The notes under the pieces were generated by a model. That model saw nothing but the letters and a program-made list of their open reading frames with translations. It had not been told where the DNA came from and did not search any database. The position numbers and the translations under genes are program-made. Below, one piece after another: positions 1 to 48,491 of a DNA stretch of 48,491 nt (its first letter is position 1; every line of letters starts with the position of its first letter). This stretch comes from an uncultured Verrucomicrobia subdivision 3 bacterium (lineage in GTDB: Bacteria; Verrucomicrobiota; Verrucomicrobiia; Limisphaerales; UBA11358), in NCBI GenBank assembly GCA_903888765.1, contig CAISVF010000131.1:1-48491 (forward strand), given 5' to 3'.

Positions 1-115
1 GCAGTGACGATCCGAATTTGGACCCGAGTCATTTAAATGTCAATTGGATATTTTAAGCGGAATTTGGCAACCCATCACAGGCCCGATAGAGCACTTGTTT
101 AACGACAATTTTCCC

Positions 116-137
116 TTGTGCTACTTTTTGTGCTACT
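116..137. repeat. Short tandem direct repeat ttgtgctact-tt-ttgtgctact
   Basis: TTGTGCTACT at 116-125 and again at 128-137, near the truncated tRNA. Confidence 0.6.
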
Positions 138-260
138 GTTGCCCAATTCTAGGCCCGACCTTTAAAAAGCGCAAAAAGCGGGTTTTACTATTGAAAATAA
201 AGGAGAAAACGAACGTCGCGTGAAATTTGGTGAAGCCTGATTTTGGCCCCCCATTGTTAA

Positions 261-299
261 TCCCAAAGCAAGTGCTCTACCAAGCTGAGCTACGCTCCG
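261..299 (-). pseudogene. tRNA-Pro(UGG) 5' half, truncated after the anticodon loop
   Basis: Minus strand reads cggagcg-ta-gctc-agcttggta-gagc-a-cttgc-tttggga: 7-nt acceptor half, perfect D stem gctc/gagc, anticodon 5' stem cttgc and loop tttggga with anticodon TGG. The expected 3' stem gcaag, T-arm and acceptor 3' half do not follow (next bases are ttaacaatgggg). Confidence 0.7.
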
Positions 300-760
300 A
301 ACCGAAATAATCACAAAAACTGAAATTAAACAAACGGTCTAAAATCCAATGATTAGCTATTAGAGCCTGTTTCCAATTGCTAAGTAGATTCAAAGTTGAT
401 CTTGAACTGACTGGCCTCATTTTGCCTGGATGTGGGGTAAGGGCAAGCGGATTCGCTTGGATTCGCTCGAAAGCTCGTTTCTTCAGCGATTAATTCAGGG
501 CTAATGGCACGAGTCGCTTTAACCATAGGCAGCATTGGGGAGTTGGAGAAAGTAATTTTGCTGGCAATGGGAGCACTGGAATTGCGTCAATCGCTGACTC
601 ATTGCCTCGCATGTTTGTGTGGTTGTTGCGGCAGATTAACTTTGTATGTTAATTGGCAAGCCAGCTAATGAAATCAGCTTTTCTATCGATAGGAAGTCTG
701 GTGTCAGTCGGTTGGCTGTGGCCTCTTGAATTACGCAGGTTGTTCAGGACTACAATTTAG

Positions 761-907
761 TTTGCGTTTTTAAAATCTCTCCTCCGAGGTGATTGGCTGG
801 AGACCGGTCCCGGCGGCGGCAGCGATAGTGGTGGTGGTGGCTACGGCCCGGCTACCCTGTCTTTTGCCTCGCCGGCTGGCGGCCAATCGGTGGCGTTTTA
901 TCTATGA
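761..907 (+). pseudogene. Possible C-terminal remnant of a Gly-rich secreted protein
   Basis: Open frame ending in TGA at 905-907 reads ...GPGGGSDSGGGGYGPATLSFASPAGGQSVAFYL*; no start codon and an upstream in-frame stop at 758. Confidence 0.25.
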
Positions 908-969
908 GGCCGGTACCAGTGCGGCGGTCGGAACGTTAAGAAAAATAGATGCATCCTCTGCGGTGACTT

Positions 970-2424
970 GTGTTGCAGCAGCGGCAGCGGCATAATGTCG
1001 GCATGTCCTCGCTGCAAATTAATGTTTTGCTGATGCTTTTGGCATTGGGTGGCGATTTTTCGGCCCGAGGGATGGTTTTGTGGAGTCTGGCGGGCCCCAT
1101 CGAAGTTCACGAAAATGGTTCAGGCACCAACGTTTTGGACGTGCCGCTAAAACACAACGACAATTCGCGCGACACGTTGTATTTCAAGTTTGAGGTGGAC
1201 CCGCTTTCGGATGTGGGCACGGAGGAATACCTGGCGGCATTTGAGTTTTTTGAGGGCGGTGAAGAGCGCCTGGCCGTCGGGAATTCCCTCAAAGCCTGGG
1301 CTTACAGTGCCTTCAACACCTTGGATACCGGCCCCAACAACAAAGTTCAAGGTGATTTGGACCTGCACTCGGCGCATCCGGAAATTATCAACAAAGGAGA
1401 TGTGTTGAACTATGAATTGCCGCGCCGCGGCAATCGCTGCACGATCGTTTTCAAGGTCCAATTTGTTCCTGCCGGTGATGATTTGGTGACTGCGTGGATG
1501 AACCCGAATCTCAGTCAAGGGGCGACGGAAGAAAGCCAGCCGGAAGAGCTAACCACCAAATTCAAGGCCAATGCATCTTTCGACCAGATTCGCCTGCGCC
1601 ACCAGGGCAATGGCGACGGTTGGATATTCCGCAACCTGATGGTGACAACCGCGTTTGGTGATTTGGTGGTGGTGCACTTTTGGCAGGAGCTATGGTTTAT
1701 TTGCTGCGCGGTAACGGTCATGTTGGCAGCGGTGGGCGGCACGGTTCGCATTGTCGAGAAAAGAAAATATCAGTCGCAATTGCGCCAGGCGGAACAGGAG
1801 CGGGCGTTGGAACGTGAGCGGGCCCGGATCGCGCAAGATTTGCACGACGAATTGGGATCCCTCTTGACGCGCATTTCCTTGCTGGGCGGGTTGCTGCGCT
1901 CCGACATGAACAACCCGGGGCAGGTCGAGGCCACTGCAGAAAAAATATCCGGGGCGGCGGATCAAACGGTCCGGGCCCTGGAGGAAATCGTCTGGGCGGT
2001 CCGCCCCGGCAGTGATACCTTGCAGAGTCTGGTGGATTACATTGCGCATTTTGCCATTGAGTTGTTCGAGGGGAATTCGACTCGTTGCCGACTGGATCTG
2101 CCGGCGGATTTGCCGACTCACACGTTGCATCCCGACGTGCGGCATAACATTTTTCTCATCATCAAGGAGGCCCTCAATAATGCGCTAAAACACGCCGGAG
2201 GCAGTGTGGTTCAGGTGCAAATCCGGATTGAGGCCGGAAAGTTAAAAATATTGATTGGCGACAACGGCAAAGGTTTTGATGCCCAGGCGTCTGCCGCCAA
2301 CTCCGAGCGTAACGGATTGGAAAATATGCGGCGGCGTGCCCTGGCGGTTGGTGGTCAACTCGAGGTGACCAGCGCGCCGGGTATTGGCACGCGAGTGGAG
2401 TTTCAAGTGAATCTTCCGCATTGA
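970..2424 (+). CDS. Sensor histidine kinase, HisKA_3 / NarL-LytS type, membrane-anchored
   Basis: Motif RARIAQDLHDELGSLLTRISLLGGLL (HisKA_3 H-box) and HATPase motifs NNALKHAGG, GDNGKGFD, GLENMRRRA; one TM segment before the kinase core; start may be an internal ATG such as 1003. Confidence 0.9.
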   Translation: MLQQRQRHNVGMSSLQINVLLMLLALGGDFSARGMVLWSLAGPIEVHENGSGTNVLDVPLKHNDNSRDTLYFKFEVDPLSDVGTEEYLAAFEFFEGGEERLAVGNSLKAWAYSAFNTLDTGPNNKVQGDLDLHSAHPEIINKGDVLNYELPRRGNRCTIVFKVQFVPAGDDLVTAWMNPNLSQGATEESQPEELTTKFKANASFDQIRLRHQGNGDGWIFRNLMVTTAFGDLVVVHFWQELWFICCAVTVMLAAVGGTVRIVEKRKYQSQLRQAEQERALERERARIAQDLHDELGSLLTRISLLGGLLRSDMNNPGQVEATAEKISGAADQTVRALEEIVWAVRPGSDTLQSLVDYIAHFAIELFEGNSTRCRLDLPADLPTHTLHPDVRHNIFLIIKEALNNALKHAGGSVVQVQIRIEAGKLKILIGDNGKGFDAQASAANSERNGLENMRRRALAVGGQLEVTSAPGIGTRVEFQVNLPH

Positions 2425-2468
2425 GATTGCCCAGGCAGCAGCGTAACTTCGGCCCAGCTTCCCAACAC

Positions 2469-3095
2469 ATGCAAATCAAAGTGGCGATTGTAGATGATGA
2501 CGAAGGTATCCGCGCCAGCTTATCGGCGCTGATCCAGCGTGCTCCTGGATTTAAACTAGCTGGGGAATTTCTGAACGGCGAGATGGCCCTGAAGGAAATT
2601 CCCAAGCTGATGCCGGACGTCGTGCTGATGGACATCAATCTTCCCGGTATGAAAGGTTACGAATGCGTTCGTCAACTCAAGTCAGCCCACGCCACGATTC
2701 AGTTTTTGATGCTGACGGTTTACGAGGACAGCGATTCGCTATTTAACTCGCTGCGCGCGGGCGCGAGCGGTTATCTGCTCAAGCGCACCGCTTCGGCTCG
2801 TTTGCTCGAAGCCATTCGCGACGTTTTTGAAGGGGGTTCGCCGATGACCCCGCAATTGGCGCGTCGGGTTGTGCAGTTTTTTTCCCGGCCGGCGAGTGAA
2901 TCTGCTCCGCTAGCCAGGCTGACCCCGGCAGAACGTGAATTCCTAGATCAACTGGCCAATGGCTATGCTTACAAGGAAATTGCCGATCGTATGAATATTA
3001 GCATTGATACAGTACGAAGTTATGTGCGGACGGTCTATGAAAAGTTGCATGTGCATTCACGCACCGAGGCGGTGGTAAAATATTTGCGCGGTTGA
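2469..3095 (+). CDS. LuxR/NarL-family response regulator
   Basis: Receiver domain IKVAIVDDDEGIRASL / DVVLMDINLPGMKG and C-terminal HTH LTPAEREFLDQLANGYAYKEIADRMNISIDTVRSYVRTVYEKLHVHSRTEAV; the ORF opens at 2421 but the receiver starts at ATG 2469. Confidence 0.9.
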   Translation: MQIKVAIVDDDEGIRASLSALIQRAPGFKLAGEFLNGEMALKEIPKLMPDVVLMDINLPGMKGYECVRQLKSAHATIQFLMLTVYEDSDSLFNSLRAGASGYLLKRTASARLLEAIRDVFEGGSPMTPQLARRVVQFFSRPASESAPLARLTPAEREFLDQLANGYAYKEIADRMNISIDTVRSYVRTVYEKLHVHSRTEAVVKYLRG

Positions 3096-3187
3096 AACCC
3101 GCTCAGCACCTCACCCGATAAAATCTTATTGCCGGGTGGCTGGTGCAATTCAGCGTTTATAATTCGAACGCACCTGAATCTTTCGGC

Positions 3188-3771
3188 CTACACCCTGGAA
3201 AACCGCGTGTTGTCAACAATCGCTGCAAAAAATATCCGGAGCTGCGCATTGGTAACGCAATTGGTAAAAACCCGACGCAACGGTAAATTGTGTCCGCTTG
3301 CTGCCAGAAAAATGCCCAAGTTGACCAGCACCAACTGATCCTGCATGGAGACGTTAAAATGCCTGCTGCCCGTTCCATTCCAATAGGTTTCCGCTTTCAG
3401 CAGCGTGGTCTCATAAACGCCTTCCGGGCAGTCAAACTCTTGGCAAAAACACCGCTCGTGGTATGGTAATGTTCGCGCTGGTGAAGTGGTTGCGCCAAGG
3501 AGCAAATACCGTTGACAGCATTGGCAACGTAGCCGTTCATGCTACCGATGTAGCCAAAATTTCCGGGAGAGTCAGCAGAATTTTTAAACCAGACACTGCC
3601 ATCGCAGTTGGTGACGTTTGTTGGATTGCCGCCGCTGATGCGTTGCCAATAATTCCCCGGCGCATGAAAAAAGATTCCGCACAAATATGCGGTTACCACT
3701 CCGCACAAACATGCGATGGACGGTTTTGATTTCCAGTATAGTGTGAGAGCGTAACCCAGATTAGCCGCCAT
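3188..3771 (-). pseudogene. Frame-disrupted malectin-domain protein fragment
   Basis: Frame A (3771-3397): QRISGGNPTNVTNCDGSVWFKNSADSPGNFGYIGSMNGYVANAVNG. Frame B (to 3188): GVYETTLLKAETYWNGTGSRHFNVSMQDQLVLVNLGIFLAASG...FTNCVTNAQLRIFFAAIVDNTRFSRV*. Together they give a malectin-like order; the frames switch near an A5 run at 3445-3449. Confidence 0.6.
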
Positions 3772-3818
3772 GCCCCACAGGTTTTATGGCTGCAGGCTGG
3801 CAAAAAATTAACAAACAT

Positions 3819-5489
3819 ATGAAACAACTACTCAAGTTATACACAGCAGCCGGATTGATTGCTATCGCGGCCTCAACCTCCCAAGCACAGCCATATTATG
3901 TGACTGGCGAATTTAATGGATGGAATGCCAGCGCAAATCAAATGAGCGGAGGGCCAATTCAATATGATTACACGATCACTGGGCAGTCCTCTGGAGCGTA
4001 TGCGCAATTTAAGATAACTGACGGTACTTTTAATAAAACGTGGCCAGATGAGAACGCGGTAGTTCGATACGATACCAACGGTTCGGTTACGATTCATTTT
4101 TACCCAGGTACCGCAGGTGACGGCTGGCTGCCATTGGCTAACCGTGTGGGGTATGATGATCCTGGCACTTTAGATTCCTGGGGTATGGCTGGCGATTTCG
4201 ACGGTTGGAATGGTACACAAGCTTTGCTGTCCCCTCTTGGCAATGGGGTCTATTCCAACAGCATCGTGGTCGCCTCCGCTCAAACCTTCGGATTCAAATT
4301 TCAGTCACCCGCCGGTAGTTGGGGGAATATATTTTTCGGATCTGATTTTGCCAATGGCAAAAACAATGGATCATACGCTACCACCAATTCACCGCAAATC
4401 GTGCCTGTTGCCCTGGATTTGCCCAAAGGACGCTATCTGATCGGCAGTTTGGCTCCTTCGCCAGTGACAAACGAGGTTGTTTTTGCCGTTGATATGACTT
4501 ATCAAATACAGTTGGGCTTATTTCATCCGGGTTCCTCAGTTTTTGTTGCTGGCGATTTTAATGGATGGCCTGGAACCGGTGCCGGGGCTTTAGCTTTGGT
4601 CAATGATCCCCCATATCGGGGAGGTAGTAATACTAATATTTACTATGGCACGAACCTGTTTGTAGGCTTGCCCAAATCCTTGGCAAGTGAATTTAAATAT
4701 ACCCAAAATGATGCTAATTCGCAAAACGGCGGATGGGAAACGTCGAATAATCGGACCGTTACCTTGTTATCCAGTAATGGCACAGTGTGGTTGCCAGTGG
4801 GCATCTTTAGCGATCTCTACCCAACCGAGGTTTTGAGTGTGCCGACTGCGGTTTTTTTCAGCGTCAATATGAGCAACGCCGTTGGAACAGACGCTCACCC
4901 GTTTGATCCCACAGCTGATAATGTGTACGTCAATGGCCAATTTTCCGGATGGTATGCGTGGTCAGGTGGTATTAATCCAGCGTCTGCTCCCGCAGGCTAT
5001 CAAATGATCGCACAAGGTGATTCCTTGATTTACACCAATACCATCCTGCTTCCGGCTGGCACGTCGATTGCCTTTGATTACAAATACGGCATGGATATTA
5101 ATGCTGCAAACGGCGGTCCGGCGGATAATGAGGCTGGCTTTGCACAAAATCACCATCGCGTGATTCGCTCGACTGCCATCAGCCCATATGTTTTGGCCAC
5201 CGACACTTTTGGCACTCAATATGCGGAGCCACTTTTCGCGGCTGCCAGTCCAGCCGGTGCCAACTTGAAGGTGGGCAGTCCGGCAGCGGGGCATATCCCG
5301 GTTTCCTGGTTGGGTCGTCCGGGAGCTCATTTGCAGGTTAAGAGTGCGCTGACGGGTGGCGGTTGGCAGGATTTAACGGCCACTGATGGCTCCACCTGGT
5401 CTGCGGGATACAACTCAATTAATGGTTTGGTAAGTGTTACCAATTGGCCGGCAACGGACAAAGCCTATTTCCGTCTCGTTAAACCTTGA
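3819..5489 (+). CDS. Secreted protein with four glycogen-binding (CBM48/AMPK-CBM)-like modules
   Basis: Signal peptide MKQLLKLYTAAGLIAIAASTSQAQ; repeated signature YYVTGEFNGWNAS, WGMAGDFDGWNG, VFVAGDFNGWPG, VYVNGQFSGWYAW. Confidence 0.75.
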   Translation: MKQLLKLYTAAGLIAIAASTSQAQPYYVTGEFNGWNASANQMSGGPIQYDYTITGQSSGAYAQFKITDGTFNKTWPDENAVVRYDTNGSVTIHFYPGTAGDGWLPLANRVGYDDPGTLDSWGMAGDFDGWNGTQALLSPLGNGVYSNSIVVASAQTFGFKFQSPAGSWGNIFFGSDFANGKNNGSYATTNSPQIVPVALDLPKGRYLIGSLAPSPVTNEVVFAVDMTYQIQLGLFHPGSSVFVAGDFNGWPGTGAGALALVNDPPYRGGSNTNIYYGTNLFVGLPKSLASEFKYTQNDANSQNGGWETSNNRTVTLLSSNGTVWLPVGIFSDLYPTEVLSVPTAVFFSVNMSNAVGTDAHPFDPTADNVYVNGQFSGWYAWSGGINPASAPAGYQMIAQGDSLIYTNTILLPAGTSIAFDYKYGMDINAANGGPADNEAGFAQNHHRVIRSTAISPYVLATDTFGTQYAEPLFAAASPAGANLKVGSPAAGHIPVSWLGRPGAHLQVKSALTGGGWQDLTATDGSTWSAGYNSINGLVSVTNWPATDKAYFRLVKP

Positions 5490-5509
5490 GCGCTGCCTGA
5501 GTAGTCAAT

Positions 5510-5542
5510 CAGGCTGGCTGAGTAAAAACCGGCCAGCCTGAA
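5510..5542 (+). terminator. Stem-loop between the CBM gene and the pseudopilin gene (partial terminator or processing site)
   Basis: 10-bp perfect inverted repeat tcaggctggc / gccagcctga (5510-5519 / 5533-5542); no strong U tract after it. Confidence 0.4.
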
Positions 5543-5577
5543 TTTCCAAACGGATTCATGCCTGAAGCATAATAAAA

Positions 5578-6423
5578 ATGAATAGACGACGTGCCGGTTT
5601 TACTTTAATCGAATTGTTAGTGGTGATTGCCATCATTGCTATCCTAGCCGCGATGTTGCTGCCCGCTTTGTCTGCGGCCAAGCAAAAAGCCTGGGCGGTT
5701 TCGGATATGAATGACAAAAAGCAGTTGGGTTTGGCTGGCATCATGTACACGGGCGATAATGGGGATAAACTTCCGGTCAATAGCGATCCGCACGTTAATA
5801 ACTCTTCTTTTTTCCCGAATGGATCTACCAGTCCGTCTTGGATTACCGGTACCGTTGATTGGACCACCGGGCCCTATAATACCAACATTGATTACATGAT
5901 GAACGATAAGTATGCTCTTTTGGGTGCCTTTTTAGCCAAGGCAACCAAGGTCTTCGCTTGTCCGGCGGCCAATTATTTGAGTTCTGCTCAAAAGGCACAA
6001 GGCTGGGAACATCGTGTTCGCTCTGTGGCCATGAATGGGGCCATTGGGGATGGCAATAAATATGCCCAGCCGGGCAATCCCTTTGGATGGACCCAATGGT
6101 ACGTGGCCAAGAAAACTTCCGATTTACACACGCCGGGTCCTAGTGATTGTTGGTGGATTATTGACGAACACCCGGACAGCGTGGACGATGCCTTGCTGTA
6201 TAGTTCTTCCTACGCAACCACAAAATTTACTGAACTTCCTGGAAATCAACATGGCGGAGCTTGCGGGGTGAATTTTGTGGATGGGCATACTGAAATACAT
6301 AAATGGGTGGATAGTGTCATGACCACGCATAAAAACGTGTCTTACACCGTGGTGCAGCAAGTCAGTTGCAGCATCACTGACCGGGATATGCTGTGGCTGG
6401 CGGCTCATACTCCTCAAAACTGA
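5578..6423 (+). CDS. Prepilin-type N-terminal cleavage/methylation domain protein (pseudopilin-like)
   Basis: N-terminus [39 protein letters not shown]-terminal [14 protein letters not shown], typical of the Planctomycetes/Verrucomicrobia pseudopilin-like families. Confidence 0.9.
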
Positions 6424-6502
6424 CTTTTGAATCCGCTGACATCCGGGCGGCGACGCTTGGGGGAGAGAATTTGGTTTATAAATTCAGAGGGTGGTAAATA
6501 AT

Positions 6503-7903
6503 ATGAGAAAATGTTCTTGGATTTGTAGCGGGATGCTGTTGGCGTCAGGCTTGGTATGGCTAGCACCAACCGCCAAATGTGAGCCTGAATTCTCAGGACA
6601 AATTTCCCGCCCTGCCCCGGAGTGGCTGCGGTCTGGCACCATTTATGAAATCTTCCCGCGGGATTTTTCTACCGCCGGAAACCTGGCTGGAATTACCAGC
6701 CGGCTCGATGAATTGAAAGAACTTGGGGTCAACATCCTTTGGCTCATGCCCATTCATCCCATCGGAGAAAAATTTCGCAAAGGAGAGTTTGGCAGTCCTT
6801 ATTCCATTAGAGATTACTATGCGGTGGATCCCAATTATGGCACGGTAAATGACTTCAAAAATCTTGTGGCGGGTGCCCACCAGCGCGGACTAAAGGTCAT
6901 CATGGATTTGGTGGCGAATCATACAGCCTGGGATAACGTAATGATGACAAACCATGATTTTTATAAACAGGATGCCGCTGGCAAGGTTATTTCGCCCGTA
7001 CCAGACTGGACGGATGTCGCTGGTCTGAACTACGGCAACCCCGATTTACGCAAATACATGCTATCCATGCTTAAATATTGGATCAAAGAATGCGATGTGG
7101 ACGGCTTTCGTTGCGACGCTGCGCCCATGGTGCCAACCGATTTTTGGGTGCAGGTTCGAACTGAACTGACAAAGGTCAAACCTGACCTGATGTTGCTGGA
7201 TGAAGGTGAACAGCCCGAATTGCTCGCGAAGGCTTTTGATATCGATTATTCCTGGAAGCTGATGTGGGCTATGAATGATGTCATGTCGCATAATGCTTCG
7301 GCTGTCAATATTCGGCGTTCCTGGGAGGAAAGTTGCTCCCAGAATCCCAAAGGAGCCCTGCGGTTGAGAATTTCTGATGACCATGATGAAACCCGGGCCA
7401 TTGCGCGTTATGGCATGAATGGGGCGCTGGCAGCGTCTGTGCTCATGTTTACGCTTGATGGTGTGCCCCTGCTTTACAATGGGATGGAAGTCGGCGATGC
7501 CACGGAGTCGGCCGACCCTGCTTTGTTTAATAAAATGAATATTTGCTGGCAACCGCATCAAAGCGAACGCGCCCCCTTTCGCGCCATTTATCATGACCTT
7601 ATTCAACTCCGAAAAAAGTACAGCGCCCTGCGTTCTGATCATTTGCAGTGGGTGTCCAATTCCAATCAAGCGGCTCTGCTTACATACTTGCGCGCCGATG
7701 ATCAGGACGAGTTCCTAGTGGCCATTAATTTTTCCAATCGCCCGCTTTCCAGTCATTTGGAGGTGAAGCAATCCGGTGGATTTTCCTCTTTGAAAATCTC
7801 CGGGGCACAGAACTCTTCCAATGATCCGCTGCCGACCCTCAGGTTGAATGGGTTCGAATGGCGCATTTATCACCGGACGGTGACTTTGGCCGTTACAAAA
7901 TAA
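6503..7903 (+). CDS. Secreted GH13 family alpha-amylase / alpha-glucosidase
   Basis: Signal peptide; GH13 motifs VIMDLVANHTAWD, VDGFRCDAAPMVP, LMLLDEGEQPEL, ISDDHDETRA; alternative GTG start at 6491. Confidence 0.92.
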   Translation: MRKCSWICSGMLLASGLVWLAPTAKCEPEFSGQISRPAPEWLRSGTIYEIFPRDFSTAGNLAGITSRLDELKELGVNILWLMPIHPIGEKFRKGEFGSPYSIRDYYAVDPNYGTVNDFKNLVAGAHQRGLKVIMDLVANHTAWDNVMMTNHDFYKQDAAGKVISPVPDWTDVAGLNYGNPDLRKYMLSMLKYWIKECDVDGFRCDAAPMVPTDFWVQVRTELTKVKPDLMLLDEGEQPELLAKAFDIDYSWKLMWAMNDVMSHNASAVNIRRSWEESCSQNPKGALRLRISDDHDETRAIARYGMNGALAASVLMFTLDGVPLLYNGMEVGDATESADPALFNKMNICWQPHQSERAPFRAIYHDLIQLRKKYSALRSDHLQWVSNSNQAALLTYLRADDQDEFLVAINFSNRPLSSHLEVKQSGGFSSLKISGAQNSSNDPLPTLRLNGFEWRIYHRTVTLAVTK

Positions 7904-7952
7904 TATATTTTCGTGTTCGCCTATAGGCGACCTCCTCAACCAAAATTACCGC

Positions 7953-9293
7953 ATGCAAAAGCCGCGCCTGAATTTCTGGCAGATTTGGAACATGAGTTTC
8001 GGTTTTCTTGGCATCCAGTTTGGATGGGGGTTACAGATGGCCAACATGAGTGCGATTTATACTTACCTTGGAGCGGATGCCGATTCTCTTTCTGTTTTGT
8101 GGCTTGCTGCCCCGGTTACTGGCGTCATCATTCAACCATTGATCGGTCAATCCAGCGACCGCATTTGGACCCGCCTAGGCCGGCGGCGCCCCTTTATTTT
8201 AGGTGGGGCTGTGTTCGCCTCCCTTGCCCTGGTTTGGATGCCCAATTGTCCATCCGTCTGGATGGCTGCCGGATTACTTTGGGTACTGGATGGCACCATC
8301 AACGCCAGTATGCAGCCATTTCGGGCCTTGGTGGCAGATAATCTGCCGCCGGAGCAGAATGCCCAAGGTTTCGCTATTCAATCACTTTTTATTGGCTTGG
8401 GGGGCACCATCGCATCCGCCTTGCCATGGATGATGACCAACTGGTTTGGAGTTGCTTCACCTGCCGGGACTAACAGTCAGATTCCTGCTTCCGTGCGCCT
8501 TTCATTTTACATTGGAGCGGCCGCTTTTCTAGTCGCAGTGCTTTGGACGGTTTTAAAAACGCGCGAATATCCTCCTACTGACTCCGAGTTGGCTGCCATT
8601 CGCAGGCGCAAATTTGATTGGACCCTCGGTTTAGGGGATGTTTTGAACTTGGTCTTTCACCTGCCCCGGAGGATGTGGGAACTTGGTCTGGTTCAATTTT
8701 TTACCTGGATTGGAATGTTTTCCATGTGGGTTTATTTCTCTCCGGCCGTCGCTCGGAACATTTTTCATGCCTCCCCCGGTTCCCCGGAGATGGAAGCTGC
8801 GGGAGCCTGGTCTGGTTTCTGTTTTGCCGCCTACAATGCAGTGTGTTTTGTTTTTTCCTTTGGGTTGCTGTGGGGCACAAAATATACAGGACCCAAACTG
8901 ATGCACGTATTCTGTCTGGCGGTGGGTGCTGTTGGTCTGGCTTCGGTTCCGTTGGCCACGGATAAACATCACCTGCTGTTTGCCATGGCGGCGGTTGGTA
9001 TTGCTTGGGCGAGTATTCTTTCGATGCCCTACGCGATGCTAGCCCCCGCGCTTCCCAAGGAAAAAGTTGGTGTTATGATGGGAATGTTCAATCTCTTTAT
9101 CGTTCTCCCTCAAATTGTGGCATCGAGCCTGCTTGGCTATATTCTGAAACATTTTCTGCATAGCGAACCAGTCAATGCACTTGTATTAGGCGGTGCCAGC
9201 ATGGGGTTGGCAGCATTGTTGACGTTATTGGTGGTAAATTTCAAAACGGTGGATATTTCTTCGGAAGCGGTTACCAGCGGTGGCGGCCATTGA
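7953..9293 (+). CDS. MFS sugar transporter, GPH/SLC45-like (maltose or sucrose type)
   Basis: 12-TM-like protein; FWQIWNMSFGFLGIQFGWGLQMANMSAIYTYLGAD, DRIWTRLGRRRPFILGGAVFA; directly downstream of GH13. Confidence 0.85.
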   Translation: MQKPRLNFWQIWNMSFGFLGIQFGWGLQMANMSAIYTYLGADADSLSVLWLAAPVTGVIIQPLIGQSSDRIWTRLGRRRPFILGGAVFASLALVWMPNCPSVWMAAGLLWVLDGTINASMQPFRALVADNLPPEQNAQGFAIQSLFIGLGGTIASALPWMMTNWFGVASPAGTNSQIPASVRLSFYIGAAAFLVAVLWTVLKTREYPPTDSELAAIRRRKFDWTLGLGDVLNLVFHLPRRMWELGLVQFFTWIGMFSMWVYFSPAVARNIFHASPGSPEMEAAGAWSGFCFAAYNAVCFVFSFGLLWGTKYTGPKLMHVFCLAVGAVGLASVPLATDKHHLLFAMAAVGIAWASILSMPYAMLAPALPKEKVGVMMGMFNLFIVLPQIVASSLLGYILKHFLHSEPVNALVLGGASMGLAALLTLLVVNFKTVDISSEAVTSGGGH

Positions 9294-9344
9294 GCCTCGC
9301 AAATCCATTCGACACCCGGATGCCCGGTTGCTAAACTCGCCGGC

Positions 9345-9782
9345 ATGAAAGTTCTGTTTCTCAACGGTCCGAACCTGAATCTCCTCGGGACGCGTGAACC
9401 GGAAGTTTATGGACGTCTCACTTTGGTGGATATTGAGGCGATGGTTCGAACTCGTGCCATAGATTTGAAGGTCGAAATTGCATTTCGCCAATCCAATTCA
9501 GAGGGAGAACTTGTCAGTTGGATTCAGGAGGCTAGGGGGCAGTTTAATTCCATTGTTATTAACGCGGCAGCCTATACTCATACCAGCATAGCTTTGCGCG
9601 ATGCCATTTCGGCTGTGGGGGTGCCAACGATTGAGATCCATCTTTCCAACATTCATGCCCGAGAAGAATTTCGCCATACATCACTCATCGCTCCGGTTTG
9701 CCGTGGCCAGATCAGCGGTTTTGGCGTGAAATCGTATTTATTGGGTTTTGAAGCTGCGATTATCGTTACCGAAACGCATTAA
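9345..9782 (+). CDS. aroQ: Type II 3-dehydroquinate dehydratase
   Basis: [56 protein letters not shown]. Confidence 0.96.
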
Positions 9783-9829
9783 TAGTCGCTTGTGCATTGG
9801 AATAAATAAATAATTTTTGAGCGTAATGC

Positions 9830-9858
9830 TTGACCTTTGTGTCGTATAAATATAAGAT
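9830..9858 (+). promoter_or_regulatory. Putative sigma70-type promoter of accBC
   Basis: TTGACC (9830-9835), 17-nt spacer, TAAGAT (9853-9858) in the AT-rich intergenic region about 100 nt before the accB start. Confidence 0.45.
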
Positions 9859-9958
9859 TTTTTATTAAAAATTTAACTTCAGTCGAGATTAAGCCGATTT
9901 TGACTGGTATTTAGCCGGTTTTTGAACGTTTCTAGAAAAATTTTAACGAAAACGCATC

Positions 9959-10429
9959 GTGGACCTAAAAGATATCAAAGCCATCATTGATTTGATGAAA
10001 AAAAACTCCATTACGGAGTTTGAACTGGAGCAACAGGACTCGAAGTTGCGCCTCAAACGGGGGTTAAGTAATGGGGCGTCATCCGTGGCTCAATCGGATG
10101 AGCAACCAGTTCCGGTTATGCCTCAAATCGTGACTGCCCAGACTCCCTTGGTATCGGCTCCGGTAGTATCCGTACCTGTCGCCACTGGTGAAATTGACAT
10201 CAAATCACCAATGATCGGGACATTTTATCGTTCACCCTCGCCTGAATCTAGTTCTTATGTCGATGTGGGTACTGAGGTTAATCCAGAATCCGTTGTATGC
10301 ATCATTGAGGCCATGAAGGTGATGAATGAAATTAAATCCGAGGTAAAAGGAGTAGTTACGCAATTGTTGGTCGAAAATGGGAAGCCCGTTGAATTCGGTC
10401 AGCCACTTTTCAAGGTTCGTCCCCTTTAA
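9959..10429 (+). CDS. accB: Acetyl-CoA carboxylase biotin carboxyl carrier protein
   Basis: Biotinylation motif IIEAMKVMNEIKSE; GTG start; followed by accC. Confidence 0.95.
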   Translation: MDLKDIKAIIDLMKKNSITEFELEQQDSKLRLKRGLSNGASSVAQSDEQPVPVMPQIVTAQTPLVSAPVVSVPVATGEIDIKSPMIGTFYRSPSPESSSYVDVGTEVNPESVVCIIEAMKVMNEIKSEVKGVVTQLLVENGKPVEFGQPLFKVRPL

Positions 10430-10450
10430 TCGGTTTTTATCGCCTTTATC

Positions 10451-11833
10451 ATGTTCGAAAAAGTTCTGGTAGCCAATCGTGGGGAAATAGCTGTTCGCAT
10501 CATTCGTGCCTGTAAAGAACTGAATATACGTACGGTGGCCGTTTATTCCGAGATTGATGCCAATTCAATGCATGTGCAAATGGCCGATGAGGCGATTTGT
10601 ATCGGCAAGGCAGCATCTTCTGAGAGTTATCTACGCATTGACCGGATCATCAGTGCCGCAGAAATCGCGGATGTGGATGCCATTCACCCAGGCTATGGGT
10701 TTTTATCAGAGAATGCCCACTTTGCGGAAGTTTGCGAGAGCTGCAACATTCGTTTTATCGGTCCGAGCCCTCGGGCGATGAATGCTTTGGGGGACAAGGC
10801 AGTTAGTCGCGCCTTGGCCAAGCGGGCTGGCGTGGAGACTCCGCCTGGTTCCGAAGGCGTGGTGGATAAGGAACAGGACGCACTGGCGGTGGCCAAACGC
10901 ATTGGCTACCCGGTAATGATCAAGGCAGTGGCAGGTGGCGGTGGCCGCGGTATGCGCGTTGCACATAACGATATATCCCTGGTCAAAGGTTATCATACTG
11001 CGCGCACCGAGGCCGAAAAATGCTTTGGTAACTCGGGGGTTTATATCGAAAAGTTCATTGAGAATCCCCATCATATTGAAATTCAGATACTCGGCGACAA
11101 TAAGGGTAAAATCATCCATCTGGGTGAACGTGATTGCTCTGTTCAGCGTCGCAACCAGAAATTGGTCGAAGAATCTCCATCGCCGCTGCTGGATAATAAA
11201 TTCCGCAAGCTCCGCGAGAAAATAGGCAAGGCCGCCATCCGCATAGCCGAGGCGGCTCGTTATACCAATGCCGGCACAGTGGAGTTTATCGTTGACGATA
11301 GCGGCAATTATTATTTTCTAGAAGTGAACAAGCGCCTTCAGGTGGAGCATCCCGTTACCGAGGAAGTCACTGGCATTGACTTGGTCCGGGCCCAATTGGA
11401 GGTCGCGATGGGCGAACCGCTGCGCTATTCTCAGGGCGATGTTGAATTTAAGGGGCACGCCATCGAATGCCGGATTAATGCGGAAGACCCGTTCGACGAT
11501 TTTCGTCCCAGCCCCGGCCGTATTGAGATGTATTACCAGCCGGGCGGGCGCGGCGTTCGCGTGGATACTCATGCTTACGCGGGCTACACCATTCCGCCGA
11601 CCTACGACTCAATGATTGGCAAGCTGATCGTGACCGGCAAAGATCGGACGGAAGCGATTGACCGCATGAATCGTGCCTTGAATGAGTTTATGATTACCGG
11701 GGTCAAAACCACCATGGTATTCCAGCAGGCCATCATGCAGGATCCTAATTTTCGGCGCGGCGTTTATACCACGAATTTCGTGGAACAGCTTCTCGGCGGC
11801 GCGCGGCGCGAATTGATCGAGGAGAAAACCTGA
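10451..11833 (+). CDS. accC: Acetyl-CoA carboxylase biotin carboxylase subunit
   Basis: [65 protein letters not shown]. Confidence 0.97.
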
Positions 11834-11917
11834 TTCATCGATCCTTTCTTCCTTTTTTGACAAGGAAATTCTTTGGGTGCATTTGAGAAGAACCTTGGAT
11901 GGTTTTTGACGGCATGT

Positions 11918-11944
11918 ATCGGGCAATAACCCGGTAGCTTTTTT
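11918..11944 (+). terminator. Weak rho-independent terminator downstream of accC
   Basis: Short stem atcggg-caataa-cccggt followed by agctttttt. Confidence 0.3.
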
Positions 11945-12035
11945 ATAATCACCCAGAAATGCCGGCAAAATGGGACTGGTGGCGGAAATTTCTTTGCGTG
12001 TCATTCGCCGGCGGCGGGGTTAGATTTGGGCCGCG

Positions 12036-12830
12036 ATGATTGCATACCTTGATTTGCTGCGACACGTGCGCCGGAACGGGAAGTTCAAAGCTGACCGCAC
12101 CGGGACAGGCACATATTCCTTATTTGGCGCACAAATCCGCTGTTCGTTGCGCGACTCATTTCCAATCCTGACCACGAAGAAAGTCCACACCAAGTCCATC
12201 ATTTACGAACTGCTCTGGTTTTTGCGCGGAGAGACCAATATCGCCTGGTTAAAACAGCATGGCGTTTCCATTTGGGACGAATGGGCGGATCAGCATGGCA
12301 ATCTGGGCCGGGTCTATGGCGCACAATGGACTGGCTGGCGGACTGCCGACGGGCGATCTCTTAACCAGATTGACGACGTCATCACCCAGATAAAAAAAAA
12401 TCCCGACAGCCGGCGGTTGATTGTCAGTGCCTGGAATCCAGGAGAAATTCAGGGAATGGCGCTGCCGCCGTGCCATACATTATTCCAGTTTTATGTCAGT
12501 GAGGGCGAATTGAGCTGCCAACTTTACCAGCGCAGTGCAGATATTTTCCTCGGGGTGCCTTTCAACATTGCCAGCTATGCGCTGCTCACGCGCATGGTCG
12601 CGCAAGTTTGCGGCCTGAAACCAGGCGATTTTGTGCACACTTTCGGAGATTTACATCTTTACGCGAACCATGTGGAGCAAGCGGATTTGCAACTTACGCG
12701 AGAAACACGCGCCCTGCCGAACTTGAAATTAAATCCACAGGTGAAGGACATTCACGATTTTACGTTCGAAGATTTTGAACTGGTGGGCTACGACCCGCAT
12801 CCGCCCATCAAGGCGCCGGTGGCCGTATGA
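12036..12830 (+). CDS. thyA: Thymidylate synthase
   Basis: [62 protein letters not shown]. Confidence 0.97.
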
Positions 12831-12954
12831 CTTCGGTTTCTTGTGGGCGGCGTTGATTTTCAGCCACCCACAACCGGCCTTGGGGCGACTCCATGAGATG
12901 GCTAAACTGATGCAATAAAGTTTGCCTCAGCCAAACGCCCACCTGCTCCGCATT

Positions 12955-13530
12955 TCACACCCGCTCTGCCAGCGCTGCTTTGCTCTGATTCCAAACTGCC
13001 TCGTGCAGGGAATTGCCATGGGAATCAATCGTCACCACTGCCGGGAAATCTACCACGGCAAGTTCCCATATTGCTTCGGGCGACCCGAATTTTTCGAGAA
13101 AATAAACCTGGTTCACTTTTTTAACGCACTCCGCCAGCACTTGGGCGGCTCCGCCGATGCCGTGCAAATAAACGCAGCCGTATTCTTTGCACGCCGCTTG
13201 CGTTTTTGCCCCCATGCCGCCCTTGCCAATGACGCCCCGCAAGCCAAAGTCGCGGATGACCTGCCACTGGTAGGGCTCCTCGCGGATGGAGGTCGTGGGA
13301 CCGGCGGCGGTGCAGCGGTAACTTCCATCGGCTTGTTTCATCATCACCGGCCCGCAGTGGTAGATGATGCCGTCTTGAAAACTGACGCCATCCGGCAGCG
13401 CTCCGCCTTCGTGCAGGTATTTGTGGACCGCGTCGCGACCGGTAAACACGGTGCCGGAAATCAGCACCTCATCGCCCATTTTCAAGGCGCGGATTTTTTC
13501 TTCGGTGAAGGGGAAGGATAAGTTAATCAT
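12955..13530 (-). CDS. Class I fumarate hydratase, beta (C-terminal) subunit
   Basis: ALKMGDEVLISGTVFTGRDAVHKYL, IIYHCGPVM, AAGPTTSIREEPYQ, GVIGKGGMG: TtdB/FumA-C-type family. Confidence 0.92.
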   Translation of the reverse strand: MINLSFPFTEEKIRALKMGDEVLISGTVFTGRDAVHKYLHEGGALPDGVSFQDGIIYHCGPVMMKQADGSYRCTAAGPTTSIREEPYQWQVIRDFGLRGVIGKGGMGAKTQAACKEYGCVYLHGIGGAAQVLAECVKKVNQVYFLEKFGSPEAIWELAVVDFPAVVTIDSHGNSLHEAVWNQSKAALAERV

Positions 13531-13566
13531 AATAAATTAATTTGGATTAGGAGATGAAAATCGGTT

Positions 13567-15084
13567 TTAGAACAGTTCTTTGCGCACAATCTTAAAAACA
13601 TAAGCCACCTCACCAGGTCTGGTCGGCGGCGTCGCAATGCTCAAGCCGGCTTTAGTCATTTCCCATTTCAGCTCCTTTCCATCACCCAGCATGGTGATGG
13701 AGGCGATTTCTGATGGGTAGAGACCCGGCCAGTTGAACTTCGGGGCGAGGCTCTTGATGAGAATTTTTTCCCCCGGCCAAGCCAGGGCCGTGGCATACAA
13801 AATGTTGCTCTTACTCGTGAAGCGGATGTCCTCGCCCGTGTATTGAAGATGATTATTCTCGTTGAAATTACTGCCCTTGCTGCTTTTCTTCGTCAACTGC
13901 GTCGGGCCTTCGCCGGCGATTTCCCAGGGCACCGTGCCGTAAATCGCCTCCCCGTTGATCTTTAGCCAGGCACCCATGCCGAGCAGCAGCGCTTTCGCCG
14001 CATCGGGAATCGTGCCATCTGGCTTCGGGCCGACATTGAGCAGCAGATAGCCGTTCTTGCTCACGTGGTCCACGAGATTTACGACAAGATTCGCCACTGT
14101 TTTGTAGCTTTGATTCTGCACATAGCCCCAGGCTTCACCATCGTCCACGGTGGAATCAGTAATCCAGTCGTAATAGGTCAGGTCATTTTCCTGTCCCAAT
14201 TCCAAATCCAGCAAACCCGCTCCCGGTGGAAGATGATGAAACTTGTAAGTGGCGACGACCTCCTTATGTTCCGCAGCCGCATGATTGTAATAATATGCCA
14301 GCATTTCCTGCTTATAACTGTCAGCGATTCCGTTCAACCCAAAGTCGAACCAGACGAAATCCGGGTCGTACTTGTCAATGACCTCAACGATTTTATTTTT
14401 CCAATCGTCGAGAAAAGCCTTGGTGGGCACCGCGCCCGATGGATGAATCGGTCCATAAAGGCCAGAGTATTGCGGATTACCGCAATCTAAATTGGAGTTC
14501 CACGTCGGGAAATACCACCAGTTTTCCGCATGATGAAATGCCGTGACGAACTTCATATTATGCTTCTTGATGGCGACGGCCAGTTCGCCGACCACGTCAC
14601 GCTTGGGTCCCATTTTGGCTGCGTTCCAATCAGAATATTTGGTGTCCCACAGGCAAAATCCATCGTGATGCACCGCCACCGGTCCAGCAAAACGCGCGCC
14701 TGCCTTATGGAACAGGTCCGCCCATTCCTCGGCGTTAAACTTTTCGCCGGTGAAATGTGGGATGAAATCCTTGTAGCCGAATTTCTCCAGCGGACCGTAA
14801 GTCGCCTCCCAATATTTCCGTTCCGGGCTATTGGTTTGGTTATAGGCGTGATTGGCAAACCAGGTAGCGTTTGGCCCCTGTGCCGGCACGGCATAAACCC
14901 CCCAGTGGGTGTAGATACCAAATTTCCCGTCGCGCAACCACTGTGGCGTGGTTCGGTGGCCAAGTGAATTCCAATTGGCCTGATAAGATTCGGCAGGCAT
15001 CAACGCTCCGTCGGCCATGGGCAGTGACGCAGCCATTGCCAGCAACAGGAGTAGCGCGCGGTGGATGAGCAGGGAATACTTCAC
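13567..15084 (-). CDS. Secreted GH29 alpha-L-fucosidase
   Basis: Signal peptide; WLRDGKFGIYTHWGVYAVPAQGPNATWFANHAY, AVHHDGFCLWDTKYSDWNAAKMGPKRDVVGEL, DFVWFDFGLNGI, NGYLLLNVGPKPDGTIP. Confidence 0.93.
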   Translation of the reverse strand: MKYSLLIHRALLLLLAMAASLPMADGALMPAESYQANWNSLGHRTTPQWLRDGKFGIYTHWGVYAVPAQGPNATWFANHAYNQTNSPERKYWEATYGPLEKFGYKDFIPHFTGEKFNAEEWADLFHKAGARFAGPVAVHHDGFCLWDTKYSDWNAAKMGPKRDVVGELAVAIKKHNMKFVTAFHHAENWWYFPTWNSNLDCGNPQYSGLYGPIHPSGAVPTKAFLDDWKNKIVEVIDKYDPDFVWFDFGLNGIADSYKQEMLAYYYNHAAAEHKEVVATYKFHHLPPGAGLLDLELGQENDLTYYDWITDSTVDDGEAWGYVQNQSYKTVANLVVNLVDHVSKNGYLLLNVGPKPDGTIPDAAKALLLGMGAWLKINGEAIYGTVPWEIAGEGPTQLTKKSSKGSNFNENNHLQYTGEDIRFTSKSNILYATALAWPGEKILIKSLAPKFNWPGLYPSEIASITMLGDGKELKWEMTKAGLSIATPPTRPGEVAYVFKIVRKELF

Positions 15085-15097
15085 GGCGCGGTTATTT

Positions 15098-15976
15098 TTA
15101 ATACAACCACTGCTCTATTTTGCCCTCATTGCAAAGCCTCACGCCTTGCCGACGGAAGGCCCAGCACATGTAGCTCACGCTTACGAAATAAGAAGCCGGC
15201 ACCCGGTTAGCGACGCAAATTTTAACCCCCAAAAGAGTGGTCTTGCCGCCAAAACCCATCGGGCCGATGCCCAGTTCATTGGCGGTTTTCAGGATATCCT
15301 GCTCCAAGGCGTCCAGCTTAGGCTCGGGATTACGGTCATCGAGCAAGCGCAGCAATTGGGTTTTGGAAAGTTCATAGCCCGTCGCCCGGTCACCACCGAT
15401 GCACACGCCGAGGACGCCTGGTCCGCAGCCCTTGCCCTGGGCCTGTAATATCGCGTCAAGAATCGCTTTGCGGCAGCCGTCCAGGTCGCGGTTTGCGTGC
15501 AGCGCGTCATCCGGGAGTGAATATTGCGCGCCAACATTCTCGCAGCCGCCGCCCTTGAGTACGAGTCTGACACTCACCACAGCGGAACGATGCTGGTGAA
15601 AATGGAACGCCGGTGCGCCTGGCCCCACGTTCGTGCCATCGTTTTTTCCGGTTAGTGAATCCACCGAGTTCTGTCGAAGAAAGCCCTTTTTGGTCGCCAA
15701 CGTCACGGCCTCCCTCGCAGTTTCGGCAAACGCAATCTGGTCGTAGCCGACTGGTGCGTCCACATAAAACAATATGCTACCGGTGTCCTGGCAGATGGGC
15801 TGGGATTTGTTTTTTGCCAGAGCGATGTTCTGGTCAATGATTTTGAAGGCATTGGCCGCAAGGGAATTTTTCTGTTCGTTTTCCAAAGAGGCAAGAATGG
15901 CGCGATGCACGTCATCGGGAATTTCAGCAGAAGTGCGGCGGATGAGTTCGACTAGGGAATCAAGCAAATGGCTCAT
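15098..15976 (-). CDS. Class I fumarate hydratase, alpha (N-terminal, 4Fe-4S) subunit
   Basis: PICQDTGSILFYVDAPVG, GKNDGTNVGPGAPAFHFHQ, LKGGGCENVG, GKGCGPGVLGVCIGGDR, ELGIGPMGFGGKTTLLGVKI. Confidence 0.94.
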   Translation of the reverse strand: MSHLLDSLVELIRRTSAEIPDDVHRAILASLENEQKNSLAANAFKIIDQNIALAKNKSQPICQDTGSILFYVDAPVGYDQIAFAETAREAVTLATKKGFLRQNSVDSLTGKNDGTNVGPGAPAFHFHQHRSAVVSVRLVLKGGGCENVGAQYSLPDDALHANRDLDGCRKAILDAILQAQGKGCGPGVLGVCIGGDRATGYELSKTQLLRLLDDRNPEPKLDALEQDILKTANELGIGPMGFGGKTTLLGVKICVANRVPASYFVSVSYMCWAFRRQGVRLCNEGKIEQWLY

Positions 15977-16183
15977 AAATTTTTCAAAAGCTTAAGACTT
16001 GCCGGCAAAGTCGTCAATTACGCGCCATGCTTTTCCCCAGCATGGGTGGCGTTAGCCCAAAGTGCGGCTTTCGGGTGATCCGTCAGTTATGGTTTCGCCC
16101 CCTGACATTTCCTGCCTGGCCGGTCTCGCGATGAAAATTGTCAAAACTTCTGCTCGACAAATTTTTACGACAGTTTCAAATGA

Positions 16184-17317
16184 GTGCCCATGGGCACAAA
16201 AATTCAACGCATCGGCATTCTTACTGCAGGCGGCGACAGCCCCGGACTCAACGCTGCCATTCGCGGCGTCGGGAAAGCGGCGCTTTACCACAACATGGAA
16301 ATCGTCGGTTTCCGTGATGGCTTTCGTGGTCTGGTGGAAAATCGCCGCCTGAAACTGGATCGCTCCACCCTCGCCGGCATTCTTACGGTGGGAGGCACCA
16401 TTCTCGGCACCAGCCGAGACAAGCCGCATCGCATGGTCATTGATGGCCGCACCAAGGACATGACGGAGGTCATCAAAAAAAATTACGAGGAGTGGGGGCT
16501 GGACTGCGTCGTTTGTCTGGGCGGCGGGGGCACCCAAAAAAACGCGCTGCGGCTCAAGCAGGCAGGACTTAATGTCATCACGCTGCCCAAGACAATTGAC
16601 AATGACGTGGGGATGACCGATGCCACATTTGGCTTTGCCACTGCGCTGGATATTGCCACCGACACCCTGGACCGGCTCCACAGCACGGCGCACAGTCATC
16701 ACCGGATCATCGTGGCGGAGATCATGGGCCATCGTGCCGGATGGTTAACTTTGGGCGCAGGAATTGCGGGCGGGGCGGATGTCATTTTAATACCGGAAAT
16801 TCCCTATAATGTGGAGAAAATTGCCGAAGCCATCCGCCGCCGCAGCCGGCGCGGGACCAACTTCAGCATTGTGGCAGTGGCCGAAGGGGCGATGAGCCAG
16901 GACGATGCCCGGGCTATGGCGGCAGCTGAGAAAAAACTGGAACGTGCCAGGACGCTGCACGATAAAAAGGAGGCCAAAGTAGAAATTGCCACCCTTGAGG
17001 TGCGTCACCAAGGCAATACCCTGCGGCTCGCCAAACAATTGGAAGAACTCACCCACCTCGAATCCCGCGTTACCATACTCGGCTATGTACAGCGCGGCGG
17101 CACCCCCTGCGCAGCAGACCGCATTCTGGCCACCCGGCTGGGCAGTGCGTGCGCCGATTTGATTTCGGACGAAATATTCGGCGTGATGGTGGCGGCGCGG
17201 GGAGACGGCACGGAAGCGGTGCCTTTGGAGAAAGTCGCCGGCAAGCGCAAGGTAGTGCCAATTGACCACTCTTGGATCCAAACCGCCCGCCATGTGGGCA
17301 CCTGTTTGGGAGATTGA
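16184..17317 (+). CDS. 6-phosphofructokinase (PfkA superfamily)
   Basis: [68 protein letters not shown] start at 16184 or ATG at 16190. Confidence 0.94.
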
Positions 17318-17342
17318 TTTGGCATGACTATGCACCCAGTGC

Positions 17343-18869
17343 TCAGGGCGACGGGGGCGACCACTCCAGATTGACAATCACGGGAGCCCAGGCGACATGC
17401 TGCAGAACTTGTTGCCAGGCGGCATAGCTATCCGGCGCACGGACGCGGGCCAGATTGGTAATCGTTATCTGAACGCCCCCCGCAGCCTTTAGTTGATCCA
17501 CCACCGCCCGATAACGGCGGAAGTAGTCAAATTGTGTTAACACAAGTTTGGCGGCATGCAGTCGGCGCAAGGCTTGGGGAAAGGTTTCCTTGGCCTCACA
17601 GGTCGGCGCGTAATCTTCGTGAATCCAGTTGCCGCCAGAATGGCGGTCCGCCTCGTACAAATAAGCAGTGGATAGCAGTACATTGGAGTTGGCTGGTGCT
17701 GTGTCCAACTCGTCTCCGACCCGCTGCAGCGCCGCTGCCCGGCTGACGTCTGTCGCGCAGGCGACCCCCCAAGTCGTCAATCCGATTGCACGGATCGAGG
17801 CCAGACCAACCAGCGCCGCAACGGTCACGGCAAAAGTGCGGGTGCGGAGGAATTCGGGCCGGCGGGCTGCCACGGCGGTTAAGAACAAGGCAACCAGGAT
17901 TGGCTGGAAATAATTCACCACCCCAACCCAATTTGCGGCAACCACTGTGAGGCAGGCGAAAATAAAACTGACGCTGATGGGTAGTCCGCTCAGGAAAATA
18001 ATTTCGCGGGGGGACCACTTCAAATTTTGCCAATAGCGCTTAAGGGTAACGAGGGTTGTTGCGGCCAGAAGGAATACCGCCGCCAGAACGCGAGCCGCTT
18101 TCAGCAGGTCGCCAAGTTGCGGCGCACGCAGGCCGGTCAGCGAGGCATTGCCGTGAACATTTTCCAAAAATCCTTCCCAAAGCCTGGGAAAGCCGAAGCG
18201 CACTAATGCCATAAGCAAAGGCGGAAGCAATACCAGAGTGGTCAGCGGTAGCACCGGCAGTGGGATGCGCAGGTATTTCCAACCTGCGACCATTCCGAGA
18301 AAAACCCAGGCGGTATAGAGCGCGCCCATTTGCAGGCTGGCCGTCATGGCCAAAACCGAAAAACCGGCTGCCAGCCAGGCCCAGCCGCGAGCGCCCTCCA
18401 GCATGCGCACCACCGCATAAACTCCTAGCGTACCCAGCAGGCAGGCCAGTCCATCGGGGCGGTCGTCAAAGGTGATGGCCAGCAGAAAAAGGCCGCCAAT
18501 ACTTGCGTGCTGTGCGGCAATTCGGAGTCGTCGGAAAATCGCCAGCACAGTAACCTGATAAGCGCCAAACAAGGCCAAATGAAACACCATCGCCGATAGA
18601 ACAGTCGTGCCGCCCCAACGCATCCATGCCAGCAACGCCAACTGGTAAAGTGGCGGATAAGCGCTGAAAAATTCCGTGCCGGAAATCGGCCGGGATTGCG
18701 AAATTGAAGGATTGAAATATCCGCCGTGATTTAAAAGATGCACCACCGGCCCGTCATAAAAAAAGCCGTCATTGGCTGGTATGGGCTGGGAGGTGCTCAG
18801 CAGCAGAACCAATTTCCAGGCAAAAACCAGGAGGAAAACCAAACCCGGACGTTCAAGGATACGTTTCAT
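17343..18869 (-). CDS. Multi-pass membrane glycosyltransferase, GT39/ArnT-PMT-like
   Basis: Many TM segments; N-terminal luminal loop NDGFFYDGPVVHLLNHGGYF...FFSAYPPLYQLALLAWMRWGG typical of PMT/ArnT-like GT-C enzymes. Confidence 0.65.
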   Translation of the reverse strand: MKRILERPGLVFLLVFAWKLVLLLSTSQPIPANDGFFYDGPVVHLLNHGGYFNPSISQSRPISGTEFFSAYPPLYQLALLAWMRWGGTTVLSAMVFHLALFGAYQVTVLAIFRRLRIAAQHASIGGLFLLAITFDDRPDGLACLLGTLGVYAVVRMLEGARGWAWLAAGFSVLAMTASLQMGALYTAWVFLGMVAGWKYLRIPLPVLPLTTLVLLPPLLMALVRFGFPRLWEGFLENVHGNASLTGLRAPQLGDLLKAARVLAAVFLLAATTLVTLKRYWQNLKWSPREIIFLSGLPISVSFIFACLTVVAANWVGVVNYFQPILVALFLTAVAARRPEFLRTRTFAVTVAALVGLASIRAIGLTTWGVACATDVSRAAALQRVGDELDTAPANSNVLLSTAYLYEADRHSGGNWIHEDYAPTCEAKETFPQALRRLHAAKLVLTQFDYFRRYRAVVDQLKAAGGVQITITNLARVRAPDSYAAWQQVLQHVAWAPVIVNLEWSPPSP

Positions 18870-18954
18870 TAAAGCGTCATGCTTCCAAAACGGAACCGCT
18901 TGTCAACGCTCAACGCCCTTGGCAACCTGTACCCCGACGTTGAACGCACAAATA

Positions 18955-20400
18955 ATGCCACCGGCATCGCCCATCCAAACTTCGGTCGCCATTCCTCTTT
19001 GCGTGGATTTGGACGGAACGCTTATCCGGACCGATATGCTATGGGAATCCCTGGTGCGGCTGCTTAAAAAAAAACCGCTCGCCATCTTTGCCGTGCTGCG
19101 GTGGTTGATGCGAGGTCGCGCCCACCTGAAACAACAGCTGGCCCGGCGCGTAACCGTGGACGCGACAATTTTACCGTATCACGAACCTTTGCTGGCATGG
19201 CTCCGCGAACAAAAAAAAGCCGGACGTAAGCTCGTTTTGGCAACCGCCTCTGACCTGAGGATGGCCCAGCCGGTGGCTGATCATGTAGGACTATTCGACG
19301 AGGTGCTGGCTAGTGACGGCCAAATCAATTTGCGGCAGGCCAGCAAGCGGCGGGCCTTGGAAGCCAAATTCGGCGAACGTGGCTTTGACTACGCCGGCAA
19401 TTCTAACGACGATCTCGGGGTGTGGAGCGGAGCTCATGCAGCCATAGTGGTTAACGCCAGCCGATCGCTTGCCGTCCGCGCGGAAAAACTCACGCTGGTG
19501 ACGGTCACCTTTTTGCGGGAGGAGTCAAAATTGTGGGCGATTTTCCGCAGTCTGCGACCGCATCAATGGGTGAAAAACCTGATCATCTTCGTTCCCTTAC
19601 TTGCCGGGCACAAGCTTGGAGAACTAGCTTTACTGGGGAGGGCAGGATTGGCTTGTCTCGCGTTTTGTTTTTGCGCCTCGGCTATTTATATTGCCAACGA
19701 CCTGATGGATTTGGATGCCGACCGACGGCACGCCAGCAAGTGCCTGCGCCCATTTGCCAGCGGGGAACTTACTATTTCTACCGGACTCTTGCTGGCGTCC
19801 CTGCTGCTGGCAGTTGGTCTATTATTTTCGGCCGCCTTGTCTAATGAGTTTCTGGGAATCACGACTTGCTATTTGCTGTTGGCGACTATTTATTCCTGGT
19901 GGTTGAAGCGAGTGATCTGGCTGGATGTCGTCTTGCTCGCAGGGCTCTATACCGTGCGCCTTATCGCCGGCGGCGTGGCCACGGGCGTGGTTGATTCCTT
20001 CTGGCTTTTGTTATTTTCGATGTTTCTTTTTTTGAGCCTGGCGCTAGTCAAACGGTACGTCGAATTGGACGACACAAAAATTGCCATTGTGGGGGCCAAT
20101 GGCCGGGGCTATGGTCAGCGCGACCTTAAACTCATCCAGAAACTTGGTACAATTTGCGGTGCGCTTGCAGCACTCGTGCTGGTGCTCTACGTCAATAGCC
20201 ACGCCGTGGTCATCCTATATGCCCATCCTGCCCGGTTACTGGTGCTGGGCCCGCTCCTGTTGTTCTGGATCAGCCGCGTATGGTTTCTGGCCAGGCGTGG
20301 GAAAGTGCATGACGATCCAGTGGTGTTTGCTCTTAAAGATACGGTGAGTTACCTGATCGGCGGAGTGATGCTATTCATGCTTTGGCTGGCTACCGATTGA
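18955..20400 (+). CDS. HAD-domain / UbiA-family prenyltransferase fusion (decaprenyl-phosphate phosphoribosyltransferase-like)
   Basis: N-terminal HAD motif LCVDLDGTLIRTDMLWESL and GNSNDDLGVW; C-terminal UbiA LRPHQWVKNLIIFVPLLAGH and NDLMDLDADRRH; the ORF opens at 18772 but ATG 18955 fits the domain start. Confidence 0.88.
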   Translation: MPPASPIQTSVAIPLCVDLDGTLIRTDMLWESLVRLLKKKPLAIFAVLRWLMRGRAHLKQQLARRVTVDATILPYHEPLLAWLREQKKAGRKLVLATASDLRMAQPVADHVGLFDEVLASDGQINLRQASKRRALEAKFGERGFDYAGNSNDDLGVWSGAHAAIVVNASRSLAVRAEKLTLVTVTFLREESKLWAIFRSLRPHQWVKNLIIFVPLLAGHKLGELALLGRAGLACLAFCFCASAIYIANDLMDLDADRRHASKCLRPFASGELTISTGLLLASLLLAVGLLFSAALSNEFLGITTCYLLLATIYSWWLKRVIWLDVVLLAGLYTVRLIAGGVATGVVDSFWLLLFSMFLFLSLALVKRYVELDDTKIAIVGANGRGYGQRDLKLIQKLGTICGALAALVLVLYVNSHAVVILYAHPARLLVLGPLLLFWISRVWFLARRGKVHDDPVVFALKDTVSYLIGGVMLFMLWLATD

Positions 20401-20403
20401 CGA

Positions 20404-22098
20404 ATGCCATTACCAAGCGCAGTGAAAATAAAACCTGAATTTGATTTCCGCCGCGGCCGTTATCCACTCGCCATCGCCACTGGCGTCCTGTTGGCATTGG
20501 CGTTTCCAAATTTCAATGTTGCCGGCCTGGCTTGGGTCGCTCCTGCCCTCATGTTGTTCGCTGCGCGCGAGCAATCCGGCGGGGATGCCTTTCGGACGGG
20601 CTACCTCAGCGGTCTCGCCTTCTGGCTGACCACGCTCGTCTGGCTGCTGCGGATACCCGTGACCGGTTTTCCGATACTTGGCTGGATTGCTTTGGCAGCG
20701 TATCTAGCGCTTTATTCGGGAGCCTGGGTCTGGTTGATTTCCCGACCGGAACGAATCAGCATACATCGGGAAAATTGGTATTCGCGCACAATGTGGGCAC
20801 TAGGCGGTGCGGCGGCGTGGGTTGCGCTGGAAATCATAAGATCGCGACTTTTCGGCGGTTTTCCCTGGAACCTGATTGGTAGTTCGCAATTCAAGTTGGT
20901 GCCACTGATTCAAATATCTGCGTTGACTGGCGTTTATGGAGTTTCCTTTCTCATCGTTTGGTTTTCCCTCGCCCTGCTTTCCGCCGGGGAAATGGTGTTT
21001 CGGCACCCGACCAAAAAGCATGTGTGGCAGGCTGAAATAGCGCTGCCGCTGGTAGCCACCATGGGATGCTTTATAGGCGGCTTTTTTCAATTACAAGGCG
21101 ATGCCCCTGTCCAAAAGGTTCTGCGCATCTGCCTGATTCAGCCGAGTGTGCCGCAATCGCTCATCTGGAGCGCCGCCGCCGACCAAAAACGGTTTGGCGC
21201 GTTGCTAGACCTTTCGCAGCGGTCGCTAACCAGCGAAACGGATTTACTTGTCTGGCCGGAATCCGCAGTGCCCGCCTTGGACCAGAGTACTTATGAGCGC
21301 ATTGTGCGGTTCGCTCAATCTAATCATATTTGGATGATATTCAACGGTGACGACGTGGAAATGCATCCCGACCAGACGAATTATTTCAATGCTGCATTGC
21401 TCATGAATCCTGAGGGCCGCATAGAAAATATCTACCACAAACGTCAGCTGGTAATTTTTGGCGAATATGTGCCACTTGCTCGCTGGTTGCCGTTTCTGAA
21501 ATGGTTCACCCCGATCGAAGGCGGATGGACGGCTGGCGATCTTCCCGGGCAATTTGCAATTACCCGGACGGGTCAAGAACGCCGTGAGCCTGTCATTGAA
21601 TTCTCCAGGAATACCCCCGGAAACTTACAGCGTCGCGAAGTGAGGATTTCTCCGCTGATTTGTTTTGAAGATGTATTCCCCGGCACCGCTCGCCAGACCA
21701 GCAACAATACCGATTTCTTGGTGAACCTCACCAACGACGGCTGGTTTGGCGATGGCGCCGCCCAATGGCAACACGCTGCCAACGCGGTTTTTCGCGCGGT
21801 CGAGAACGGTATGGCGCTCATCCGCTGTGCCAACAACGGAGTGACGTGCTGGATTGACAGCTACGGACGGCTGCGAGAAATATTCGCAGATGCCAATGGC
21901 AATGTGCATGGAACCGGCACGCTAACCATGGACCTCACGCTGCCAGCCGCAGAACACCAGCAAGAATCGACCTTTTATCACCGCTATGGCGATTGGTTCG
22001 CGTGGAGCTGTTGCGCCATCACGTTGGGTCAACTGATCCGGTATCGGTTCGGAAGAAAGACAAAGCCAGGGAAAACTCCTGAAATTTTCGCAAATTAA
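20404..22098 (+). CDS. lnt: Apolipoprotein N-acyltransferase
   Basis: Hydrophobic N-terminus then a nitrilase-like domain: LLVWPESAVPA, YHKRQLVIFGEYVPL, ISPLICFEDVFPG, FLVNLTNDGWFGDGAAQWQHAANAVFRAVENGMALIRCANNG. Confidence 0.95.
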   Translation: MPLPSAVKIKPEFDFRRGRYPLAIATGVLLALAFPNFNVAGLAWVAPALMLFAAREQSGGDAFRTGYLSGLAFWLTTLVWLLRIPVTGFPILGWIALAAYLALYSGAWVWLISRPERISIHRENWYSRTMWALGGAAAWVALEIIRSRLFGGFPWNLIGSSQFKLVPLIQISALTGVYGVSFLIVWFSLALLSAGEMVFRHPTKKHVWQAEIALPLVATMGCFIGGFFQLQGDAPVQKVLRICLIQPSVPQSLIWSAAADQKRFGALLDLSQRSLTSETDLLVWPESAVPALDQSTYERIVRFAQSNHIWMIFNGDDVEMHPDQTNYFNAALLMNPEGRIENIYHKRQLVIFGEYVPLARWLPFLKWFTPIEGGWTAGDLPGQFAITRTGQERREPVIEFSRNTPGNLQRREVRISPLICFEDVFPGTARQTSNNTDFLVNLTNDGWFGDGAAQWQHAANAVFRAVENGMALIRCANNGVTCWIDSYGRLREIFADANGNVHGTGTLTMDLTLPAAEHQQESTFYHRYGDWFAWSCCAITLGQLIRYRFGRKTKPGKTPEIFAN

Positions 22099-22107
22099 TT
22101 CCTTAGC

Positions 22108-22698
22108 TCAGCTAAAGCTGGCCGAATTGCTTTGGAGGGCGCAAGCGATGAGTTTTTTTTCACGCTCACCAAAATTTAATTGCAACGCCTCGGTACGGGC
22201 AGCCTCGGTCATTTTAGCCCATGACTTGCGGAGCGCATTAATCATCTTATCCGGATCGCTTTTGGCTGCGAGCGGTGCAAACTGGAACTCCAAAAACACC
22301 AGGCACAGCGCATCCTCAAGTACGCAGCATTCTCGGTCGGCGGGGAAGTTTTTTTTAAGATTCAACTCCTGCACCCGACGGATGGTGTCATCGTCATAAC
22401 CCACCTCACGCAAGATCGCACCCGATTTCACGGCGTGAAATTTCTTGAGCTCGGCTCGCCATTGCAGATAGCCAGCGCGCGTCATGGGATAGTTTTCACG
22501 CGGACTCTCCCAGCGGCAGATATGCTGGCAGCGCGCCGCGAGACGTAATGGAACAGAGGCTGCCGGACAAAGTTTCACCACCCAGCTGGTAAGGCGTTCA
22601 GCGTACAGCAACTCGCGCGGTCGGCCATTTTCCAGATTCGGATCACGCGAGTTTTCTGCATCAAAACGGCGTACAGCCGCAGCAAAGATTTCGTTCAC
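22108..22698 (-). CDS. DUF4202 family protein
   Basis: FAAAVRRFDAENSRDPNLENGRPRELLYAERLTSWV...LAARCQHICRWESPRENYPMTRAGYLQWRAELKKFHA; likely GTG start at 22698 (ORF open to 22857). Confidence 0.8.
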   Translation of the reverse strand: MNEIFAAAVRRFDAENSRDPNLENGRPRELLYAERLTSWVVKLCPAASVPLRLAARCQHICRWESPRENYPMTRAGYLQWRAELKKFHAVKSGAILREVGYDDDTIRRVQELNLKKNFPADRECCVLEDALCLVFLEFQFAPLAAKSDPDKMINALRKSWAKMTEAARTEALQLNFGEREKKLIACALQSNSASFS

Positions 22699-23035
22699 GA
22701 AGGTGATTTTTCCCCGTCCCGCATAAGGTTGCAAGCCTATTGCCGTTGGCGTTGGTAGATTGTGGTTGGTGAGGCAGGAATTGCAATGAAAGTCATCCCC
22801 ATTTGTCAATTTTCCCACAAACACTGGCGAATCATTGATGGACGGAAGATTGCTCACAAATGTTTGCCACTGCCGGCAGTCAGGGGCAGCGTGGTGTCAG
22901 TGGTCATTTTGCCAAAGTAGTTATCACCAGTGGACCGGGGGATGCCAACGAAAAGCAAATCTAATGAAAAAGGCAGATGCCAAACTGCCTTCATGTCGGC
23001 AGCCTCCTGATTGGAGAAACCGCCAGGGTTTTCAA

Positions 23036-24181
23036 CTAGCGCCGCATCTTTTCCCGGAATTTCTTGGCAGACATACCGGTAGTACGTTTGAAAGCCACGC
23101 AAAAGCTGTTGATGCTTTGATAACCGGACTCATGGGCGATGGTTTCCACCTTTTGGTTTGTACCAGCGAGAAGTTTTTTTGCCCGCTCGATGCGCACGCG
23201 CTGGAGCTCCTGTCCAGGCGTGCGGTCGAGATATTCCAGAAATGCCTTGTGCAAACCTCGCTGGGACATCGCCGCCACACCAGCGAGATCCTTGATGCAA
23301 ATCGGTTCATGCCCATGGTCCCAGATGTATCGCAAACTGCGGGCAACGCCCTGATGGGTTATCGTGAGAATGTCACTGCTTTGGCGCACTACGACGCCTG
23401 CGGCAGGAATACGGATGGGATCGACCGGAGGTTTTCGGCCAGTCATCAACTGGTCCAGCAATTCCGCTCCGCGATAACCCAACACTTCGAGATTGGTGTC
23501 CACACTGGAAATCGGCGTGGGCATGACGTCGGGAGCCAGCAGGTAATTTTCGGCACCCAGAATGGCAACTTCTTCAGGGGTTTTCAGGTTCGCGCTCTGG
23601 CAGGATTCCAATAAATCCAGTGCCTGCTGATCGTTGGCAGCAAAAACAGCCAGCGGCTTAACCGCTTGCTTCATCTGGGTGGCCAGCCATTTGCGCTTGC
23701 GCTGCCACTCCTGGCGTCCGGTTGTGTAAACCGGGGATTCCAGCCAGCGCAACCAGGCACCGTTATGCCCGGACTCGGCTAGCACCTTTAGAAATCCCGA
23801 ACCGCGCTCTTCGTAGGACCAGTTGTTTGCGTCGCTGTAAAAACAAAAGTTGGTGAAACCGCGGGTCAAAAAATGTTCTGCCGCCAATCTGGCAGCATGC
23901 GCGTGATCCTCCAGCACCCGGGGGAATTTTAACTGGGGCCGACGGCAACTGAAGTCCACGGTGGGCAGTTTGGCCGAGGTGACAAATTCCGCCAGATCGT
24001 CCCCCGCGCCCAGCCAGGCCAGAATGCCGTCGCCTTCCCAGCCCCATGGTATGATTTTTTCCCGGGTATAATCGGAGTAAAGGTGCCAGCCATGCTCCTG
24101 GGCATATTTTTCAATGCCCTGATGCAACCGGTAGTCATACCAGCCGAGCGCCAGAAAGACACGCTTGGGTTTTGCAGGCAT
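23036..24181 (-). CDS. AraC-family transcriptional regulator with LacI/XylR-like sensor domain
   Basis: Sugar-binding-like N-terminus VFLALGWYDYRLHQGIEKYAQEHGW, GVVVRQSSDILTI; C-terminal AraC HTH AMSQRGLHKAFLEYLDRTPGQELQRVRIERAKKLL...ESGYQSINSFCVAFKRTTGMSAKKFR. Confidence 0.92.
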   Translation of the reverse strand: MPAKPKRVFLALGWYDYRLHQGIEKYAQEHGWHLYSDYTREKIIPWGWEGDGILAWLGAGDDLAEFVTSAKLPTVDFSCRRPQLKFPRVLEDHAHAARLAAEHFLTRGFTNFCFYSDANNWSYEERGSGFLKVLAESGHNGAWLRWLESPVYTTGRQEWQRKRKWLATQMKQAVKPLAVFAANDQQALDLLESCQSANLKTPEEVAILGAENYLLAPDVMPTPISSVDTNLEVLGYRGAELLDQLMTGRKPPVDPIRIPAAGVVVRQSSDILTITHQGVARSLRYIWDHGHEPICIKDLAGVAAMSQRGLHKAFLEYLDRTPGQELQRVRIERAKKLLAGTNQKVETIAHESGYQSINSFCVAFKRTTGMSAKKFREKMRR

Positions 24182-24229
24182 GAATAAAGGCTAAGCTTGG
24201 CTCCAAGCAAACACAAGTCCATAAAAAAA

Positions 24230-24259
24230 CCGGTGCCGTTTTTTCAATCACGGCACCGG
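24230..24259 (-). terminator. Rho-independent terminator for the ylbF-like gene
   Basis: Perfect 10-bp inverted repeat ccggtgccgt (24230-24239) / acggcaccgg (24250-24259), flanked at 24223-24229 by aaaaaaa, which reads as a U tract on the minus strand. Confidence 0.85.
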
Positions 24260-24286
24260 AATAGAGGCAAGTAGGATCAGTATATA

Positions 24287-24688
24287 TCAGTGACCGTGAC
24301 AACCGCAACCGCTGCCGCAGGAACCTTCCGACAATTCATCCGAGGTGGGTATGCGCCCCAATTCTATGGTTTTGGCGACGTTTTTCTTTACCAGCTTTTG
24401 CAGGTCATGCATTTCCTCTTGGGCGTCCAGAAAACCTGAAGCCACGGGGTTTTTGAGCAAAGCATCCCGGTCCGCTTCAAAGGAGGAAATTTCAGCGGGC
24501 TCGAGTTCCTGGCCGTTTTGCTGTTTTTCCTGAAGGGCCTGGCCTTTGCTCATCAAGCTTTCATAGGCTCCGCGGGTGGTCGCATCGGCCAGAAAGGTGT
24601 CAATACGCTGCTTGATGCCGCTGGTTTGAAGCTCTTCAATGATGGCTTCGCAAAGTTCACGTGTTTTGGTTTCTACTTTAGTGGACAT
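24287..24688 (-). CDS. YlbF/YmcA (Com_YlbF) family protein with Cys/His-rich C-terminal tail
   Basis: MSTKVETKTRELCEAIIEELQTSGIKQRIDTFLADATTRGAYESLMSKGQALQEKQQNGQELEPAEISSFEADRDALLKNPVASGFLDAQEEMHDLQKLVKKNV...GSCGSGCGCHGH; ATG at 24688. Confidence 0.8.
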   Translation of the reverse strand: MSTKVETKTRELCEAIIEELQTSGIKQRIDTFLADATTRGAYESLMSKGQALQEKQQNGQELEPAEISSFEADRDALLKNPVASGFLDAQEEMHDLQKLVKKNVAKTIELGRIPTSDELSEGSCGSGCGCHGH

Positions 24689-24850
24689 AAAAATGTTTTG
24701 GCCGCGCAATAAACCACAAACGGCAAGGAAAAGCAAATGCCAAGCGCACTCTTTTTCCTTTTTCCGGCCCGCCATCAGCAGTCCTACCAACTATTACCCA
24801 AGCTTTATCAATTGCGCAACGCGCCAAAATCCTGAAAAATCGGTGTTGCG

Positions 24851-25240
24851 ATGAATCAAAATTTATCCGTCATTGCCGCCGCCCTCGGCCTGGGAAAATA
24901 TCGGCACCATATTTTTCTCTGCACGGATGCTGATGAAGCCAAATGTTGCCCGCGCGAAACCAGCCTGGCCGCGTGGGATTTTTTAAAAAAACGGCTCAAG
25001 GAACTCAACCTGGTGGGGCCACAGCCCCTCGTCTTTCGCTCGCGTGCCAATTGCCTCCGTGTGTGCATGCTGGGCCCGATTGCCGTGGTTTATCCGGAAG
25101 CCGTCTGGTACCATAGCTGCACGCCCGAAGTGCTGGAGCAAATCATTCAAACCCATCTAATCGGCGGCCGGGTGCTTAGCCAATATGCGTTTGTCGTAAA
25201 TCCGTTGAGGGATTCTCTGCCTGCTGATCGGCAAGGTTGA
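24851..25240 (+). CDS. Thioredoxin-like [2Fe-2S] ferredoxin domain protein
   Basis: [17 protein letters not shown]...[44 protein letters not shown]; typical Cys spacing for this family. Confidence 0.85.
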
Positions 25241-25257
25241 TTTGATAATGGATCAAC

Positions 25258-25863
25258 ATGGCCCGGTTATTGGTCAAAACAGGCGGCTTGAATTTGCCCC
25301 TCCTCGAACTGCGCCTGGGAGTGAACCGGGTCGGACGCGGGGAGGAAAATGATTTTCCGATCCATCATGCCAGTGTGTCGAGGCTCCACTGCGAATTCAT
25401 TTTATCTGCCGAGGGAGTGACCCTCCATGATTGCCATTCGACTAATGGCTCATTCGTCAATGGCCAACCCGTCAATGAAAGCCGGTTGGAAGTCGGCAAC
25501 GAGGTTCGACTGGGAAAAGTGGTGCTTCTGGTGGAATCCACGGAAGCCGATATATCCATTCCCAAAATAGAACGCGAGGTGCCTGCCCCACCGCCCATAA
25601 TGCTGCCGGATGGGGCGCTTCTTTGCCCGCGCCACGACGAAAATTACGCCGCGTTCAGATGCACACATTGCCAGGAAATCATGTGCACGAGTTGTGTGCG
25701 CATGATGCGCGTCAAGGGCGGCAAACCGTTGTTTCTTTGCTGCATTTGCCACCACAAATGCGAAAGCATCGGCACTGACGATGGTAAGACCAAAAAGGGA
25801 TTCTTTGGTTTTCTGCAGGAAACTGTCCGGTCCAGATTCGGCCATCGTAAGCCGCCAACATAG
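25258..25863 (+). CDS. FHA-domain protein with C-terminal B-box-like zinc finger
   Basis: FHA: RVGRGEENDFPIHHASVSRLHCEFIL...DCHSTNGSFVNGQPV; zinc finger: CPRHDENYAAFRCTHCQEIMCTSCVRMMR...LFLCCICHHKCESI. Confidence 0.85.
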   Translation: MARLLVKTGGLNLPLLELRLGVNRVGRGEENDFPIHHASVSRLHCEFILSAEGVTLHDCHSTNGSFVNGQPVNESRLEVGNEVRLGKVVLLVESTEADISIPKIEREVPAPPPIMLPDGALLCPRHDENYAAFRCTHCQEIMCTSCVRMMRVKGGKPLFLCCICHHKCESIGTDDGKTKKGFFGFLQETVRSRFGHRKPPT

Positions 25864-25914
25864 AATATTTTCATCCAGTTGGGGGGGCGTTGTGCTGGAG
25901 GGCTAGGACTATGC

Positions 25915-26928
25915 TCAAGCCACCAGAAAATCACCCGCCAGCCGGACCAGGGCATCAATCCAGGCCGGGTGCTCGTTCATGCACGGAATCCGCGTGAATT
26001 CTTTTCCGTTGCCAGCCATAAATTCCTCGCAGCCGCGCATTCCGATTTCTTCGATGGTTTCCAGACAGTCGGCCACAAACGCCGGACAGATGACGAGCAT
26101 CTTTTTTTTGCCCTCATTGGCCAGCCGCGGCAATTCGTAATCGGTGTAGGGCTTTAGCCAGGGATCCTTGCCCAATCGGGATTGGAACGAAACGGAATAT
26201 TTTTCCCGGGGCACCCCTGCCAATTTCACAAACGCCGCAGTTGTGGCAAAACACTGAGCCCGGTAACAGGTCGCATGTGCCGGCGAGGCGCTCTCGCAAC
26301 AATTGTCCTTCACGAGGCAGTGACAGCCAGTCGGATCCGATTTGCGCAAATGTCGCTCTGGAATTCCGTGGTAGCTGAACAACAGATGATCATAATCTCG
26401 CTTAAGAAAATCCGCTGCGCTGCTCACCAAAGCCCGGATGTAATCAGGATGGTCAAAATACGGTGCCTGCACGGTTAGCTTCAATTGCGGGGCAAATTTA
26501 GCGGCAACTTCCTTCACGCGCACCACGGCGGTTTCGTAGCTCGACATGGCAAAATGTGGAAACATCGGGATCAGGAGCGTTTCTGTGGCCCCGTTTGCCG
26601 CCAGCCTTTTCACGGCGGATTCTATGGAAGGATTCTGATACCGCATGGCCAGATCCACCGGCACCGTTAGCCGGGCCTGCAACAGTTGCTGCACATGTCG
26701 GCTGGTGACCACAAGAGGCGAGCCATCCTTGGTCCAGACCTTGTCATAGGCTTCGCCTGATTCATGCGGGCGCTTGATTAGAATCATGCCCACGATCAAT
26801 CGCCGCAGCGGCCAGGCCACATCAATGACTCGCCCGTCCATCAGAAATTCGTTCAGGTATCGCCGTACATCCGGCACCGACGGAGAATCCGGCGAGCCGA
26901 GATTAACCAATAGAATTGCTTTGCTCAT
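25915..26928 (-). CDS. hemH: Ferrochelatase
   Basis: AILLVNLGSPDSPSVPDVRRYLNEFLMDGRVID, LLFSYHGIPERHLRKSDPTGCHC, CYRAQCFAT, VSFQSRLGKDPWLKPYTD, CPAFVADCLETIEEI. Confidence 0.96.
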   Translation of the reverse strand: MSKAILLVNLGSPDSPSVPDVRRYLNEFLMDGRVIDVAWPLRRLIVGMILIKRPHESGEAYDKVWTKDGSPLVVTSRHVQQLLQARLTVPVDLAMRYQNPSIESAVKRLAANGATETLLIPMFPHFAMSSYETAVVRVKEVAAKFAPQLKLTVQAPYFDHPDYIRALVSSAADFLKRDYDHLLFSYHGIPERHLRKSDPTGCHCLVKDNCCESASPAHATCYRAQCFATTAAFVKLAGVPREKYSVSFQSRLGKDPWLKPYTDYELPRLANEGKKKMLVICPAFVADCLETIEEIGMRGCEEFMAGNGKEFTRIPCMNEHPAWIDALVRLAGDFLVA

Positions 26929-28316
26929 GCTGGGATAAGTTTACCGAGCCGTTCGGCAATGTTCACGCCCGAAACGATGGAATCACCAAGCGAAACACCG
27001 TCTCGATAATGCCCGGCAAAAAAGAGATTGGGCGCGGCGCTTTCAAGGTCTTGCAGCCGCTGCCGATACCGGCCGTAGCCGACATTATATTGAGGGATGG
27101 CCTGTGGCCAGGACTTGGTATGCGTAAACACCGGGTTCGATTTAACACCTAAAAGCACCCGCAAATCCGCCAGCGTCGCTGCAACCAATTTATCGGGTGG
27201 CAGCAGACCAAGTTCAGGATAGCGCGCACCACCGATATAACTGGTTAGCGTGATATGATCTGCCGGTGCCCGGCCGGGAAACAGCGCCGAAGAAAATATG
27301 GTGCCCAGAATTTTGAACCCTTCAATTTTGGGGATCAGCATCCCGAAGCCGCAACTTGGATGCGCCACCGCTTCACGGCGAAAACCGAGGACCACCGCCG
27401 CGACCGGCGGATAGCTGATTTCCGCAAACTCGGAGAGATCCAATTTAGTAACAGCGCCTTCAGCCGCCGTGAGCCGGGAACCTTCCAGTTCCAGCTTCGC
27501 CAATTGATGCGCTGTGCCGCAATAAATCACTTTATTAAAATCAGCTGCCCCGCCAGGCGTCGCCACGCGCCAGCCACTGCCGGTTTGCGAGAGCTTGGAG
27601 ACCGGCGAATTCAATTTCAAGGCATCCCCGAGCTGAGCCGCCAGCGTATCCGGCAGTACCTGCAAGCCCTCATCGAAAGAAAACTTAGCCGCCCGATCTT
27701 TCGCCACCTCGCCCGATTTCTTTCGGGCACGCGCGCCGAAAATCTGGCCCTTGATCATGGAGCCGTAATTATCTTCCAGTGCCTTAAGCTTGGGGAAGGC
27801 GTGTGGCAGCGACAATTGGTATGGATCGCCCGCATAAATGCCGGCCACCAGCGCATCAATCGCGTGGTCGAGAAACTCCTGATTAAATCGGCGGACGACG
27901 AATTGCCCGATACTTTCTTCCACCCCGTCCCGGCGCGGCCGGATGAAGGGCTCGCGCAGCACCGCCAGCTTGGCCTTGGTGGTGAACAGTGGGGTCGTGA
28001 GAAAACTGAGCGGCGAACCGGGCATTTCGATCGGTCGTCCGTACCGCACCACAAAGCGGGCTTCGGCCCGTGGATCTGTGGTCAACTTGCGAGATTCCAA
28101 TCCTGCATCGCGGATCAGCTGCGCGATTTTAGGTGATGTTTCTAGAATTGTATTGGGCCCAAATTCTGCGAGGAACCCATCTTTGCGCAGCGTTTGGATC
28201 ACCCCGCCTGGACGGTGACTGCCCTCATAAACCGTAACCGCCAGCCCTGCGCGTTTTAGATAAAACGCAGCGGTCAACCCGGTGATGCCGGCTCCGATAA
28301 TGGCGATTGATTTCAT
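26925..28316 (-). CDS. Protoporphyrinogen/coproporphyrinogen oxidase, HemY type
   Basis: FAD-binding MKSIAIIGAGITGLTAAFYLKRAGLAVTVYEGSHRPGG; C-terminus NLFFAGHYRDGVSLGDSIVSGVNIAERL; ATGA overlap with hemH. Confidence 0.94.
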   Translation of the reverse strand: MKSIAIIGAGITGLTAAFYLKRAGLAVTVYEGSHRPGGVIQTLRKDGFLAEFGPNTILETSPKIAQLIRDAGLESRKLTTDPRAEARFVVRYGRPIEMPGSPLSFLTTPLFTTKAKLAVLREPFIRPRRDGVEESIGQFVVRRFNQEFLDHAIDALVAGIYAGDPYQLSLPHAFPKLKALEDNYGSMIKGQIFGARARKKSGEVAKDRAAKFSFDEGLQVLPDTLAAQLGDALKLNSPVSKLSQTGSGWRVATPGGAADFNKVIYCGTAHQLAKLELEGSRLTAAEGAVTKLDLSEFAEISYPPVAAVVLGFRREAVAHPSCGFGMLIPKIEGFKILGTIFSSALFPGRAPADHITLTSYIGGARYPELGLLPPDKLVAATLADLRVLLGVKSNPVFTHTKSWPQAIPQYNVGYGRYRQRLQDLESAAPNLFFAGHYRDGVSLGDSIVSGVNIAERLGKLIPA

Positions 28317-28879
28317 TGATTTAAAAACCGGTCAAACCGATTACCGTGTCGACGCCCGGCCGGGATTTGTGAGATTTTTATTTAGGGTAATGCCTAGCAT
28401 TAAAAGATACATATTAACAATGGTCTAGCTTGACGTCCACCGTTGACTTGGCAATTTTCCCAACGCCCATATCGGATGCAACCGGGGCCGGGCAAAACCG
28501 ACGAATAGCTCATCCATAGAGCCTGAATTATTGTGGCTTCGGCTTCAGCGGAAGCCGTAATGGAAAATGCGTTAAGGATGGATGTCGTCTGGTTTGAGGC
28601 GTAAAATTTATCCGGTCGCTCCCGGATTGCTCCCTGGTTTTTAAGGACCGCAAACGATCAACAAATTTTATTTGAACAATTTTCCCGTTGGACTGACTAA
28701 ATGAAAAACATTTTCTTTGCCGATTTTTCAGGCAAATTCGCAAGATGCAAAAGAGATTAAATTTGAAAACTCAGATGGGCGGGGATTTTTTTATTCGCAC
28801 AGAATAAAAGGATTTTCACCTGGAAAATTTCTCCGCTGAACAATTTGCGATTCGCAAACGGCATTAAGAATTTCCACCC

Positions 28880-29788
28880 ATGATTCCTCGCGAGATTCTC
28901 AAAAAAATCCGGCAGATCGAGCTGCGCACGAACCGCATCGTGACTGAAACGCTTGCCGGCCAGTACCATTCCGTTTTCAAGGGGCAGGGCATGAACTTTG
29001 ACGAGGTGCGCGAATATCAGCCCGGCGACGATGTTCGCGCAATTGACTGGAATGTCACCGCGCGGATGAATCATCCGTTCATCAAGAAGTTCGTGGAGGA
29101 ACGCGAACTCACCCTTATGCTGGTGGTGGATGTCAGCGGATCGGGCTTGTTCGGTTCGCGCGGCCAGTCCAAGCGTGAACTCGCCGCCGAGATCGCCTCT
29201 GTGCTCGCCTTCTCGGCCATCCGCAACAACGATAAGGTCGGATTAGTTCTTTTCAGTGACGAGGTGGAAAAATTCATTCCGCCGCGCAAAGGTCGCAGCC
29301 ATGTCCTGCGGGTCATTCGCGAAGTCCTGTTCTTCGAGCCAAAGCGGCGCGGAACCGATTTGAAGGCGGCGCTGGATTTTTTTATGCGCGTGCAATCCCA
29401 TAAGGCCGTGACAGTCGTGGTGTCGGATTTTCTGACGCCGGAGGGTGGCGGGAGTCTGCCCAAGGCGCTGCAAACTTCCCTGCGGATGGCCAACCGCAAG
29501 CATGACGTGGTGGCCGTGCAGATCACGGACCGCTATGAATTGGCCCTGCCCAGCTTGGGCCGGCTGATTTTGCAGGATGCCGAGACCGGTGAGACGGTGG
29601 AATTAAACACCACTCGCGCCAGCAGCCGCGACGCCTTTATGCTGCGCCAGGAAAAGCAGCGCGGCGAATTGGCCCGGCAATTTCGCGCATCCGGAATTGA
29701 TACCATTCAATTGCGCACCGACGAGCCGTATGGGGCGGCGCTTGGAAAGTTTTTTGAAACTCGCGAGAAACGGAGGCTGCGCGGATGA
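28880..29788 (+). CDS. DUF58 domain protein (VWA-like, MoxR-associated family)
   Basis: GQYHSVFKGQGMNFDEVREYQPGDDVRAIDWNVTARMNHPFIKKFVEERELTLMLVVDVSGSG. Confidence 0.93.
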   Translation: MIPREILKKIRQIELRTNRIVTETLAGQYHSVFKGQGMNFDEVREYQPGDDVRAIDWNVTARMNHPFIKKFVEERELTLMLVVDVSGSGLFGSRGQSKRELAAEIASVLAFSAIRNNDKVGLVLFSDEVEKFIPPRKGRSHVLRVIREVLFFEPKRRGTDLKAALDFFMRVQSHKAVTVVVSDFLTPEGGGSLPKALQTSLRMANRKHDVVAVQITDRYELALPSLGRLILQDAETGETVELNTTRASSRDAFMLRQEKQRGELARQFRASGIDTIQLRTDEPYGAALGKFFETREKRRLRG

Positions 29789-30357
29789 TCACCAACGCAA
29801 CCCTTTCCAAGGCGCACAGCGCTGCCCCGGCGGTCAGCGACATTCGCGATATCAAGCCGCCGCTGGAAATCTCCAGCGGACTTGCCTGGCTGTGGTGGAC
29901 GCTGGCGGCCATCGCTGTGGTGGTGCTGGCGGCTTTTCTTTGGCGCTGGTGTCAGCGACGAAAGGTCAATGTTCCCATCGTCCCGCCAGTGCCGGCGCAT
30001 GTCCGCGCGCAGCAAAAGCTGGCGGCGGCCTTGGCGCTCCTCGGTCAGCCAAAACCTTTCGTCACTGCGGTCTCCGACACGGTGCGAACTTATTTGGAGG
30101 AACGGTTTGACTTTCGCGCGCCGGAGCGAACCACGGAAGAATTTCTGCGCGAGTTGAGCAGCACCAGTCTGCTGGTGAAGGAACAGAAAGAAAGTCTTGG
30201 CAGCTTTCTAGCCAGCTGCGACCTGGTGAAATTTGCCAAATACGAGCCGGGCGAAAAGGAACTGCGGGAGTTGCATGGCGCGGCGCTGCGACTGGTTGAA
30301 GAAACCAAGCCGGTAGAAGTCGTGAACCCGGAATTCAGAACCAGAGAAACGAAATGA
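29785..30357 (+). CDS. DUF4381-like single-pass membrane protein of the Bat-type operon
   Basis: One TM helix, then AQQKLAAALALLGQPKPFVTAVSDTVRTYLEERFDFRAPERTTEEFLREL; ATGA overlap with the preceding gene. Confidence 0.65.
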   Translation: MITNATLSKAHSAAPAVSDIRDIKPPLEISSGLAWLWWTLAAIAVVVLAAFLWRWCQRRKVNVPIVPPVPAHVRAQQKLAAALALLGQPKPFVTAVSDTVRTYLEERFDFRAPERTTEEFLRELSSTSLLVKEQKESLGSFLASCDLVKFAKYEPGEKELRELHGAALRLVEETKPVEVVNPEFRTRETK

Positions 30358-31352
30358 CGTTTGCGTATCCTTATTTATTGCTGCTGCTCTTGCTCCTGCC
30401 CTTGGTGGCATGGCTGAAAGGACGCCGCAGCCAGCCGCCGGCATTTTTATATTCATCCGTGAAGTTAGTCGAGGGACTGACGCGAGCCCGGCGTTCGCGA
30501 GCGGGCCGTTTTCTGATGGCGCTGCGCTGGATCACCTTGGCGATCTTCATTGTGGCGCTGGCCCAGCCGCGCTGGCTGAAAAGCCACACCGAGGTAAAAG
30601 CCAGTGGCGTGGATATTGTTGCCACTTTGGACATGTCCGGTAGCATGATTTCCGAGGATTTTGAAGTGCATGGCGAACGGGTAAACCGGTTCAACATGGC
30701 GCGTTCCGTGCTGAAAAGTTTCATCGATCAGCGCCCCAATGACCGCATCGGGCTGGTATTGTTTGCCACCCAGGCTTATATCGCCACGCCACTCACGCTG
30801 GATCATGATTTTCTGCAAGAAAATCTGGATCGGCTTGAGATTGGTGCCATTGAGGAGAATTCCACGGCCATTGGCGATGGGCTTGGCACGGCGGTGAATC
30901 GGCTGCGCGATTTGAAGGCAAAAAGTAAAATCGTGATTCTGATGACGGATGGGCAGAACAATTCCGGCAAACTGGATCCGCTCGTGGCTGCGGAAGCGGC
31001 GGCGGCTATGAAGGTGAAAGTTTATACGGTCGGCATCGGCATGCGCGGTCAGGCGCCGATGCCCGCGCGCGACATGTTTGGTCGCAAGGTTTATCAAATG
31101 GTGGCGGTGGATATTGACGAAGACACGCTGCAAAAAGTCGCGGACAAGACGGGTGGAAAATATTATCGCGCCGACAATGCGGAGAAGTTCCGGCAAATTT
31201 ACGCGGAAATTGACAAATTGGAAAAGACCGAGGCGACGGTCAATAAATACACCGAGTTCAAGGAGCTGTTCCCGTGGTTCGCCACCGCCGGACTGGCGTT
31301 GCTCCTGTTGGAACTGGTCCTGGGACAAACGATTTTTCGAAGGTTGCCATGA
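30354..31352 (+). CDS. BatA-like VWA domain membrane protein
   Basis: N-terminal TM YPYLLLLLLLLPLVAWLKGRR, MIDAS VATLDMSGSMISEDF, ILMTDGQNNSGKLDP, C-terminal TM; ATGA overlap. Confidence 0.9.
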   Translation: MTFAYPYLLLLLLLLPLVAWLKGRRSQPPAFLYSSVKLVEGLTRARRSRAGRFLMALRWITLAIFIVALAQPRWLKSHTEVKASGVDIVATLDMSGSMISEDFEVHGERVNRFNMARSVLKSFIDQRPNDRIGLVLFATQAYIATPLTLDHDFLQENLDRLEIGAIEENSTAIGDGLGTAVNRLRDLKAKSKIVILMTDGQNNSGKLDPLVAAEAAAAMKVKVYTVGIGMRGQAPMPARDMFGRKVYQMVAVDIDEDTLQKVADKTGGKYYRADNAEKFRQIYAEIDKLEKTEATVNKYTEFKELFPWFATAGLALLLLELVLGQTIFRRLP

Positions 31353-33001
31353 GATTCGAGCATCCCCAAATTCTTTGGTTATTGCTGGTGGTTCCGCCGC
31401 TGCTTTCCGGGCTTTTCTGGTGGTCCTGGCGGGTCCGGCAAAAATTGCTGACGCAATTCGTGCAGGCGCGCTTGTTGTCGGCCTTGACGGTTGGCCTGTC
31501 GCCAGCCCGGCAAAAATTCCGTTTTGCTCTGGTGGTTGTTGCTGTCGCGGCGTTGGTGCTTGCGCTCGCTCGGCCGCAGCGTGGTTTTGATTTACAGGAA
31601 GTCGAGCAGCGGGGGCTGGACATCATTGTTGCCGTGGATACTTCCAAGTCCATGCTGGCAACGGATATCGCGCCGAACCGGCTGGAGCGTGCCAAGCTGG
31701 CTGCGTTAGAATTGATGCAGCGAGCGGCCACGGACCGCATGGGCCTGGTCGCCTTTGCCGGCGACGCGTTTCTGGAATGTCCCCTGACCATTGATAATAC
31801 GGCCTTCCAGCAAAGCGTGCAGGCGCTGAACGTGAACTCGATTCCGCAAGGCGGCACGGCCCTCGCCGAGGCCATCAAAACTGCCCTTGCGGCCTTCAAG
31901 GAGAAAAATCATTTCAAGTCGCTCGTCTTGTTTTCCGATGGCGAGGACAATGACGAAGGTGCGCTGGAAGCCGCACAAAACGCTGCGAAGGAAGGCTTGA
32001 AGATTTTTACCGTCGGCGTCGGTTCGGCAGAGGGGACGCTGGTGCAAGTAGCCGATGGCAAGGGGAATTCCGATTACATTCGCGACGAAAAGGGGCAGGT
32101 CGTCAAAAGCAAACTGAACGAGGCCCTGCTTCAGCAGATCGCGACGGCGGCGGGTGGGTTTTACCTGCCCTTGCGGGGGGCGACCACCATGGACACCCTG
32201 TATGACCGGGGCCTTGCAACCCTGCCTAAAACCGAGACCAAGGAAAAACTGGTGCGGCGTTATCACGAACAGTTTCAATGGCCGCTCGCTGCTGCAATTT
32301 TGCTGCTGCTGGCGGAAGTTATTTTGCCGGAACGAAAGCGTGAGGCAAAGTCTGTTGCCGGTGCCACGGCCAAGCTGGCGGGGTTGGTTTTGGCCGTTTG
32401 CCTGCTGCCGGATTTGCTGGCGGCTTCCTCTGCCGATGCCTTGCGGGATTACCGGGCCGGGAATTTCACCAATTCCATGGTGGAATACGCGCGGTTATCG
32501 GAAATTCAAACCAACGATTTGCGACTCGTTTTTAATGCCGGCGTGGCGGCATACCGGGCCACAAACTATGAGGCAGCGGTAAATTATTTTCAATCGGCCA
32601 CGCTGGCACCGGACTTAAAGCTTCAGGAGCAGGCGTTTTATAACCTCGCCAACACCCGATATCGGCAGGGTGCCGCCGCCAAGGACCTCGATGCGCTGCA
32701 GGAAGCCTGGGAGGGGGTTATTAAAATTTACGAGCGCGCGGTGGCGCTGGACCAGCGGGATGCCGATGCGGCGTTCAATCTGGCGTTCGTGAAAAATGCC
32801 GTGGAACAGATCAAAATGTTTCGCGAGGCGATGCGCCGCGCCAAGAGCGATGCCGATGCCGCAGTGCGCCAGCGCAATTATCACCGCGCTGTCGAGATCA
32901 TGGATCAGTTGCTGAAAAATCAGGTCGCCGCCAAGCAGTTTGAAGAGTTCACCAAAAAATTGAAGGATATTGATGCGATTGCCACTCCTCCTCAGCCTTA
33001 G
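31349..33001 (+). CDS. BatB-like VWA domain protein fused to C-terminal TPR region
   Basis: MRFEHPQILWLLLVVPPLLSGLFWW; MIDAS IVAVDTSKSMLATDI; LFSDGEDNDEGALEAA; C-terminal TPR-like ADALRDYRAGNFTNSMVEYARLSEIQ...AAVNYFQSA...QAFYNLANTRYRQG; overlaps the previous stop (ATGA). Confidence 0.9.
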   Translation: MRFEHPQILWLLLVVPPLLSGLFWWSWRVRQKLLTQFVQARLLSALTVGLSPARQKFRFALVVVAVAALVLALARPQRGFDLQEVEQRGLDIIVAVDTSKSMLATDIAPNRLERAKLAALELMQRAATDRMGLVAFAGDAFLECPLTIDNTAFQQSVQALNVNSIPQGGTALAEAIKTALAAFKEKNHFKSLVLFSDGEDNDEGALEAAQNAAKEGLKIFTVGVGSAEGTLVQVADGKGNSDYIRDEKGQVVKSKLNEALLQQIATAAGGFYLPLRGATTMDTLYDRGLATLPKTETKEKLVRRYHEQFQWPLAAAILLLLAEVILPERKREAKSVAGATAKLAGLVLAVCLLPDLLAASSADALRDYRAGNFTNSMVEYARLSEIQTNDLRLVFNAGVAAYRATNYEAAVNYFQSATLAPDLKLQEQAFYNLANTRYRQGAAAKDLDALQEAWEGVIKIYERAVALDQRDADAAFNLAFVKNAVEQIKMFREAMRRAKSDADAAVRQRNYHRAVEIMDQLLKNQVAAKQFEEFTKKLKDIDAIATPPQP

Positions 33002-33593
33002 CGCACTGCTGCTGCCATGGCAGCCCGCTCGCGCGCAGCTTGCTCCCGCCGGGGATTTTTTCCACAGCGGTGCCCAGTTTTACATTTCCAACAATGTCGC
33101 CCAGGCCAAGGAGATTGTGGAGATGGGCCGCAAACTTTATCCCGATGACGACAAGCTGAAAAAGCTCGAGGAGTTGCTCAAACAGCAAAGCCAGCAACAG
33201 CAGTCCCAACAAAATCAATCGTCCCAGCAAAACCAGTCACAACCGGACAAAAAAGATCAGCCGAAGGATTCGCAGCAACAAAAGTCGGAAAGTCAGCAAA
33301 ACCAGCCGGATAAAAAATCTCCGGATCAGCCCAAGCCGGACGAGCAGAAATCCGCAGCCCAAAAAAAGGAGGAGTCGGAAAAAAAGCCGGATGCGCAAAA
33401 ATCTTCCGCCGATAAAAAAGATGAAAAAAATCCAGACAAGGCGGATGGCGAAGCCCAAGCAATGAAGCCCGGCCAGATGACTCCGGAGGAAGCCAAGCGA
33501 CTATTGGAATCCCAGAAAGCCAGCGAGCAGCTTTTGCAGTGGAAACCGGAAAACAAGCCGCGCGATAGTCGGCGCCCTATCAAAGATTGGTAA
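32970..33593 (+). CDS. Secreted Gln/Lys/Asp-rich low-complexity protein of the Bat-like operon
   Basis: Signal peptide MMRLPLLLSLSALLLPWQPARAQ, short TPR-like part, then QQSQQQQSQQNQSSQQNQSQPDKKDQPKDSQQQKSESQQNQPDKKSPDQPKPDEQKSAAQKKEESEKKPDAQKSSADKKDEKNPDK; overlaps the upstream gene by 32 nt. Confidence 0.75.
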   Translation: MMRLPLLLSLSALLLPWQPARAQLAPAGDFFHSGAQFYISNNVAQAKEIVEMGRKLYPDDDKLKKLEELLKQQSQQQQSQQNQSSQQNQSQPDKKDQPKDSQQQKSESQQNQPDKKSPDQPKPDEQKSAAQKKEESEKKPDAQKSSADKKDEKNPDKADGEAQAMKPGQMTPEEAKRLLESQKASEQLLQWKPENKPRDSRRPIKDW

Positions 33594-33757
33594 TCGGGAG
33601 GCTTTTGCAGCTATGCCGCCATGCTTTACTGAAACCCTGTCTTGACGGTCTTCCGGTAAGGTCGCAAAATTGCCCCTGTTTATGCGCTCAAATCCAGCTT
33701 TCCCCTTTGTCAGCCGGCCCGTCGGGGCGGCTTGACTTCCGCACCGCTCTGCAAGCT

Positions 33758-34783
33758 ATGGCTTTCCAAGATATTTCCGGACACTCTCAGGGCGTGCAGC
33801 TGTTACAACGTTCGCTGGCGCGCGGACGCCTGGGCCACGCTTATTTGTTCACCGGTCAACACCTGGAAGAGTTGGAAATGCTAGCTCGGACGCTGGCGAA
33901 GACGCTCAATTGCCTGCACCCCATAAATATCGGCGGCGTCGCGACGGATTGCTGCGACTCCTGTGTGAGTTGCCGGAAAATCGATTCCGAAAACCATGCT
34001 GATATTCAATGGGCGCGGCCGGAATCCAAGACGCGCATTATTTCCGTGGACCAAACGCGCGAGCTGATGCGCGAAATTCAGCTCAAGCCCAATGACGCCC
34101 GATTCAAGGTTGCAGTGATTGTCGGGGCGGATCGACTGAACGTGCAGGCCGCCAACGCTTTCCTCAAAACGCTGGAGGAGCCGCCGGCAAAATGTGTGCT
34201 CATTTTGCTGTCCACCGAGCCTTCGCGGATTTTGGAAACCATCCTATCCCGCTGTCTGCGCCTTAATTTTTCCAGCGAGTCTCGGCCAGTCCTCACCGCC
34301 GAGCAATCGGAGTGGCTCAACCAGTTCAGCGGCATTGCCGTTGCGGAGCAGAAAAGTCTTTTTAGCCGCTATCGTCTGCTCGATTCGCTCCTGCAGCAGC
34401 TTGGTAAAATCCGCGCCCGCACGGATGAATTGCTCACGGCGCGCTCCCCTCTCGAAAAATACACCGATGTGGAAAAAGGACTGCGGGAAAAGTGGGAGGA
34501 TGAACTCGCCGCCGCCATTGAGGCTGAGTATCGCCGCCAGCGCGCCGATGTGCTGCTGCTGCTCCAAGGTTGGCTGCGTGATGTCTGGCTGCATACCCTT
34601 GCGGCGGGTGAAGATTTGCTCAGCTTTCCGCAAATTGCCGGGGTCGATGAAATTGCTCGCCGCCTGAGCTCGCGTCAGGCCCGGGACAATTTACAGGTGT
34701 TGGAACAGACGCAGCGGCTCCTGCACAGCAACGTTCAAGAGGCGCTTGCCCTTGAAGTCGGCCTTCTGAAATTGCAGTTGTGA
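33758..34783 (+). CDS. holB: DNA polymerase III delta' subunit
   Basis: MAFQDISGHSQGVQLLQRSLARGRLGHAYLFTG, Zn-type Cys cluster CCDSCVSC, RIISVDQTRELMREIQLKPNDARFKVAVIVGADRLNVQAANAFLKTLEEPPAKCVLILLSTEPSRILETILSRC. Confidence 0.92.
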   Translation: MAFQDISGHSQGVQLLQRSLARGRLGHAYLFTGQHLEELEMLARTLAKTLNCLHPINIGGVATDCCDSCVSCRKIDSENHADIQWARPESKTRIISVDQTRELMREIQLKPNDARFKVAVIVGADRLNVQAANAFLKTLEEPPAKCVLILLSTEPSRILETILSRCLRLNFSSESRPVLTAEQSEWLNQFSGIAVAEQKSLFSRYRLLDSLLQQLGKIRARTDELLTARSPLEKYTDVEKGLREKWEDELAAAIEAEYRRQRADVLLLLQGWLRDVWLHTLAAGEDLLSFPQIAGVDEIARRLSSRQARDNLQVLEQTQRLLHSNVQEALALEVGLLKLQL

Positions 34784-34784
34784 A

Positions 34785-36173
34785 GTGATGAAGACGCTCT
34801 CCGCGACCAGACTTTACACGCTGTCGTTTGGTTTTTTTCTTGGCCTCTGCGTCTTGAAATTTGGCAACCCCGTCATTCTGGATCACCGGATTTTTGCCCC
34901 CGCTTCGGTCGGGGAATTTATTCATGCTCCTTGGCCGTTGCATTGGGCCAACTGGATCTTGCTGCCGCTTGCGGCTTTCGGGGCCGGACTGGTGCTGAAG
35001 TATAAATATTCGTGCCAGCTTTCGCCGGGACTGTGGCTGCTGCCGCTCGTGTGGCTTGGCTGGCAATTTGTTTCTGCCACGCAAACGGTGGATACCGATT
35101 TGACCCGGGCCACGCTCTGGCAATTTTCCGGTTTGATCGGCTGCTATTTTCTTGGGATTTTCATTTTTGCCCGCGAAAACCTGCTGTGCTGGCTTCTGGC
35201 GGGTTTGCTGGCGGCATTCACGTTTTGTCTCGTTCGCGGCGTGGATCAGAAATGTTTTGAGTATCCGCAGAGCCGGTCTGAGCTGGCCGATGGCGAGCGT
35301 TCGTCATGGACCAATTTCCCGCCCGAAATCGTCACCCAAATGAAGGCGGATAATATCATCATCACCACTAATGGTCTGGATGTGGTGAATCCGGTTATTC
35401 TGGCCAAATTTATCAAAGGTCGCGTTTCCGGCACACTCGTCTATCCGAACGCGCTCGCCGGCATTATTCTGTTGCTCTGGCCGGTTGCCTTTGCGCTGGC
35501 GCGTGGTGCGACCACCAATCTGAAGCCGTCCATTCGCCTGGCGGTGTTGGGTCTGACCCTTTTCCTGGGCGGGGCCGCGTTTTTCTGGACCGGGTCCAAG
35601 CTTGGCTGGCTCCTTGGTCTGGCGCTGGCTGGCCTTTATTTACTCCGGCAGGAAGGTTCGAAAAAATACCGGTTGGCGGCGGTTTTCATGGTGCTGGTAT
35701 TTGGTTTGGCCATTTTTGCCATCCGGTTTCATGCCTATTTTTCCGCCGGGGCAACCAGTGCCGGAGCGCGGTTGGATTACTGGCGGGCTGCGGTACAGAC
35801 GGCGGCAGCCAAGCCCGTTTTTGGCAGCGGCCCTGGAACGTTCCAGCGCCCCTATGCCCAATTGAAAGCACCAGACTCGGAGATGGCGCGGCTGGCTCAC
35901 AATGACTATCTGGAACAATTTTCTGATTCAGGCTTGGCCGGCGGCTTGGCCTATCTGGTCTGGGTTTATTTCACCCTGGCGGCCACCGGGAAAAACCTCT
36001 GGCGCAGCCGTGATGGTTTTTCGTTCGCCATTTTTGCCGGCTTGCTGGCCTGGTTTTTGCAGGGGTTTGGTGAATTCGGCCTTTATATTCCGGCTCTGGC
36101 TTGGCCGGCCTTCACCTTGTTGGGCGGTTTGGTCGCGCAAAAAAAGCTGTCTTCGCAAAGCATTCGGGACTGA
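34785..36173 (+). CDS. O-antigen ligase/polymerase-like membrane protein
   Basis: Multi-pass TM; VSGTLVYPNALAGIILLLWPVAFALA and GSGPGTFQRPYAQLKAPDSEMARLAHNDYLEQFSDSGLAGGLAYLVWVYF, typical of Wzy/WaaL family proteins. Confidence 0.85.
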   Translation: MMKTLSATRLYTLSFGFFLGLCVLKFGNPVILDHRIFAPASVGEFIHAPWPLHWANWILLPLAAFGAGLVLKYKYSCQLSPGLWLLPLVWLGWQFVSATQTVDTDLTRATLWQFSGLIGCYFLGIFIFARENLLCWLLAGLLAAFTFCLVRGVDQKCFEYPQSRSELADGERSSWTNFPPEIVTQMKADNIIITTNGLDVVNPVILAKFIKGRVSGTLVYPNALAGIILLLWPVAFALARGATTNLKPSIRLAVLGLTLFLGGAAFFWTGSKLGWLLGLALAGLYLLRQEGSKKYRLAAVFMVLVFGLAIFAIRFHAYFSAGATSAGARLDYWRAAVQTAAAKPVFGSGPGTFQRPYAQLKAPDSEMARLAHNDYLEQFSDSGLAGGLAYLVWVYFTLAATGKNLWRSRDGFSFAIFAGLLAWFLQGFGEFGLYIPALAWPAFTLLGGLVAQKKLSSQSIRD

Positions 36174-36271
36174 CAAGTGCCATTTTTCCTCGGCTTTCTT
36201 AATCCTCAAAGCTGCGTGAGCCAGCGGATTCTCGTTTGACAGCTGTGCGGCTCAAAACCAATTTAAGCCAC

Positions 36272-36625
36272 ATGAATTATACTGAATCCCGCTGGCTGCC
36301 CATTGTTTTGCTGGCATGTTCCAATGTTTTTATGACGTTTGCCTGGTACGGGCATTTAAAATTTAAAAACAAACCATTATTCATGGTCATTCTGGCCAGC
36401 TGGGGGATCGCTTTGTTTGAATACATCTTGCAGGTGCCCGCTAATCGCTGGGGCAACTCCCTGTATTCAGCCACGGAACTAAAAATTATTCAGGAGGTCA
36501 TCACTTTGGTCGTATTCGTGTCCTTCGCGATTTGTTACCTCGGAGAACGCCTGCGCTGGAACCATTTTGTCGCCTTCGCCTGCATACTGGCAGCGGTGGC
36601 TTTTACCTTTTTGCCGAAAAAATAA
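36272..36625 (+). CDS. DUF486 / DMT-family small membrane protein
   Basis: LLACSNVFMTFAWYGHLKFKNKPLFMVILASWGIALFEYILQVPANRWG...LKIIQEVITLVVFVSFAICYLGERLRWNH. Confidence 0.9.
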   Translation: MNYTESRWLPIVLLACSNVFMTFAWYGHLKFKNKPLFMVILASWGIALFEYILQVPANRWGNSLYSATELKIIQEVITLVVFVSFAICYLGERLRWNHFVAFACILAAVAFTFLPKK

Positions 36626-36842
36626 ACGGGCGTAAGCAAATTCCGTCAGGGGTTTATTTGACTGCTTGGCCGGTAAAACAATTAACATCCATGACCTGCT
36701 TTTCGCCGGTGACGATCAGTGCTTTTGCTCCGGCATAGCGGAAGCAGAGCAAAAAACGGCCCCGTCGCCGTGAAAATGATTCCGCGTGGCGGGAAAACTC
36801 GCTTGGCAGTTCTGCTCCATTCTGTTTAATTGCATTTGTACG

Positions 36843-39113
36843 ATGAAACACATTCCCGCCATTCCGCTGATTGTTTTAGCCACCCTCCTGGCTTTTTCCT
36901 CGTATGCCCAGATGGGAGGGTTGCAGGCTGTGTCGCTGAGCCAGGTGATTCCCGGCGCGCCAGCCGGTTGGGTGGACACCGATTTTGCGAGCGGGACGGC
37001 CACGGGAACAAATATTTTTATCTTTGCGGAAGATGGCAGTGCTTCGCTCATGGCCGATAGTGTCCTTTTGAATTATAAAACCAAGGATGTCGAGGCCGAC
37101 GGCCACGTTCGTATTCAGTTGGGTGATATGATTTGGGTGGGTGATCATATCAATTTTAATTTTAATACCGGGCAGATGCAGAGTGAACAATTTCGCACCG
37201 GCAAAGCTCCGGTGTTTGCCGGTGGCGAAGGGCTTACCGGCAATGCAAGTAACCGCCTGCATCAGTCGCATAACACCCTGGTTGCCACCAATAAGCTGGG
37301 AGTTTATACGGCTACCAATGGCTATTTCACCACGGACGATTTTTCGGATCCGTCGTATGAAGTTCGGGCCAGCCGCATCAAAGTGATCCCGAGGCAGTCG
37401 GTTCAGATGTGGAATGCCGTGGCCTATGTCGCCGGTGTGCCGGTTTTTTATTTTCCCTATTACCAGCGCAACCTGGGACCGCACGCAAATAATTTTGTCA
37501 CCACGCCCGGCTATCGTAGTCGTTATGGGGCCTATTTGCTGAATACCTATTCCTGGTATCTTGGCAATCTGGCGGACGGTAAAATTCACGGAGACTATCG
37601 TGAGCGGCGCGGCCCCGGGGCCGGGCCGGATGTGAAAATGCACTTGGGGCAGTGGGGTGAAGTGGCCCTAAAATACTATTACCTGAATGACCGGCGTCCC
37701 AATTCCAGTACGAATGTTTTTCCGCAGTTCGGCAAAATGCCCGAAAACCGCCAGCGCTTTCACCTCGACTGGCAGGCTACGCCCGCAACCAATTTGAATT
37801 TGAAGGCGCAGGTCAATTACCAATCGGATCCGCTTTTCCTGCACGACTTTTTTGACGGTGATTACACGCGGGATCCGCAGCCCAACACCTTTGTGGAGGC
37901 AAATCGGTACTGGGATAACTGGAGCCTGGATGCGCTGACCACGCCCCGTGTGAATAGTTTTTTCAATCAGGTGGAGCGGCTGCCGGATGTGAAGCTTACC
38001 GGTTTTCGCCAGCAGGTTTGGGACACACCGGTTTATTATGACAGCGAGAGTTCGGTTGGCTGGTATCGTTCGTTTGATACTTATACGAACGGCCTCTATG
38101 CCGGCACCAATGGTTTTTACGCCAACTCCGCTGCGCGGGCTGACACCTACCATCAATTCACTTTGCCCTGGACTTTCTTTAACTGGCTCAATGTTGCTCC
38201 GCGCGTGGGCGGGCGGCTGACCTATTACAGCGAACGCAATGGGCCGGTCGGCCAGAACAACGAAGTTTACCGGGAAGTTTTCAATACCGGCGTGGGCACC
38301 TCTTTCAAGTCGTCGCGCCTGTGGACGGAAGCCACCAATTCCTTTCTGGAGGTGGACGGCTTGCGCCACATCATCGAGCCGTCGGCGAACTACGTTTTTG
38401 TTCCCAACCCCAGCACGCCGCCCGGCGAATTGCCGCAGTTTGACGGAGAACTGCCTTCTTTGATGCTCAGGCCGGTGACGTTTCCGGATTACAACAGCAT
38501 TGACTCGATTGATACCATGAACGTTGTCCGCTTTGGTTTGCGCAATGTGCTGCAAACGCGGCGCGATGGTGCGCTCGAGGATTTGGTAAATTGGAATATG
38601 CTCCTGGACTGGCGGCTTGATCCTCGGCGCGGGCAGAGCACTCTCAATGATCTGTATTCGCAGCTCGCCTTCCGCCCGCGCACCTGGCTGACTGCGGAAT
38701 CACAACTGCGCTATGACCTGGATCGGGGGGACTTGAATATGGCGTTTCATCAGTTAACGTTCGCGCCTGATAACCGGTGGAGCTGGGGCGTGGGTCATTG
38801 GTATCTGCGCGACGGATTTCTAAATCGCTCGGAAAATAATTATCTGACCAGCACCGCCTTTTTTCGGGTGAATGACAATTGGGGCCTGCGCGCCACCCAT
38901 AATTTTGATTCTCATTCCGGTCGTTTGCAGGAGCAGTTTTACACGCTTTACCGGGATTTGCGCAGCTGGACCGGCGCGTTTACCTTCCGGATTACTGATA
39001 ACGTGGGCAGTTCTCAGGACTTTACGGTGGGTTTTGCGCTCTCCTTGAAAGCCGCGCCGTCCCAGAGCGTGGGTGACGACTCCGTGAATCGCTACCATCT
39101 GATTGGCGAATAA
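36843..39113 (+). CDS. lptD: LPS-assembly protein LptD (OstA-like N-terminus plus barrel)
   Basis: DSVLLNYKTKDVEADGHVRIQLGDMIWVGDHINFNFNTGQM (OstA-like), YVAGVPVFYFPYYQRNLG, LRHIIEPSANYVFVPNPS, aromatic beta-strand-rich C-terminus. Confidence 0.88.
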   Translation: MKHIPAIPLIVLATLLAFSSYAQMGGLQAVSLSQVIPGAPAGWVDTDFASGTATGTNIFIFAEDGSASLMADSVLLNYKTKDVEADGHVRIQLGDMIWVGDHINFNFNTGQMQSEQFRTGKAPVFAGGEGLTGNASNRLHQSHNTLVATNKLGVYTATNGYFTTDDFSDPSYEVRASRIKVIPRQSVQMWNAVAYVAGVPVFYFPYYQRNLGPHANNFVTTPGYRSRYGAYLLNTYSWYLGNLADGKIHGDYRERRGPGAGPDVKMHLGQWGEVALKYYYLNDRRPNSSTNVFPQFGKMPENRQRFHLDWQATPATNLNLKAQVNYQSDPLFLHDFFDGDYTRDPQPNTFVEANRYWDNWSLDALTTPRVNSFFNQVERLPDVKLTGFRQQVWDTPVYYDSESSVGWYRSFDTYTNGLYAGTNGFYANSAARADTYHQFTLPWTFFNWLNVAPRVGGRLTYYSERNGPVGQNNEVYREVFNTGVGTSFKSSRLWTEATNSFLEVDGLRHIIEPSANYVFVPNPSTPPGELPQFDGELPSLMLRPVTFPDYNSIDSIDTMNVVRFGLRNVLQTRRDGALEDLVNWNMLLDWRLDPRRGQSTLNDLYSQLAFRPRTWLTAESQLRYDLDRGDLNMAFHQLTFAPDNRWSWGVGHWYLRDGFLNRSENNYLTSTAFFRVNDNWGLRATHNFDSHSGRLQEQFYTLYRDLRSWTGAFTFRITDNVGSSQDFTVGFALSLKAAPSQSVGDDSVNRYHLIGE

Positions 39114-39169
39114 ATCCGGCGCGCTTGCGGCGTGTGTGGGCTTGCAGTCTTTGAAGAGTTACGAAGGGT

Positions 39170-39197
39170 GTGACTTTTTCCGCGCTTGCGGTATGCT
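39170..39197 (+). promoter_or_regulatory. Putative promoter of ribBA
   Basis: gtgact (39170-39175), 16-nt spacer, tatgct (39192-39197), about 11 nt before the ATG at 39209. Confidence 0.3.
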
Positions 39198-39208
39198 GCT
39201 AGCCGCTG

Positions 39209-40408
39209 ATGAAAACGCTTTTTGACAGTATTGAATCCGTCATTGCCGACGTGAGCAAAGGTAAAATGGTTGTCGTCGTGGATGACGCTGACCGAGAAAA
39301 TGAAGGGGATATTATCTTTGCCGCCGAAAAAGCCACGCCCCGAAATGTCAGCTTCATGGTGCGTTATACCTCCGGCGTGGTTTGTGTGCCAATGGAAGGC
39401 GGCGACCTCGACCGACTGCATCTGCCGCTCATGACCCAGCAAAATGCGGAGCGGATGCGTACGGCTTACACAATTTCCGTGGATGCGGCCCGAGGGGTCA
39501 GTACCGGCATTTCTGCGGCTGATCGCGCTCACACTATCCGGCTGCTGGCCAATCCGCAAACCCGTCCCGACGACTTGGTTCGGCCGGGCCATGTTTTTCC
39601 GTTGCGTTATCGCGAAGGCGGCGTGCTTCGGCGCGCCGGCCACACCGAGGCGGGCGTGGACCTCGCCCGGATGGCCGGGCTGCACCCGGCAGCCGTCATT
39701 GCCGAGGTGGTCAACGACAATGGAACGATGGCGCGCTTGCCGGCCTTGCTGAAATTCGCTCGGCAGCACCGGCTTAAAATTTGTTCCATTGCCGACCTGA
39801 TTGAATTTCGGCGTACCCGCGAAAAACTGGTCGAGAAAGTGGAATCCGTCAAAATGCCGACCGACTATGGGGATTTTAACTTGCATTTGTACCGGTCCAA
39901 GCTGGATGGCGAGCATCATCTGGCGCTGGTGCGTGGAGACGTTTCCGGCAAAAAAAATGTGCTGGTCCGGGTTCACAGCGAATGCCTTACTGGTGATGTG
40001 TTTGGCTCGCGCCGGTGTGATTGTGGTCCCCAATTGCACACCGCCATGCGTCAGGTGGCGACGGAAGGTCGCGGGGTGATCCTTTATATGCGCCAGGAGG
40101 GGCGTGGTATTGGACTCGCCCCCAAAATCAAGGCCTACAAGTTGCAGGAGCAGGGCTATGATACGGTGGAAGCCAACGAGAAACTGGGCTATAAGATGGA
40201 CCTGCGCGAATATGGTTTGGGTGCGCAAATCCTCTGCGATTTGGGCTTGAAAACCATCCGCCTCCTGACGAATAACCCGCGCAAAATTGTTGGGCTCAAA
40301 GGGTACGGCTTAAAAATCACCCGGCAGATCCCCATCCAGATCAAGCCTAACCCGCATAACGAGCGGTATTTAAAAACCAAGCGCGAAAAACTCGGACACC
40401 TGCTTTGA
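39209..40408 (+). CDS. ribBA: Bifunctional 3,4-dihydroxy-2-butanone-4-phosphate synthase / GTP cyclohydrolase II
   Basis: [96 protein letters not shown]. Confidence 0.97.
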
Positions 40409-40455
40409 GGGGGCGCTGAGCCGGCTCCCCTGCATTCCAGCCGGTCCGCTTGACC

Positions 40456-41949
40456 TTACCCCAGTATTTTTTTCAGGGCCAGCCCGGTGATGGTCCGGGC
40501 TCGTAAGTCGGTTGCCGCCTCCGCGTAACAACGGAATTCCGGGGCATTGCCGGAAGGGCGCAAATGAATGACTTCCTCGTTGGCAAAGGTGATGCGCAAT
40601 CCATCGGTCCGGTTTAATGTTTTCACCGTGCCGCTGATGTCTCCAAACATTTTTTCCACCGCAGCTTGGTCTGTCGCATCCGAGCCGGAATCGAATCTCG
40701 CCAGAATTTCCACGCTCTTCTCGGTGGCAAAGTTTTTCAGCCGGTCGCTCGCCGTGAAACGTGGCGGCAGGGTGGCGGCCAGTTCCGAAACCGTTTGTTT
40801 CTGCGCCTTGGCGAGCAGCAAAATCCCCAGCATGACAATCACGGCGTCGCGGGTGGGCAGGGCTCGGAGGCCTTTTTGACCGGAGGTGATGGTGGAATTC
40901 AGCAGGAAGCCGCCGTTGGCCTCATAGCCGACCACCCGTTGCGCGCCCGCCGCCGAGGCGGCTATCATGGAAGCCACGACAAAGGGCGAGCCGATGCGCG
41001 TGCGGCGGATGTCGTGGAACCAGCCGCACTTGTCCACGGCGGTATTGCAACTGACCGGCGTGCTCACGGAGTCGGCCTGCAAAAAGCGGGCGCACAAAAT
41101 ACCCGCGATATCTCCGCGCAGCCAGCTGCCCTGTTCGTCGCTGACCAGTGGCCGGTCGCTGTCTCCATCTGCTGACACCAGTGCATCGAACTGGCCGGAC
41201 TTTGCCCAATCCGCTGCCAGTTGCGTGTCTTCTGGCCGGATGGCCTCGGTATCTACCGGGATAAATTTCTCCGAGCGGCCGAGCGGCGTGACTGCGCCAC
41301 CCAGTCCGGCCAGGATTTTCACCAGCACATCTCGCCCCACGGCGGAATGTTGATAAACCCCGATGCGCAGGCCGGCCAGCGAATCCCGGTCAAAAAAGTT
41401 CAGATATCGCGCGATGTAATTTTCCCCGGCCTCGGTGGAAACGGCGCGGGGCGCTGCCGCAGTCTTGGTGAAATTCCCATCCGTACCAAAAAGCGCATCG
41501 GACACTTCAACCACCTGGCTGCTCATACCCTGTTCGTCCTCCTTGAGTACTTCCCCTGCACATTTGTTGAATTTGATCCCATTGCGGTCGTCCGGGATGT
41601 GGCTGCCGGTCACCATAATGGAGGGAATTTTATTTTCCAGCCCGAACAGGGCGACCGCTGGCGAGGGCACCTTGCCGCAATTCACGGCGCGATAGCCCAT
41701 ATCCTCGGCGGCCCGGCAGACCGCTTCCATTACTCGGTCGGTGCTGGGCCGGAAATCGCCGGCCACGGCCACGCGTTCGCCGGCCCGATGAAGTTCCCCG
41801 ATGCTCTCAAGGTATTGTAGAAATCCTCTGGTGTAGGCGTAGCAGACGCAATCGGTCATCGCCGTGGCGAGACCGCGCGCGCCGCTGGTGCCAAAGGTCA
41901 CGCCGCTGCGCATCATTAGTTCTTTAATAGAAGTTTTCATATTGCTCAA
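40456..41949 (-). CDS. Phosphohexomutase (phosphomannomutase family)
   Basis: SGVTFGTSGARGLATAMTD, PSIMVTGSHIPDDRNGIKFNK (active-site Ser loop), LVSADGDSDRPLVSDE (Mg loop), LRPSGNAPEFRCYAEA. Confidence 0.9.
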   Translation of the reverse strand: MSNMKTSIKELMMRSGVTFGTSGARGLATAMTDCVCYAYTRGFLQYLESIGELHRAGERVAVAGDFRPSTDRVMEAVCRAAEDMGYRAVNCGKVPSPAVALFGLENKIPSIMVTGSHIPDDRNGIKFNKCAGEVLKEDEQGMSSQVVEVSDALFGTDGNFTKTAAAPRAVSTEAGENYIARYLNFFDRDSLAGLRIGVYQHSAVGRDVLVKILAGLGGAVTPLGRSEKFIPVDTEAIRPEDTQLAADWAKSGQFDALVSADGDSDRPLVSDEQGSWLRGDIAGILCARFLQADSVSTPVSCNTAVDKCGWFHDIRRTRIGSPFVVASMIAASAAGAQRVVGYEANGGFLLNSTITSGQKGLRALPTRDAVIVMLGILLLAKAQKQTVSELAATLPPRFTASDRLKNFATEKSVEILARFDSGSDATDQAAVEKMFGDISGTVKTLNRTDGLRITFANEEVIHLRPSGNAPEFRCYAEAATDLRARTITGLALKKILG

Positions 41950-42094
41950 AAGGTTTTTGGCTGGTTTAACTTCAATGCGGGCATTGCTCGCACTGCCAGC
42001 CGCTCAATGATCAGTTTCTTGCGTTCGCCAATTCAATAAGGGTTTAGATTCCTGTATTCCGGTCTGGCTCTGCAGTCCGGCTCATTGATTCAAA

Positions 42095-43921
42095 TTATGG
42101 GTTCGCCTTTGCCTTGGTGTCGTAAAAATCTTTCAACACGGTAAAGGCCAGTTTTTTCTGGCCATTCTGGCCAATGACTCCCTTGCGATTCCACCCGTCC
42201 TGAATGCCGGGCAATTGCCGTTTGGGGGAACGAAAATCGCACAGAATCCACGGCGTGCAGCCGCTGAAGCCGGAGATTTTATCCAGCATCGGCAGCGTGC
42301 GCTGATAGACCTCCGCCTGAAACTCCTCGCTGAATCGTGTCTGCGCATCGGCATGAAACCCCTGTTTGGCACCCGCCCCGAATTCGCTGATGAAAACTGG
42401 TTTCGGATATTTGATGGTCCAGCGGATCCGGTCGATTTTCTCCGGCAGTCCGTCATACCAGCCCACGTATTCATTAAAGCTGACGAGATCGGTAAATTCG
42501 CCGAAGGGATCATCCACAATTTTGTGCAACGTATCGGCGGGGTCGGCGTGGACTTCCATCGCGGCAGATACCAATCGGGTGTCGTCCAGCGACCGCGCCT
42601 CGTCCACCAGGGATTTGAGAAACTTGGTGCGCGCCTCGCCCACGGGGGTTTCATTCGCCACCGACCAGACAATCACGCTGGCGCGGTTTTGATCACGGGC
42701 GATAAGGCTGTGCAATTGATTTTTGGCGTTTGCCAATGTGTCGGCATTGGACCATTGGATCGTCCAATAAACAGGGGTTTCTTCCCACACCATGATCCCC
42801 AGTTCGTCCGCGAGCCGCGCCATATGCTCGTTGTGGGGGTAATGGGCGAGCCGCACGAAATTACACTTCAGTTCCTTGGCCCAGCCTAGCAACTGCCGGG
42901 CATCGGCTTCGGACCAGGCGCGTCCGCCGCGCAGGGGGTTTTCCTCGTGAATCGCCACGCCGCGTAGGAAAACCTTTTTGCCGTTGAGCAAAATATCCTG
43001 CCCGCTGGTCGCGACTGTCCGGAATCCGATGCGATCGTTCAGCCGCTCGGTGCCGCTGGAAATTTCCACATCATTTAATACCGGCAATTCGGGTGACCAT
43101 AAGGCCAGATTGTCCGCCGTAAATTCAAATTGCGCCTGTCCATCGGCGGTCGCCGGCCGTTCTGCGGCAAGTTTGAGTGCGGGAAATTGGATGCTTACCG
43201 TCTGTGATTTTGCCGCTCCGTCAAGCTGGACGAAGGCTGTAATCGTATGGGTGGTGCCTGGCTTGAGTTGTATTCGGTAGTTGGCAATGAAGGTCGCCGG
43301 CGTTTCCACCAGCAAAACGTCGCGGGTTATCCCGCCGTAATTCCACCAGTCAGTATTGACCGTTGGCACCGCTTCCGCATGGCGGCTGTTGTTCACCCGG
43401 ACCACCAGCGAATTGTTGGTCGCCTTCGCCAGTTGGGTGATTTCGTAGGCAAAAGGTGTGAAACCGCCGATGTGCTTTCCCAGTTTGACGCCGTTGAGGT
43501 AAACATCGGTCTCGTAATTGGCGGCACCAAAGTAAATGAAAAGTCGGTGGTCCGCCGCAGATTTTTGCGCGTCAAATCTGGTCCGGTACCAGACCGAGCC
43601 CTCGTAGTAGAACAGTTTTTCGTTTTGCGAATTCCAATCGCCCGGCACCTCGAGCGTTGGGCTGGTTTCAAAATTATACTCCAGCAGCTCTGATTTGTCC
43701 TTGGCCTGTTTGTCGAGCGCGAAGCCGCCGGTAATGGTTGCCGCCGCATCGTACGGCTGGCGACGGTAGTCAAAGTAGCCTGTGTCATAGGGGTCCACGA
43801 TGGAATGCCATTTTCCATTGAGGCTGGTCGCCTGCCGCGCAAACACGTTGGCGATGACGGTTTCGCTGCGTGCGCCGGTCGCCGCCGCCGCTGCCAGGAG
43901 GATTGCTAGAACTTTTTTCAT
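42095..43921 (-). CDS. Secreted GH2 glycosidase (beta-glucuronidase/beta-galactosidase-like)
   Basis: MKKVLAILLAAAAATGARS signal; ATSLNGKWHSIVDP, VPGDWNSQNEKLFYYEGSVWYRTRF, LRGVAIHEENPLRGGRAWSEADARQLLGWAKELKCNFVRLAHYPHNEHMARLADELGIMVWEETPVYW, VIVWSVANETP, VFISEFGAGAKQGFH. Confidence 0.93.
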   Translation of the reverse strand: MKKVLAILLAAAAATGARSETVIANVFARQATSLNGKWHSIVDPYDTGYFDYRRQPYDAAATITGGFALDKQAKDKSELLEYNFETSPTLEVPGDWNSQNEKLFYYEGSVWYRTRFDAQKSAADHRLFIYFGAANYETDVYLNGVKLGKHIGGFTPFAYEITQLAKATNNSLVVRVNNSRHAEAVPTVNTDWWNYGGITRDVLLVETPATFIANYRIQLKPGTTHTITAFVQLDGAAKSQTVSIQFPALKLAAERPATADGQAQFEFTADNLALWSPELPVLNDVEISSGTERLNDRIGFRTVATSGQDILLNGKKVFLRGVAIHEENPLRGGRAWSEADARQLLGWAKELKCNFVRLAHYPHNEHMARLADELGIMVWEETPVYWTIQWSNADTLANAKNQLHSLIARDQNRASVIVWSVANETPVGEARTKFLKSLVDEARSLDDTRLVSAAMEVHADPADTLHKIVDDPFGEFTDLVSFNEYVGWYDGLPEKIDRIRWTIKYPKPVFISEFGAGAKQGFHADAQTRFSEEFQAEVYQRTLPMLDKISGFSGCTPWILCDFRSPKRQLPGIQDGWNRKGVIGQNGQKKLAFTVLKDFYDTKAKANP

Positions 43922-43981
43922 GTGCTTTGAACCCGGCCACCTTAGCGCATCGTTAAAACTGATGGAATATTTTTTACACCG

Positions 43982-46900
43982 TTGCATAAAATTGTTTACG
44001 CCCATGCGCCTTTGTCTGAAGATTCCGGCGTGCAAGCGCGTTTTCTGCTCGGTCCCGCCGGCAGCGGCAAAACCTGCCGCTGTCTGGCGGAAATTCGCTG
44101 CGCTTTGCAGGCGTCTCCCGCCGGTCCGCCGCTGATTTTGCTAGCCCCCAAGCAGGCAACCTTCCAACTCGAACGCCAGTTGCTGGCTGGTGATGAAATT
44201 GGCGGCTTCACGCGTCTGCAAATTTTTTCCTTTGACCGGCTGGCCCATTTCATTTTCGACCACTTGAATGTGGCGCCTCCGAAGCTGCTTTCTGCCGAGG
44301 GGCGGCTCATGGTGTTGCGAGCTTTGCTGCGGGATCATGCCGATGAACTCAAGCTGTTTCGCGGAAGTGCCCGCCGCCCCGGTTTCGCCCGGGAACTGGG
44401 TGCATTGCTGGAAGAACTGCAACAGCACCGGTTTTCGCCCGCCCGGCTCCGTGCGCTGTCTGGAGAAAGCCATCTCGTGCGTGTATTGCGCGATAAACTT
44501 CACGATCTTGCCTTGCTGGCGGAGCAATACGCCGTCTGGCTTCAGGCTCACGAATTACAGGATGCCAGTCATTTGCTGGACTTCGCCACCGCCGCGCTGC
44601 GGCAGGACTTTAATCGCCCAAGCCGGATCTTCCAGTGCGCCAGGTTGTGGCTCGATGGTTTTGCCGAGATGACCCCGCAGGAAATGGCCTTGCTGGCTGC
44701 CGTGGTTCCCTATTGTGATCAAGCTACGCTGGCCTTTTGCCTTGAGACGGAGCCGACCAGTGAAACCTCCTGGCTTTCCATCTGGTCGGCTATTGGTCAG
44801 ACGTTTCAACAATGCCGGGCGCAAATCGCCAATCTTCCCGACTGCGAGGTGGTCATCGATACACTGCCCCGTGCGCCCGGTAAAAATCGGTTTTCGCAAA
44901 ACCCCACGCTGCAATATCTGGAGGAAAGTTGGTCGCTGCCGGTGCTGGATCCGGACTCCCTGCCCAATCCCGATTCCATCCGGGTTATTGCTTGCGCTGA
45001 TCCCGAGGCTGAGGCTGATTGTGCTGCCCGTGAGGTTTTGAAATTTGTCCGCTCCGGACGGCGGTACCGCGATTGCGCCGTCCTGGTGCGCCAATTGGAT
45101 GATTATCATCGGCCGCTCGCGCGGGCTTTTCGCCGCTATGGCCTTCCTTTTTTTCTGGATCGTCGCGAGAGTGTCGCCCATCACCCCCTTGCCGAGTTGA
45201 CGCGTAGCGCCCTGCGCGCCGTGGCTTTTGACTGGCAGCCGGAGGACTGGTTTGCCGTGCTTAAATCCGGTTTTTCGCCCGTTGCGGAGCCGGCGCTCGA
45301 CCAGTTGGAGAATGTTGCTCTAGCTTCCGGTTGGCGCGGCCGGAAATGGCTGAATCCGCTGCCGGATGCGCCCAGCGAGCAACTGCGCCAGCTTGTTTTG
45401 CCTCCGTTTGCCAGGTTTTTAACGGCCTTTGAGCAGGTCCATTTTCACCCCACCGGCACGCAGCTCGCGGCCGCCCTGCGGGATTTGTGGGCGGATTTAA
45501 ATGTCCCGTCGGTGCTGGAAGGCTGGAGTTTTGCTGCGGAGCAAGCTGCCTATCGCCCGGCTTCCCCTGCCATGCATGCCTCGGTGTGGGCGCAGATGAA
45601 TTTGTGGCTCGATAATGTTGTGCTGGCCTTCCCGCGCGCGCCGCTATCCTTGCGCGATTGGCTGCCGGTATTGGAGGCTGGCCTTGCCAATTTGACGGTG
45701 GGCGTCATCCCGCCGGTGCTGGATGAGGTGCTGATCGGCGCGATTGACCGCGCCCGGAATCCCAGCCTGAAATTGGCTCTCATTCTCGGTGTGAATGAAT
45801 CCGTTTTCCCCGCCGCGCCCGCCGCGCCGGTCATTCTAACCAACTCCGATCGCGATGCATTGGAGTTGCAAAATGCCCGCTTGGGTGCCAGCCGGTTCGA
45901 TCAGATTTCTCGCGAACGCTACCTTGGCTATATTGCCTTTACCCGGGCGCACGAAAAATTGGTGGTGACCTATGCGCGCCTGGGTTCCGGCGGTCAGACC
46001 CTGAACCCCTCTCCCTTCATCGCCCGTTTGCAGCGCGTTTTTCCCCCGCTTGTGCTGGAGGAGTTTTCTGGCGAAACCGACTGGCGCATGGCAGAGCATG
46101 TGTCCGGATTGGTTCCGCTGTGCATTTCGTTGGATAAACTGAATCCGATTCTTCCCGGCTGGCGGGAAATTCCGGCGCTGAATTTATTGGTCGAGCAACT
46201 GGCCACCTTGCGCGAGCCTTCCGAATCGGAAAATCTCACCCCTGGGCTGGCGGAAAAATTGTACGGGCCGGTGTTGAAATCATCAATCAGCCGTCTGGAA
46301 GAATTTGCAGGCTGCCCCTTCCGTTTTTTTGTTCGCGTCGGTCTGCGCGCCAGCGAGCGCAAGCGCTTTGAACTGGATATTCGTGAGCGCGGCAATTTCC
46401 AGCATGAGGTGCTTAAAATATTCCACGCTGAAATCATGGCTGCTGGAAAGCGCTGGCGCGATCTGGAGCCGGCGGCCGCGCGCTTGCGCATCCGGCAGAT
46501 TGCGGATGAGCAAATCGAACACTTCCATGCCGGATTGCTGCGCGAATCGGCGGAAACCGTTTTTGCCGCCCGCACCATGTCGGCCGCTTTGCAGGATTTT
46601 ATCGAAATGATTATTACCTGGAACCGGGAACAGTATGAATTTGACCCGGTCGCGGCGGAATTGGGTTTTGGCGGAAAAGACGACCCTGCGCCTGCCTGGA
46701 AAATGGATCTGGGTGACGGGCGCTGGCTGGCCTTGCAGGGCCGGATTGATCGCCTGGACTTGTGCCCTGATCCGGCGTTCGGCACCACCTTGGCTGTGGT
46801 GATGGATTACAAGTCCGGCGGTAAAAAGCTGGAGTCACTGCTCGTGCAAAATGGCATTCAAATGCAATTGCTGGCGTATCTTGGCGCACTCCGCCATTGG

Positions 46901-47383
46901 AAACCGGACGTTGCCCTTTGGGGGGCTAAACCCGTGGTTCCTGCCGGTGCGTTTTATGTCAATCTGCAAGGCCGCTTTGCCAGTGGAGACAACCGGGATG
47001 AGATTTTGGGTGATGCCGGGGCCAAACCGCTGGCTTATCGCCATAACGGGCGCTTTGACGCCGACCATTTAAGCAAATTTGATCGGCGCGGGGTCGCCAA
47101 AGGGGACCAGTTTAATTTTCGTTTGAACCTGTCGGGCGGTCTGCCGTCCAATTCAACCGAAGCCATTCCCGGTAAGGAATTTGCCCAACTCATTGATCAA
47201 GTGGAGAAGCAATTGCAAACGCTTGCTCACAAAATTTTCTCTGGTGCTGCGGCGGTGGATCCGTATCGTCTGGGAGCCCAGACCCCGTGCGGGTTTTGCG
47301 ATTATCGGGCCGCCTGCCGGATTGACCCGTGGACTCATGCGTGGCGGGTGTTGCGCGCCGGAGACAAGCATGCCGAAAAATGA
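43982..47383 (+). CDS. AddB-like ATP-dependent nuclease subunit (PD-(D/E)XK with Fe-S Cys cluster)
   Basis: Walker A RFLLGPAGSGKTCRCLAEI; RNPSLKLALILGVNESVFPA; CPFRFFVRVGLRA; nuclease VVMDYKSGGKK; C-terminal TPCGFCDYRAACRID; TTG start. Confidence 0.88.
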   Translation: MHKIVYAHAPLSEDSGVQARFLLGPAGSGKTCRCLAEIRCALQASPAGPPLILLAPKQATFQLERQLLAGDEIGGFTRLQIFSFDRLAHFIFDHLNVAPPKLLSAEGRLMVLRALLRDHADELKLFRGSARRPGFARELGALLEELQQHRFSPARLRALSGESHLVRVLRDKLHDLALLAEQYAVWLQAHELQDASHLLDFATAALRQDFNRPSRIFQCARLWLDGFAEMTPQEMALLAAVVPYCDQATLAFCLETEPTSETSWLSIWSAIGQTFQQCRAQIANLPDCEVVIDTLPRAPGKNRFSQNPTLQYLEESWSLPVLDPDSLPNPDSIRVIACADPEAEADCAAREVLKFVRSGRRYRDCAVLVRQLDDYHRPLARAFRRYGLPFFLDRRESVAHHPLAELTRSALRAVAFDWQPEDWFAVLKSGFSPVAEPALDQLENVALASGWRGRKWLNPLPDAPSEQLRQLVLPPFARFLTAFEQVHFHPTGTQLAAALRDLWADLNVPSVLEGWSFAAEQAAYRPASPAMHASVWAQMNLWLDNVVLAFPRAPLSLRDWLPVLEAGLANLTVGVIPPVLDEVLIGAIDRARNPSLKLALILGVNESVFPAAPAAPVILTNSDRDALELQNARLGASRFDQISRERYLGYIAFTRAHEKLVVTYARLGSGGQTLNPSPFIARLQRVFPPLVLEEFSGETDWRMAEHVSGLVPLCISLDKLNPILPGWREIPALNLLVEQLATLREPSESENLTPGLAEKLYGPVLKSSISRLEEFAGCPFRFFVRVGLRASERKRFELDIRERGNFQHEVLKIFHAEIMAAGKRWRDLEPAAARLRIRQIADEQIEHFHAGLLRESAETVFAARTMSAALQDFIEMIITWNREQYEFDPVAAELGFGGKDDPAPAWKMDLGDGRWLALQGRIDRLDLCPDPAFGTTLAVVMDYKSGGKKLESLLVQNGIQMQLLAYLGALRHWKPDVALWGAKPVVPAGAFYVNLQGRFASGDNRDEILGDAGAKPLAYRHNGRFDADHLSKFDRRGVAKGDQFNFRLNLSGGLPSNSTEAIPGKEFAQLIDQVEKQLQTLAHKIFSGAAAVDPYRLGAQTPCGFCDYRAACRIDPWTHAWRVLRAGDKHAEK

Positions 47384-47913
47384 AAAGCGTGCTAAAATAT
47401 AGTGCCAGCCTCGCCTTGCTCGCACTGGCGGGATGCGAGGCCGGGACTCCCTCTAACCCTTTGCTGAAACCGGATTCAACCAACCAAACAGCTACTATGA
47501 AATTTCCCCTGCAGCGTACGGAAGCCGAATGGCGCAAAATTTTGACACCCCAGCAATATCACGTTCTTCGTGAAGCCGGCACGGAAAGGCCCTTCACTGG
47601 TAAATATTGGAATACCCGGGAACCGGGCATCTACCGCTGTGCTGCCTGTGGGGAGGTCTTGTTCAAGTCAGACGATAAATTTGATTCCGGCTGCGGCTGG
47701 CCAAGTTTTTCCGACCTTGCCGCGCAGAAAAAAGTGCTCGCCCGCGATGATTTCAGCTTGGGCATGCACCGCATTGAGGTGTTGTGCGCCAACTGCGGCA
47801 GCCATCTTGGTCATGTTTCTGATGACGGCCCTGGCCCGAAAGGTTTGCGCTACTGCATCAATTCCGCCTCAATTGACTTTGCCGAAACGCCAACCAATAA
47901 ACCGAATAATTAA
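47380..47913 (+). CDS. msrB: Peptide-methionine (R)-S-oxide reductase with N-terminal lipobox
   Basis: N-terminus MKSVLKYSASLALLALAGCEAG; MsrB core EAEWRKILTPQQYHVLREAGTERPFTGKYW, CAACG...DSGCGWPSF...CANCGSHLGHVSDDGPGPKGLRYCINSASIDF; ATGA overlap with the addB-like gene. Confidence 0.95.
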   Translation: MKSVLKYSASLALLALAGCEAGTPSNPLLKPDSTNQTATMKFPLQRTEAEWRKILTPQQYHVLREAGTERPFTGKYWNTREPGIYRCAACGEVLFKSDDKFDSGCGWPSFSDLAAQKKVLARDDFSLGMHRIEVLCANCGSHLGHVSDDGPGPKGLRYCINSASIDFAETPTNKPNN

Positions 47914-48468
47914 CGCTGACCTCTGGCCACCACCACCTTTCTGGACAACTATCCCTTGGCTAAACACGCTCACTATCATGAAACCAGCACCGCAATCGTT
48001 TAAACTCCTTGTCAGCAATGGGGAGAGAGGATTCAGGTTAGGGCGAGAGTTAACACAAAAATTGTTCCCCAAGGTACAGTGGGCAGGTGGCCGTCTGTCC
48101 GGATTTTCGCTGCACGCTCTGCCGAGGCGGACCATTCTGTTTGCATTCTCGTTTCCAACGATGGCTTACCGGTCACACCCTTCCGCTCTGGCGGTTTAGC
48201 AGTGATCACCCGGCACCCAGACCCCCTTGGTGCCCAAACCTGCCCAACCAATTTGAACACTGTCCACAGCATGCGAACATTGATAGCAAAAGTGTAGTGC
48301 TGTCAGTCCGCACCGCGTTGCAGATTTGATAGGCATGGTCTAACGATTTTCAGAGCATGCTTTAGAAAGATTCGTTGGAAAAACTGAATGGTGCATTGAA
48401 AATTTATCAGTGGTATTGCGGTTGGCTTGCCCATAAATTATTGCCTTCAACTAAGTATCCAATTTTAT

Positions 48469-48491
48469 ATGAAAAAACTTTTAATTTCTCA
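48469..48491 (+). CDS. Possible start of a truncated CDS at the window edge
   Basis: ATGAAAAAACTTTTAATTTCTCA (MKKLLIS...), typical of a signal-peptide start; cut by the window end. Confidence 0.2.

Follow-up and report, generated by a model that had tools for sequence, protein, structure and literature searches.

Genes that encode the subunits of one enzyme are a textbook case of genes that stay together. In a 48,491-nucleotide stretch of DNA from an uncultured bacterium of Verrucomicrobia subdivision 3 (the window), a gene for a GH29 family glycosidase lies between the genes for the alpha and beta subunits of a class I fumarase. How did the glycosidase gene come to lie there, and does its position reflect a shared function or the way in which genes enter this part of the genome? 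The locus is compared here with a set of 49 genomes of the same family and with a wider clade, defined from the names of the relatives as Limisphaerales / Verrucomicrobia subdivision 3.

Genes of the interrupted fumarase operon

Three intact reading frames lie head to tail and co-oriented on the minus strand. The first encodes the alpha subunit of a class I (Fe-S) fumarate hydratase (15098..15976; 292 aa, ATG start). It is followed by a 13-nt spacer (15085..15097), which holds no relic of the beta 5' end or the alpha 3' end, and by a gene for a 505-aa GH29 family glycosidase of the alpha-L-fucosidase type (13567..15084; GTG start). A 36-nt spacer (13531..13566), partly common to the relative G030 (AATTAATTT..), separates this gene from that of the beta subunit (12955..13530; 191 aa, ATG start). 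The order, strand and both gap lengths of the original prediction match the open reading frames exactly. On the plus strand, the phosphofructokinase gene pfk (16184..17317) is divergent from alpha and is a conserved ancestral neighbour outside the insertion, and a thymidylate synthase gene (12036..12830), convergent with beta, occupies the place held by lplA in many relatives. A promoter and terminator scan of the region found sites no more numerous than in shuffled sequence.

The two flanking genes had been taken for the subunits of one enzyme rather than parts of different enzymes, and the Pfam and NCBIfam assignments bear this out. Alpha matches PF05681 (Fumerase; E 3e-67, 227 bits against a curated cut-off of 25), beta matches PF05683 (Fumerase_C; E 1e-55, 189 bits against 22), and the subunits exceed the NCBIfam cut-offs of TIGR00722/TIGR00723. 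The Fe-S cysteines of CQDTG, KGC and CWAFRR are kept in alpha when it is aligned to the solved fumarate hydratase chain 7xky_A. In subunits, domains and Fe-S cysteines the window genes are like those of two-subunit class I fumarase operons (TIGR00722/TIGR00723), but here they are parted by the gene of a predicted exported glycosidase. With respect to fumarase versus tartrate dehydratase specificity, the equivalog cut-offs of both are unreached (207.8 against 276; 163.6 against 365). The window genome, a 621-contig assembly, has one class I alpha and one class I beta gene and no class II fumarase match above cut-off, so the alpha/beta enzyme is likely a fumarase rather than a tartrate dehydratase. 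A class II fumarase as a back-up enzyme was considered and rejected, as the sole strong match in the genome belongs to the aspartate ammonia-lyase family.

The glycosidase matches PF01120 (Alpha_L_fucos; E 1e-95) and PF16757 (Fucosidase_C; E 6e-10), both above the curated Pfam cut-offs; it matches no NCBIfam model. Its best solved GH29 matches are structures of BpGH29 (7snk, 353 bits; 7ljj, 350 bits), and ordinary fucosidases rank lower. Because BpGH29 is an exo-alpha-L-galactosidase, "fucosidase" is here the name of a family and not a shown specificity. The likeness to BpGH29 of Bacteroides plebeius (PDB 7snk; PMC12316285) extends across the whole of the catalytic and C-terminal domains; however, BpGH29 comes from a porphyran utilisation locus (PMC12316285), whereas the window gene stands alone inside a fumarase operon and its activity is predicted. 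The putative nucleophile is Asp247 (codon 14346-14344, minus strand), within WFDFG. An N-terminal stretch that resembles a signal peptide when judged by eye (MKYSLLIHRALLLLLAMAASLPMADG; 15007..15084, minus strand) suggests that the product is exported. The GTG start is backed by the orthologue of G030 (MKYF.. versus MKYS..), and the base composition of the gene (GC 0.53, GC3 0.64) is like that of its neighbours. The gene has no PADLOC match and is neither a selfish nor a defence gene. The window genome as a whole is strongly glycan-degrading: the GH29 protein has 43 matches in it at E <0.001.

The glycosidase gene as an insertion

The ancestral order, as seen in relatives, is pfk (minus strand), alpha-beta, and lplA (minus strand), with an alpha-beta gap of 1-79 nt and no GH29 gene between the subunit genes; the pfk|alpha side of this context is kept in the window. 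A synteny comparison had been proposed as a check on the insertion, and the relatives show adjacent subunit genes rather than an ancient stable block that includes GH29. Orthologues of the glycosidase (79-81% identical) occur in three of the 49 family genomes: the window genome, G030 and G017. The G030 gene (81% identical) lies directly before beta, 3' of a toxin-antitoxin-like DUF4258/DUF2283 pair. The G017 gene lies away from fumarase, after genes for a 3-keto-disaccharide hydrolase and a GFO/IDH/MocA oxidoreductase. Linkage of GH29 to beta is thus found in 2/49 genomes, and the alpha-GH29 junction in the window genome only. Both junctions of the window GH29 are clean, without a duplicate of the alpha 3' or beta 5' end beside the gene, and no transposase lies near it. 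This distribution supports, with good confidence, insertion of GH29 into an ancestral alpha-beta operon.

The original prediction had offered a recent insertion as one explanation of the arrangement. The insertion holds, given the adjacent genes of relatives, the ancestral pfk|alpha side and the presence of GH29 in only three genomes; "recent" needs qualifying because the GH29-beta linkage is common to the window genome and G030. A tree of accC places these two genomes relative to each other with weak support, so that common descent and exchange of the linkage are both possible.

An artefact of assembly or binning would also produce a junction of this kind, as the assembly is fragmented into 621 contigs and the alpha-GH29 junction occurs in a single genome. 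This explanation is highly improbable: GH29-beta is independently present in G030, the pfk-alpha side agrees with relatives, the stretch contains no gaps or unresolved bases, and the composition of GH29 is like that of its neighbours.

Inserts and duplicated gene ends at the alpha-beta junction of relatives

Alpha-beta separation is unusual across bacteria generally, and to that extent the split was rightly described as unusual; the description fits the clade only in part, as many of its genomes have something between the subunit genes. Alpha loci were tallied and placed on a tree (n=81: the window and 80 named loci). Alpha and beta are adjacent at 23/81 loci, and an unrelated insert of 0.4-5.5 kb, the window included, separates the two at 19/81. 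At a further 23/81 loci beta is absent for at least 5 kb from alpha, and the remaining 16/81 are undecidable because of a contig edge. Given the well-supported branches in the tree of the 81 alphas, the label "insert" must have changed at least nine times. At L074-L088, beta has been relocated to a position 58-60 nt 3' of recN, and alpha is then followed by aroE where the sequence past alpha is readable. The genomes with a recN-linked beta (G005, G006, G009, G013, G014, G015, G019, G029 and G035) have the subunit genes at separate loci, and in G013 (L087) a foreign sulfatase gene lies 47 nt upstream of the relocated beta.

Most inserts consist of toxin-antitoxin, restriction-modification or other defence genes. 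They include MazF/PemK modules (L144, L056, L057, L132, L127, L168), DUF4258 with DUF2283 (L105, L056, L072), PIN proteins (L120, L126, L127), Zeta-type kinases of the Zeta toxin kind (L128, L149), GmrSD nucleases (L132, L165), a type II restriction-modification pair with a ParE toxin (L143), a ResIII/Mrr enzyme (L148), a KAP NTPase (L127) and a Schlafen-AlbA protein (L111); the assignments at L057, L056 and L138 (a MazG/NUDIX pair) come from similarity to other loci or from weak matches. Metabolic genes are rarer among the inserts: a DctA dicarboxylate symporter (L062, L183), PhoD (L166) and GH29 (the window and L072). A GH42-like protein is found together with an IS200-type transposase at L118, the only such transposase among the annotated insert genes, which have no transposase or integrase in common.

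The contents of the inserts bear on whether selection placed GH29 at fumarase for joint expression of glycan use and fumarase/C4 metabolism, the second of the two explanations originally proposed. The three window genes share one orientation and have short gaps, a DctA-type symporter lies between alpha and beta in two other lineages (L062, L183), and the sulfatase of L087 lies just upstream of beta. A functional operon is nevertheless improbable. GH29 is found at fumarase in 2/49 family genomes, the G017 orthologue resides in a sugar cluster, dozens of further GH29-like matches are present in the window genome, and most inserts elsewhere are unrelated to sugars or C4 acids. These observations speak against the proposal that fucose use is co-regulated with a C4-dicarboxylate step. 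Only for the DctA inserts is a functional link to fumarase plausible.

Twelve genomes have decaying duplicates of beta 5' or alpha 3' ends (relics) beside their inserts, as found by searches with nucleotide profiles of each end. Fourteen partial extra copies of the beta 5' end lie between alpha and intact beta in 10 genomes; where beta is off the contig or elsewhere, relics downstream of alpha were counted, and L127, L133 and L146 have no intact beta in the DNA read. The copies are at L105, L111, L127 (three), L132 (two), L133, L143, L146, L149, L056 (two) and L057. Most begin at the start codon and end between nt 50 and 103, and one spans nt 67-127. A second profile match indicates that the L133 relic once reached about nt 147 and later lost an inner piece; the weakest relics are those of L111 and L146 (E ~1e-6). 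The alpha 3' end is repeated behind the inserts of L128 (190 nt, 92%), L138 (198 nt, 88%) and L127 (129 nt, 95%). Copies longer than 50 nt thus place a cassette between intact beta and a beta relic at L105, L132, L143, L149, L056 and L057, and between intact alpha and an alpha 3' copy at L127, L128 and L138. L127 (10751-15714; Pedosphaera sp. Baikal-deep-G230) is an archive of successive insertions, in which alpha is followed by a PIN gene, the 129-nt alpha 3' copy, a KAP NTPase gene and three beta 5' relics; the relics are spaced by about 820 and 872 nt, and a MazF-type gene lies in one of these intervals. At L111 (10236-11478), and in a matching part of L036, the stretch of about 1.2 kb between the beta 5' relic and beta, read in one frame, is a short degenerate repeat (..LAPVGTPLAPKKPNL..) that may be a repeat array.

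An account of these relics by site-specific integration into the 5' end of beta was rejected, since their ends vary between nt 50 and 127 of beta; neither an integrase nor a fixed attachment core was seen among the annotated insert genes. Also rejected was a MazF-type cassette that generally duplicates the 5' end of the next gene: across about 30 MazF-type loci, beta-type relics occur at fumarase only.

Traces of a similar kind are present away from fumarase. G031 has a relic of the sucC 3' end, and at L125 (12810-14303) another gene is interrupted by an insert that matches an HNH-type nuclease and is enclosed by a 208-nt direct duplication (87%). MazF-like genes in two unrelated settings, L227 (G056) and L231 (G006), have direct repeats of about 80-135 nt on either side, possibly the same kind of insertion scar.

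Is the fumarase junction a preferred site, or does the clade tolerate split operons and keep random insertions wherever both genes survive? Two gene pairs serve for comparison; leuC/leuD could not, as the clade has no leuC match. The pair accB-accC, a neighbour of fumarase in the window, is unsplit in 30/30 genomes, its genes 19-98 nt apart, and differs from fumarase in splitting (Fisher P 1.5e-10, phylogeny not corrected for). Of 59 genomes examined for sucC and sucD, 24 have the two genes close together, 22 have 0.4-6.5 kb between them, and in 13 they are incomplete or lie on different contigs. The frequent splitting of sucC-sucD shows that fumarase is not the only labile pair, and its similar rate means that a general tolerance of split operons in the clade accounts for part of the effect. 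The sucC-sucD inserts are mostly one recurring block, a glyoxalase-fold gene with a 164-aa gene that has no Pfam match (L184-L203), and no sucD 5' relics lie beside them. The variety of inserts is greater at fumarase. Among direct-repeat pairs of at least 82% identity in 1.22 Mb of loci, a threshold chosen after the list was seen and with pairs between relics excluded, 8/15 touch the fumarase genes, which make up 7.6% of the DNA (binomial 4e-6, a value that ignores phylogeny). That there is no hotspot is therefore possible but rather unlikely: the splitting of sucC-sucD and the scars of G031 and L125 speak for it, and the unsplit accB-accC, the diversity of the fumarase inserts and the clustering of relics there speak against it.

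A proposed route of insertion and its significance

The reading preferred here, which is probably correct, is that GH29 was taken up at a recurrent cassette-accepting boundary of the fumarase operon, where the cassettes of many relatives entered with a long target duplication. An ancestral two-gene alpha-beta operon would have gained the glycosidase gene at its internal boundary, the beta 5' end being the recurrent insertion point in relatives. There, the entry of many cassettes would copy one gene end, over about 60-150 nt in the case of beta (5' end) or 130-200 nt in the case of alpha (3' end). As the end of a gene is copied during insertion, both fumarase genes would stay intact and a dying duplicate would be left across the cassette. 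The window GH29 would be metabolic cargo at the same boundary, with a source that was probably a carbohydrate-gene cluster like the one holding the G017 orthologue. It may have been gained before the G030 lineage or by exchange with it. Since GH29 has no duplicated gene end beside it and is not a selfish or defence gene, its entry by the route of the toxin-antitoxin cassettes is only inferred. Co-orientation and short gaps make a single alpha-GH29-beta message the simplest reading of the locus; its GH29 product would be exported, and the two fumarase subunits would assemble in the cytoplasm as usual.

A serious rival to target duplication, though one with a modest chance of being right, is one-sided homologous recombination, in which a donor cassette with its beta gene pairs with the recipient beta and the other end joins illegitimately in the old beta 5' end. 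The relics of L105, L132b and L111 match a beta from a different genome better than the intact beta next to them, as such exchange would predict. In five genomes a beta start lies 13-14 nt after the end of the same MazF-type gene; this beta is intact in G012, G032 and G023 and a relic in G010 and L127, and four of the five have another beta 5' relic on the upstream side of the module. The alpha 3' duplicates on the other side of the inserts (L127, L128, L138) would require a mirror event, and thus favour target duplication over donor recombination.

A wider claim can be made only tentatively: the fumarase junction may be the preferred target of an undescribed Limisphaerales mobility process that always re-forms both subunit genes. 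Such a process would carry cassettes of toxin-antitoxin, restriction and defence genes, and occasionally a metabolic gene like GH29, none with its own recombinase, and would leave target duplications of 60-200 nt.

The closest parallel is found among restriction-modification systems, some of which insert with long, variable target duplications on the order of 100 bp (Nobusato et al. 2000 and Furuta et al. 2010, as cited in PMC3874152 and PMC3031569). The relatives' loci are alike in combining selfish or defence cassettes with variable duplications of about 100 bp, and the L143 insert is itself a type II restriction-modification pair. In contrast, the relatives' inserts are mostly toxin-antitoxin and other defence genes gathered at one operon junction across an order, their relics affect both gene ends and form arrays of up to three, and the window GH29 has no duplication. 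Defence or toxin-antitoxin islands and integrative-element hotspots also occur in core genes, for example at tRNA or rlmH sites. In these, as at the fumarase junction, accessory genes repeatedly turn over at a single conserved position; unlike integrative-element hotspots, the junction has neither an integrase nor a fixed core site. Literature searches for hotspots of insertion at fumarase, or for insertions into operons in Verrucomicrobia, yielded nothing relevant.

The single locus is a new instance of operon interruption, and the family of loci extends what is known of gene mobility. A whole bacterial order repeatedly admits foreign genes between the subunit genes of fumarase, and duplicated gene ends record how. 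The loci form a natural series on the spread of toxin-antitoxin and defence genes without transposases, and they bear on how general a route long target duplication is, a process known chiefly from restriction-modification genes. For the reading of Limisphaerales genomes, it follows that "operon partners" need not have a common function.
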